Below, piece after piece: positions 1 through 64,000 of a DNA stretch of 64,000 nt (positions within the stretch are counted from its first letter, which is position 1; every line of letters begins with the position of its first letter). Location: NCBI GenBank assembly GCA_964019415.1, contig OZ025871.1, positions 5,154,213-5,218,212 on the forward strand, written 5' to 3'. The position numbers were made by a program, and so were the translations under genes. The notes beneath the pieces are model-generated. The model was given only the letters and a program-made list of their open reading frames with translations, made no database searches and had not been told where the DNA came from. The stretch comes from Ianthella basta (Eukaryota > Porifera > Demospongiae > Verongiida > Ianthellidae).

Positions 1-974
1 ATGCATTGGGTTGGTCATTAGTAATTATAATAATTAATACAACAGATTATAGCATCAATTGATTATCCCAATACAGGCACATTTACTCATGTGTGTATAC
101 ACAATCCGACCATCCTGATAGCACCTGCAATCATCATTGATCGAGACTCTCACTTCTGTTGCTTGCGTGTATATGCCCTGGAGTGTCTCCTTCATTCAGG
201 ACTCAATGTTGAATACACATGATACGATTAAGTTGCTGTACAATTTTGCTAATAATGTATGTACATACTGTGGTCACAATATACTGCAACCGCCAACTAA
301 CATAAGATGCTAGTCACCATATGGTGGAAGTGATGGTGACGGTAGCGGGGATGTTCATACTGACATTACACAATGTGAGCATTTGGTCACATGACTGAAA
401 ATGGCCGATATCATGTTTCTTGTAATTAGCTTGCACCATTTTCAGCATCTTCAAGGATCCTTTTGGTCCTCCAGTGTGTTGTTTCTTGCCAAGAGCATCT
501 GCATAGGAGTGCAGGATTGCAATCCAAGGTGTTTTCTGTGGTTACAAACCTAGTCAGTAACACCTGACAGTTTCCTTTATCATCACCCCTGTACTCGGTG
601 TTGTGTTGTCACCCACATGGTACCATTGTTTGCAACATACATTTCATCCACTAGTTTCTACCGGTCATCACCATCACTTTGACTGTCATTGTCACCTTGA
701 TGGTAGATAACATGTAGTGTGACTGACAAATTGTGACCGTAATGTCACCACTATTTCTACTGCAGTGTTATTGCTGCCTAAAGTAGCCTACCTCCCCTAA
801 ACCCCTGCTACTATATACCAACACAGTACAGGGTACCTTCTTAGATCTGAAATATTGAATGACAGTAATGGTGCTGGTATCATACCGAAGTAGGCCATTA
901 TATTGTACTGTGTTAGTGTTTGTGGAACAGTCATGAACAGACTATTACTAACTGTAATGTACTGTTTCTTGTAG

Positions 975-1209
975 GTGTACATGATTCCTGACAAGGTGGG
1001 CAGTCTATCCCATCACTTGCTAGGCAGGAAATGTTGCAAGACGTTTAAATTGGTTCTGAAACAGATGGCTGCACCAGTCGCCAAGTCCCTTCAGCAAGCT
1101 GTGGCAGTTGGTCTGTTCATCTACCAAGTCCTTTCATCACTTCTATCGATAGCGGCTCACTCTTGTTCAGCTGAGAGCAAGAGAAGTCACAGTGCAGCTT
1201 CATCAGCAG
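975..1209 (+). CDS. possible coding exon of unknown function
   Basis: This open frame is bounded by an acceptor (TTTCTTGTAG) and a donor (CAG|GTACAG). It encodes about 78 residues rich in Ser, Leu and Ala with a hydrophobic central part. A second open block, 1310-1419, follows after CGATTGTAG with a compatible phase 1 and encodes a Cys-rich start (SSCRHCKNC) and a hydrophobic run. The two fit each other but do not join 2327-2465 in phase, so membership of the NLR gene is unproven. They may belong to a separate upstream gene, or be chance. No family is recognised. Confidence 0.25.
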
Positions 1210-1953
1210 GTACAGTGAACGTTATGCCAGCAACTGGTCTTCCTAAATATGTATTGCATAATTATGTGACACATATTACACTAGTGATGTTTATTACTGT
1301 CGATTGTAGGGTCAAGCTGCCGGCACTGCAAGAACTGCATTTCCAAGTACATCTTTGCTGTGAATTCTTTGAGTGTAGTCATTACCTGCATTTCGGTTAG
1401 GAAGAGGTCAGTTCTGATGGTAATGCACATCATGCTAGCTGCTGTCATTGTACGTTGTTGCCATGCATTATGTGATACACAAGGGCCCGTCACAGAAATG
1501 GAGCGGCTGGAGCAATTTTTCATTTGAAGGCTGACCAGCCTATAGGTACCTGCTACTACCTGTACTGGGTTGGGAGACCACAGATGTGTTGAATAACGTG
1601 TTAACCATTGGCATAAAAGATTGGTTAGGATATAGAGATGTTTCAGGAATCCACAATGTATGTGTATAGAGGTGTCACTGTGTCTGAATAAATGTACTTC
1701 TTGGAAACCTAATGTGCTTAGGAAGCCCATTTAGTGATGAAATGCACGTATGATGCTTCCATCATACACCTTGTTCTTATTTCATTACATTCTTCCATGT
1801 TCCAATTAGATCTTGCCGTAATTTAGAGGTTGGTGTGGGTGATATGCTGTTAATGAATTAATTGCCTCATACCATGCAATTACTTGTGAATCAGATGGTC
1901 TGGTGTGATTTAATAGTGCCTTGATATGCCCATGGCTAAGTATATATCATATG

Positions 1954-2108
1954 CAGTAGGACCCCTCTAATGTGGACACCCTTTGGAACAAGAAAAGTGT
2001 TCTCATTTCAGGAGAAGCTTACATTTGTTGAATAGGATGGGACAATTAGCAGTGTCCACATTGGGGCAGTGTCCACTTTTCAGGGTGTCCACAGGCTGAG
2101 TTCCACTG
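1954..2108. mobile_element. MITE, about 155 bp, imperfect terminal inverted repeats
   Basis: The left end CAGTAGGACCCCTCTAATGT, followed by GGACACCCT, matches the reverse complement of the right end (CAGTGGAACTCAGCCTGT, then GGACACCCT). The right side is flanked by TA. The end sequence resembles pogo/Tc1-type terminal repeats. There is no coding capacity. A similar element sits at 61218-61394. Confidence 0.5.
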
Positions 2109-2326
2109 TAACTATTTTAGCTGCCATATCTCCTGGTGAACTGAATATTGGAACGTACTTGCTGATCCATACATTATTACATAGCTTCAATTTCATTGAA
2201 TAGAGTTTTGCTATACTATCTCTATTCATAATGTATCAATTTTTGTTGAATGCTATTTATTTACTGTATTGTGCAATTGTTATGTAACCTCTGTGCTAAC
2301 AGATTTTACTATTTCTACTTTCGTAG

Positions 2327-2465
2327 CTGCGGAATGGACCAGATCATTTTTAATGCGTTAGCTGGTGGGCTAGCTCAACAAGTGCAAACAGCCAAGAAGG
2401 GTGCCAGAAGGAAGTGTGGTTGTTCATCAAGGTCATTCTCCATTCAGTGGACCTATGAGATACCA
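2327..2465 (+). CDS. possible upstream exon of the NLR gene (alternative N-terminus)
   Basis: An open stretch lies between a good acceptor (TTTCGTAG) and a strong donor (GTGAGT). It contains an ATG at 2334 and reads MDQIIFNALAGGLAQQVQ before a basic, cysteine-containing part. It ends in phase 0. The 3' acceptor at 2560 opens the 2A exon in phase 0 after a 95-bp intron, so the two would splice in frame and place about 44 residues ahead of the hydrophobic 2A segment. This would turn a cleavable signal into an internal hydrophobic 2A with a separate upstream peptide. No domain is recognised. It could be chance. Confidence 0.35.
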
Positions 2466-2545
2466 GTGAGTACAATGACACTCCAGCTGCAGCTAGCACA
2501 GTGTCATGTTTGTGTCGATAGTCATTTCCATCACTCCTTGTTACG

Positions 2546-2678
2546 ATGCTCTCCTCACAGGTCCTACCCTTGTTGGCTCAGGCTGTATCTGTTACATTTC
2601 TCAGCCTCCTGTTGATCTTGGCTGGAGATGTAGAGGTCAATCCTGGCCCTGGAAAGGGGAAGGAGAGGGCAGCGTCAG
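2546..2678 (+). CDS. NLR exon 1: signal-like segment with 2A-like motif
   Basis: Translation from the ATG at 2546 gives a short N-terminus, a hydrophobic stretch (about residues 6-26) and LLLILAGDVEVNPGP, in which GDVEVNPGP (2624-2650) fits the 2A consensus D(V/I)ExNPGP. At 2A motifs the ribosome skips the Gly-Pro bond, giving two products from one reading frame. Sea-urchin NLRs are known to carry such a combined signal sequence/2A, and skipping decides between secretory and cytoplasmic fate. A basic GKGKER tail follows. The exon ends at CAG|GTTTGT in phase 1 and fits exon 2. A competing reading uses the acceptor CTCCTCACAG at 2560 and joins an upstream exon (see 2327-2465). The motif could also derive from a LINE 5' end, but the phase-matched CARD exon favours the NLR. 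Confidence 0.8.
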
Positions 2679-5600
2679 GTTTGTCATTACCTTGTTAGTT
2701 TTCTCAGTATACGTATGGCACTGTGACATTGGTTTATTGTGGCAGGCATTGACGTTGGGTATATTGTAGGGCCTGGCAACATTTCAATTGCTTCAGACTT
2801 CATAATAATATAGCAATACTAGCAAGAATGACCACTTCCGGTGGGCTTACCTGCTCTGGTGCATCATAATTTTATGCTGGCATTGATCAGCCTTGGACAT
2901 GGCCGTGTGCATCAGCAGCAAGCAGTATTCTTAGCTGCACACACTAGTTTGCACTGCAGTTTGTGTTTGCCCCTATAATTATTGTTTTCAGTTAGGTATT
3001 CATTTGGCTTCATGTGTGTAATGATGTATATTTCTGTCTTGCAAATGGCAGCTCTCATGTTGTACTTCACCGTCTCTCAATCGAACGAAATGTGTTAATA
3101 GAGTGATGCTAATAATAATGAAAGACTGTTTAAAGAGATTATCATGGATGAACTTTGTAACTGGCCTTACTCGTTGCTCTTTATCTGCTAGGCTCATAAG
3201 CATCTTTATTCCTACTAGCTGAATGCCCGCCCTTCGGGTGGGTTCCCAGCATATCGTTTAAAATTGGAGCGTTTAACCAATCGAAACCGTCCATTTAATT
3301 GGGAGCATTCCATGGACTCGCTCCGTAAAACTCCGTGTGTACAGAAATTTACTTATGTTAATTCATTTCGTTTAAAGGAGTCCAGCGGCGAAGGCACTAA
3401 CCACCTTAGGTCACCCCCCGTATTGCTGTGATATACTCTTCCACGTTTGGCGAAGATTGGTGAAAAATTGAAGGAGGAGTTCGTGCACAACCAAACACAA
3501 TCTTATTCCTATCCCTTAGATATGGTGGCAACCGTAAAAGTGGCAAGAACTCGGATGGAAAGACCTTATACAAAATTTTGGCTCGGCGAGGTTAGTCACA
3601 GTAGGCCTCTTCGTAATCCTACCACGTTTCGTGAAGTTCGGTCCAGAATTGAAGGAGATTATCCCGGACAACGAAAATGTGCGTTATGTTTATTATAGTA
3701 AGATTTCACCATGTATCCAAAGAAGGCAAGTGTTTCTAGAAAAGGTTAAGTAATAAAATTGCAGTAGAAAGCTTACCTACATAACTGTTCTCCTGCGAGT
3801 TACAACCCCAAATACAAAAAGTTGAATGACCAGTTGGCCAATAATGCTGGAGGCAAGCAAATCATGGCATTATAACTTAGGGCAGGCTTTTAGCCAAAAT
3901 ACTCCTCCAGACTCAAAGTAACATTTAACAAGTACATCCTCATTCAGAGTGTTACGTAGATCAAAGGCAGTCAGCAAAGTATTTTGACAGTTTGGTAGGC
4001 ATGTTTTCACTGGGTGACTGGCTGTTCTGGAAGCTAGAAACTCCTGAGAACCCAACACAATGGCATTTTGATGTATCGTCAAGGCCATCAGCAATGCTGC
4101 ATCCCTAGCTATCTAAACTATTGAACATACACGACCCGGGGCAACTGCCAGCAAGTAGTTTGAGTTCCAGGGAAGAGGACAGTAGGAAGAGCCAACTACG
4201 GAGTGAAAGAGTGCAGACAGTGGAGGGTAGTTTGAAGTTTTGGGACAGGTTGAGAGCTAAGTGGAACATGGTTGAACACAGTGAAGGGGAAAGGGTTTAA
4301 AGAATGTGGGACGAATTCAAAGGAGGTATCTTAGTGGTAGTTGAAGAAGTGTATGAGAAATGTTGAAGAGATAAAAGAATTGGATTGAATGATTCTCCAC
4401 TGGATGTTGGAGTAAGGAAGTAGAAGCAGCTATCAGGAAAAGAAGATAGCATACAAGATTTAGGTCCACATGAAAACTGATGATGCAAGAGATGGGTACC
4501 TTGGTGCTAAGAAAAAGCTAGACAAGTGGTAAGGAAGATTAATATATGGAATGGATCAAGTTTGGTGAGTTCCTCCAGCATGACTTTGTAAATAATCAAT
4601 GGTAGTTTTGGGGGAAGATAAGTGCAGCAATGAAGGGGACGCAGGAAGTGGGGGAAAGTATGTGATGAGAATGAGCTGGTGATTTGTGAGGAGAGAGAGG
4701 TGAGGCCAATGGACAGCTGCAGCAAACGGTGCATGTGGTTAGGGAAGTACAAGGAAGAGAAGCCCAGCTGGAGGAGACTGTAGATGACATTACTACAGAG
4801 GAAGTACATAGAAGTATTGCTAGCCAAGAGTTAAGACTGAGAAAACACCCACCACGGGTGTGTGGGATAAGCGGTGAAATGCTGAAGCCTGGGGGAGAAA
4901 TACGTAGTAGTAGAAATACGTAGTAGAAGCCCACGGGGAGGAAACTGTAGATGACATTACTACAGAGGAGGTACATAGAAGTATTGCTAGAGTAAAGAAT
5001 AGAAAACACCATGGGTGTGTGGGATAAGTGGTGAAGTGCTGAAGGCTGGGGGAGAAATACGTAGTAGTAGAATGGTTGCATAGAATTATGAGCAAAGCAT
5101 GGACGAGTGCATGGCATGCCGATGATGGTGTCTTCCAGAAAACCGCTAGTGATCCCAGTACATAAGAAGGGTAGCAAACTTCAATGTAAGAACTGCCGAG
5201 GGATCAGTCTGCTAAGTATATCTGGTAAGGTGTATACTAAGATATTGTTCAGAGGATGAGAGACATTACTGAAGGGATGATATTGGTGGATCAATCGGCG
5301 TTCCAGAAGAAAAGAAATTGTACGGACCAGCTGTTTACTGTCAGGATGTAAAATGAACAGGTTATTGCGAAAAACAAAGAAATGTTCATGGTATGTGTGG
5401 ACCTAGAACAAGCCTACAATGCCATAAACAGGGAGATGACATGGAATTCGCTGGAAGAGTATTATGGAATCACAATGCTTATTGACAGCAGTATGATCAA
5501 TACACGTGAAGTGTGAGGCATGTGAGAAATTGTAAGGAGGTAAATCAAACTGGTTCCAGGTGGAGCAAGGTGTGAGGTAGGGTTGTGTGATATCACCATG

Positions 5601-8600
5601 TCTCTTCAATATGTGCATAGACCACATTTTGAGGGAGGCAATGGAGAGGTTTAGTAGAGGAGTCAAAGTGGACGAAAGAAACGTGCAGCTTCTACTATTT
5701 GCAGATGACCTAATGCTGGTGGCTAAGAAAGAGGAGTATGTAGTGAGTATTCTAAGGATCTTGGATGATGTGATGGCGAAAAGGAATATGAAAATGAAAT
5801 GAGGTAAGGCAATAGTTGTGAAAAAGGAGGAGGCTCATGCAATGTTTTGGTGAAGGGAATGGAGGATTGAGGAAGTGAAAGTGATGAAGTATCTCGGGAC
5901 AATTTTCAATAAAGAAGAGTCATGCGAAGATGCAGTGGATGGTAGAATTAAGTATACATGCTGAACCATTGGGCACTGAAGTAGTAGGTCGTAGATCGGA
6001 AGGAACTAAGCAAGACCACACAGTTGAGAGTGTATATATATGCTATCCTAAAGCCTACACTACTTTATGGCAGTGAAACGTGGACACTACAGACCAGGCA
6101 CATGTATGAAGAAGCTGCAGGAAACAGTGATGAGATACCATTGAGGAAGTGTCAGGAATTGATAGGCTAAGAAGTGATGACATTAGAGAGAGACTGTGGC
6201 AGGAATGTGTTGTAGAGACTCTACTAAGAAGGGGCAATGGAGGAGGAAGATTGATGAAGAGGAGAGTATCGCAAAGACAGTATATTTGGAGGAAATGTCA
6301 GGAAAGAGACCAAGAGGGAGAACGAGACAAGATGGGAAGATGGCTCGATTTGACAATGTATACAGAACTATATTCATGAACTAGTTATATATGTAGGCAT
6401 ATTATTATTATTGCAACTGTTCCAGGTATGTATGTATTCTAGCTACCTCCTGCCTAGGAGAAAGAGCTATTGCTGGTTTGATGATTGATTTATTGATTGA
6501 ACTACATAATTATTTGTACACATGCACTATTATGTGTGACTTGATTATGGCAGAAGCACATAATAAGAAAAATGGAGGGAGTGCGCTCCTGATGCTAGTC
6601 ATATATTATCGAAAAGAACATAAGTACAGAGAGTCACTACATGTACCCCTCAGATACCATGCACACAGGGCAGGATCAGGATCAGGATCAGTAAATCTTA
6701 TTTAACATGGGGAACCATTAGCCAATGGCTACTTTTAGTGGCACCTAGAAAACATAATGAAACAATCATATTTAGTTACAAATAATTATAATTATTATTA
6801 TTATTATACAGCTGAATAATTGAAATACTGAAATTGAATAAGTGTACATAGTGAAATAACAGTAATTATGTAAATTGATAATTGAATGAATAATCAGAAA
6901 GGGTTGGTTCTCTAATACCAGCTTCACAACAGGGTTGAAAACCTTGCCGACGTTTCGACCAGATGCTCTGGTCTTCTTCAGGGCGAAGATCTGAAGAAGA
7001 AGACCAGAGCATCTGGTCGAAACGTCGGCAAGGTTTTCAACCCTGTTGTGAAGCTGGTATAAGAGAACCAACCCTTTCTGATGCCTGAGCCAGCTGAGAA
7101 GCCCTCACTTCATGAATGAATAATAAAATAAAATTAATAATTAATAATAATAAATGATGCTACAATATTACTAATAATATGGATAAGTAAATAAGAGACA
7201 ACTAAAGCAGAAACTATTAAAAACATGCAGCCTAGTCATCATTAGCAGCGGGGGAATAAGCCCCGCAAATGGCAAAATGCAATCTAGTCAATGTCGCTGG
7301 CAGGAAGCGATCCCAGCATGGAGGCCGCATAGCCCACTTGGATGGCGCTGGAGAGGCGCTGGAGCAGGTAGGCAAATGAACTGGGCTCTCCAGTTACAGA
7401 CCTGAGGCATTTGCCGAGGTTTCGGAGAAAAGACATGGACTCAGGCCCTACTGTTCCACAGGTTTCAAAGGCTACAGGCTGGAACAGGTAGGCGTGATCC
7501 AAATGGGCATACTTCTTAGCCTTCCCAGACTCGGCAAGTGCAGCGGCTCCACCAGCCTCTCTGGCTGTAGTTGGCTTGTGAGAGTCACAAGAGGTGTCTA
7601 CACATGTGGCGTCCCACACAAGGAATCTTCCGTTGGACCAGGGTATCATTGTCACTCCGTCTGGGCGTTTGCCGTCTTCCCGGAACAGATTGGATGGTTC
7701 CAATCTGCTGGGTATGTTAGCAGAGGCCAGGGAGTGATGGATGATACTGTTTAGCATGTGATGACGGGGGACTCTCCCTTTGCTGAACCTACAGCTCAGC
7801 CCATGATGACCAAATTCATCTACAGGATGACTGCAGGAGCTGCAGGGGTGTGGTAGACAAATGGGAGCACCGACACGCAGGCCAATGGCTGTGCGAAGCG
7901 CATCATCTGACATGCGGAGGCCCAAAAAGGAGATTGGGAGTGCGTTAAGCCAAGCTCCAGACTCGCGGGAGCTTGCCCCGAGGATACGGGAACGGGAGGT
8001 CTGGTCAACACACCGGGCCAGGAGGTTGTCAAGGTGAAACTGGATAATGGGCAGGTCCCAAGACTTCTGATGATTCAAGTTGGTGGGGAGGGGGGTGTCT
8101 GCTGGCAGAGCACCCTTCCAAGCAGTGAGTGCACGGTCCTTGGAAATGTATGGGACAGACAGAAGGTGAGGTGGTAAGAGCTTTAACATGAGTTCGGAGG
8201 CTCCGTCAGCAGAAGCCAAAAAGGCAGACGGTGCAAGACTAGAGCAGCTCCGGAACCCAAGGCCACCCTGGTTGACAGGAAGGGTCGCTTGGCACCAAGA
8301 CAAATCATCAAGTTCAAAGCAGATGTTGGTTATCCTGGAGACAATAGACCTTAATAAGTTGTCCCAAGTTTCCAAGAAGGGAGATGAGAAGGCAGGGGAT
8401 GTCCGCAGGATGTGCAGGAGTTTTGGGATGGAGAAAGAATGGCGGAGAATGGTAATGGCGTCATGCATGGACAGATGGCACAGTCGCTCCCCATGCAATT
8501 AGCTTCAATTGATGTAGTTGTTCCTGCAAAGAAAGGTGCATGGCTGCACCACCTAATGGGGATCCCAACAATTGAGCATGCTCGACATCAGTGAACTGCA

Positions 8601-11600
8601 AATCAGGGAGAGATGAGAGGAGGGAGGAAACAAGGTTACAAATTAGCCTGCCTATACTGTCTGATCATTGCTATTGCATGCATGCTTGAGTCAAATGTCA
8701 TGGCCATTGCAAACAGTATCTTGCAGCACTGTGCAATCAATGTACGTGGCACACAACTGGAGCCGGCAAATGGCAGTGGATAGCTGCCCCTGCCGAGCCG
8801 GTGATGCGATGCTTAGTGAGCAGGGCTGAAGGCTGAACTTAACGCGTAGCTAGACATGCACTTCATTCTTGTATTGATTTACTATGTAATAGTTATAGAC
8901 CTCTTAGTTTGTGATACGATGCATACACAGCACGAGACCCTCAGGCGTTTCGCTTGCTCGTAGCTACGTATACACATACACTTCTGTTCACTCTTGTATT
9001 GATTTGCTATAATATAAATGTAGAAGCTGCACCGTAGAAGCAGCAATATATTAGGCATATGTGAGATCATGCAGTAGCAGTTCTGTTTAAGTGTATAATG
9101 GAAAACCCAGTTGCCAGTACATTTGTTCCTCTTTCCCACTGTTATATCTCAGGGAGCAGCACTCAGCCCATAAGTACATGGAATGCTGATGCAGTAGTAT
9201 CCCTGAGAGAGAAACTGAAACTTAATGTATTATTGCATATGGGACTCATTGATAAACTGGCGAAGGCAGCAGGTGGGTTTATGAGTCATTATGAAGAACA
9301 AGCAGTAAGAGAAGTATCTGGTAACATTGAAAGGATGGATAGAGTCATTCACATTCTTCTTGGAAAGGGAGATGATGACTTCCTCACCTTCTGCAAGATA
9401 TTGCGTGAGAGCAGCAACAGTACCTGGGCAGATGAGCTGGAAAGGATGGCTGAATGGTTCAAGAATAGTGGAAATGGTATGTATAAATGAACATTGTGTG
9501 TGTGTGTGTGTGCGTGCGTGCGTGCGTGTGTGTGTGTGCAGGTAGAAGTGGTGTGTTCATGTGCATGTAATTGTGTGTGTGTATATGTGTATATAATTTT
9601 ATGTGAATATATGTGATGTCATTGCTCACTTATTCAAAGTCATGCTGTATGTATTGATTCTTTCACGGTGCTGAATTCCATGTACACCGAAAGCGTCGTG
9701 ATATAAGTGATATTATATGCCATCTATGCTTTTTTGAAAGGCAGGCTTTAGAGAAAACCATTATATAAGCGCCCCTGAGCTGATTTATGCTTCTTAAATT
9801 CTGTTATCACCCTGCTGGCTTGTTCACACGTTTCACCATCACACGGTTAACATGGCAATGGGGTATGTATAATGCACGTACAACTCAGAGGAGGTTGGCC
9901 ATGCTTTCAATTGCACAACTCCATAATTATGTCACTATGCAATATGTAGCACAATGGCTGCAAGTGACCATGAAAGGAGTGAGTTGGCAGTTTTGTAAGT
10001 CTTGTCACTGCAGAAAAGGTGACTAGCTTCGCACACCCTCCCCTTGTTTCCTGCTATGCTTGCTTGTATGACAGCTTCCCATTGATAGCAGACCTAGAAT
10101 GTGAACTGTGAGCAACACAGACATTAAGAACATCTTGAACTTACTCAAGGGCTCCTTTGGGCAGCAGACTACTGTAAAAATAAGCTTGTCTGGCTATATC
10201 ACTGGTAATTTTCTCATTTAAATGTCACTAGTGAAAAATAGAGACGTTAAGATCAGCGTTTGTGGTAATGTTAATGAGGTCATGTGACCTTTAATGACAG
10301 GGAGAATTGCTTTTTGCAGTTAGCCCCTGCAGGGCAATAGATTGAAAGGGTAATCACTGGATATTACGTCAAGCCTACCAACTACACCAGTATTGGTGTT
10401 TCAGTTGGCAACCAATGATTGCCTCCCCCAGTCATCCAACAAAGATGGAAGAGCCACAGTCAGTTGTTTTGCCCTAATTGGGGCACATCAGTGTGGCATA
10501 CTGATGGTTGATGGTTGGATGACTGGCTGCTTCTGTATCCACTACAAGTTAAACACTTGTGGTGGATACTGAGGCACCAAAACTGGTGTAGTTGGTAGGT
10601 TTGGCATAATATCCAGTGATTACCCTTTCAATCTATTGCCCTGCAGTGGCTAACTGCAAAAAGCAATTCCTTTTTCCTTTTCCTTTCCAAAGCCTTTCAA
10701 CAATGCTTCAGTCGTGATGACTGTAGCCTCCCTTGTCTGTTTCTGTTGAAACCACAAGTGTTTAACTTGTGGTGGATACAGAAGCAGTTGGTAGGTTTGG
10801 CGTAATATCCAGTTATGACCCTTTCAATCTATAATGATGTGTATTGACGTCACCTATAGACATTAGTGTGTGAAGCACATATTTGATTAAGATTGTCGTT
10901 GAAGAGCTAAACATTATCTGCAAAAAATGGAACTTGAATGAAGTTATGTTTTTCTTGTCAAATTTGTATTTAGAGAGCATTCACCTACAGCACAATCAGG
11001 AAACTTGCAGCCATGGAAGATCACTGCAGTTGGTTGTGGAAAACGCCATTCTATGCGAAGGCATTGCTCTACCCATATATACTAACCTTATGTTGGAATA
11101 GCTAGCTGCAAATGAGAACAACTTCATCGGAAACCACTAACGCTCACAGGCTTCATTTAATGTCAGAATTGCTGACGAGTCACCGTAAGGGTTGCGGTTA
11201 TGTGATGCACGTGACTTTTGGCGACGTTCATTCAACATTGATCTTAACATCTCTACTACACTAAACATTTCAGTAGCTGATTCAACTAGTTTTGGTTTAT
11301 AGAGTGTGTACTTAACCCTCAGCGTGCATGCACCACAGGGTTACGGTAGTCGTCGGTGTTTGTCTGTCTCACCTTGTTCTTGCCCTACAGCCTACAAAGC
11401 GGCTTCAGAGCGACGCTAACAGCTTCAGTGCAACACTCACTCTAAAACTATCTGGGTGATTGCGCTAAAACGGCCGCATTCCAGAGCTATATAGTAACTG
11501 GACGTGTACGTTCGGCTGCAATGCAACAGGAGCCAAATGGAGAACTATATTGCACAATGTACCTGAGCAAGTAGTAGTTGACGCGCAGGGTGACAGCTGT

Positions 11601-14600
11601 ATGGCCTGAAATTATGCAATAGAAAATGAATAATCATTAGAACTGTGAAGTGGTACTGGGACAGCGTGTAACAGAGAATTAAGCAGCGAGGAAGGTGCGC
11701 ACAGTGTGTGAGGTCAGCTATAGTCCACATCGTGGGCAAAAGTGCGAAGTCAGCAAAACTCCACATGGTTTTAGTGTGTACAGCGAGGCTGCTTGCATTT
11801 TGAATGTATGCCCTTGTTTTACAGTGACACAGTGCACAGGGTTCTGCACTGTGTCACTGCAGTGCTCTCATTTAATCAGCTGGCGATGCATAAGATAAAT
11901 TTATAGAATGGAATAGCTTAATTTCTGTATTCATGGTGCCTGATAGGTGTACTTGTGAAGGTCTTGTAAATATGGAGTATTATTCATAACTCTCTCTCAA
12001 GACATTAGCACAGACTAGAATAGTACACTACTAGCTTGTCTGCTTCTTCTCTTGTATTCTGCAGTTGTGGAAAGAGGAGGAATGGGAGAGGCTCCCTTGT
12101 CATTCAGTGGAGAGGATAAGGTTTGTTAGCTTGGATGTTAAAAGTTGCTGAAAGTTGTCGAATGTGTATATGTGTAAATGTGTGTGTAGGTGCATGTGCG
12201 CTTGAACATGTATTTCTGTCTAATCTGTGGAAGATCAGCATCAACAGCCACTATATAATTATGTATATGCACATTTATAGGAAGATCAGCATCAACAGCC
12301 ACTATGTATATGCACATTTAAAATTAGAATGCCCTTCAATATTTTCTCTTACTATAACTGTGGCTGAAATATTATTATACAGTTATTTTGTGATTCCTTC
12401 TTATGTACGTTTTAATCAGTCTGTGTAGTGATGATTGTAGCATGATTTATTTATTAATGGAAGTGCTACACACAGTATCATAAAATATAATATACTGCCA
12501 AATATAATATAGTTGTTTAAGACAGCATATTATAAGCTAAAGGGTCGGCTAAAGATCTGGAGGTTGCCGGTGCTGGTCCGGTTCACTGCCATTTTTCCCT
12601 TCCCCCCTCTTTCCTTACCATGTGTAGTTCCGAACGTTGTCTTTCATTAGCGTCACCATGGTACATAGACCATCTTAATCAACATATTATAAGCTATAGT
12701 AAACTGGCAATGTCGATAAAATTAAAATAAAAATCTATTGATGGTGCACTCATGTACACCCACATGAAAAAGATATCATTGTAAAGTAATTAAGTCAAAA
12801 TCAGTAGGCTAAGATGTCCCCAGCATGGCTGCCACGTTCTTATGCTGTGCGGCCACTGAAATCTGCTGGAGTAGATACTGGTAGGCAAGCTCAGGCCCAT
12901 TAAGGACTGGCCATGCAGCTGTGGGGCCTTCCTGTAAGGGTTCCGCCCCATTGTTTATACAGCGGATAGCTATACAAACTGTTTGTGTAAATTATGACCA
13001 CGACTTCCTGTAAGCGTATATAAAGGATAGGGCCTAGGGACCTAATTAGTTCAAAATGGCGGACACCAAGCAAATGGCTAAGTGAATCGGAAACGACTCA
13101 CATACGGAGAAGAAGGGGTACGTCTTTGCTCCTTTCGCAGTCATTACGCTATTCAGCACTACGAATCACGAGTTTTGGCCAAGGTGCTTGTTTGTAGAGG
13201 CTATGGTAGCTTTTGGAGAGGCATATTTCGCGCTGCAGGATGCTTTCGTTCAGCATCCTTTTGACCCGTTCTCGGCGCTGGTGAGTCCTACAGTGAAGCA
13301 CCTACGTCACATTAGAGAACACAATGTAGTAACAAGGAGAGTGCAAAATTTATTCCTATTTGTCCAGGATTTGATCGCCGTATTTTCTGTTTTGGTATTG
13401 AAAATGGCTTCAGTTCGGGTACGCTTTCCAGAGCGACTGTTTCGCCTAGCCCTCAGCTGTGGGTCGCGCTTCACGTCCTGGACACTCTTCCACTCGAAGA
13501 AAACAGCAAAAGCTTCAGCTAGGTTGTACAAGGGGAAAGAAAGCGCATTACATTGTATGCATAAATCATCACGCCATTTTGTGTGCCTGTCCTTAACGCG
13601 CTTGAGAGGGGTTCACCTGACTGCTGCTGGATTTGATGGCCAAGCTCCAGAAAAAAGGAAAAAAGGCAGGGCCTCTGAGCCAAAAACACCAGATGTTTCG
13701 ACAGCCACTGGGATGATGTGGTGAGTGCTGGCCAGCTCTGCATACTTGGCCCTATTCTTCTGTTACACCTGGTCAGCCACGGCCCCAGTACTCCCAGCAG
13801 CCAGGTCAATGCGGGATGGGGCAAAGGTGTCGGGGCACATAGCGTCCCACATCGAAAGACTGCCATTCTCTTGTGTATATCGCAAAATTTTGTGACCTAA
13901 AAATTTCGCGAATCGCTGCCACAACAGGTGTCAGAAATGTTCGTGAATGAAAATTTCGCAAAGGAGACTCTACAAGGTAGACATTAAAGCCTTTTTAGTG
14001 TAAATAGCAGGAGCAATCACTTCTAAAATGAAGCAAACGAAAGAGCTACACGCTGTTTGTTGATCAGCCATTTTATTATGACATCATGTGCATACACAAG
14101 TTATTATTATAACATAGGTATCATATGCATATAAAATTTGTGATAGAAATTTTCGCGAATTGCTTCATTTGCGAAATTCGCGAAAATTATTGGTTGCGAA
14201 CATTTTGCAATATACGGTATCATGCTTTCAAAAATGGTCTAGCCGGCGTTCCGTGAGCTTCAATGCTTCAACCCTGCTGGTGATAGCTGCATCAAATTAA
14301 TGGATACAGATTGGCTGATATAGGTGATCCCAAAAGAATGACATCCGTGGGGCTAACCTTACATAAGTCATGGGCCACCTGCAGTAGCTGCTTCCAATGA
14401 GTTCCAATCAGCTCTGTTTTGTGGTGATTGAGGTGTAGACCCATCTCCCGTTTCACCAACTGGAAGTCCTGAAGATCTCCTCTCTGCCTCCAAGTGGCCT
14501 GTCATCCAGGTAGAAAATTCTGAACACAGGCTGCAGCTATAGAACTAGTGGATAGATAACTGGGCAGAACAGCAGAGATCCAAGTAGATCACCCTGCTGC

Positions 14601-17600
14601 ACACCCTCAGCAGAAAGCAAAACAGCTTCCTGAAAGGAGAGGGTGGAGGGGGCAGAACAACAGGAAAACAGGTAAGGGTAAAGCTCTGGGATGTACTTAC
14701 AGGCTGCTTCAAGGACCTTGTCTCGCCTGACCATGTTAAAGGCATTGTTAAAGTCCAGTTTGGCAAGAACATGATCTATGGGCAACTCCTTCTGGTATAG
14801 CGGGCTGAATGGATTGCTGCTTCAGCTCCCAATAGCACATCATACCCTAGCTGCAGTGGTGACAGAAATGAGCCCATTTGGTTCTCGCAGATGTTGTGGT
14901 CTGAGACCATCTGGCCCCCCAGCAGAGCCCCTTGGAAAGGAATGGATGGCTTAAGCCACTTCATTCTCACTCACCACCAATGCTGCTTTCAATGCTTACC
15001 CTTTAGGTGCTGGTGGGAGGCATGCAGGTGTCTGGATGAGCAGCTGGGTGCTTGGACCTCAGGGTAGTAATGGTGGCTCCCTTCCGCAATAGTGTCCTCT
15101 GAACAGGCTAGGCAAACAGCATCCCTAAAATCCCCCTCTTTCAACTTTGCTGAGACCCTGGTAGCAACAAGCTGGAATGCATCAGGATCATCTTGGTGTT
15201 TGGTGGGTGACAGAGCTGGGGGCAGATCCCTGGTAGCTTGTAGGTGGAGGTAGGTTGCTCTTCTCTGAAAGCCAACCAACCAAGTTCCAGCGGTGCCCTC
15301 CTCTCCTAGGTACACGAAGACAATGGTTGGAGAAATTCAGTAGGCACATCCAGGTGGCTACATCATTTGCCACTGTAACTCGTTCTTCTGTGGCTAACTT
15401 CCTTGGCTAGATTGCGTGAAGTCTCGGGAAGCTTCTTCAAAATTGGGATATGCAATCTTCCGGTGAAGACTGCCGGTGCTGTTGCAGGCTCCTGCGGTGG
15501 TGGATGACAAACAACAGCAGCAGCAGTGACAGCAGCTGCATGGACTAGGCCAATGGAGCTAAGTGCTTCTCCTGAGCCAGCGCATCGGTGCCTGACTGGT
15601 CCATGTACATGAATGGCGCCATCTCTCCTCACAGTCATAGTACAAAGGCAAACTGTACACCGTGCACGGGAGGCTGATTGCCCATCCAGGTCCGCACGTC
15701 CCTCTGACACGGCCAACTTGTCCCACTGCCACAACTCTGCAGCAATTGATGCTCCCATTCAATGCCGAATCAATGCGGAATCAACTGCCCCGATTGCCAC
15801 CCATCTGCCAACTTGCACCTTAAATAGATAGTAACTTGATCATACTTTTGGACAATCAACCACACCAAGAAACACTTTTGTCAACTTGTTTTATATGCCT
15901 GATGAAGCCCGCGATGGATGAAACATTGCATTGAATGAACAAGTGTTTTCTTGTGTGCTTGATCCAAAAGAAGGATCAAGCTACTGTGATTCTTCTGTGT
16001 TCCAATTCATCTCAGCCTTCTGTGGTGTGAAGTTCATGTGCAGACATACAGTGTGAATGTGGTAAAGGCCTGATTAGCTGAGTAGAGTCAGCTCAAACAC
16101 TAGCCAGTATGATCACTAATAATTCAGATGTTTCAGCAGCACTAGCGCTGCTATCTTCAGTGAATAATGACACATGTAGGAGTGTATAAATATGGATAGT
16201 TGTGTGAGGCTTTAATGAATAATGCTAACACTTGTTGAGGAAGAGTTTGAGCATTAATCACGTGGTAGACTTTGAGTGGGCCTTTGAATTCTTCAGCTGC
16301 AGAAATGGGTATACAAGTATCAAGTTAATTGCTGTTATTTATACCATTCCCCAACCAACGTCTGGACATGGTAATGAATCTCTGTTCTATTGAATTTATT
16401 AGCATCCCCACTCATGTCATATTCACTGATGAATGCAGCCAGCTGAAACATCTGAATTTATTGTAATGGACCTGGCAAGTATTATCACTAGAACTATATC
16501 ATGACTTGTTAATGTGCCCACAGATGTTGTCATGGAAACATTTCCATTTATGCAGTTATAATTACCTGTGGCTTCTATTTTGTTGTCACTATAGCTGGGA
16601 CATTATGGTCAGAGAGGGAAGTATCTCATCATACAATACAGTAATAAAACTGAATCGTTAATTTGCAGAGCACATGTTTGGCAATTAACTTATTAAAATG
16701 TGCAATATAGCCATTGAAATTCATTACTCATTGTATACATAACTAGGCTTGCTAGACGATCCCTGCATACCTGACTGACTGATTGACTGCATACCTCTAC
16801 AATCTTCTCCTCCACGTAACGTTACAATTAGCTTGTTTGCATCCATGGCTTGATTTTTGCTGCTCCACAAGATATCAATTGATCAATCAATCAGTCAATC
16901 GGTATTATTAGAGTGCACCACACCAAATGGTGCTAGGACACAAAAGGTCTAATGCAGCACTAGAACACAAGTATAACTACCAGGGATAGTTCAACAGAAG
17001 GAAAAAGAAGAACAGAGTTGGGAGCATGGACAAAAAGGCATGCATGTGCTTACACGCCAAAACAGGCACACCACATAGAGCTAAGATACTTTAGAATCCT
17101 AGGATCAGCGCATGCTAGAGACAGTACAATGGCAGTCTGTTCACTATGACTCTGCTCTTAAAATCTGTCCCAACGATTGGCTTCTGTTATCAAAGGCTGC
17201 CTGAGGTGGTCCCAGGCAGGGCACTGTATTAGCCAGTGGCAGACATCTTCCACCTCTTGACACTGGCATTCCTTGCATACTCTCTCCTCCCTGTCCATTC
17301 CTTGCCACCTTCCAACCTCTATCTGAAATTGTGCTGTCCTAGAAATGGCCTCTGATGCCCATTTCATTGAACGAATCAGTCAATATACATGAAGCAATAG
17401 CATCGCGTAATGCTCACAGACGGGGAGATGACTGGAAAGTGATTTGTTTGGGTCAAATGCGCCTGTTCTGCTTTTCCTCTAGCTTACTCCTCTGACTTTT
17501 TGTATTCGCTACTGCTGGCCAGCATGCGAGGCCAATTTCCATTCCAGATTTTGCTATATTATATACATAGATTATCAGCTTGCAATACCACCTAATGTAA

Positions 17601-20600
17601 TTTTAAATGATAATGACTCATGTCCTCATGCTGCATGTACAGAACACACTGCAGTGTACACCAGTGCTGTCCTTTCTTTACTTTAATTGATATAATCAGT
17701 GTGGTGGTATAATTCTAGGCACTAAGCAGCAGTACGCAATTTTTTTGCATAGGTGCGTTTTGGATGGACTGTAGACACAGTACCACAGTTTTAATGTAAT
17801 TGTACTTGAGTCTTAGCGTGCAGCATGCCTTTCATGTTAAATTTCATTTGCATCTTCTGTAGATGATACTACAGTTTGCAAAGAATGTAGAAGCCTACAA
17901 TGATGACATGCAACTTGTACAAGACAATTTCTGCAAGGATCAGACAATGAAGTTTGTTAAGCTTGCAATGGCTCCATTCAAGTTGGACTTTGAGAACCAG
18001 CAGAAGAGATTTGTTGAAGCAGTGTGCGATCCAGAAGGTGTGGACAAGGTGTTAACTCTTGTCAAAGGCAAAGTGAAGTATGATGATCTTCCTGACATGA
18101 TTAGACAATACAAGCTCTTAGTCCTAAGTGGTGCTCCTGGTGTTGGAAAGAGCACACTAGCACGGAAGTTGTGTCAAGATATATCTAAAAAGTGTAAGCA
18201 ACATGACTATCAATTGGTGCTTCTGTTGGAGCTTCGTAACCTTATTGGTTACGAGGGTAATACCGATGAGTTTCAAACCAAACACTTGCTGGAGCACTTC
18301 AGTGGCCTGATGTGTGAAGGATGCACACCAGAGATTGTGGCTAGAGCAATTGAAAGGGACTTTGGTAAGGGAGTTTTACTCATCCTAGACGGCTACGATG
18401 AGCTGTCTGCCCCACTACGCCAGTGTCCGTATTTCCATCACCTTCTGACACACTCCCTTCAGTCTCCTCTTTCCAGCTGTGACATTGTACTAACATCCAG
18501 GTCAATAGTCACCAGTGAGATATATCAGCATATCAGTAAATCTACGGCTGCTAGACATTTTGTGAACGTGGAGGTGCTTGGATTTGGAAAGACTGAAATA
18601 AGGAATTTTGCTCGGCAGTACTTTGAGGAGCGTAACCGACCTGACCTGCTGGACTCATTTCTGGACAGGTTGGAGCAGTTTCCCCAAATGAAGAGCCTGC
18701 ACTCTAACCCAGTGGTGCTGTCCATAATTTGTGTTGTTTATTTAGCCCAGGAAAACCTCCCCCGCACTCTGACTGAGGTGTATGATGCTTTTATCTGTGA
18801 GAAGTTATTGCTCAATTCAAGGTCTTCAGATACTCAAGCTGACTCGATCTTACACCTTTCTGATGATCATGATTTTTATCAACTCTGTAGCATTGCTTGT
18901 ACCTGTGTTGTTGAACAGAAGGTCATATTTACATCATCAGAACTCCAGTGTCTTTCATCAAGGTACTCAAATCGTGAAAGTGGGTGTGGTCTCTTAACAG
19001 CACGCCCTGTGGGCAAGTTGAGGAGTACAGTAGCAGCTGTGGACAGCTTCTACTTTCTCCATCTGACCATTCAAGAGTTCCTCAGTGCCGTTCACATTTC
19101 CAGGCAGGATATTTCAGTTCAACAGAAGATCTGGGACAAGTACCTTGGACAACCCCACATGGCTCAAGTGTGGAAATTCTTTTGTGGGATAACCAAACTA
19201 GAGAACTTTGATGCACTCCACCTCACCTCAAAGGTGAAAGACCAGGACTTCTTATTGCAGTCACTTTATGAGTCACAAAATAGTGATGTGACTAGTGCTG
19301 CAATGAAGAATGCTTTCAACGACCACCCAAAAGTAAAGCCAAGGACCCCTTACAGTGCTGTGGCTTATGGTTACTGTCTACAGCAACACCAGAGCATGAA
19401 GAAACTCGCTGTTGTCTGTCGTAAAGACATTCGAGTTTACATTGGTAATCTTCTATCTCCAGTATTCCAATCAGCTTCTGGCTTGCATCTGACACTCAGT
19501 AGATGTCACCCTAAAGGTGAACCTTGATGCATGCAACTAGTTATTGTTTCCACTCTGTTTAATAGTAGCTCTGTTTAGATTACCTTCGCAGTTCATGCCT
19601 CATCAAGGTGTGTTAATTACTGATGTGGAAGTAGTGATTTGCACCTTGCAAGTTGAAGCCCTGCATAGAGAATTACATTGGACTACTTTGAGCTATTTAT
19701 TGCTATTGTTATGCTGTGGGGAGCTCCTTTCATGTCGCTGGTACCTTTCAGTTTTCCACCAGGTCCTACTCAAACAATATATACTTGTTGAATGTAATTG
19801 AACGGCTGATACTGAATAATGTGTATAGGGTGAAGTTTACGAGTCTGTATTTGGTCCAGAAGCACAATGGTACAGCGAGACTGCCAAATAGCGGATAGAT
19901 TGAGGCTCTGATTCATGCCATATACCTTACTTTTGGCAAATTCAGAATTGACTCTTCCTTCCATTGTCCAGCTTTTACCCAATAGCTACTAGTCATTCCT
20001 CCTTCAGAACGACCCTATAATGCCGTAGCTAATGCAGCATTGTGTGAGGCTTTCTATAATTCTTCTTACAAGTGTGCTATACTTGCGTTACTGTAAGATT
20101 GTTCTGCAATGCATCCTTATTTCCCGTTGCTAGGTGCATGGTTGCTATGTTTATTGCGCACCTATAAATGTGCTAAAGCACCTCTTAAGTGTTGGTAGTT
20201 GATAACAATCAGCTACCAATGCTTGTATCTGGATATATACGTTGGTAGTTCATTATCAATTTGCAAGCTCATTGTCTCAGTTGCCAAAGGTCAATGGATG
20301 CAGATATCTAAAACATTGACACAATGCAAGTCATTTGCATCGTGCATTGAATGTGTCCCAACCTACACATGGCATTGGTGCTGGAGGGTTTGATCCCATT
20401 CAGTAGTTGCAGCAGTATTCGAGCACAAATGCTTCACGCTAAAGCCGACCATCAGTGATGTGAGCATCATTTCCCGCTGTATGGCACGATTTCTTCGTCG
20501 TATAGTTAATCTCCACTGTTTTCCAAGCTTCTATGCTGTAGTGTTCGGGCATTTGAGATTGCTTCTGCACTTGGCGCATTCCCTAGGTTATACTGCAACA

Positions 20601-23600
20601 ACTGGTTCTTGTGAGTTGTCTCTGTCATCCAATAACCGGCCGCAGACTAAGATAACTATCTCCCGTGCATCAAAACCACTTGGGATTGCTCCAAGCACAG
20701 GTCGGAAGGAACCACTCTTGCAGATTACTACAATCCAAGGGGAAACATCTGTAGTAGAAGACGCTCAAGGCGCAGAAAACTACCGGCGCACTGCGCTCCT
20801 TCCAAAGATAAACCTAGCAACGAGATATAAATCAACTGTAACACCTCCAGTCGGGATATGGCTGATTGACAAGCACTCCCCCATTGGGCGCTTCGTGCCC
20901 TCATGAGTCGTGCTTATAAATCAGCCATATCCCACCTGGAGGTGTTCTATATAACTAATGCACAAATGCAGATCTATCTGGTGCTTCTATCAGCCTTCAG
21001 TCACAAATGGTACATGTCAGAGACCAAGTAGTGATCTCAGGAACTTGATGCAACACTTTGCTGGAGATGAGCAATATGAGGTGTATAAAGTGGTCATCGC
21101 AGGACCTAAACCATTAACAGAAATTTCGTATAGCAGGAAAGTATATAGTATGGGAGTATATTATCCCAATTCCAAAATTGACCCAAAGTGTAAATTTTGC
21201 AATAATATTTTTTGTTTTGCTGAACAGATAAGACAGCCCCTTGAAAATGGCAGCTGACTACACACATGCTGCTGGACTACCACAGAACACTTTGAAAATG
21301 AAACATTTACATATGGCAGAATTTCACTCCACTCCTCTGTTCTTTTGCAAGTGTGAGGATGCCTCATTGCGGCGTTGTGTTAATACTCCCCATGCCAAGC
21401 GAACAACCAGTAATCTCCACTTCCTTACCATGTGTAGTTCTGAACGTTGTCTCTTCATTCACGTCACCATGGTACATAGACCATCTTAATTAGTCTCCAC
21501 TTTGCCCATTTATTACAGACGCCAAAACAGCAAAAATGGCAGAAACATGGCGCTCTACAGCTCTCGCGTTCGATGGTATCTATGGCAATTTAGCCCAGCT
21601 AGGGCTGCCCCTTCCTTTGGTGTCAATCCTAAGCATGAAGAACCTCACGTTAGAGAGTGCAATGTGGAGCGCAAGATGTTCTGCTTCAGGTTTTTCCGTG
21701 ACCCTTTTCTGGCCATCCGAAGGTGTGAACACGAAGAACATCAAGAACCCAAAGAAGAGAAGCGCAGCAAAGGACTTGTCCAGACTTTCCCCTACCAGAC
21801 CACGAACAACGGGGTGAATGCTTCTGTGGGGGTTGAGGCTGTGGGGAAAGATCAACCCGCCACTCCCGTTCGTGTTCCTTCTGTGCCAGTTCTTTCACCT
21901 GATACACCATCCGGTAGCAGAGCTGGTGCCAGTGTACCTGATGAACCAATGGACGACAGTGAGGAGCTGGCAGTGCTGGACACAGTGATCCGGATGAGTG
22001 AATGTGTCTGTGATCATGATGAGTTTCAACTGACGGAGGAGAGTGGCCCAGCACTGAGATACACAACAAAGAAAGGTGTTGTTGCCCTGACACCAATCAG
22101 GATGCCAAGCCTGAGTGAAGACAGCGAAGACTGCCCTGATGCCACTAGGAAGTATCTAGAGTCCTGCAAAAGTGTAGAGTATGTGCGTGTAGATGGGAAG
22201 CCAGGACTCACCGTGCACTGAGGATGCTGTCGTTTTTGGGCTGCCATTGAGTTGATCCCGGAAGTGGTCGGAACAAGGCGTGATTAACTGATGGCAATTA
22301 TGTTGTGTCTTTGTGTGGATTTTGATTGTGTTTTGTTCTTGTACTGTTTGCTGGGTGCCTTGGAAAGTAGCCCTTGGGCTAAAGGTTTTCCCAGATTAGA
22401 TAAGATTCCCATATCCCATCCCATATCCCATTAGCTATGTATCCACACTGCTGTGATAGTGGAATGCGGTACTATTGTTGGAAGTACACTATTTACTTTA
22501 CCTATATATGCCTAAAGGAGGCTATAATACCATCATCTTGTTTTAGTTCGCCACCAAATGTATTAAAAGCCTCATGCAAAATGGTTGGAGAGAATATGTC
22601 TGTGTATCCTATTTGCGTAAATTGTGATTATATTCTATGGGACTGTGGATATTTTCCTCTTTATGGTATTTGTGGACTTTCTGGTTTCTTCTTAGGGGTC
22701 ATTGTAACTCTGACTGGTTATCATTCAATGCTTTCTGTCAGATTCAAGCCAGAGTAGGCTAGCTTTCAATGATCCCCCTACTTACATGCCTTTCAATCTA
22801 GGATATAATGATTTGTTCTGTTGCCATTGCCAAGGGGAAAGTAATTAGTTGTAAACCTCATTCTAATGCACACTAATACAGCCTCAATCTTGAATTGTGA
22901 AAAGTGGATTGTTTTAAGAAACGGATTTGTTTGTAGTTTGATCATATGACTTTCAAATACATTCTGATCTAAGCAGGGAAACTGTATTGGAATGAATAAT
23001 TAAATGTTACTAGTGACTTGTGATCCTATGCAATTGTATGTTAAGTGAACAGGCACTTAATAAGTATGTTTTTGAAATTTTGAATGTTTTGTATACCACG
23101 TTGGTTCACTCTATTCTTCCATGATCTCTGTTTAGATTGGAGAGAAGCTGTCAAGTCTCTGACAATGCATGAAGAAAGACAGGATGCCAAAAGTGAGTCA
23201 TCTCTTTTATACATACTATAGCTGAATACCCGCCCTTCGGGTGGCTCCCCGGTCTACGGTTGGTAATTTGAGTGTTGAACCAATCAGAACTGTCCATTTG
23301 ATTGGGAGCATTCCATAGACTCGCTCCGTAAAACTCTGTGCGTACAGAATTTACTTATGTTCATCCATTTTGTCTAAAGGAGTTCAGCAGCGAAGACGCC
23401 AGCCATCTTAGGTCAACCCCCCGTATTGCCATGGTGCAAATTTGGTGAAGATTGGTAGAAAATTTAAGGAGGAGTTTCCAAACAGCAAAACACGATCTTG
23501 TCCCTACCTCTTAGATATGGCTGCAACTGCAAAAGTGGCAAGAACTCGGACGGAACGACTTTAAACCAAATTTCAGCTCAACGAGGTTACTCTCGCTACA

Positions 23601-26600
23601 CCTCTTCATAATCCTACCACTATTCATGCCATTTCATCCAGAATTTAAGGAGTTTTTCCTGAATATCGAAAATGTGCATTACGTTTGTTATAATAAGATT
23701 GTCTAGGGCCCGGTACCTGTATATGGCTCTGGGAGAAGGGTTAGTTTTGAGATATGAATAACATGCCATAGACACGAGGTATCTATAAATCCTGTAGACA
23801 CTGAAGGAGCTGAGTATAAGGTGTTTAGACTGTGATGGCAACCAGCATCATTACGGGGAAGGACCATGCTAGCCAGTTCTACCGAGAAGTGACGACAAAA
23901 AGATAGCCGAGTAGTCAAACAGCAGCGTAAAATGCGCGGAAACGATCCTGCGAGGCCCAGCTACAATGAAGTACCTTGGAACGTTGCTAAAGTTAATTTC
24001 GCTCCTAGCCTGTCGCAGCTACGTTGTCGAAAGTTAGCCTTAAAGCACCAGAAGCTACCAGAGGAGATAGGTTGAATCAGCAGTAGTATAAGTGAATCAG
24101 AGGTGGTATAAGCGATTTAGAACACCTCCATTGGATCAATCATTACAGCAATTTGTTGCATCATAGTCTAAGCATGCGCATACAGTGGAATTTGTGCAGT
24201 ATGCTGATGTGAGTTTTGTCCCTTGTCATTAGAATTTGTTTACATAGGATGAACCGTGCTGTTATTGCATTCTATTATGTTACCGTGGCGTGCAAGTGAC
24301 TTTGCATAATGTGCGCCTGATCGAATCACCAAAATGCTGCACTCGACAGACAAATCTGCATCAATTACAAAGTGTCAATATTTCAAGTAAGACTTCCGTG
24401 TTAGCATAAAGGTGGTTACATTGTTAATGTCCTGGCTTCATTTTACTTGTTGCGACGTTTCAGGAGTTAGTCACAAGGACGTCTTTTGTTTTGAAGCAGA
24501 TTTGGTAAGCCAAGGAAGTTTTCCAAGTGTTTTCATTGAAACAAGGTTCTTATCATGAATTATGCAGTGTTCTGCTGCAAAGAAAGACATTAGTTTTTGT
24601 GATGTAACTATCCATTGGATAGGCTTATCATCTGTGGGGACACATGGAAAAGTAGGATATTGGACCTTTCAAGTGTTCTACTATTTGTTGTCTGATTGCT
24701 CTCAGCTCTTCACCTAAATACCACCACTTAGAGTGTTTGTATGTTGGAGAACACTTGTCGATGGCGATTCTCCATCAAAGAAACTGTGGCAATATAATTC
24801 TTGATTGTACTTGTAGTACAAACATTCTTGTTTCAGATCAGCACAGATCACTCTACTCAGATTACATCTGCAGGAGAATACACGAGAAACATAAAGATGA
24901 AAAGTCAGCCCCCCAAGGCCACATTGTTTATGTACTGTATATATGTAGTGGATATACAGTATATAACCCACATGTGTGGTTGGGAAGTTTCAATTGGTGG
25001 GAGTTTAGTTTGTGAATTGTTGTACTGTACACATATCTCACCTGTCACTGTGGCTATGTATACAATGCACGGAGTGCCCAGCCTACTTGTTACGTTGTCA
25101 ATTTCTGTTAGTCTGTCTCAGATTTCGACTTGTAGTTATAATTATGAATACCACAGGAGAACCACGAGATACTTGTCCTGTTTGTGCTTGTCACACCTCA
25201 GCCATGTCAAATGACTAGTGCTTTCAACAGTAGTGTTGCTGCTATTTTCCCAAACATTGAAATAGTGACTGGATGCTAGGCTTTCTTTTCAATCAAGTGC
25301 TGTATCGCTGAAGCTCATGACAGCATCTGACACTGTATTACCAATAATCAATGAATGCTCTGACTGTGTTGAAGAATGGCATTTTGTCATATGACGGTAC
25401 AAGTGACCAATCATGTGATATGTATGCTATGTATAGATTTGTCTGATCACAGAGCATTATAATTAGTTGCCTCTGCTGTTTCTTTCAACCATTAATTTCC
25501 ATAAGCAGAACTGTGATGAGCAGCTAAAGATATTAACTATATATGATACTAGAAATAATAAAATGTATGCATAAAAAATAGTAAGTATATAGGGGTGGCA
25601 TAAAAGTACAGAAACAAGTAAATGCTGCTACAGTACTTTTTGGGTTGGTTATCCCGACCGGATGGTTGCAATCAGTTATCGGTTATCAATTATCAACCTG
25701 GTGACGTCATTTTTGCATGACTTTTAGTATACCCAATTCTATTGGCGGACGGTGTACAGGAGATTCAGGGTACGTGGCGAAGTTTTCTCAGCGGTCTGGA
25801 ACGCAGGTTACAGAAAATCGTTGCACGCGATTGGTACGAGTCTGTTTAGCCCCCATGCTGTCTGTTCACTTATCAAGAAGGCATTTTCCTCTTGGTACAG
25901 AAACGTCCCCACCATTCTTAGCCTTAAATCGTCCGAATACGCTTTGTTCCAGTCTTCCTCGTTCCAAACGCCACTGCTTCAGCTAGACTTGTAGCCGCCA
26001 TAATGATGCCACCAAGTTGTAAATTGATAACCGATAACCGATTGCATATATCCAGTCGGGACAACCAACCCAAAACGTTCTGTACACGGTGAAGCTTTGA
26101 CAATGGTCCCTATGTACATGCAAGAATGTAGCACCATCCTTGAATATAGGGACAATTGTTAATGCTTCATCGTGTAGCAGCATTTACTTCTTTCTGTCCT
26201 GTTTATGCCATTCCTGCATTAGTAACATTTTTGTAGAAAAAATATTTCGGTAGGACACTTGTGCAATGAATACAGTGCAATTGCTAGTTAAATCTTATTA
26301 TAATAAACGTAACGCACATTTTCATTGTCTGAATATTCTTCTTCAATTCCGGACAGAACATTACGAAACTTGGTAGGATTACGACCCTGCCAAGCCGAAA
26401 TTTGGTTTACGGTCGTTCCGTTTCAGTTCTTGCCACTTTTATGGTCGCCGCCATATCTAAGAGATAGGGAAAAGATTGTGTTTTGTTGTCCAGAAACTCC
26501 TCCTTCAACTTTCCATCAATCTTCACCAAACTTGGAAGAGTACATCACAGCAATACTTGGGTGACCTAAGGTGTTTAGCGCCTTCACCACTGGACTCCTT

Positions 26601-29600
26601 TAGACGAAATGGATTAACATAAATAAATTCTGTGCGCACAGAGTTTTACGGAGTGAGTCTACGGAATGCCCCAAATTAAATTGACGGTTCTGATTGGTAA
26701 ATGCTCAACTTTCAAACGATATGCTGGGAACCCGCTCGAATGGCAGGCATTCAGCTAGTAATAATAATAAATTAACTGCACTTGTTGCTCTCAGATAGAT
26801 ACCTTTTTTTAACGGGTATACCCACCGGTATACAGCATAAATACAATAATCAATTAATCTTGCAGGACTAAGCCCATTCATCACTGAGCAGCTAGATCTT
26901 TGAATTTGTATGAGCATCTGGAGATAAAGCAGGCATGATAAAGTGATCTGAACATAACAAAACTCCTGGACATATCATTTTCCCTGTATTAGTCATGCCT
27001 ACCAGCACAAGGGATTCAAGCAGACCATCACCAGAGAAACAGTTATGGGCCAAGCTTGATATTTGACAATTTAAAATGTATAGTCTAGGGGTCAGAGAGG
27101 GCTTGAGATTTGGGGTGGGATTGTTGATGTCATGCTTTTTGCTGAAGACATGGTGTTAGTGGCTAACAGTGAATAGTTCCTCCAAATGAATTTGAAGAAA
27201 TTGGACAAAGCATTGACATAGTGGGAAGTGATAATGAATTGGGAGAAGACGGACGTAATGAAAGTGGGGAAGGAGGGAGGGCATTGCTGTGTGGAAGTCG
27301 GTGCATGGCAAGAAGTTGGAATTGGTGAAGGTAGTCAAGTATCTGATGATAAGTAGGGATGGAAGGAGGAAGAGGTCAGGGGTAGGAATTGGGAAGGCAG
27401 CAAGGGTTATCAGGGTGTTGAGTGAACTGGTATGGAAGAGGAAGGAGCTGTGTAGGAGGACAAAGTTGAGAGTATATACATTGCCAGCTTATAGTCACAA
27501 ACTTCAATAAATTGTAACACAGTACAGTTAAACAATGTGGAGCATATAATAAATGGCATAGGTCAGTATCATGCACACACATAATTGAGGGTTGTGATCA
27601 ATTCAGATTCTGGCTTCCCAGACTGCCAGTGTAGTAGAATCAGGCAATCTGGGGCAGCTATTTTGGCGCGATCCTCTCAGACAAGACACGGATGATTGGA
27701 TCAACGAAAAATTCACCCTGCAGCGGATCCACGTGATGGTGCTGGAGTATGGCTGTTTGGTCTTGGTGGCAATCATGTCAGCAAGACGTCCATAGAACAC
27801 TGCAGCAGACTTGCCCATGCCTCCAGTAGTGCTGAAAATGAGTGGGGTGAAGGAAGCCAGCTCAACTTCATTGATTCTCTGCTCATACAAGCACCGCTTG
27901 ATCTGTTCATGGTGGGCATAACAGGCAGGAGTGGAAAACCTCTTGTTGGATGGTGAGTGTGGGTTTAATACCTTCACGTCAAAAAATCCACGTTGTGAGA
28001 GGTTCCCCAGAATCCTCTTGCCTGAATGTCTGCTCGGGCACCGTCATCAGAGATTGCAGATGCATATCTGGGGGTGTGTCCTTCAAGGGGCTGTAGTGTG
28101 GGCTCCACAGTTACATCATGGCACACTTCAGACAGAAGGCTGCAAGTGATATCCCGAATCTCATTGTAGCGATGAATAGGAAAGGCTCCTTTGGGATATG
28201 ACAAAGCGTGCTCAACGGTGAATGGCTCACCGCACGCACACTTGGTAGGCATTCAATCTGGCAGCCAGTTGTACTGGAGAGCCAATGCATCCCGAAATGC
28301 ACTCCTGTACAAGGTAAATCCTTGGTTCTCAAGAGGCAGAGCAGGCAACCATGAAGATGCCCCTTTATCTTTAGCTAGGTCAACTGACCTCTTCAGTGGG
28401 GCATTTAGCTCAGAATGAATCCTGGCCGCATTATCATCAAGTTGGTTTCTACGCTTCTTCTTCATTTCTAGCTTTGCCTGGGTCATTTCATCCCGTGTGT
28501 CTTGGGAAAAGTCAGCATTAGTAGTGATCAATTCCACAAGTGGGGCTGTAATCAGGTCATTCATACTGGAGCATTGATAACTTGACAGGGTTTATTAAAC
28601 CCATTCCTCCAAGGCGACAGGGTAATGCCAAGACATCCCGTTCCGTATCAGACACTGTGCTTCGGCCAGTGATTGCAGGAATCAACTGGTATCGAATGGC
28701 TTCTTCCAAGGGTGTCAGGAGTTCGGAGATGTTTGGTATTGTCTTTAGGATGTAGTTCCAGAGATGGATTACTCCATGTACGAAGGCAGCGTATGCAGCT
28801 TGTGGTTCCCTTTTTGCAATGGTAGACAGACAGATAACCTCTTCACACCATTTAGCAACCTTCTTCTTTACAAATTTCTTGACAAATTCTGTGCTTCCAA
28901 GTGCAGCTCCAAGGTGCTTCTGTCCACTAGATGTGATGTTAACTCCACTGCTACCAAAGATGTTGGTTGCCTGGTCTAAATTGCCTTCCTTGACAATAAG
29001 CCAGGTTTTGGCAGGATTTGGGTGGTATCCGAATGAAGGGCCTTGTCTCAGCAGTGCAGTCCACCACTCATGTAGATTCAATAGTGAGTCTCCTGCCGCA
29101 GCATCATCCGCGAACCACACCTGCTTAGTGGCTTTCAGCTAGTGAATGAGGGGTAGTATACCCAACACATACATAGACATTGCAAGTGGGTCACCCTGCA
29201 TTACTCCTTCTTTTGACTTCAAAACTTTCCCTTGGATGTACAGGTTTCCATCTCCTCTGTACATATTGGTAAGAACCGTGGCAATGGATGGACAGGTGAC
29301 ATGGATATTGATAACAGCTGTTCGTCTGTTGAGCAGGTTGAACGCTTTTGTGGCATCCACCAACTTAGCTGCTTCAGTGTTGTCATCCTCAAAACTTTTT
29401 GCCATAGCTTATACACCGGCTTCACCTCCTGCTTCCTGGCCTACACACAATTGCACGCACCCTGCCATTTCACGAACTTCTTCAGCAACAACAGTAAGGA
29501 TCACTTTACTAACTATTCTTTGTGAGACTTCTCCAATGGCAATGGGTCGCACACCAGGATGCTTGTCCAGGGCAATGAGCCGTGATGCAGTAAAGGAAGA

Positions 29601-32600
29601 TAGATCGTCAGGGTCTACATACACAGTGCAAAGTTTCTTCGTAACCAAAGCCATGCTGGAACAGAGTTGTGCTGAACTTTTGAAAGAAGTACATATCCTC
29701 CTCTATCCTGCAGCATCGATCCCTGATGGTCCAGCACTGCCATTGGTTTTCAAAGCACATGCACAGATGGCTTCCCCGTTATAGATTCAAATATGACGGG
29801 GTGAAGTTCCTTGCCAGGGTAATCTGTTGCTATGGCTTCTTCCCCAATTGGTGCTTTGTTTGGGTGTTTTGCAGTCAGCTCTTCCAATACAGTCCGCTCA
29901 TCCTGTGCATCATACTTTTCATTGAGGTTGAGAATACCAGCTTCATGCTTTGAGAGAAGGCGAATGGTTGCTCCAACTTTACCTTGTCTCATGAACCTAG
30001 CAAAGGCTTTCGCTAAGTCATCATCTTGGGAGTTTCTCTTCCCTTTCTTTGAGTGAAGTCTTTGTTGGATGCATCTCCCTTCGTGCAGGAGAGAGGATAC
30101 ATTGTCTTTCTTCCATTCATCTAATCTTCTGGCAAGTATCTGCACATGCTCTTTGCTGGTTGACTTTGGGTGAGGCTTTTGCAGAATTAAGGAAGGTATA
30201 GTCATAGCTGCAGATAGTGCAGTTAATTCTCTAGCATTGGATGCACCATAAGATTGGAAAAGAGAGGAAAGCTTAGCAACAAATAGCTCACCCGTCTTCC
30301 CTGAAGGTACATTAAAAATGTTCCTTTTCCATTGGGTGATTTCTTGGTAGGCATCCTGAATCTCTTTTCCAAAGTCTGCACCATCCTTATTGCCCCATTT
30401 GAAGTTTGGGGTGTTGGCTCTCTGAAGGGGTGGTATGTCAAAAGCTGATCCACTCATCTCTAAGCCATGTCTTTCTGAAGCTGGCACTTCTGAGTCTGCT
30501 CTTGAGTCTTCTGAGTCGGCTAGTTCTGAGTCCGGTAGTTCTGAAACTGGTTCATCTGGGTTTGGCAATTCTGAAGGTGGTTCTCCTGAGTCTGGTACTT
30601 CTGAAGCTGGTTCTTCTGAGGCTGTTACCCCTGAGTTTGATGTTGTTCTCGCGACTAGATGATCTAGTGCAGGAAGATTGGGGGAGACAGCTGCTGAAGA
30701 TGATGATGATGAAGATTGGTAATTCTCACAGTTGTCCAAGCGAGATGGGAGACAATTGGTACAGATTCGACCTTCTTTGGAACACTTACAGTTTCTGCAA
30801 TGCCCACTGCGATTGCACTTGCGGCACACAGGCATTTCTCTCTCATGTAATCGAAGCTCGGAATCTTAGGTCGCCATCTTGGCTTGCGCAATCGTCCAAT
30901 CCAGCTTATAGTACACCCATTCATGTGTGGAAGTGAAACGTGGGTGCTAATCTCAGAGAAGAGAAGGTTGGACAGGATAAGGAATGCGGAGATCAGAGAA
31001 GAGCTAAAGCAAGAAGGGGTGTTAGCAAAAGTACAGAAGAGCCAAAGGAGATGAACTGTACCCTTAACTGGGTATTAAGGGGCTAGTAATGGTATGAAGG
31101 TATCAGGTATCAGGTATCAGGTATCAGGTATTCTTATTTTACCTGGGGAACCGTTAGCCAATGGCTACTGTAAATGGCACCCAGAAAAGAAAGGTAAAAA
31201 AATACATGAACACAAAACAAACACTAGTACAAACAAGCAAATTTTATTAAATAGCGGCAATATAAACATAATATTTTGGCTAAGTTATGTTAATGGGTCA
31301 ATTTCGTGCAACTGATAAATACCTAAAAGTTAGAGTAAATTGAAATAATGATCTTGATAGCTAGTAATGACAGTGTTCACAATAAGTATGCCTCACAGAG
31401 TTTTGAAAAAGCTCCAAAGTCTGCACATGTTCTGATGTTCTTCGGAAGAGACCGCCACAAGGAAGCACCAGCAAAACTGAAAGCCTTTTGCCCGAAGCAA
31501 GTTCTTGAAGAAGGAAGATTGAGTTGGCAAGTAGAAGAAGAACGAGTGTTGTAGTGAGAGTTTGGTGAAGAGAAAAGTTGAGAAAGATAAGGAGGAGACT
31601 GAGAAGACAAACATTTAAACATGGTTTGGGCCAGGTGGAGCTTTCTTCTTGCAGAAAGGGTGGAGAGACCAAGTTCACCACGAGCGGAAGAAGCGGAATA
31701 ATCTCTACGCCTACGGAGAACAGTACGGCAAGCAAAGTTCAGCAGGGTTTCCAAGCGAAGAGCTTCATCCCTAGTGCACCCAGACCAAACAACATCACAG
31801 TAGTCAAAAGTGGGAAGAATGTAGGACTTGAGGTAGAGAAGAAGGAGAGGCTGAGGGAGAAACCAAGAAAGACGATGTAGGAGATTGAGGCCACGGGTGA
31901 CCTTGTTGCAGACCATGTCGATGTGGTCAGACCAGGTGAGAGTGTCGTTCACCAAGACTCCAAGAAACTTGAAAAACCGAACCTGTTCTACTTCCATACC
32001 ATCAATCATCAACTCCAGTCCACTGTTGACCTTCTTTCTTGCTGAGTGTATCAGCATGGACTTGGTTTTCAAGGTGTTGAGCTGCAGACCATTTCTTTCT
32101 AGCCACAAGTTTGCCAAGTCAAGAGTGAGTTGAAGAGCAGAGTTGAGAGAAGGAAGATCATCACTAATGATGAAGATAGTGGTGTCATCAGCGAAGAGTA
32201 CAGTAGAGTCAGGAGGAAGGACAGAAGGAAGATCATTTATGAAGGCAGAGAAGAGGGTAGGACCAAGGACCGAGCCTTGTGGTACACCTGAGCATGGAAA
32301 GGCAAGTGAAGAGTAGGAATTAGCGACCCTAGTAACATGAGAACGATTAGAGAGGTATGACTTGAACCAAGAAACAGTGGATGGAGAAAGACCAAGATGG
32401 AACAGCTTTGATAGGAGAAGATCATGGTTCACAGTGTCGAAGGCCTTGGAAATGTCTAGAAATACTACTCCTACAAGCTTCTTGTTGTCTAGTGCTTTGT
32501 ACCACTTATCAAGACAATGAAGGAGAAGAGTTTGGGTAGAGTGAGAAGGACGGAAGCCAGACTGGTAAGGAAAGAGAAGGTTGTTGGAATTGAGATGAAC

Positions 32601-35600
32601 AGAAAGCTGCTTTTGGACATGTTTTTCTAGAAGTTTGCTGGGAACAGGAAGAAGGGAGATAGGACGATAGTTTGAGGGAATAGCACAGTCACCACCTTTG
32701 TGAAGTGGCTTAATGGAAGCACACTTCCAGGGTCCAGGGAAGACAGATGAAGCAATGGATGAGTTCAGGATAGAGCACAGAGGGTAGCAAATGACAGAGC
32801 GAGCAGCAATGAGGGCAGAGGAAGGTATAAGATCAAGACCAGCAGCACACCTTGGTTTCAGAGAAGCAAGAACATCCTCACACCACTCAGGAGTGGTAGG
32901 GGAAAGAGAAAGGGTAGGTGGATGACGAGACTGAATAGGAGGTGAAGGAGAGGATGGAGAAAGACTGGAGGAGCTGACAGAGGCAAAGTGGCCATTGAGA
33001 GTGGATGCAGAATTAGCGATGGAGGCAGAATCAGAGTTGAAGGAAGACCAGTTGCTGGAAGATGAGGTGGAAGAAGTAGCCAGCTTCAGTGTGTTCCAGA
33101 TAGCTGAGGGATGTGACTTTCTACTGATCAGCTGGTGGAAGTACTCATACTTGGCTTTGCGCTGTAACCAGACAACACGGTTTCGCTGAGCCTTGTATAT
33201 GTCTCTAGAAGCAACAGAAAGGGTTCCGATGGTAGAAGCGGAAAAGCCGGTCTCGTCTGTCCATCTCACGTCGAATTGTCTTATCGATCCAAGGTGTGGG
33301 ATTCTTCTTTACTCTAACTGTCTTTAGTGGGGCATGTATGTCTAAAACTTCCATGAATAGGCTGTTAAATGTATCTACTTTGTCATCGGGATCATCAAAC
33401 ACATTAATGATGGACCAAGGCACTAAAGAGAGATCAGCTTTGAAGATGGATTTTGAGAAGTTTTTGAAGGAACGATGGGTGATTAAGGTGGGAGGAGGTT
33501 TGGGAACAGCACAGTTAAGTTGAAGAAGGATGGGCAGGTGATCAGAAAATGAGGAATCAAGAATAAGGGATTTGGAGATAGGAACATCTCGTGAAACAAG
33601 AAACAGGTCCAAGATAGAGTTGGAAGCACCAGAGTAGCGAGTAGGATGGGAGATAGGTTGTGTGAGAGAATGGGAAGTTATGAAGTTTTGGAATGCCCTG
33701 GAGTAAGGTTTGTCCAGGTTAGACATGTCAATGTTGAAATCTCCACAGGCAAGCACATGTTTCCTAGAAACCATCACAGACTCGATATTGTCACAAACAT
33801 CATGGACGGACTGGGCAGAAGAACTAGGTGGACGGTAGAAGCAACCAAGGGCAAGGGAAGGGTGGAAGCAGGCTGACTTGATAGAAACCCAGAGAAACTC
33901 AACACCAGAAGCAGAGACACCAGAGGAAAGTACACAGCAGGGCAGATGATCAGCACAGTATATAGCAACACCACCGCCGCAACGGTTGCGATCACTACGA
34001 AACAAGGAGTATCCAGGTATATGTATCTCACCTTCACCAACCGAAGTGTCCAACCATGTTTCTGAAATGGCCAGGACGTCAGGGCGATGAGTAGACACGA
34101 GGGCAGCGACATCGTCAAAGTGGCGTAGCAGACTTCGGGCGTTCAGGTGCACCACGGTCAGACTGGTCTTCCTGATCGTCTTCCTTCCATTAGCGGTAGC
34201 GTTTGTGTCGCACCTCCTGTGAAGGCGCTGTTGCCCACAAACAGGTCCGGGGTTTGCCTCGACATCGCCGCACAGCACCAGCAAGAGAAGCCAAGGACTA
34301 GACAGTACTTTCGGTGGAGTAGAGCACCTCTTACGTTCCGAAGAGCACCGAACATCTACCCGCCGTGGCAAAGGGGGAGAACCGGAACGTAGCGCGAGGG
34401 CTGATGACAAAGAAACTTCGAGTTCGGGAGCAAGCAACACACAGTTAGATTGTTCAGGATGGATTTGGCTTGTTCTGAAGTCCTGGGCACAGGAGGCGAG
34501 GCGGGCAGTGAGAACGAGCAGGGCGCCAGCAATAACAACTGAAGCTGAGATGGAAGGAAAAAGAAGATGGAAGCCAAGGATAAAATGGGCTAATAATTTT
34601 AAGCAATGACGTACGTACTAATGACATTACATAGCTATATACGTAACAATTCTTCTTTTTGGCTACTGTACATATGTACAGTCACCTGCATAGGAGAATA
34701 TGTCCATTGGCTGATTGATTGATTAATTGAAATAGTCTACGCTAGGCCTAGTAGTCTAGGCCTTTCCCGTTCAATGAACTGACAGCTTCAGAGTGCAAGA
34801 CATACCGATGTAGTTGCAGATGGGCAGTTTGTGAAATGGAAATCAATTGTTCAAGTGCCATAGGTTTAGACGCATCATAAAGCAAGCATTTCTCTAGATA
34901 GAAGTTAATGACAGCTTTCCTTGCTCCAGAGTGACTGAACATCCTGGATTGAAACCAACTACAATCAGAGTGGTCACTCCAAATATAAGAAATGACCACT
35001 TTGAAAAGTTGCAAAGATGAGATGTTATAGCAATTAAGTGAGTGATGTTAACTGTAGACAACAAGGAGAAGGTATGCAAGCTTGTTAAGTGTTGAAGGGC
35101 CTTGCAGAGGGTCATGGCCGAGTACGATGTTGGGAAATCCACTGTTCACAATATCATGAAGAGTATGGAAAAGTGCTAGCCATTCAGAAGGCTAGCAAGA
35201 ATTCACAGATGGAAGAGGAGAGGTCGCTCTTCCAACGGTCTCACTTGCAACTGCCTGCCAATCACTGCAGACAGTGCTCACATGCGTACCTCGAGCAACA
35301 ACCCAGTGTACCCATGGGATGTAAGGTTCTACTCAATGGGCTTTTATTAGAGACTTCCGAAAAGAGAGCAACAAATTGAAGACAGACGACATTAATGATT
35401 ACTTTACCTTACAGTTACAGGGAATTTTATATAAATGCTCTTGCATTGTCAGTGAGTGTTGATAGCGTCAGTTATCTGAACATTTCGATTATCAAAGCAC
35501 TCTCTAGTCCCAACACATGTTCAGATAAGTGACTTCCTATTGTATTATGAACTGCATTCAGCTGAGCTGTACAGTCTGTTGCCATTCATGCGTATGGTTG

Positions 35601-38600
35601 TATGCTATTTCCTGTTTTGTTCATATCCATTTCTATTGTAGGTGGTAGTGCACAGGAATGCATGGAGAGCATCTCTTTGGAACTAGTCCCACTTGATGTT
35701 GTGTGTGATGTAGTGAGGATCTTTGAACATGTGAAAGAGCTTCAGTGTACGGACATCACCAATCCATTGGAGGTATGCCAACCGTATGCATCTCTATGTG
35801 CACTCTCTCTTCTGCATCCTTGTCACGCCTACACCTAGCTGGACTATATTGAAGTAAGCAAGGATCATTTATTCCTTTTCTTTATCTCTGGATTCCAATA
35901 TGAAACAGTCATGTCGAGTCTTTCTTCCATTAAATGTAACCAATAGTGTAAGAGTACTGTATACACTTTAACTTTTGCGGGGTTAAACTTTCGTGGTTTG
36001 CGAGTTTTCACGTTTTGCGTTTTTATTTTCACGGTTGCAGAATCTCCAGCAAGAGAAATAAAGCCTTGTATAGGTTTTCGCGGGGCAAAATGTTCGCGGA
36101 TGGTTGTTGATCCGCGAAAACCGCGAAAGTTTAACCCCATGAAAGTTAAAGCGTATACAGTATATCTTGCCTCAGGAAGTATGGCTTCTCTTATCATGTC
36201 TTCATTTCGATGGCCAGTGATGCAGCTATCAAAGTACTGTCTATACATATGATATGATATACACATAATATGTGAACACATTGTATATTGGCCAAGTGGC
36301 AAAAGCACTACTGCTTAGGAAGTTAGCATGCTGCAATGTTCCCACTCTTTCACTATTACTGCATGTGCATGGTTGTTCAAAGCCAGGCACTAGCAGTCAC
36401 ATGGATGTGGTCCACTAGCTCTTTGTGTCGAAGCAGTTAGTTATTTGCAGCCTAGGAGTTGATGGCCCTTCATGTAGTGCATGCTGGTTGACTCTGTGAG
36501 CACATCTGTTGTCAGTACGACGTTCACTCCAACCATGCAGTGCAAGAGACCGCATGGTTGTACACACGTACCATTTATAATGGTTTGTAAGTGACTAAGC
36601 ACTTTACAGTACACTTTACTGCAGATTTGGTACTCTACTTTGAAAATTTGTGTGCACATAGTACATAGCACAATATAACCTGGTGGGATTGTTTGTTGGT
36701 GACACATTCTACTTCACAGTACATTAAACTTGTTTGCTTATTGTTTGAGGAGGTCCTCCCACTGTACACAACATGCCACTACAATACCCTATGTCTAGGC
36801 TAGCTGTGGACTTTGCTTTTATCCTTGTGTGGATGAAGTACTTCTCTTAACTGATCGGAAATGGTGTGAATACTGATTTCAGTGTGAATGTCACACTGAA
36901 CAAATAGGTGTGAGCACTGATTGGTGTGGAGGGTATTCTGTGTTTTATCAGTGTGTTGCAGTCAGCTCTAGTTATATGTATACTTCCGACTTAAATGAAT
37001 GCAGTGTCTGTTAATGATGGGGTAGTTGTGTACAGAAAGTTTAGATGTAGATGTGTGATATAGTGAATGATAAGAACTGTTTGTTATGGTGGTGCCGCTA
37101 TATCTGCCCAGTCATGAAGCTTGCTGCGACGGCAGGAGATCACTTCATGAGCGAGAGTCAGGTCGTGCATCAGCTCTAGCCACCAAAATAGAGGCATGTT
37201 CCAACTCTTCTTTAAAAAAACAGCTGAACAAGTTGCAGAAGGGACCTGAAAGCGCTTTCTCCAATCGAGGTGTCGGAACAGAGGTTAGGCTGTACTATAA
37301 AAAAGACGGTACGTGGGAACGCTGTGTTATCCGCCATGTACGCACACAGGTAAATTGTATACGCGTAGAAGCTGGTCTACAGGTTGAAAACGTGTAGTGC
37401 GTACCGGTGACTTGCAGTTTGCGGTCGCGCACGTGACTTTCCCACACGTTACGGGTTACGCATAGGTCAAATTACACAAATCTAAATGTCTCTAATATTA
37501 CAATTTGCACTGCTTGTTATCATTGCACATGAAGGTAACGAAGAAAGCATGACTTGTGCATGGCCAATTAGCTGGCTTCTGATCAAGTGGATCCATGTGT
37601 GCACCTTTTGCTAAACATTCACAGTACACATTTGACCACTTGTGCATAGACTACCTTGCTGTGTTCAGTCCAGCACTCTATTTAGAATGTGAACAGCATA
37701 CTTCACTCAAACCAACACACAGTGGACATACTGAAGCCATGTGTGCACTTGTGGCCTACAGACTGATTTACCCATGGTGGCAGCCGATGTGTAATTATAT
37801 AATGGGCCTGCACTAATCTTCACAGCAATCAATATTTGCTGTGTCTAGTACAACTCTCAAGACTCTCGTTTGGAATGTGCTCCCTGGGAACGGCATGGAC
37901 CTCTACTGCCAGTCAGTGCAATTTTGCCTGCCTTGTTGCAGAAGAAGGCTTCTGTTGTGAGCTATTGCACATTCACATGACTTTCTGAGTCCTTTGAAAG
38001 TTAGGAGCAGCAATGTATTGGTCTAGTGGTAGTAACAGTCCGGAACGCTATTAAAATGGATGGATAAGACTAAAAGTGTTTGCTTGCATATACATAGATA
38101 ATTTTTGTAGCTTTATATGATTACTTAAGTCTGCTGCTAAGACGGTAAAGAACAGTCTCTGTGAGGTGTATACTTAACAGTGGAAAAATTTATAATACAG
38201 TAGTTCAAAGGTGGCCCAATAGGCTAGAACTGTGCCGACTTTAGGCTGTAAGCTGACTGCTTCCTCTAAACCTGCTTAGCCTGCTGCTGCATCTCCATTT
38301 TGCACTTAAATCATCCACTAGCACTTGGCTTGTGACGATGTAAGGCTGTAGTATGTAACAGTGGACACAACAGAGAAGCAATGCATGGAATGGCTTCCTA
38401 CTGCCACCAGTTTGGTACACCAGCCAATTACGTTCATCACCATGATCTGGCCTAGGTCTTTGATAGTCGAAAGAACAGGAGTAAAAGCAGCACTTTGGAA
38501 GATCTGTACCGACTAGGGCTTCCCAGATCAGTATAGTCCTTGTGCACCAGGACTGTGAGGTGTGAGAGTCTGAGGGGACCTATCCCCCTTCTAAGAAACT

Positions 38601-41600
38601 GAAGGGGGGAGGGGGGCACTGACTTGGACACTATCACTGCTACCCCAGCACTTCACTGAGTAAGGTGTATTAAAATTACTTTTGTTAAAAGTCCTCTCTC
38701 TCCACCTGCTAATGAGTGTATTTGCAAATCTGTAGTTGCCTCCTCTATGTATAGTGCTGCTGAAGGTAAAAGCTATTTTTTCTGCATTTGGAAGTTGTTG
38801 TTGAAGCTGAGACTTCAGTAGTGACTCTGAAGTCAGAGGTAGCTACCAGGACATGATAGCTCCAGAGGCTATCACTCAGTCACCTTGTCCACATCCTCCA
38901 ATCTAGTCATGTCTAGCTCATGCATCTTGTAACTATCTCTTCAATGTGTGCAGCATGCTATGGTGTTTTGTGTTTGCTTAATAAGTGAATGTAGTGTGTT
39001 TTTGACATGCCATCTTATGGCCCTGTGTGGCGCTGTATGTATCCGCTGTTTGTGACGTCATTAAAATGGCGAGAGGTCAGACGGGCGGTCGCAAGGGACA
39101 AGAGAAGTCGAACTTCACACAGAGCTCGCACGTTGTCTGTGATTGAAACTTACAAGAAGCAACCTGGTGTACAGGTATCGAATGCGTTTCGGTTTTTTAT
39201 CCGTCAGCGCTGCTTCTCACGGTGATTTACGGAAATTCGCAGCGAAAAAAGTTGGATAGCCCTCTGTTGCAGCGTGTCATTTCCTCCTGCTGCCAGCAAC
39301 CATCCTACACCATATGTCTGTGAAGATTGTGAACAGGAATGGCCACACCTCTGGCCCAGGGAAGGCCTGCTTGAGGCTAACCACTTCAACCTTTTGTTGG
39401 ACTGCGTCGCACTGGCACCTTTCTATAGTGCCCTACGCCCTATAATTGTGCAAGGACTACCGAAGAAGAACACAACAGCTAACCTCACTGCCTGCATTAT
39501 CAGCATTTGTAGAGCCAGAGAATCAAAGATAGAGGGCATTAGAGGCAGTGTGTGGTAAGTTTAATTCCCACTCCATTGCTACGTATCTTGTCCACCCTCC
39601 AGACCTCCTTCCTTCCATTTACACTCTCAACACTCCATGGCATTTCTCATACACCTCACAATTGTTCTTTCTCTCAAGCCTCTTCCTCATCACTCCTACT
39701 GCCAGTGCCTACTTCCATCTCTTGCCTGTTTTCATTCCTCACACAGTCCAAGCTAGTCACTTACAAGCTCTAACAGCTTTCAACTCTGTAGGCCTTCAAT
39801 AAGGAATAAGTGCTTTCTAGTTTTGAAATGATTCCTTGCCACACCCACTGCTGTCAGTGCCTGGTTGATTCCCATCTCAGTATGGCCCAACTACTCTATC
39901 CATTCCAATCGGGATTCTGGCCCCACAATGCCAGCAACTGGTACCTAACCTTTGACTGAGGTTTACTTGTTGGTGTCGGATTTCGGACTCTCGCCATCTC
40001 TTCTGGTCGTTCTTGCGCTGCGCAATCAAGCACCGAACGTTTTGCGAAGTTACGCACCATTTTGGTGTGTGACCAGAAAGCTACCACGTACCACATCGCG
40101 ACAAGAACGAATGCAGCCGGCTGTCCAGCAGCTAGAGCGGCTCCTAGGTTCTTTTCTGGGTCACAGAAGTGCCAGCAAGTAAAATACAAGCGTTCGCTTA
40201 CCGTTCTCGTCTTCTTCGGCTGCACACGCTTGCGAAGAATCTAGAGCTGGGCCACGAACACCCCATAGCCTTCTTAAGGAACAGCACCATGGAATGCAAC
40301 ACCCAATGTCGACATTTTGCGCGAGGAAAGCCAGGAAAGCCACGGAAAAACAAAAGTACGGGGCTTGTACGTAGCCGCCATTTTTAAGTTGGGCTCACAG
40401 TACACGAGCGCGAAGTTTGAAATTGGGTCCTAATGGGTTAAATGGCTACGCACAATGCATGTCAATCCACAAGCTGTGAATTGGACCATATCTTGCATTC
40501 CTGCACCAAAGCTGTCTCTGTGTCATTGCCAACATTGGTGGTATGGATAGTAACAACTGCAGATAGGTGACACTGGCTGGCTGCAGGTGTTGTCTGCACT
40601 GGCCTAGGCCCAACCATGCACATTCGTGCATGCACATATACTCAAAAGTGTGTGTGTGCAACAGCAATATACAGTAGCTGTAGGTGGCAAGGGCCCTGAG
40701 TATCAAAATGTGACTGTCTGATACATTTAGCTGGCACGTGAGGAACTCACTACACACAGTGTTAGTACATGACCATAAACAAACAGTGGGAAGTGAGGTG
40801 AGCCCCACTGGCCACAATAAGCAAACAGAATATGATAATGTGTATGAATGTGGAAGGATTTCAGGTAATCAACACATCTAGCAAGCTTGGAAGATTGAAG
40901 AAGTATTAACGTCACAATTTGCTAGTTATCTGTGTATTTGGTATGTCTGGTATCCCACTCTAACATGTTCAGTAGACATGGCACATGAAGGCAATGAAGG
41001 AAGCATAACTTGTGCATGGCCACTTTTTGGCTTCTGATCCAGTGGATCCATGTGTGCACCTTTTGCTAAACATTCACAGTACACATTTGACCACTTGTGC
41101 ACAGACTACCTTGCTGTGTTCAGTCCAGCACTCTATTTAGAATGTGAACAGCATACTTCACTCAAACCAACACACAGTGGACATACTGAAGCCATGTGTG
41201 CACTTGTGGCCTACAGACTGGTTTACCCATGGCGGCAGCTGGTGTGTAATTATATAATGGGCCTGCACTAATCTTCACAGCAAGCAATATTTGCAGTGTC
41301 TAGTACAAGTCTCAATACTCTCATTTGTAATGTGTTCCCTGGGAACAGCATGGACCTCTACTGCCAGTCAGTGCAATTTTGCCTGCCTTGTTACAGAATT
41401 AAGATAGCTTCTGTTGTGAGTGCACATTCACATGACTTTCTGAGTTCATTGAAAGTTAGGAGCAGCAATGTTGTATTGGTCTAGTGGTAGTACAGTCAAT
41501 TGTTAGCATAGGCGTTGGAACATGCACTATTAAAGGTGGGCAAATACGCTAGAACTGTGCCAACTTTAGGCTGTAAGCTGACTGCTTCCTCTAAACCTGC

Positions 41601-44600
41601 TTAGCCTGCTGCTGCATCTCCATTCTGCACTTAAATCATCCACTAGCACTTGGCTTGTGACGATGTAAGGCTGTAGTATGTAGCAGTGGACACAACAGAG
41701 AAGTAACGCATGGAATGACTTCCTACTGTCACCAGTTAGGTACAACAGCCATGTTCATCACTATGATGCAATGTACAGTAGCTGTTGGTGGCAAGTATCA
41801 AAATGTGACTGTCTGATACATTTAGCTGGCACGTGAGGAAATCACTATACCCAATCAAACTCACTACACACAGTGTTATTGCATGACCATGAACAAACAG
41901 TGGGAAGTGAGGTGAGCCCCATGATCTTGCCTAGGTCTTTTGTAATTGAAAGAACATGAGTAAAAACAGCACTTTGGAAGATCTGTACCGGTTTGGGCTC
42001 TCCAAATCAGTACCAGGACTGTGAGGTGTGAGAAGACTGAGGGGGCCTGTCCCCTTCTGAGGAAACTGGGGGGGGGGGGGGGGGGAGGGGGGGAGGGGGA
42101 CATCTGAAATCAGAGGTATTGGGACATGATAGCTCCAGTTGTCACTCATTCACCTTGTCCACATCCTCCAATCTAGTCATGTCTAGCACATGCATCTTGT
42201 AACTTTCCCTTCGATGTGTGCAGCATGCTATGGTGTTTTGTGTCTGCTTAATAAGTGAATGTAGTGTGTTTTGACATGCCATCTTATGGTCCTGTGTGAC
42301 GCTGAACGTTGTCCGCTGATTGTGACGTCATTAAAATGGCGGGAGGCCATGCGTGGTCACGGAGACAAGCTTAAGAGGAATCGTACTACACAAAGCTCTC
42401 ACGTTGTATCTCATCGAAATATACCACAATCCACCAAGTGTTGAGGTCTCGACAGCGTTTCGGTTGCTTGTCATCAGTCAGTGCCACTTCTCACGGAAGT
42501 TCGCAGCAAATGAAGTTGGATCACCCTCTGTTGCAGCGTGTCGTTTCCTCCTGTTGCCAGCAACCATCCTACACCATATTTCCTGGGCCTGTGAGAATTG
42601 TAAACAGGACTTGCCACACCTCTGGCCCACGGAAGGCCTGCTTGAGGCAAACCACCTCAATCTTTTGTTGGACTGCGTCGCACTGGCACCTTTCAATTGG
42701 TTGAATTACTGTCCTACGCCCTATAATTGTGAAAGGATTACTGAAGAGCAACACAACAGCTAACCTCACTGCATGCATTCAGATACTTTGGAGAACGAGA
42801 GATGTGGGTCATTAGAGGCAGTGTGTGGTTAGTTGTAATTCCACTCCATTGCTAGGTATCTTGTCCTCCCTCCGGACCTCCTTCCTTCCGTTTGCCCTCT
42901 CAACACTCCACGGCAAACCTCATACACCTCACAATTGTTACTTCTCTCAAGTCCTCTTCCTCATCACTTCTACTGCCAGTGCCTACTTCCATCTCTTGCC
43001 TGTTTTCATTCCTCACACAGTCCAAGCTAGTCACTTTCAAGCACTAACAGCTTTCAACTCTGTAGGCCTTCACTAATGAATAACTGCTTTCTAGTTTTGA
43101 AATGATTTCTCACCCCACCCACTGCTGTCAGTGCCTGGTTGATTCCCATCTCAGTATGGCCCAACTACTCTACCCATTCCAATTGGGATTCTGGCCCCAC
43201 CACTCCACTGACATTTCACTGCTTCACAATGCTAGCAATTGGTACCTAACCTTTGACTGAGGTTTACTTGTTGGTGTACTATATTATTTTGATGTGGCTA
43301 ACACTTCTGACACTGCCGACCACTGTCTAATCATTAAAGGGCTAAGCACCATGCATGTCAATCCACCAGCTGTGAATTGGATCCAATCTTGCATTCCTGC
43401 ACCAAAGCTGTCTCTGTGGGTGATACTGTATCTGCCCATTAGAATTGTATTGTGAGGTGTTCTGCAGGGATCTCCATCTATCATGTCAGTAATGTGTTAA
43501 CAGTAAGCGTTCTTTGGGACACTAGCTGGGGCACTCCTACCAACTTTGGCAGCTGATGACTGTTGACTTGATGCAATGCTAATAGTGTCAATATTTCACT
43601 GTATACAGTTGTGGTGTATGCAATGCTCATCTTGAGTCATGCCTTGCCTTCAGGTACATAGACTGGTTTTGAATGTACAATACCAGAAATCATTTTTCCC
43701 TGTCATTGTTGAAACCCAGTTTTATTTTTCTGCCAAAGTTCTTGTTCAAATTTGCTATTGCTGATTTGGTTGAAACTGTATCTTAATTAAGCTCCTTCAA
43801 TCGTCCAGTTCTCATATTGCTTGGTCTACAAAGAATGAGAGATGTACTAGTAATGGTTAATAAGTGACACATAAAAATGCCATAAAATTTGATGCTAAAG
43901 TGTTGGAATTATACTATAATGTAGCCATTGCAGCTACATAATTCCATTTACTGCTAAGTGGTACTGCATCACCATTTCTCTGTCCATACTCTTCTATCAG
44001 TTTCTGTGGGCATGCGTGTGCGTGTGCGTGTGCGTGTGCGTGTGTGTGTGTGTCCAGATCACAAATCCAGATCACAAAAGCATAGATGGGGATGCGGCCC
44101 AGAACAGATACTCTGATGTCGTCACTCAAGGCCAAACCCCACCTCCCTCATCTCATGGGTCTTGCAAGCCCATAGATGAGTACCCCTACTGCACCGAGGG
44201 GGTCATGCGACTGGGGTGATATATAAGGCTGTCTGTGGTTGTGTGTATACCTTTTGGGGTAACTAGCACAAGCTGAGAGAGGGCACAGCATTAGGTCTTC
44301 TGATGTACTCATGTTCTGTGCAGAACTGTCCAATATTTTCCTCCTTGTGTGACTGCTGGTGTGCTGCTCAAGCTGCACCTTCCAGACTTGTACTGTTCTA
44401 ATTCCATTTGCACACCCTGCTACCTACACTCAGTCTACGTATTTCTTCTGCTTATACCCTGTTTGTTCCCCAATCTCAAGTCTTCACCAGTCCACATCCC
44501 TGCAATGGGGTGACCTATTAGCATAGCTGCTTAGCCTTCACTCCTTCCTCTGTCTCATTGTAAGCCATCCCTGTGAATGGCATGAAACAGAATAATTATG

Positions 44601-47600
44601 CTTCCATTTGTGATTTCATCATTAGTGGGGCACCAAATACCCACTCACACCTGACCATGATACCTTGCAGCTTATAGTACCATGTATGCACTGACGGTAC
44701 TTAAGAGAGTCGCCTACGTGACAATAATTGTAAACAGATGGAAATGTGGGCAAGGAATGTAATGTGATGGATTTTACCAAATCCACTAAACTGCTAAGAC
44801 TAAGACGTGTTGTGTACTGTTAAGATCCCCGCCAATATTTCCCACTATATGGTTCTTCCTAAGTCTCTGTCTCAACCTGGGTGCTCTTCCACATTAATCA
44901 ATTGCCTAATTTCTTGCAATTTCACAGTTTTTCCCGTCATTGTAGATACTAAGCCCTGAATTTCTGAGCAAGATGGCTGCAGCATTGGCTCAGAACAAGA
45001 CATTGAAAGTGCTAAGACTGAATAGTGCTCAGCGGGAACACCTGACTCAATCTAAAGTTATGAAGGAGTTTATTGAACATCTCATGCTGGGTGTCTCTCT
45101 GAACACCACCTTGGAGAGAGTGGATCTAGAATTTCCTCCATGGCTGTTAGGCCACATCATGTGTGAGTTACTATTGCAGTGTTGGGCTCTCTTTTATTGG
45201 GGCGAGCGAAGCGAAGCCCCTCTCATCTGGGTGGTGCGAAAACCGGAAGTTTGGTACGTCGCGGTTGCGCAATAGTTTTGGTACGTCGTGATTGCGCAAT
45301 AGTTTTTGGTACGTCGCGGTTGCGCAATACTATTTGGTACATCGCGGTTGCGCAATACTTTACCTTATATGGAACGTTCGCTGCATTGCGCAATAGTTTG
45401 CCATCTTTGGTAGGTAAAAAAGGTCTCTTACGCTTGCTTGCTACAGCCGCCTCTGTGACGGGCTACTTTTGATTCCTGCGCAATTGCTATTACGAAGTCT
45501 CTGGTTGGTACGTAGTTAAGGTCTCTTACGCTTGCTTGCTACAGCCGCCTCTGTGACGGGGTACTTTTGTCTCTTGCGCTGGTGCAACTACGCAGTCTCT
45601 GGTGCCGGCTTTTAGTGTAATCTTCTGCTGGACAGGTGAAGTTGAACTGGCCGGTTTAGCCATACAAGGACTGTATGGGCCAAGTGGGAGTTGTGCTGTT
45701 GCTTTGATAGTTAAGTTCTCTTACTCTTGCTGGCTATATTATGGAATTGGGCAATATTTAGCACACGGAAGCTGCCAGTTCCTGGCTGTTCAGATGTACA
45801 GTTGATTTCAGAATGACTGGCCAACATGGCAAATGGCAAATGACGTGATGTCACAGCAAATGGCAATACTGAACAATAGGCGTGACGTAATAGCAAACAG
45901 CAAAACTACTAGAGAGTCAAGCCATTTGGCCGTTCTGCCATTTGCCATTTTGGCCAACCATTCTGAAATCAGCTGTAGTCTTCGTCATACCCAGACCCCA
46001 CCCATCTGCCGGCCGGCAATATTGTTATGACAGCATGCGCTACAACTAATTTCTAACTAAATCCTGATTGCAATTGTACGCATGTGTGTATGTATGTTCT
46101 TGATACTAATAAAAAAAACATTGAGGACAAAAACAAAATAAACTTCCCGCTCGCCCCCACAATGCCTTGCATTTGTCTAGTTTTAGTAAAATGAATACTT
46201 CGCCAGTTGGCAGGTGCTGTTGTTCTCCTAATGACAATGTGCTGTTGCTGCATGGAGTGAGGTTTTTCCATAGTGTTATGCACCCAAAGTCATCGTGAAT
46301 TAGAATAGTGAACATGTGTCAGTGTCTAAATGTGCCTTTGGTACATTGTGTAATTGAACAGCACCCTTTCCTGACAAGATTGATCTGCCCTTTTATGTAA
46401 ATTACAGGATGGAATGATTATATGCATCTGTACATTAATCTCTTGCATTAGCTGCTGTGTCTCCATTATGTAATAGATTCCGTTACCATGGTAACGGGTG
46501 TTCTAAGCGATGTTTCTAAATCTCATAGACTTTCTCTTGTATTTCACGCGGGATCTCAATCATTTAGATACTGGGTGTCTAAATCCCGTAGATCCCTGCA
46601 GCTGAACAGAACTGCAGCTGTGATAACAATTGTGACGCCATAACATATGATACGATGTACAGGTCACCCAGCTTACTTAATTGTTTCGTCGATAAACAGG
46701 GTACAGCAACAATCCGGCTACGAACTAGAGCCAAGATATTGGAACTGCAGCTGGTTACAAGCTACGCGGGAAACAGACTTTGCTAGCTACGTACACAGCT
46801 CTGGGAAACGCTGTGGCTGACGTGGCTGACAGCGAGTAAGCTTAGGCTTAGCTGACACGCTGCATCCACTGCCGACCTGTAGGAAACACCTGCTGCGAGA
46901 TGAACAACCCAACTTGAGACCCGAATCACACAACGTTTTCTCCGCCATTGTCAGGAGTAGCTAACTACTTCTGGTAGACACGTGATGACGCAAGGACGAG
47001 TAAGTATAACTGATTCGCTGCTGGCTCCTTACCCAATCATTAAGGACCTATAACACTTAAATGCTGACCAATCGGTGTCTCTGAAGATTTAGACCACTCG
47101 GCACTCAGGCGCTTCGTGCCCTCATGCCTCGTGCTCTAAATCTCAGAGACACCTCTTGGTCAGCATTTAACTATTACTTGTATGTTGTGTGGCTCCTTCA
47201 GTACAGCTGCATACAGTGTTGACTAGTGTTTGGTTCTTCTGACATGTCCTACACATACGTAGCATGTTCAGCATTACATAACCGTAATTAATTTTTATAC
47301 AAAATGGTGACAATCCTGTACATGTGGTATAAGTTCAAATTTTCTGTTTGACTTGATATTAGTTATAACACCTCCATTCAGGATATGGCTGATTGATAAG
47401 CCATATCCCTCCTGGGAGTGTTATAACTAATACAAAATCAGACAGAAACATGTGAACTCACACTTTATGTTGTAATTGAATTATTTCAAGTTGCTAGGTT
47501 TAGCTTTGGAACAACGGAAGTGCACTGGTTGCTCTGTGCCTGGACTATATAGAGGTTAAAGTGTAATCATGGAAGGAACAGTAATGCACACAGTATGTGT

Positions 47601-50600
47601 AGAGTGTGAGATTTTGTTATGGGTCAGACATACCGTATAGTTGGTACCTTGGTATATATATAGTAAACACATAATTAAGTGACTACCATACATCCAGAAA
47701 ATGCTTTGCTATAGGTAGCTACACATGCAGCAAGGTAGGTACGTATGGCTAACATGCATTATCCAACGACATCTGAATGATATATTTACTGAAAATGGCC
47801 GACCACAAAGTCTTGCAAGGTTGCCTCTTAGAGAATGAATTGCGGCAAGCACCAATCGTAGCATGTGATTTGTTTTGAAGGAGCTGGAGCCAGTATTCCG
47901 CGACTTCCAACCAATTCGCAGTGCTTACAAGTAGCCCAAGCACCTAGATGTTGAGAACAGCCCATTTTCTGTCTGTGGCAACTCCGCGACCTATCACTTA
48001 ACTCCTTGTGCAATGGCGCAGTGTAAGAATGTTGCATGCCTTATACAGTCCTTAACAGCTGTCCTCCTGTACTCCACTGTTGATGTCTTCAGTTGTAGCC
48101 TCTGTGATGTATATTGAACTGTGCTCAACTGTAGTTACTGAGGACATTGTGTACATGTGACCACATGGTTCCATTCATTTACTGTTGTTTCTGCTTGAGA
48201 TGTTTTAGGAGATGGCATATGGTTGGACTGTGATAGGAACAGTAGTGTTTAGCGTCATTCTGTAGTCTATTCTGGTTCTTGGATCTCCTGGTCTCACATT
48301 GCTGAGGAAGACCACAGTACATTGCTAAGGATTTCCTAATTGCAATTGTCTACACTCCTCTTTAGTCCTTGAAGGACCTTGCATGCACCATATGTTGGTT
48401 AGCACTATGTCTTGTAACATGGCCATGTGCTGTAATATACTGCTATAGTGTGGCATTGTATTAGCTGCAACTTTGGACAGCTGATAGACGTGAATGGGAT
48501 GAAATGTGCTAATTGATACTGGTGCACTGAGAATACTGTTCTGTTGTCCACTCAGAATTACTTGTGTTAACGAGCCGCATTGAACTGAACTGTACTGTAT
48601 GTTGCCAGTCACGCAAGTGGTTGTATGCTGTTTCCTAATTTGTGTCATATCCATTTCTTCTGTAGGTGATAATGCACAAGAATTCAGGGAGAGTATCTCT
48701 TTGAATCCTGTCCCACTTGATGTTGTGTGTGATGTAGTGAGGATCTTTGAACATGTGAAAGAGCTTCAGTGTATAAATATCACCAATCCATTGGAGGTAT
48801 GTCAACTGTATGCATCTCTATGTGCACTCTCTCTTCTGCATCCTTGTCACACCTACACCTAGACCTACTGAAGTAAGCGAGAACCATATATCCAACTCTG
48901 GATTCAAATACCAAACTTGTCAAAGTCTTTCTTCCACTAAATGTATCCAATTGTATAAGAGCATATCTTGCCACAGGAGTTATGGCTTCTCTTGTCATGT
49001 CTGCATTTCAATGGTCAGTGATGCAGCTATCCAAGTACTGTCTATTATATACAATATATACGGTACACCCATTTTATGTATAAAATGTAAGTAGCCCAAA
49101 CACATTGTATATTGGTCAAGTGGCAAAAGCACTGCTGCTTATATAGGAAGTTAGCATGCTGCAATGTTCTCACTCTTTCACTATTATTGCATGTAGTTGT
49201 TCAAAGCCAGGCAATAGTAGTCAGGTGGGTGTGGTCCACTCTCTGTGCCAAAGCAGTTAGTTATTTGCAGCCTAGGAGTTGATGACCCTTCATGTAGTGC
49301 ATGTTGGTTGCCACTGTGAGCACATCCGTTGTCAGTGTGGTGTTCACTCCAACCATGCAGTGCAAGAGACCGCATATAGTTGCACACACATACCAGTTAT
49401 AATGGTTTGTAAGAGACTAAGCACTTTACAGTACATTTTACTGCAAATTTGGTACTCTACTTTGAGGATTTGCATGTACGTATGTAGTACACAACATACC
49501 ACCTGGTGGGATTGTTTGTGCATGCATGGGTGGTACATTAAAATTGTTTTAGTTTGAGGAGGTCCTCCCACTGTACACAACATGCCGTTAGGCTACGCTG
49601 TGTCCTGGGTAGCTGTGGACTTTGCTTTTATCCTTGTGTGGATGAAGTTCTCCTAACTGATCAGAAATGATGTGAACAGCAGTGTGAATACTGATGTCAG
49701 TGTGAATGTCACACTAAACAAATAGGCATGAGCACTGATTAGTGTGGAGGTTGGAGAGGCTCCCTTTAACAGTGTGTTGCAGTCAGCTCTAGTTGCATGT
49801 ATACTTCCCACTGAAATGAATGCAGTGTCTGATAATGATGCAATGGTTTTGTGCAAAAGTTTGGATGTAGATGTGTGATAATGTGAAGTATAAGAACTGT
49901 TTGTAATGGTGTTCATTACAGTAGCTATAGTAATGGTGCACCAAGTAGGGGGAAGCACTAGTTGTCAGTGACACATGAGTGCAATACAGTGTGTTTACCA
50001 TGACACACCATTGCAGGTGTCTGTCTTGTGTTATTTACAGTAACTTTATGTATGTACACTGCTGTACAGGTTGTTCTGCACATTGGTATGCATCTCAGAC
50101 ATAACTTATTGTAAAGTGCAATGTGTATGAATGTGGAAGGATTTCAGGTAATCAATGCATGTAGCATGCTTGGAAGATGACGAAGAATTGTTGGCTTGTT
50201 ATCTGTGTATTTGGTATGTCTGGTATCCCACTCTAACATGTTCAGAAGACATGGCACATGAAGGCAACAAAGAAAGCATAACGTGTGCTTGGCCACTTTG
50301 CTGGCTTCTGATCAAGTGGATCCATTTGTGCACCTTTTGCTAAACATTCACAGTACACATTTGACCACTTGTGCATAGACTACCTTGCTGTGTTCAGTCC
50401 AGCACTCTATTTAGAATGTGAACAGCATACTTCACTCAAACCAACACACAACGGACATACTGAAGCCATGTGTGCACTTGTGGCCTACAGACTGATTTAT
50501 CCATGGTGGCAGCTGGTGTGTAATTACATAATGGGCCTGCACTAATCTTCACAGCAAGCAATATTTGCAGTGTCTAGTACAACTCTCAAGACTCTCATTT

Positions 50601-53600
50601 GAATGGGTAAGACTTGAAAAGTGTTTGGCTCACTTACTGTATACATAGATGTCTAGCTTCATGGGATTACTTAAGTCTGCTACTAAGTTGGGATGATAAA
50701 GAACAGTCTCTGTGAGGTGTATAATTAACAGTTGAAAAGTTTGTAATACAGTAGTTCAAAGGTGGCCAAATTGGCTAGAACTGTGCCAACCTTAGGCTGT
50801 AAGCTGACTGCTTCCTCTAAACCTGCTTAGCCTGCTGCTGCATCTCCATTCTGCACTTAAACCATCCACTAGCACTTGGCTTGTGACGATGTAAGGCTGT
50901 AGTATGTAACAGTGGACACAACAGAGAAGCAGTGCATGGAATGGCTTCCTACTGTCGCCAGTTTGGTACACCAGCCAAGTTCATCACCATGATCTGGCCT
51001 AGGTCTTTTGTAATCGAAAGAACAGGAGTAACAGCAGCACTTTGGAAGATCTGTACCGACTAGGGCTCCTCAGATCACTGCAGTCCTTGGGCACCAGGAC
51101 TGTGAGGTGTGAGAAGACTGAGGGGACTTATCCCCCTTCTAAGAAACCGAAGGGGGGAGGGGGGGCACTGACTTGGACACTATCACTGCTTCCCTAGCAC
51201 TTCACTGAGTAAGGTGTATTAAAATTACTGTGGTTAAAAGCAATTATGCAATTCTGTTATGTCCTTTCTCTCCACCTTCTAATGAGGGCATTTTCAAACC
51301 CGTAGTTGCCTCCTCTATGTATAGTGCTGCTGAAGGTAAAAGCTATTTTTTCTGCATTTGGAAGTTGTTGTTGAAGCTGAGACTTCAGTAGTGACTCTGA
51401 AGTCAGAGGTAGCTACCAGGACATGATAGCTCCAGAGGCTATCACTCAGTCACCTTGTCCACATCTTCCAATCTAGTCATGTCTAGCTCATGCATCTTGT
51501 AACTATCTCTTCAATGTGTGCAGCATGCTATGGTGTTTTGTGTCTGCTTAATAAGTGAATGTAGTGTGTTTTTGATATGCCATCTTATGGCCCTGTGTGC
51601 CCTGTGTGACGCTGTATGTTAGCCGCTATTTGTGACGTCATTAAAATGGCGGGTGGTCACACGCGCGGTCGCAAGGAACAAGAGAAGTGGTACTTCACAC
51701 ACAGCTCGCACGTTGTCTGTGATTGAAACTTACAACAAGCCACCCAGTGTAGAGGTATCAACAGCGCTTCGGTTTCTTATCTGTCAGCACTACTTCTCAC
51801 GGTGACTTACGAAATTCGCAGCGAAAAAAGTTGGACCACCCTGGATCTGTTGCAGCGTGTCGTTTCCTCCTGCTGCCAGCAACAATCCTACAGCAGGTAT
51901 GTGTTTATTTCCTGTGTGTGCATTATGTATGCAGATTAGGCAGCTTAGCCACTAACTCAGAAGAGGAATACAGATAACAAACACCAGAAAACATTAATGT
52001 GATATACAGTAAGATTGGGTTAGTCCCTATGTGGTCATACAGCTGAACTCAAATTGCTTGTTCTTTGATCTTGGTTCCCACTTGAATGGCCCCATAGTAA
52101 CTAGATAGTAACAATGTAATTGTAGTAGTAACTGGATAGTAACAAATGATGTAATTATTCATTCCATTCAGCTGTGGACCAAACAACACTTGTTCCTCCA
52201 AACTAGTCTCCCTTCCTCTCCTAACCTCCTGAGTGAGAAAGACATACCCTCAACTGCTGTGAGCCCATATACACTGTCTCCTGCACTTGCCAGATGATAT
52301 GTCACATGGGCTCTTCATCAACCTGGCAACATCACTTGATTGCTTCCCTGCCTTCATCTCTAGGGCCTCCTTCATCCTACTTGTTGTCTTATCGTGACCT
52401 TTATCTTGTGACCATTTTAAATTAAGACATCGTTCTATTCACTCTTCCTTACATCTTCCCCTCATGTTCACACCTCACACAGTGAAGAGTAGTTATATCT
52501 TTCTCAATCCTTTGCTATCTGTAGCCTGTTTACCTCTCTGACCTGTGGATCATTCAACTGGAATGCCGTTCTGACACTAAGTGGCAGACATGGCTGCAGT
52601 CCAGTCACTCTGTCACAATCCAGTCCTGAACTAGGCATGTTCCCTGCTACATGGGCGAGCAAGAAAGCTCATTGTTGGGTTGTGGTGTACGGAACAAACT
52701 GAGCAGTTGCCTTGCTTCTAGTGCACTAAATGTTGCTAGGTTACCGTCAAGGAGATGTGCAAGTTGTCCATGGAGGGTAGAGATAATGGAGGTCGGGCAG
52801 AAGGTGCTGAATGGTGCCATCAGCCAGTGCCCTAGGCTCACAATCCCCCATTTGAGACAATTGAAGGATGGTGTTTGTGGTAGGAGCTCACATAGACTTG
52901 TTCATGTACAGTAGCAGGTACGTGACAGTATTGGTGAGACTCTGACTGTTGGCTACGTACATATAGAACTTTATTCATTTTGATTCCCTAGGATTGTAGG
53001 ATGGTAATGTAATTTTCTATAATCTAAGTCACTTTATCGCCCTCTAGTTGTCATTATAGTGCTGTGTTAACTTCACACTGTCCTCACTCCCTCACCTAGG
53101 CCTCCTGTCCTGTGTTATGTATGTGTTGTCTAGTCTCCTGTGGGGTCAGTTTCCTGAGCTGTAATGACTCACTGTTTGACCTGTGTACCCCACTTCAGTG
53201 GTCCCATGACTGGAGAGTACGTAGCAATGTATGCGTCCACATCAGCTGTGTCTGTGTACAGCAATCAGTTGTGGTTCCTCCAAAGTAGTCTCTCTGTATG
53301 CTCTGCAGACTTTCCTTTAACTGTTGTCAACAACTGTGTATGAACAACTAGCACTCTATTGCTTCTTGTCTTCCCTGGCAATCCTACCCTACACTTGACG
53401 TCACGTCACACTCTACGTGGACTTCAACTCTGCCACTTTTCACCAAGTCAATCTCTTCATTTGCACTGCTACTGCCATACTCTTTGCTTCCACCACTTTA
53501 CAATGATTTTATTTACATGATGGCTCATCTATGTACCACCCTTTTCAAACCTTTCATCTCTACCTCTAACAATCTCACCGTATGCCGTTCTGCAAATACC

Positions 53601-55338
53601 CAACTCCCACAGCCATATCTTATAGGGTGACACTACCATTGCATTGTTACCATCATCTCTTTTGTATGGACACTCTTTGTCTCCCAACAGTTCTTCACTG
53701 CATCAATCGCTGTCATTGAATGACTGTTTCTGTCTCTCCATTAATTCAACCTCACTTAAACTTCTGCAGGTAGACAATCTTCCTCACTTGTTCTTTACAT
53801 CTCCCATTTCCACAGTACACTTGGTAGGCTCTTTGCCAATCACCACAGATTTATCTTCACTCACTTTATACCAGTTAACCTGTGCTTCATCACTAATTCA
53901 TAACCTTGCAGCGTTAACTCCAGCTCAAGTGGTCTTCTGCCTGTGTGATCAACACTGAGTGTGCCATTACCACCTGCACCAGGCAGCTATCCAGTCTAAC
54001 TCCTCCCTCATAGCATGCCCTAAATCTTCTCACACTATCATGTCAGGAATGATGCCAAAGAGCCTGTATATTGAAGGTTGCATGAGCCACTCCCACCTCA
54101 GACCCACAGTTGACAACAGATGACTTCATGTAATGCTAAGTGTTTTGTTGTTCAGTGTGGTCATGGTTTATACAATGTTCATCATTCCTCAGTCATTTGG
54201 TGTTTGCCAGAATGATCCTTCCATTTGTAGCATATTGTGTCTTTCATTGGCTTGCTGACTGTGATTCAGTTTGGATAGTGGATAGGTTTCTACCTGTCCT
54301 GTTACCTTACATACACTGTGTAGACTGCAGAGAGTGTGTGGGATGCTTACTAGATCTAATCATGTCATTCTTTAGAGTGGAGTAGCAGAGGATGGCCTTA
54401 AGCTGGAGGAGCTTGAAGGAAAGCTGGCTGGACATGGGAGGCTGAAGAAGTTGAGATTTGACTTTTATGTAAGTTCCATCTCTTCAGCAGTTGTACACTG
54501 TATATTGACTCCAAATCACTCTGCATGGTCCCACAAGGGTACCGTAGCCAACATTGTACCAGTATTGGATTAGTGGGCCTCAGTTGCTTGTGTCAAGAGG
54601 TGCACTTTGTTGTAGCTGCTTCCCTGAAATGTCTGTCTTGTATGCACTGTCTTGTGCACAGGTAGTGTTATGTGTTCTATTGAACAGTGCACAGACATAA
54701 CACTGGCAGTGTTATGTCTGTGCACTGCTCTTCCCCTCGATCTTGCCCATGTAGTTGTATGGCTTGTTACTTATGCCACCAGTTATTGGTTAGCTGGTTG
54801 TATGAGGCACACAGATACTAGTCTTGAGCCCATCCCATGCACTTCCAGTTGCCATTTTGAAACCACCCAACAGTGGGTCTGGTCCCTAACTTTTGATACT
54901 GTGTGGTGAATGCCATGTGATAGGTACATGACAGCTGACACCTCAGTGGCTGATCACGGCTACGTTTGCAATGACAGATGAATGTATTGTTTGTGCGTTC
55001 TTAACATCAGTTTTGGCAGATGCGTAGTAATGTTACTACATCTGTTCACTAAATCATCAGTTTTGGCAGATTGATTAGCAGAGTAGAAATGTCACTGCTT
55101 CACTGAATGGACAGTAACAACAACAACAATGGCATGTTTACCAGTTTTGCTCCATGATGAACAAACAATTACTATGAATTAAGCGCATTTGAACAATGTC
55201 ACATGACTTCTGAACAACCTGATTGGTCCTTTGTATTTGCAGTACTATAGCTTTGTCTCCTCCCCTGTGTTAGCCATTGTAGAGAAGATGGAGCTAGGAA
55301 TGAGGCTACTCAGACACATGCACACACAGTTCTTATAG
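2546..55338 (+). CDS. NLR immune receptor gene: 2A signal - CARD - NACHT - LRR-type, 10 exons
   Basis: This is a hand-built gene model for a NOD-like receptor, an intracellular sensor of microbial or danger signals that oligomerises through its NACHT NTPase and signals through its CARD. The ten exons are listed separately. Every donor is GT and every acceptor AG, every junction phase agrees (1,1,0,1,1,0,1,0,0), and the coding total of 2892 nt gives 963 residues and a stop. Residues 1-35 are a hydrophobic signal-like segment ending in a 2A-like motif, about 60-147 a CARD-like fold, and 172-722 the NACHT exon with Walker A and B motifs. The rest is a short LRR-like tail, far shorter than the LRR arrays of vertebrate NLRs. 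The gene is about 53 kb long because its introns are filled with transposons. The 2A, CARD and NACHT assignments are strong on sequence; the two tiny linker exons and the C-terminal exons rest mainly on phase and splice sites. A transcript could add or replace exons. Confidence 0.75.
3215..3703 (-). mobile_element. non-autonomous Helitron, copy 1
   Basis: Read on the minus strand, the element starts with TCTTACTATAATAAAC after an A. It ends with a GC-rich hairpin (CCACCCGAAGGGCGGG), a short spacer and CTAG, followed by T. These are the hallmarks of a Helitron: 5' TC, a 3' hairpin before CTRR, and insertion between A and T without target duplication. It is 489 bp and carries no Rep/helicase, so it depends on an autonomous partner elsewhere. 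Copies 2 and 3 are at 23217-23698 and 26293-26758. Confidence 0.7.
4130..6385 (+). mobile_element. decayed RTE-like non-LTR retrotransposon
   Basis: Reverse-transcriptase fragments appear in order on the + strand, broken by many stops and frame changes. At about 5150-5250 there is VIPVHKKGSK followed by CRGISLLSISGKVYTKIL (RT finger region). At 5587-5800 there is LLLFADDLMLVAKKEE, the catalytic FADD box. At about 6060-6240 there is LLYGSETWTL and a degenerate thumb region. The segment 4795-4920 is repeated at 4945-5070, an internal duplication of about 150 bp. The element is dead and sits in intron 1 of the NLR gene in the same orientation. It is related to the fragments at 27060-27495 and 30901-31050. 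Confidence 0.75.
6671..6755 (-). mobile_element. LINE 3' end with (GGATCA)n tail
   Basis: GGGGAACCATTAGCCAATGG, then CTACTTTTAGTGGCACC, matches 31142-31184 at the 3' end of the L2/CR1-like LINE closely. It is preceded by a GGATCA microsatellite instead of that element's GGTATCA repeat. It is therefore a very short, 5'-truncated copy of a sister subfamily. Confidence 0.55.
6895..7080. mobile_element. 186-bp fold-back element
   Basis: The two arms of about 87 bp are near-perfect reverse complements (one mismatch seen), from CAGAAAGGGTTGGTTCTC to its complement at 7075-7080, with a small loop around GGCGAAGATC. The core (GACGTTTCGACCAGATGCTC) has the look of a conserved retroelement tail motif, so the structure may be two tails joined head to head. 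It would form a very stable hairpin in RNA. Confidence 0.65.
7205..8650 (-). mobile_element. 5'-truncated retroelement: RT thumb, CCHC and restriction-like nuclease (copy 1)
   Basis: A 404-residue open frame (8498-7284) is intact. Upstream, out of frame, DVEHAQLLGSPLGG shows that the element continues to about 8640. Residues 219-236 form a zinc knuckle (C219, C222, H231 or H232, C236). R278-P279-D280 and D296 in LVWDATC look like a PD-(D/E)XK nuclease core. This order, RT then CCHC then restriction-like endonuclease, is that of R2/NeSL/Hero-type non-LTR elements, where the nuclease nicks the target to prime reverse transcription. The RT catalytic core is missing, so the copy cannot move alone. 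Exact clade uncertain. Confidence 0.65.
9153..9476 (+). CDS. NLR exon 2: CARD-like domain
   Basis: The exon encodes about 108 residues with a six-helix death-fold pattern: LREKLKLNVLL, then LIDKLAKAAGGFMSHYEEQ, then IERMDRVIHILLGKGDDDFL, then TFCKILRESSNSTWADEL. The segment ILLGKGDDDFLTFCKILRES closely follows the helix 4-5 signature of CARDs. CARDs pair with CARDs of caspases or adaptors, so this is the effector end of the receptor. It starts after TTATATCTCAG in phase 1 and ends at ATG|GTATGT in phase 1. The ATG at 9098 lies in the intron and is not needed. A Death or DED assignment is less likely. Confidence 0.8.
9494..9540. repeat. (GT)n microsatellite with GTGC interruptions
   Basis: A dinucleotide repeat begins about 18 bases inside intron 2, just after the exon 2 donor. 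Confidence 0.9.
10304..10669. mobile_element. inverted-repeat element with about 95-bp arms
   Basis: The block from GAATTGCTTTTTGCAGTTAG to about 10400 returns in reverse complement at 10577-10669, including the shared ACTGGATATTA and CAATAGATTGAAAGGG. A third, single arm (10755-10832) lies just downstream. There is no coding sequence. It is probably a non-autonomous DNA element. Confidence 0.55.
12065..12120 (+). CDS. NLR exon 3: 56-bp linker exon
   Basis: A short open block lies between TTCTGCAG and AAG|GTTTGT. It converts phase 1 (end of the CARD exon) to phase 0 (start of the NACHT exon), exactly what is needed, and encodes a Gly/Ser/Glu linker (GGMGEAPLSFSGEDK). No domain is expected in so short a piece. 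Supported by phase and splice sites only. Confidence 0.55.
12230..12325. repeat. tandem duplication, about 50-bp unit
   Basis: GAAGATCAGCATCAACAGCC, followed by ACTAT...GTATATGCACATTTA, occurs at 12230 and again at 12281, with a small length difference. Confidence 0.8.
12540..12685 (+). mobile_element. possible tRNA-derived SINE
   Basis: GTCGGCTAAAGATCTGGAGG resembles a degraded A box, and GGTTCACTGCC 25-30 bases later a B box. The 3' part (ACCATGTGTAGTTC through CATAGACCATCTTAAT) recurs at about 21417-21490, so it is dispersed. The tRNA-like head is seen only once here, so the SINE call is tentative. Confidence 0.35.
12955..13625. mobile_element. about 670-bp insertion in RT element copy 2, unidentified
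   Basis: The retroelement reading stops near 13625 and resumes at about 12953, so this block is foreign to it. It contains a TATA-like TATATAAAGG (13017), an AAAATGGCGG start context (13054) and a + strand open frame (13188-13724) that crosses its right edge and has no recognisable domain. It could be a non-autonomous DNA element or captured sequence. The edges are approximate. Confidence 0.4.
13872..14218. mobile_element. MITE nested in RT element copy 2
   Basis: The left end GTATATCGCAAAATTTTGTG, followed by ACC, pairs with the reverse complement of the right end (GTATATTGCAAAATGTTCG, then CAACC). Both then carry TTTCGCGAA blocks. Removing it restores the retroelement's nuclease region (RLDHF...ENGSLSMWD), which shows that it is an insertion. 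Confidence 0.65.
16870..17370 (-). mobile_element. LINE 3' fragment with RT C-terminal zinc motif
   Basis: The open frame 17367-17158 ends a reverse transcriptase: CKECQCQEVEDVCHWLIQCP, the CX2C...HX4C motif common at LINE C-termini, followed by WDHLRQPL. About 280 bases of 3' UTR follow on the minus strand, ending in a GATT/GACT-type tandem tail (16865-16900). It is 5'-truncated and lies in intron 3, antisense to the NLR. Confidence 0.65.
17863..19516 (+). CDS. NLR exon 4: NACHT NTPase domain
   Basis: This large exon encodes the nucleotide switch of the receptor. Within the exon product: Walker A GAPGVGKST at 90-98; Walker B LLILDGYDEL at about 172-181 with the extended acidic form typical of NACHT; sensor 1 DIVLTSRS at 207-214; the winged-helix motif HSNPVVLSI at 280-288; and FYFLHLTIQEFLSAV at 396-410, a hallmark of NLR proteins just C-terminal to the NACHT core. 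ATP binding and hydrolysis at the Walker sites drive oligomerisation; all key residues are present. It begins directly after TCTTCTGTAG at an ATG in phase 0. The frame runs to a stop at 19527, but AAG|GTGAAC at 19516 is a good donor in phase 1. Without splicing it would end the protein four codons later. Confidence 0.93.
20839..20947. mobile_element. fold-back MITE
   Basis: The arms TAACACCTCCAGTCGGGATA and TGGCTGATT reappear inverted as AATCAGCCATATCCCACCTG and GAGGTGTT. The loop holds GGCGCTTCGTGCCCTCATG, a string also found in the loop of the fold-back at 47057-47170. No coding. Confidence 0.6.
21502..22221 (+). CDS. hypothetical protein, 239 codons, single-exon open frame in intron 4
   Basis: This is the longest intact frame between exons 4 and 5. 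The first half is basic (around residues 50-90, RRCEHEEHQEPKEEKRSK), the middle is Pro/Ser/Thr-rich, and the end acidic (MDDSEELAVLDTV, SLSEDSEDCPDATRKYLES). No domain is recognised. It is preceded by the dispersed repeat shared with 12610-12680. About 170 bases downstream there is a CCCATATCCCATCCCATATC tail-like repeat (22405-22435). That pattern suggests the 3' part of a retroelement (an ORF1-like product) or a retrocopy rather than a host gene. It is in the sense orientation but has no splice link to the NLR. Confidence 0.4.
   Translation: MPIYYRRQNSKNGRNMALYSSRVRWYLWQFSPARAAPSFGVNPKHEEPHVRECNVERKMFCFRFFRDPFLAIRRCEHEEHQEPKEEKRSKGLVQTFPYQTTNNGVNASVGVEAVGKDQPATPVRVPSVPVLSPDTPSGSRAGASVPDEPMDDSEELAVLDTVIRMSECVCDHDEFQLTEESGPALRYTTKKGVVALTPIRMPSLSEDSEDCPDATRKYLESCKSVEYVRVDGKPGLTVH
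23136..23192 (+). CDS. NLR exon 5: 57-bp cassette exon
   Basis: A short open block lies between CTCTGTTTAG and AAAA|GTGAGT. It encodes WREAVKSLTMHEERQDAK, an amphipathic, helix-like stretch. Phase 1 in and phase 1 out, it fits between exons 4 and 6 but can also be skipped without breaking the frame. The donor lies only about 25 bases upstream of a Helitron. Confidence 0.55.
23217..23698 (-). mobile_element. non-autonomous Helitron, copy 2
   Basis: Same sequence as 3215-3703 with scattered differences. On the minus strand it starts TCTTATTATAACAAACG after an A. The 3' hairpin (CACCCGAAGGGCGGG) is kept, but the terminal CTAG has changed to CTAT. Confidence 0.65.
25630..26084. mobile_element. 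MITE, about 455 bp, terminal inverted repeats about 75 bp
   Basis: The left end TACAGTACTTTTTGGGTTGG, followed by TTATCCCGACCGGATGG, matches the reverse complement of the right end. Both arms carry ATCGGTTATC/ATCAATTA blocks. The interior has open frames of about 80-90 codons (25717-25994) without a recognised domain. Confidence 0.6.
26293..26758 (+). mobile_element. non-autonomous Helitron, copy 3
   Basis: It lies in the opposite orientation to copies 1 and 2. It starts TCTTATTATAATAAACG after an A at 26292 and ends CATTCAGCTAG followed by T. The 3' hairpin region is more diverged than in copies 1 and 2. 466 bp. Confidence 0.7.
27060..27495 (+). mobile_element. RTE-like LINE remnant, left part
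   Basis: Decayed RT: VMLFAEDMVLVANSE (FADD box, 27128-27172), then WEKTDVMKVGKEGG, then a region ending RRTKLRVY (27458-27483). It continues at 30901-31050 (MCGSETWVLISE, then IREELKQEG). The two halves were separated by the element at 27496-30900. Confidence 0.7.
27496..30900 (-). mobile_element. full-length RT/nuclease retroelement with 12-bp target duplication
   Basis: From right to left: a Cys-rich N-terminus (30835 on: CRKC, CRNCKC, CTNC, a binuclear-type zinc motif) and an acidic Ser/Glu/Pro low-complexity linker; a region at 29654-29520 with RLIALDKHPGVRPIAIGEV; RT palm VDATKAFNLLNRR and EGVMQGDPLAM (29360-29190); catalytic FADD in MWFADDAAA (29120); thumb (to 28557); then CACGEPFTVEH and RADIQARGFWG...VDFLTVKV (28240-27960), a zinc motif and PD-(D/E)XK-like nuclease; and a conserved tail STTGGMGKSAAVFYGRL. 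CCAGCTTATAGT flanks it on both sides (27484-27495 and 30901-30912). A few frame breaks (about 29654/29750, 29405/29409, 29139/29120, 28564) suggest it is recently dead. It is related in layout to the elements at 7.2 and 12.8 kb but is a distinct subfamily. Confidence 0.75.
30901..31050 (+). mobile_element. RTE-like LINE remnant, right part
   Basis: This continues 27060-27495: MCGSETWVLISEKRRLDRIR and AEIREELKQEGVLAKVQKSQ, the conserved LINE thumb/connection region. It starts with the second copy of the 12-bp target duplication. Confidence 0.7.
31090..34600 (-). mobile_element. near-intact L2/CR1-like LINE carrying its own 2A-like motif
   Basis: Two long overlapping frames encode one polyprotein. 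Frame 34440-33205 has LLLVLCGDVEANPGP (motif at 34269-34243), then an APE-type endonuclease with LNARSLL, ISETWLD, GGGVAIY, CGDFNIDM and SDHLPI. Frame 33269-31377 has RT motifs VFLDISKAFDTVNHD, SGVPQGSVLGP and LFADDTTIFI and ends ASLWRSLPKNIR. A single frame change near 33205-33235 separates them; otherwise it looks complete. The 3' end has a (GGTATCA)n tail (31099-31130, plus-strand reading), the microsatellite-tail style of CR1/L2 elements. It is antisense within NLR intron 5. In such LINEs the 2A frees an N-terminal peptide from the polyprotein. Confidence 0.88.
35642..35772 (+). CDS. NLR exon 6: LRR-type exon, first copy
   Basis: 131 bp, phase 1 in and phase 0 out, between TTCTATTGTAG and GAG|GTATGC. 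It encodes about 44 residues including VPLDVVCDVVRIFEHVKELQ and TDITNPLE, a helix followed by an LRR-like strand. A near-identical exon lies at 48666-48796 and the two differ mostly at the start. The LRR call is weak from one repeat alone, but the position after NACHT fits. Confidence 0.7.
35957..36160. mobile_element. 204-bp MITE with TA target duplication
   Basis: The ends CTGTATACACTTTAACTTTT and (inverted) CTGTATACGCTTTAACTTTC continue into GGGGTTAAACTTTCG on both sides. TA flanks both ends. The duplicate copy of this region (about 48950-48975) lacks it, giving a direct empty-site comparison. Confidence 0.8.
37086..37397 (+). CDS. hypothetical 103-codon open frame, D1 only
   Basis: Basic, ending in GTEVRLYYKKDGTWERCVIR and a further 20 residues, with a plausible small beta-rich end like the C-terminal segments of some polyproteins. 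The block has no counterpart in D3, where 49905-50200 stands in its place, so it is probably part of an insertion. No family recognised. Confidence 0.25.
   Translation: MVVPLYLPSHEACCDGRRSLHERESGRASALATKIEACSNSSLKKQLNKLQKGPESAFSNRGVGTEVRLYYKKDGTWERCVIRHVRTQVNCIRVEAGLQVENV
39980..40440. mobile_element. insertion in D1, unidentified
   Basis: D1 and D2 share GGTTTACTTGTTGGTGT, then diverge for about 460 bases, then align again at AATGCATGTCAATCCAC. The block is GC-richer than its surroundings and has overlapping short open frames but no recognised domain. Confidence 0.45.
40840..43420. repeat. segmental duplication, copy D2 (partial)
   Basis: Matches D1 from about 37540 and D3 from about 50110. 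It lacks the LRR-type exon. Its end (43340-43420) also matches 40445-40525, and 41760-41925 matches 40665-40810, so D2 is in tandem with D1. Confidence 0.8.
42067..42101 (+). repeat. poly-G run (D2)
   Basis: An almost pure G tract of about 30 bases, strongly expanded against the GAAGGGGGGAGGGGGG seen at the matching place in D1 (38600) and D3 (51150). A candidate G-quadruplex. Confidence 0.85.
44001..44053. repeat. (GT)n/(GC)n microsatellite
   Basis: TGCGTGTGCG repeats run into pure GT. Confidence 0.9.
44946..45162 (+). CDS. NLR exon 7: LRR-type exon
   Basis: 217 bp, phase 0 in and phase 1 out, between TCATTGTAG and ATGT|GTGAGT. It encodes about 72 residues with the alternating pattern of ribonuclease-inhibitor-type LRRs: MAAALAQNKTLKVLRLNS, then FIEHLMLGVSLNTTLERVDL. 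LKVLRLNS and LERVDLEF fit LxxLxL strands after helical parts. Directly downstream of the donor begins a GC-rich repeat block. Confidence 0.75.
45195..45600. repeat. GC-rich tandem repeat block after exon 7
   Basis: It opens with the hairpin-forming GGGGCGAGCGAAGCGAAGCC. Four degenerate units of about 27 bp follow, built on TTTGGTACGTCGCGGTTGCG (45251-45365). Then AAGGTCTCTTACGCTTGCTT, with the following GCTACAGCCGCCTC, appears twice (45420 and 45520). It is probably one non-autonomous mobile element with internal repeats. Confidence 0.65.
45799..45975. mobile_element. 177-bp MITE
   Basis: The ends CAGTTGATTTCAGAATGACT and (inverted) CAGCTGATTTCAGAATGGTT, then GGCCAA and GGCAAATGGC, pair over about 40 bp. 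Confidence 0.7.
47057..47170. mobile_element. fold-back MITE sharing a loop with 20839-20947
   Basis: TTAAATGCTGACCAATCGG, GTGTCTCTGA and GATTTAGA return inverted at 47132-47170. The loop contains GGCGCTTCGTGCCCTCATG, identical over 19 bases to the loop of the 20.9-kb element, although the arms are unrelated. Confidence 0.6.
47325..47464. mobile_element. fold-back element sharing arm core with 20839-20947
   Basis: TTAGTTATAACACCTCC and GGATATGGCT return inverted, and the arms extend outward through TTTCTGT to about 65 bp each. GGATATGGCTGATTGA is also found in the 20.9-kb fold-back. Confidence 0.6.
48560..51890. repeat. segmental duplication, copy D3
   Basis: Aligns with D1 from upstream of the LRR-type exon through the GCTGTAAGCTGACTGCTTCC block to TTGCAGCGTGTCGTTTCCTC, 13.0 kb from D1 at its start. 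Confidence 0.85.
48666..48796 (+). CDS. NLR exon 8: LRR-type exon, second copy
   Basis: The same length (131 bp), phases (1 in, 0 out) and core (VPLDVVCDVVRIFEHVKELQ) as exon 6, with changes at both ends (EFRESISLNP versus ECMESISLEL; INITNPLE versus TDITNPLE). Splice sites are TCTGTAG and GAG|GTATGT. It keeps an open frame, so the duplicate is probably still used. Confidence 0.7.
52651..52914 (+). other. unassigned open frame, 87 codons
   Basis: Open on both strands over nearly the same bases, with no recognisable domain and no fitting splice phase between exons 8 and 9. Listed so that the 5.6-kb intron 8 is not left undescribed. Apart from D3 (to 51890) I see nothing else in 51.9-54.37 kb. 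Confidence 0.15.
54376..54468 (+). CDS. NLR exon 9: LRR-type exon
   Basis: 93 bp, phase 0 in and out, between TTCTTTAG and TAT|GTAAGT, a strong donor. It encodes LKLEELEGKLAGHGRLKKLR then FDFY, a helix then an LxxLxF strand. It fits directly after exon 8 and before exon 10. Confidence 0.65.
55243..55338 (+). CDS. NLR exon 10: terminal coding exon
   Basis: It follows TTTGTATTTGCAG in phase 0 and encodes 31 residues (YYSFVSSPVLAIVEKMELGM, then RLLRHMHTQFL) ending at TAG 55336-55338. It closes the 964-codon frame. I see no canonical AATAAA in the next 700 bases. Confidence 0.55.
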   Translation, partial: YYSFVSSPVLAIVEKMELGMRLLRHMHTQFL

Positions 55339-56194
55339 TTCAGGTATACTGTCTCCAACAGACTATTGTCAGGTAGTGACTGTATACATCATGCACCAGT
55401 TAACCATCACATTCTACATTCAATCCACACTGCATTGATGGAGGTGGTCAAATGTATTATTTGAGATGGCCTAAAGCACTCTGTGTACACTATAGTGATG
55501 TGACTCTGACAGGACTTGATGAGCTGTGTATCAGTGTAGTCCTCTGGCTGTGTCTGACCACATTACATTTCATTCCAACATGTTCAGCTCTAGACATGGT
55601 GTGGACTTGGCATGTGTGCTCATCTGCTTGCATGGTATTGTCTCACAGGTGGCTCTCACTTTAGTTGCATTTAATGTGCAGTAGTTAATGTAAAATGGTA
55701 ATGGAAGCCATCATTTGTTATTCATTTTGTAGTGATTTCAACTTGAGTAGACCATGCACAGTAATGTGCGCACATTCATTGCTGTCAGACAGAAGACGAA
55801 ACAGTCTTGTTTCATAGCCCGCTCATGCAATGTGACTTCATTGCAATATGACATTGTGTTGTTGTTACTATAATGTGCCATGTGTGGTGGGAAGTAATAT
55901 ACTTGATATTCTGTCACTCTGTGGCTGTCCCAATAAGTTGTTACTACAACATGGCTCATTTGTCTGTGCAGTGACAGTGACATCTGACACACATGCTCCA
56001 AACCATTGTCACTTTTCACTTTGTGTGCACAGTTGTTATAGCATAATACATAAGTTGTTGTGTTCTATACTCCAACACATTCTAAACCTTTCACTTCGTA
56101 TACACAGTTGTTATAACATAATAGTTTGTTGCAGTATTACTAAAATGTGAAATACAAAATAACGGAATAGCGGAGTAACAGAATAAGATATAAA

Positions 56195-59100
56195 ATGGCG
56201 AACGACTCGTACACAAACAAGTATCGCTGGCGTGCCTCTGCCCAAAAAGGTTCAAATTTTTAACGAAATGAAGGGAAATGTGTACATTGACAACTCTTTG
56301 GATGTGGTTAGTGCAGAAATGCTTCTTCGAATGAAAACGGCATGCAGCTAATCGCAGTTTCCTCGCAGAAAGAACTCGAGAAGGCAACGTACGTACAACC
56401 CACTATCCCCTTAACGGGAGAGCCTCGGTCACTCGCCAAAGTAGAGCTTCATCCTATTTTATGTCCCAATGCAACGACAGCTACATGTGTACCACATATC
56501 TCGTCCACACACCCAGCACCAGGCAGACTGTTGGTAGAGGAAGTAGAAGGACCAATTAAAGGTGGGACGGGGGGGTGGGGTGAATTGCCCTCCCATCTTG
56601 AAGATTGTGAGTGTGGTGTGTGCATGTGCGTGTGTGTCACTGTGTGTGAGTGAGTGTGTTCTGTACTGTTTACTGTTCACTCCTACAGTCAACTGTACCA
56701 CAAACACTTGTACACAAGTTTGGAGTGGCAGCTGTGAGAGGAGTTGTCAGGAACAAGAATATTACAGAGTTCCAATTGGTGCCTCATATCAGTGACCAAC
56801 AGGTAGTGGATGGTATACTAGCACAACTCACAGCAGATGAGCGGAGGAAGTTCAAATTTGGACAAAGTCAGACAGTGGGTAGACATCCCTCCATTGAGCT
56901 CTGTCCAGTTGGTGAGTGGTGCATAGTCAGTCTCCTCTCTTGTGTGTGAACCCTGTATCACCTGTAGGTGGTGAAGTGAGCTTCTTGTGTGACTGCCTTG
57001 AGCTGCAGTGCTGTCATTACTACATGAGTGGGCATGTGTAGCACCCAATGTACATGTATCAGGACCTACATTGCTGCCTGAATGCTGTAGTGCAGTCAGT
57101 TGAGGTGTAGTAGAGTGCAGATATGCTACTAGATATCTACTAGATATGGTGGTATTGTCCTAACACTTGAGCACTAGTTTATGGATCCAAATAAGAGATT
57201 TATCCCTCGTGTGTGTAAGGTATGTAAGTACATTAGTGTGTGTGGTTAGACTTTGGAATGCATTCCCATTGTGTGCAAGGAGATCTCCTTAGACATTTAG
57301 TGACATGTAGTGAGATGTCCACTTTCTCTGTCCTTGTCTGTTTCACTCACACACAGGTGACACCTCATCAGGTGATGCTCCTCACTCAACAGGTTCCCAA
57401 CCAACTAATGAGGACACAGTGATGGAGCTGGACAGGACTGAGGTCAGTGACATTTCAGAGAGCAGTCTACATTGTACCATTCCACCACAATGCCACAGTT
57501 GTCCAGTAGAGCCTGCCCTGTCCTTTGCCCTCCTTGTCCTGTCCTGCATGGTGTCTGCAATGTGACTGTTTACCTGTACATTGTCTAACTTGTCCTGTGA
57601 GTCCCTATACTGGACAGACTGGGACATACTCAGGACATCACTCATACATACATACACTTTAATCAGTTGCTAACTAGTTAAGCTGCAATTCTCAGTTCTC
57701 AGTTATTATTCATCAGCTACTGTACCTTTGTTTATGGTTCATAGTTTATCACCAGTTGTCACTGGTTATGTAATGCCAGCCCTCACATGATCCTTCACAT
57801 GGCAAGTAGGCTAACAAGATGGACAAAGAGATTGGTACTCTCTCAAACTCTTTTGTTAGTGATTTTACGTGTGTACTGTGTTTTGTTTCATGAGATACTG
57901 CACATGTATAGTGATCACTGATCTTCCCAATGATTGGACCCATTCCCATTCCAACTGTTCATTGACCAGTTGTCAGGTTTACTGCCAGTTATTGCAGTAC
58001 CAGTTACCAGTTATGGTCCACTGAGTTCACAGCTCTACATACTGTTTGTCTCCATTGGATGTGGACATCCTCTGTGTGTCCCCTCACAAGCACGTCCACC
58101 CGTAGTCCTGTCTCTGTCTGTCTAGACATTACTAAGACATGTGGTACTCTATGCATGGACTCTACTGGATCCTTCTCCTAGGTCAGGTGCTCTTTGACAG
58201 GTGTTGGCAGTCATTTTAGTGCTCTTTCTGGCCACACACATAACATTTGACTTCTTCCAATTGAACATTAGGTACCATCTGATCAGAGCCTCCGGCATTG
58301 CCTTCACACTGTGCTGCAGTGCCTCTTTCTCTGCCGTGCTACAACTTAACAACAAATTTACCAAAATATATTGTATGTAATAGCAATGTAATCATTGTGT
58401 GCCACTCCATTGTATCAGCAGTGGTGTTGAGTGATAAGGTGCTGCAGTGACATCTGCAGACAACATGTTTGTGTTGATGTTGTGTGCTGAAGGGTGGATA
58501 CACCTATAGCCTCAGTAGCATGCAGTGTTGCCTCCCTCCCCACCTCACGTCACTACAGGACTCCTCTGTGAGACAGACCCCCTGCCAGTCAGTGAGGAGC
58601 CAAGTGGGAGCCTTCCCCACTGGAGCTGCAGTGGGAGGTGATGGGGGAGCAGTGGACCCGCCCACACATGGTACTGAAGAATGTTGAGATTTGACTTACA
58701 ACTGTTATTATACAACAGACACCTCCCTTTGAATGTGACACTTACCTACACTGTGTTCCTGCTACTTGTTACTTGATATGGTGTACACCATATTCTGTGG
58801 GTTAGCTACTAAAGTCAGTCCCACTGCTCCTGTACACACACACACACACTGTGTGTCTACCCGGTGCAGGAGAGGCTCACCCATTGCCACAACCAACAGT
58901 TCCCATTGGACCACGCCCACTCGCAGCACAGGAATGCAATTTCCCTCCACCTGCTGCTACCCCGCAAGTCAGGGGACATTCCCCATCTGTAATGGGAAAT
59001 CCCCCTGGAGACATGCAATATGGTACACTGTACAGTGTGTGTTTATGTAGTCCATGTGTGTAGGGTGTAGTCTGCTAGGTTAGTGACTGTCCTCTCCTTT

Positions 59101-60133
59101 GTTACTCACTCAGGTCCTCCTCCACAAAGAAGGGATCCATTCCCTCACCCCCAGGCCTTTGCTCAAAGACCAATGTTCACTGACCCTTCTGTTATAGGGT
59201 ATCCACCGCACATTGTCGGACAGTATCAAGGTGTGTGTATGTGTGAACATGCAGGTGGTTTGGTGTGTGGTTTGAGACAGCAATTTATATGTGTCTTTGT
59301 GTGCATTCACTGTCTGTAGCAGTAGTGTTTGAGTTGTTCATGGCATGTGTATACTGTAGAAATGTGAGAGTGCACTGCATTCTACACTTGGTGCCGACAC
59401 TGTAGTGTTTGTTGTGTGCTGTGCATTGTGAGTTGGCATGGTGAGTGCTAACTGCAAGTTCTTTCCAGCTAGTGTGTTCACTGAATTGCATGTCACTGTC
59501 TTCCCGTCTCAGTCCCCCCTCCAATGAGCTGTAGACAGACTCCCTTCCCTCGACCACATGATTCAATACAGACATTCCCTAACCCATCTGGTGTGGGACA
59601 ACTCCAAGGTACTGTAGGGGTGGGTGTGTAGTATAATCGTGGTTGGTGTGTTGGGTGTGGAGGGTGTGCTTTGTGTATATGTACAGGTGTTAAGTGTGTG
59701 ATTGCTTGGTTGTTACAACATGATGTGCAGCTATCATTTCAATTCACATCTTGTCATTCCCATTCCCATTGTACTTCACAGTTGGACCTGTTCATACTCC
59801 TTATGGTAGTAGTAATTACATTCACAGTCCCCAAGGCTGGCCACCGTCGAACCAAGGTGAGGTGTGCTGTCAGATTGTAGTTCAGTAGTTGTTGTGTGTT
59901 GTCAAAGTAGATTCTTGATTGTGTGCATTCCTGACTGCATGGAATGCTCACTGATGTCTTCCTCTCTTTCTTACTCCCTCAGTTCCCTCTCTTCCGAGAT
60001 GGCCTCCACTTCCTCACCCACAGCCATTTGCTCCAAGACAGATGGTCACTGACCCATTTGCTACAGTGTACCACCCACACAATGTGGGCCAGCGACAAGG
60101 TGAGCATATAATGTGCAGTGTGTGTGTGTGTGC

Positions 60134-60190
<57 letters not shown>

Positions 60191-61046
60191 CTCTCCATTG
60201 ACTGTAGGCTAGGTGTGTGTTTCCACTGAAGCATGTTATAGTACAGAATGAGGCCTATCCACTGCCAACTCTACTATACTGTACCTTGACATGCACTAAC
60301 CAGTACTTACGTACAATATATCCCCATCATCAAGCAATGTCAGCTGACATAAAGTACAAACAGCATTCTGGGTACCCCAGCTCCTTTAAGAAACTCCACT
60401 GCTCCCCAGTGAACATGCCTTATAGTGGGTACACACTGTGACATAATTGGTGTGAATAGTTAGTTTCTCAGCAGTGTAGTTCACATAATTCACTGCAGGT
60501 TGCCTCCTCCTTTCCATTTGCTGTCCAGGGGCCAGGAATCTCACCTCTTATGGCTTCCCAGATCTCTCAAGGAGTGCCATTGCCCCTCCCCCTTCTGCCC
60601 CGCCCATCTCTGTTGAGGCAGCCCCCACTCCTCCCCATCATCCTTATGGACCAGACCAAATATCATGGAGGAGACCTGCTGGACCACTGACCAGTGAGCA
60701 CTGCAGTTCTAAGAGGGTTAAAAGTGACAAATTGTGTCTGATTCTGTTCCACGTACACTGTATGAATTGATAGTGTTAATTGTTGTATTTGGTATTTGGT
60801 GTGTGTTGTCTGAGCAGAGTTTTGATTTGTGCAGTTCTTCCTGACTGCATGGATTGCTTACTGATGTTCATTCCTCTTTCTTCCTCACTCAGTTCCCCCT
60901 CCGCTGAGACGTGCTCCCCTCCCTCAACCACAGCCCTGTGCTCCAAGACAGATGTACACTGACCCGTCTGCTACAGGGTACCACCCACAGAATGTGGGAC
61001 AGCGACACCAAGGTGAGTTTGTGATATGTGATGTACAGTGTGTGGG

Positions 61047-61142
<96 letters not shown>

Positions 61143-62152
61143 TGTGTGTGTGTGTGGAGGGTCATGTACAGTACGTAAGTTGCTTATGTTGTATGGGATG
61201 TGATAAAGTATTATCGTACACTGAAGCCTGGCTAAGACAGCCACCTGTAGACCAGTTTGAACTGACCTGTATAGAAAGGTGGATGCTCTCTGAGGTAGAT
61301 TGCAATGTTTTAGTGCTATTTGTTGCCAGGGAGGCTGGCCGCTTTAGAGAGGGGGCTGCTTAACACAGTGACCATCTTAGACAGGATCCACTGTATTGCA
61401 GCTCTAATGAAGTTTGAATTTAGTGCATCATGCATTATACATCAATGCAGTTTTCATTCTGAATTGCACACCACGTGCTGTATTGGTGGCTGTCTGTAGC
61501 ATGTAGATTGAGATGTATGTACAAAGTAGACACACATTTGGTTTCATTTGGTTGAGGTGTCTTCTATCGTACTCCAGTGGAGTTAGTTTGATAAGCACAT
61601 GGAGTGCTCATGATGTGTATCATGGTATGTACTTACCTAGCACTACAGAGAACTAGTGTTAAGCTATGTAGGTGTGAGCCCTGTACAATTGGCTGTGTTG
61701 TACTGTGTGAGACATAGTGCCTACATGTCCAAGACACTGTATAGTGTGTGCTGTGTGGATGACTCTTCATACAAGTGCACCACGAGACTGTAGCCGTCTG
61801 ATATATGCTTTATTGTTTAAATGACGGCTAAAGAAAGTGACTATCATCTGAATACTGCACTGCATGGCTTCTGTTCCTGTACTTGTCATTAACAAGTGAC
61901 AAGATTGCCTTGTTAGCATTGTCTGTCAATCTCCCCATGCACATCCCATCTCATGTTACTATCTCTGCAGTGGCTGTCCCTCCAACTGCTGATGTACCAG
62001 GACCCTCAGGCTTGACATATGCTTCCAGCATGGTCTCTGGTTACTACAGAACACTTGGGAAGAGACAAGCCAACCCAAATGCTGCAGAAAGCACTGCAGT
62101 AAAGCGACATGAAGGTGTCAGTCCTGACAGAGGGCATCCACACCGACATTGA
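56195..62152 (+). CDS. proline-rich protein gene with tandemly duplicated exons
   Basis: Exons, by splice sites and phase: 56689-56878, 57357-57442, 58559-58670, 58870-59022, 59114-59230, about 59513-59608, 59983-60099, 60529-60693, 60893-61012 and 61971-62152 (stop). From 58670 on, every junction is phase 1. The first exon encodes VHKFGVAAVRGVVRNKNITE and ILAQLTADERRKFKFGQSQ, a likely folded part that I do not recognise. The rest is rich in Pro, Gln, Arg and His and probably disordered. The C-terminus is basic and Ser/Arg-rich. The 5' end is not solved: an AAAATGGCG start at 56195 and an open frame 56312-56561 look coding, but neither joins 56689 in phase 0. It starts about 0.9 kb after the NLR stop on the same strand; no functional link is evident. 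A scaffold or RNA-associated protein is possible. Confidence 0.6.
56312..56561 (+). CDS. possible 5' exon of the proline-rich gene
   Basis: Open from 56312, with ATG at 56342: MQLIAVSSQKELEKATYVQP, then a Pro/Thr-rich part ending VEEVEGPIK before the donor AAAG|GTGGGA (phase 1). A short frame just upstream in another phase (from ATG 56268, MKGNVYIDNSLDVVSAEMLL) also looks protein-like. A frameshift, a missed small exon or an alternative start would reconcile them with 56689. Confidence 0.4.
56689..57442 (+). CDS. proline-rich gene, two exons with a possible folded domain
   Basis: Exon 56689-56878 (after CTCCTACAG, phase 0 in, phase 1 out) and exon 57357-57442 (after ACACACAG, phase 1 in, phase 0 out). 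The first encodes about 63 residues of mixed, helix-prone sequence; the second is short, acidic and Ser/Thr-rich (SGDAPHSTGSQPTNEDTVME). They join in frame. Confidence 0.6.
58559..59022 (+). CDS. proline-rich gene, exons 58559-58670 and 58870-59022
   Basis: Exon one follows CACTACAG (phase 0 in, phase 1 out) and encodes SVRQTPCQSVRSQVGAFPTG, then a Gly-rich part. Exon two follows GGTGCAG (phase 1 both sides) and encodes EAHPLPQPTVPIGPRPLAAQ and a Pro-rich remainder ending GNPPGDMQY. Low complexity, probably disordered. Confidence 0.6.
59114..61012 (+). CDS. proline-rich gene, tandem exon repeats
   Basis: Three exons of 117, 117 and 120 bp (59114-59230, 59983-60099, 60893-61012) encode variants of one 39-40-residue unit: P-rich start, F/C-A-x-R-x-M-x-T-D-P centre, GYxPxxVGQ end (MFTDPSVIGYPPHIVGQYQ, MVTDPFATVYHPHNVGQRQ, MYTDPSATGYHPQNVGQRHQ). 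A shorter, more diverged one is at about 59513-59608 (ends SGVGQLQ). A different exon at 60529-60693 sits between them. All are phase 1-1, so any can be gained, lost or skipped in frame. Flanking intron sequence is duplicated too. Confidence 0.7.
60113..60190. repeat. (GT)n microsatellite
   Basis: About 75 bases of GT with one GCGTGCG interruption, shortly after the exon ending at 60099. A longer array follows the duplicate exon ending at 61012. Confidence 0.95.
61048..61158. repeat. (GT)n microsatellite
   Basis: About 105 bases of almost pure GT in the intron after 61012. Confidence 0.95.
61218..61394. mobile_element. MITE, about 177 bp, related ends to 1954-2108
   Basis: The left end ACACTGAAGCCTGGCTAAGA and the inverted right end ACAGTGGATCCTGTCTAAGA, then TGG/CAGCCAC-like continuation, form imperfect terminal repeats of about 28 bp. 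Confidence 0.55.
61971..62152 (+). CDS. proline-rich gene, terminal exon
   Basis: It follows ATCTCTGCAG in phase 1. It encodes PPTADVPGPSGLTYASSMVS, GYYRTLGKRQANPNAAEST, then KRHEGVSPDRGHPHRH and a TGA stop. The basic, Ser/Arg/His-rich end could hold a nuclear localisation signal. ATTAAA at 62822 is the nearest polyadenylation-like signal I see. Confidence 0.6.
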
Positions 62153-62429
62153 AAGTGAGCTCATTCACTCTCTTTCATCTGTCTGCGGGTAGCAGCTACT
62201 CTTGTGTCTAGTAAAGATGTTTGTGACACACTGTTGTAGTATGGTGGTACTGTACTCACAATGCAGCCAAGTACAACGATGTTGGGTAACAGATTCATGT
62301 ACATTACCCTTCACATTCGAAAACAAATACCCATAAATACCCGCCCACACACTCACCTATGAAAACACGCACTGTATTGTAGATTTACACCCACACTTAA
62401 ATACGCAGTCATAAATACACAGTCCTACA

Positions 62430-62430
62430 T

Positions 62431-62476
<46 letters not shown>

Positions 62477-62511
62477 GCACACGCACGCACACACACACAC
62501 ACACACACACT
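62430..62511. repeat. (CA)n microsatellite
   Basis: About 80 bases of CA with ATACGCACGC interruptions. Confidence 0.95.
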
Positions 62512-62850
62512 GTGGGTGTCACTGCAAAGTTTTGCTCTGAATGTTGTTGCTGACGCCAATGGGAATAGTATTGTAGTGGACACTTCAGTGATGTACAGTT
62601 ATGGGTATCACTGTTGAGCAGTGCCACCTAACCTGTTAATATGCATAAGAAGGTAGCCACCTGCTGGGAAGAACAGTTGGTCAAGGTTCATTCCTGTGTA
62701 TGTGGGTGTGGCCCTTTCTCAGTTTTACTAGTCTGTTGTTCTCCCTTACATGTATTAGAGCATATGCATGTCTGTGGGTGGCTGTGTGCCTGCAGTCTGG
62801 GAACAAGAAACTTAATTTATAATTAAATCCTTTGTTCCCAGGTTCCCTCC

Positions 62851-62910
62851 GTTATAATTGAGTAACACAGATATTCCCCCTGGGGAATATCTGTGTTACT
62901 CAATTATAAC
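62851..62910. repeat. perfect 60-bp palindrome
   Basis: Arms of 29 bases with a 2-base centre (GTTATAATTGAGTAACACAG...; the second half is its exact reverse complement ending in TTATAAC). No mismatch seen. Its ends recall the TTATAAC motif of the fold-back at 47341-47448. Confidence 0.85.
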
Positions 62911-63153
62911 TACTAACTAACTTAACACTACACCTGTGCCCAACCGCTGGCCACAGGTGTAGTGGTGATTCCCAAAGCTGTCAGATGTACTAAGGCTTAG
63001 CTACAGAAAGTAGTACTCATTATCACTCAAAGCTCAGGTACACCCATAGTACATGTGCAGTGTACAGATTACATGCAACCAGCAGTAGTGTAGCACCTAC
63101 GTAACACCACAACAGCTCATGTCACAGTGTACAGTGTGCAAAGTATCCTTTAC

Positions 63154-63181
63154 AACACACACACACACACACACACACACA
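63154..63181. repeat. (CA)n microsatellite
   Basis: About 28 bases of CA. The rest of 62.9-63.5 kb shows no gene or repeat that I can support. Confidence 0.9.
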
Positions 63182-63569
63182 AGGTGCACTCCAGAGTCAT
63201 TCCCTCTAATTTGCATACGTAGGTGCTGTGCACAAAATGCCATTGATGGTGTCAAGATATACTGTACCATAAGTAATTTGTTGCCTTTTAATTCACTTTG
63301 TAACTCATTCATTCAAACTTGTGTGGATCTGAGCACTACTCATGTTTCCTACCATTTGTACTGATACCATGTGCAACTTCAATATATATCTGCACATGTA
63401 CAGAGTATTAGTGTATTTGGAACACTATACCATTTTGTGTATGCTGTGTATAAATATTTCTGTGTCTTCCACCTCCAACCACCTTGTGCATTACAGATTC
63501 AGTGGAGTGACCTCTTTGAGTAAACTCTACTTATATAAGCCTTGTCTGAGCTATGTCTATACTTTGTGT

Positions 63570-64000
63570 GTGGGGGGCTGTGTGGTGGTGTTAGTATTGA
63601 TGCTATGTGGTGGTGTTAGTATTGATGCTGTGTGGTGGTATTAGTATTGATGCTGTGTGGTGGTGTTAGTATTGATGCTGTGTGTTGGTGTTAGTATTGA
63701 TGCTGTGTGGTGGTGTTAGTATTGATGCTGTGGTGGTGGTGTTAGTATTGATGCAGTGTGGTGGTGTTAGTATTGATGCTATGTGTTGGTGTTAGTGTTG
63801 ATGCTGTGTGGTGGTGTTAGTATTGATGCTATGTGGTGGTGTTAGTATTGATGCTGTGTGGTGGTGTTAGTATTGATGCTGTGTGGTGGTGTTAGTATTG
63901 ATGCTGTGTGGTGGTGTTAGTATTGATGCTGTGTGGTGGTATTAGTATTGATGCTGTGTGGTGGTGTTAGTATTGATGCTGTGTGTTGGTGTTAGTGTTG
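63570..64000 (+). repeat. minisatellite, 25-bp unit, continues past window end
   Basis: About 17 head-to-tail copies of a unit containing GGTGGTGTTAGTATTGATGC, with few variants (GTTGGTG, TAGTGTTG, ATGTGG). Because 25 is not a multiple of 3, any open frame across it cycles through all phases, so it is not coding. Confidence 0.95.

Follow-up and report, generated by a model that had tools for sequence, protein, structure and literature searches.

The window, a stretch of 64,000 nucleotides from the sponge Ianthella basta, contains on its plus strand the exons of a predicted NLR-type gene, in which a hydrophobic segment ending in a 2A motif lies ahead of a CARD exon and a NACHT exon, and on its minus strand a retroelement with a 2A motif of its own. 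The features are as follows.

1065-1209, plus strand: exon 1, beginning with ATG and the sequence MAAPVAKSLQQAVAVGLFIYQVLSSLLSIAAHS... (MAAPV...), with a hydrophobic segment; it ends in phase 1 at GCAG/GTACAG.
1310-1406, plus strand: exon 2, GSSCRHCKNCISKYIFAVNSLSVVITCISVRK, phase 1 to phase 2, the single candidate of a splice and frame screen.
2327-2465, plus strand: exon 3 (exon A), with a basic segment (...KKGARRKCGC...), phase 2 to phase 0.
2466-2560, plus strand: predicted intron containing the presumed start ATG at 2546; length 94-111 in 30 copies.
2561-2678, plus strand: exon 4 (exon B), with a hydrophobic segment and the 2A, phase 0 to phase 1; dN/dS of 0.19 in 30 copies, a sign of purifying selection.
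2624-2650, plus strand: 2A core GDVEVNPG/P, with NPGP in 30 of 30 array copies; in the model protein, skipping is predicted to fall between Gly-156 and Pro-157.
9153-9476, plus strand: CARD exon, phase 1 to phase 1; Pfam CARD E value of 0.052, which is sub-threshold.
17863-19524, plus strand: NACHT exon, open frame (with its end at 19516 in the first reading); Pfam NACHT E value of 5.3e-19.
31377-34617, minus strand: non-LTR retroelement with endonuclease and reverse transcriptase (RT) frames; its N-terminal frame likewise includes a hydrophobic run, with GDVEANPGP at 34266.

With regard to NLR features, the NACHT domain is clear, and the death-fold effector CARD, weak in Pfam, is backed by profile matches to the PDB, of which the best are the CARDs of Apaf-1 (E value of 0.0015) and NOD1 (E value of 0.068). 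The CARD exon has at least 150 matches in the genome. A strict LRR pattern was found in none of the plus-strand frames of at least 28 codons that start after 19400 in the window, and looser matches were unconvincing; in the homologous-protein search, the lengths and coverage of the best 120 of 250 matches fit the NACHT part alone. Two open frames on the minus strand, at 7284-8498 and 28557-29138, resemble by eye the remnants of reverse-transcriptase-type repeats. They fall between and after the NLR exons.

The codons at 2624-2650 on the plus strand (GGA GAT GTA GAG GTC AAT CCT GGC CCT) read GDVEVNPGP and are preceded by the hydrophobic run VLPLLAQAVSVTFLSLLLILA, which bears out what an earlier sequence-only reading had reported of the motif and its hydrophobic surroundings. 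The octapeptide D(V/I)ExNPGP is present at 2627-2650 and in 30 of 30 array copies, and the LLLILAG before its D fits, by sequence, the L-rich class of 2A with (A/S/C)G before D, as defined in the part of PMC12846837 used here. The 30 fetched array copies, which are the 30 best leader matches and were hence chosen by similarity to the leader, all keep GDVEVNPGP, with synonymous differences, and the dN/dS of the 2A core across them is 0.11. Among 18 more-divergent loci, L092 has NPGS instead of NPGP and the sequence of L088 stops short of the end of the motif. Written as a degenerate DNA pattern, DVExNPGP gives 307 matches in the 209-Mb genome, retroelements included, against none for the reversed pattern and an expectation from base composition of about 0.1 per genome, which rules out a chance origin of the motif. 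Two of the matches lie within the window, at 2624-2650 (plus strand) and at 34266 (minus strand, in the retroelement).

The 45-residue leader belongs to an array. Thirty copies (89-100% identity) lie at 3.95-8.19 Mb of the window's contig (C4), all on the plus strand, together with 56 copies of the NACHT exon at 3.97-8.32 Mb, likewise all on the plus strand. For 28 of these 56 NACHT exons, the same strand carries a leader at a distance of 9-21 kb upstream, while the other 28 have no leader within 25 kb upstream among the matches listed; genes with and without 2A are thus interleaved. The array looks as if two gene types alternate in it. More-distant leaders are grouped in two blocks on contig C2 or lie at scattered loci.

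The co-occurrence of 2A and NACHT was counted on 152 positions, merged from 100 of the 307 pattern matches and 74 of the 133 leader matches, and on 227 NACHT positions, merged from 102, 78 of 79, and 69 of 80 rows, so that all fractions are lower bounds. A listed NACHT exon lies at most 25 kb downstream on the same strand for at least 70 of the 152 positions and on the opposite strand for none of the 152. By group, this holds for at least 28 of 31 positions in the C4 array, at least 12 of 13 in the second block of C2, at least 15 of 41 in the first block of C2, and at least 15 of 67 2A sites elsewhere (retroelements included). When only the leader family is considered, a NACHT exon is found downstream of at least 28 of the 30 array leaders and of at least 27 of 60 leaders elsewhere; for the remaining 2 of 30 and 33 of 60, there is none among the matches listed. 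Position and strand place the 2A upstream of NACHT for those 28 of 30 array leaders, and a gene on C2 does so within a full open frame. There are about 90 related gene starts (30 in the C4 array and 60 elsewhere), more than half of which are seen ahead of a NACHT exon.

Some points about the assembly may be added. A silicatein search, meant as a demosponge check, gave 10 matches: the best had 49% identity over 120 residues, four had 60-67% over 48-49 residues, and the others had 31-46%. The leaders at C4:5156758 and C4:6838688 are 1.7 Mb apart, and their leader, CARD, and NACHT exons are 100% identical, which may reflect a very recent duplication, gene conversion, or an assembly effect. Three NACHT matches on contig C95 score identically to three at C4:12.07-12.17 Mb, which suggests an unplaced haplotype copy.

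The sequence-only reading had the gene begin with a combined signal/2A sequence at the ATG at 2546. The hydrophobic run followed by a 2A stands; the start is not supported, as this ATG belongs to the final 15 bases of a predicted intron (2466-2560). The intron has GT and AG ends in 30 of 30 copies, with lengths in all three remainders modulo 3, whereas the ATG is present in 23 of 30, and we have demoted the N-terminal start at 2546 for this reason. Three of the 30 array copies have neither ATG 2546 nor ATG 2334. In the alignment of the 30 array loci, conservation drops sharply right after 2678, and there is no drop at 2546. The dN/dS of exon 4 in 18 divergent copies is 0.47 in frame versus 0.77 and 0.86 off frame; this comparison covers 18 of 20 loci, from which L079 (partial) and L100 (no comparable in-frame acceptor) were omitted. 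An ACAG acceptor in phase with the 2A frame could be located in 18 of the 18 loci, where it was picked among the CAGs in phase with the 2A, so that “in phase” is partly by choice; the acceptor sequence is similar throughout the 18. The splice scores of the window itself are low (1.7 for exon 4 and 3.0 for exon 3), and the donor of exon 1, GTACAG, falls outside the scoring.

An alternative promoter might still produce a message that begins at ATG 2546, in which case the 45-residue leader would be an N-terminal signal/2A as in sea-urchin NLRs. The in-frame ATG of 23 of the 30 copies would permit such a message, C2-type copies have an in-frame Met inside exon 4 (for example, MLSPVVSLHPYFFLRALLLLAGDVEANPGP), and there is the sea-urchin precedent itself (PMC4981915, in the part used here). 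We nonetheless consider this explanation unlikely: the ATG lies in the acceptor region of the predicted intron, it is lost in 7 of 30 copies, 3 of the 30 lack ATG 2334 as well, and exons 1 to 3 accompany the leader across families. For the 23 of 30 copies that have ATG 2546, an extra transcript from it may exist beside the longer message.

The predicted longer message would begin with exons 1 to 3. The GT of the exon-3 donor is kept in all 30 array copies, and the length of the segment 2334-2465 is 132 bases in 29 of the 30 and 129 bases in the other one. The dN/dS of exon 3 is 0.395 in frame versus 0.99 and 0.61 off frame in the 18 divergent copies, and the donor GTAAGT follows it in 18 of 18 divergent loci; within the array, it is weakly constrained (dN/dS of 0.68 in 30 copies). 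Because exon 3 starts in phase 2, further coding sequence must precede it. Exon 3 as the first coding exon, read from ATG 2334, was rejected on account of this phase and of the ATG being present in only 20 of 30 copies. The exon-3 peptide of the C2 gene, which as a query gives 69 genome matches, is 51 residues long and lacks Met ahead of residue 38; exon 3 could therefore be the first coding exon of that gene only with a late translation start.

Exon 1 has 29 genome matches, all 29 inside the array and none with a stop, and looks clearly coding from its dN/dS of 0.17 in frame versus 3.74 and 0.95 off frame (positions 1113-1208, 8 sequences only). Joining it straight to exon 3 was rejected, as the two, read from the sequence, are in phase 1 and phase 2 and thus out of frame. 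A pairwise screen of 1211-2326 for an exon leading from phase 1 to phase 2 returned one candidate, 1310-1406, whose splice sites and frame are kept in all 15 of the paralogues with sequence there. An earlier automatic screen, made on the global alignment, returned no candidate for exon 2, our guess being that the upstream part of this alignment is too gappy. Exon 2 has 31 matches without stops in the array, and a 32nd match is weak, lies outside the array, and has stops. The evidence for it as a coding exon is mixed: conservation of splice sites and frame speaks for it, while its dN/dS in the array (0.89 versus 0.61 and 1.32 off frame) shows no purifying selection. A search for direct repeats of at least 20 bases in 900-2700 found none.

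These exons travel with the leader. Exon 2 lies upstream of 30 of 30 array leaders and exon 1 upstream of 28 of 30; outside the array, 60 of 63 exon-3 copies, found by a search made without the 2A, are followed by a 2A-leader exon. The C2-type exon 1 has a different sequence of like plan: it too contains a hydrophobic segment and basic residues, and its serine-rich end is in phase 1. Its 53 matches go down to 34% identity and have no stops, the weakest having E values above 1, and 51 of the 53 have exon 3 within 2.5 kb downstream. The C2-type exon 2 has 36 matches, 35 of them without a stop. These counts use 63 of 69 exon-3 rows (six weak or partial ones omitted), 53 of 53 exon-1 rows, and, besides the 30 array leaders, 60 of the 133 leader matches. 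At L107 the donor of exon 1 lacks GT, and at L105 no open frame runs from any ATG to the exon-1 donor.

When joined, the segments 1065-1209, 1310-1406, 2327-2465, and 2561-2678 and the CARD exon form one open frame from ATG 1065. The model protein has 156 residues before the Gly-Pro bond, with a net charge of +9 and hydrophobic segments at residues 13-31, 58-76, and 128-146 (by Kyte-Doolittle averages only). In this model, the 2A is not at the extreme N terminus, its place in sea-urchin NLRs, since exons 1 to 3 lie upstream of it in the one frame from ATG 1065. Two other divergent gene classes can likewise be read from an ATG, and their exons 1 to 3 end in phases 1, 2, and 0 as in the window. 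In one of them, a gene on C2, a phase-1 donor (GTAAGG) closes exon 4, after which come a second death-fold-like exon and then NACHT, and the frame runs for 878 residues without a stop through NACHT. The third gene (L108 joined to L089) was read only up to the 2A, and the phase of its exon-4 end is not fixed by a splice site; a phase-1 GTAAGG can be read just past the 2A. Three divergent N-modules, one of them a hand join across L107 with its exon-1 donor lacking GT, are 32-35% identical to that of the window, with the 2A core invariant except for the x residue. A Pfam scan of three N-modules gave no match.

Downstream of the 2A, both the end of exon 4 at 2678 (before GTTTGT) and the beginning of the CARD exon at 9153 (CTCAG/GG) are in phase 1, and the in-frame joining of the 2A exon to the CARD exon that had been claimed is therefore feasible as judged from the sequence. 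Six of six paralogous loci likewise have a phase-1 donor after the 2A and a phase-1 CARD acceptor, the distance from 2A to CARD being 241-290 bases in five of them and 2,475 bases in one. The further claim, that CARD is spliced in phase directly to NACHT, had to be given up, because the phases differ: 1 for the CARD donor at 9476 and 0 for the NACHT acceptor at 17863. Phase-1 acceptors in 17800-18000 (at 17891, 17894, and 17924) all cut into sequence shared by the paralogues. The phase clash and the position of these acceptors inside the exon suggest that at least one exon linking CARD to NACHT is probably missing from our gene model of the window.

Four array leaders (L039, L048, L049, and L050) have, about 1.2 kb downstream, a different death-fold-like exon in place of the CARD exon. 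This alternative exon is 69-71% identical to that of the C2 gene, and a Pfam scan of two such exons gave no match above the cut-off. At these four leaders, as predicted from the exons, the same 2A module is attached to a different effector domain.

The motif, the chain of exons with its phases, the family-wide co-occurrence, and the NACHT exon downstream can all be read in the DNA as assembled. Taken together, they point to what is probably a host “polyprotein” NLR gene, in which a membrane-type N-module and a cytosolic CARD-NACHT receptor are kept apart by a 2A/StopGo sequence. From the same sequences, we infer splicing, membrane insertion, ribosome skipping, and a role of skipping in placing the receptor. 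The product of exons 1 to 4 would be a basic N-terminal module, 156 residues long, that contains three hydrophobic segments and ends with the 2A, and the hydrophobic segments of exons 1 and 2 would be out of the tunnel, possibly inserted in a membrane, when the ribosome reaches the motif. At GDVEVNPG/P, formation of the Gly-Pro bond would fail in most cases: the membrane-type module would leave the ribosome with a tail of 2A sequence, and translation would go on to a separate cytosolic CARD-NACHT receptor with proline as its first residue. Where the bond does form, the receptor would remain tethered to the membrane. Since the end of exon 1 and the start of CARD are both in phase 1, a message lacking exons 2 to 4 would encode a tethered receptor free of 2A; the exon 1-to-CARD join reads open, and this 2A-free isoform is a prediction from phases alone. 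As exons 1 to 3 accompany the leader, the split between secretory pathway and cytosol that had been proposed becomes a choice between a membrane module plus a free receptor, on the one hand, and a tethered receptor, on the other.

The extension of this model to the whole family is more tentative, and we regard it as possible rather than probable: the approximately 90 NLR-type gene starts would be cellular polyproteins, each message giving two proteins (a multisegment membrane protein and a free CARD-NACHT receptor), and the efficiency of skipping or the splicing of exons 2 to 4 would set the tethered share. StopGo/2A is used “only rarely in cellular genes,” according to the part of PMC12846837 used here. 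If the extension is true, about 90 gene starts with an internal 2A in a single genome would be a large natural set for the study of cotranslational separation in an immune family, and with this family one could ask experimentally if the location of the receptor depends on skipping.

The motif could instead be inactive, so that the whole N-module anchors the receptor in the membrane and the motif was inherited or is conserved for another reason. The FMDV 2A is fully active only with over 30 residues of its native sequence, and chimaeras often lack activity (PMC12846837, in the part used here); against this, the octapeptide is canonical, its upstream context is L-rich, NPGP is unchanged in all 30 array copies, and the core has the low dN/dS given above. 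We judge inactivity to be somewhat less likely even than a start at ATG 2546. That the leader is a piece of a non-LTR retrotransposon is highly improbable. In favour are the element at 31377-34617 (minus strand), which has GDVEANPGP at 34266 ahead of its endonuclease, and 10 leader matches among the 133 that fall within open frames of 1,010-1,163 codons, from whose size such elements may be suspected. Endonuclease and RT, however, follow the 2A in frame in that element but not after the leader at 2561-2678, where CARD and NACHT exons follow instead, for which reason this description of the locus was rejected, and the six paralogues have matching phase-1 sites on the 2A exon and the CARD exon. 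A remote origin of the leader motif from a non-LTR retroelement may be envisaged.

The preferred reading, a 2A internal to a host NLR gene, can be compared with several known systems. Elsewhere, 2A sequences cause the Gly-Pro bond to be skipped, and their L-rich upstream motifs end in (A/S/C)G before D (PMC12846837, in the part used here). Like the FMDV-type 2A/StopGo, the Ianthella motif has the canonical DVExNPGP, an L-rich stretch, and AG before D; unlike it, it lies in a host gene, is flanked by a membrane-type module and an immune receptor, and is a candidate for skipping. Odon et al. in 2013 reportedly described 2A in APE-type non-LTR retrotransposons. The window gene shares with these elements the same motif in the same genome, with one copy in the window, but their 2A is followed by endonuclease and RT, whereas the leader of the window is followed by CARD and NACHT. 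Sponge NLRs of the CARD-NACHT(-LRR) type, for example, those of Dysidea avara, also form large expanded NACHT families (PMC12909245, in the parts covered), and the same parts of that account mention no 2A peptides. Our literature search for 2A together with NLR, NACHT, sponge, or Porifera found no internal 2A in NLR genes among the matches listed, of which only the sea-urchin paper and those citing it seemed to bear on the question; the survey of eukaryotic 2A sequences by Rao et al. (2025) was outside its scope and may list relatives.

The closest parallel is the sea urchin Strongylocentrotus purpuratus, and the precedent cited in the sequence-only reading does exist: an N-terminal 2A of 26 residues is found in 14 of 87 NLR entries, with an earlier count of 85 of 241, and the leaders of these NLRs partition the product between cytosolic and exocytic fates (PMC4981915; Roulston et al. 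2016, in the part used here). In both animals, a 2A-like element lies upstream of NACHT in many NLR genes, in Ianthella as judged mainly from position and strand, and retrotransposons of the same genome also carry 2A (PMC4981915, same part). In the sea urchin, as far as that part of the account goes, the 2A is the N terminus of the protein, whereas in the window gene it ends a module of 156 residues, in a family of about 90 gene starts. On our gene model, the internal 2A of Ianthella is thus a variant of the N-terminal 2A of sea-urchin NLRs.
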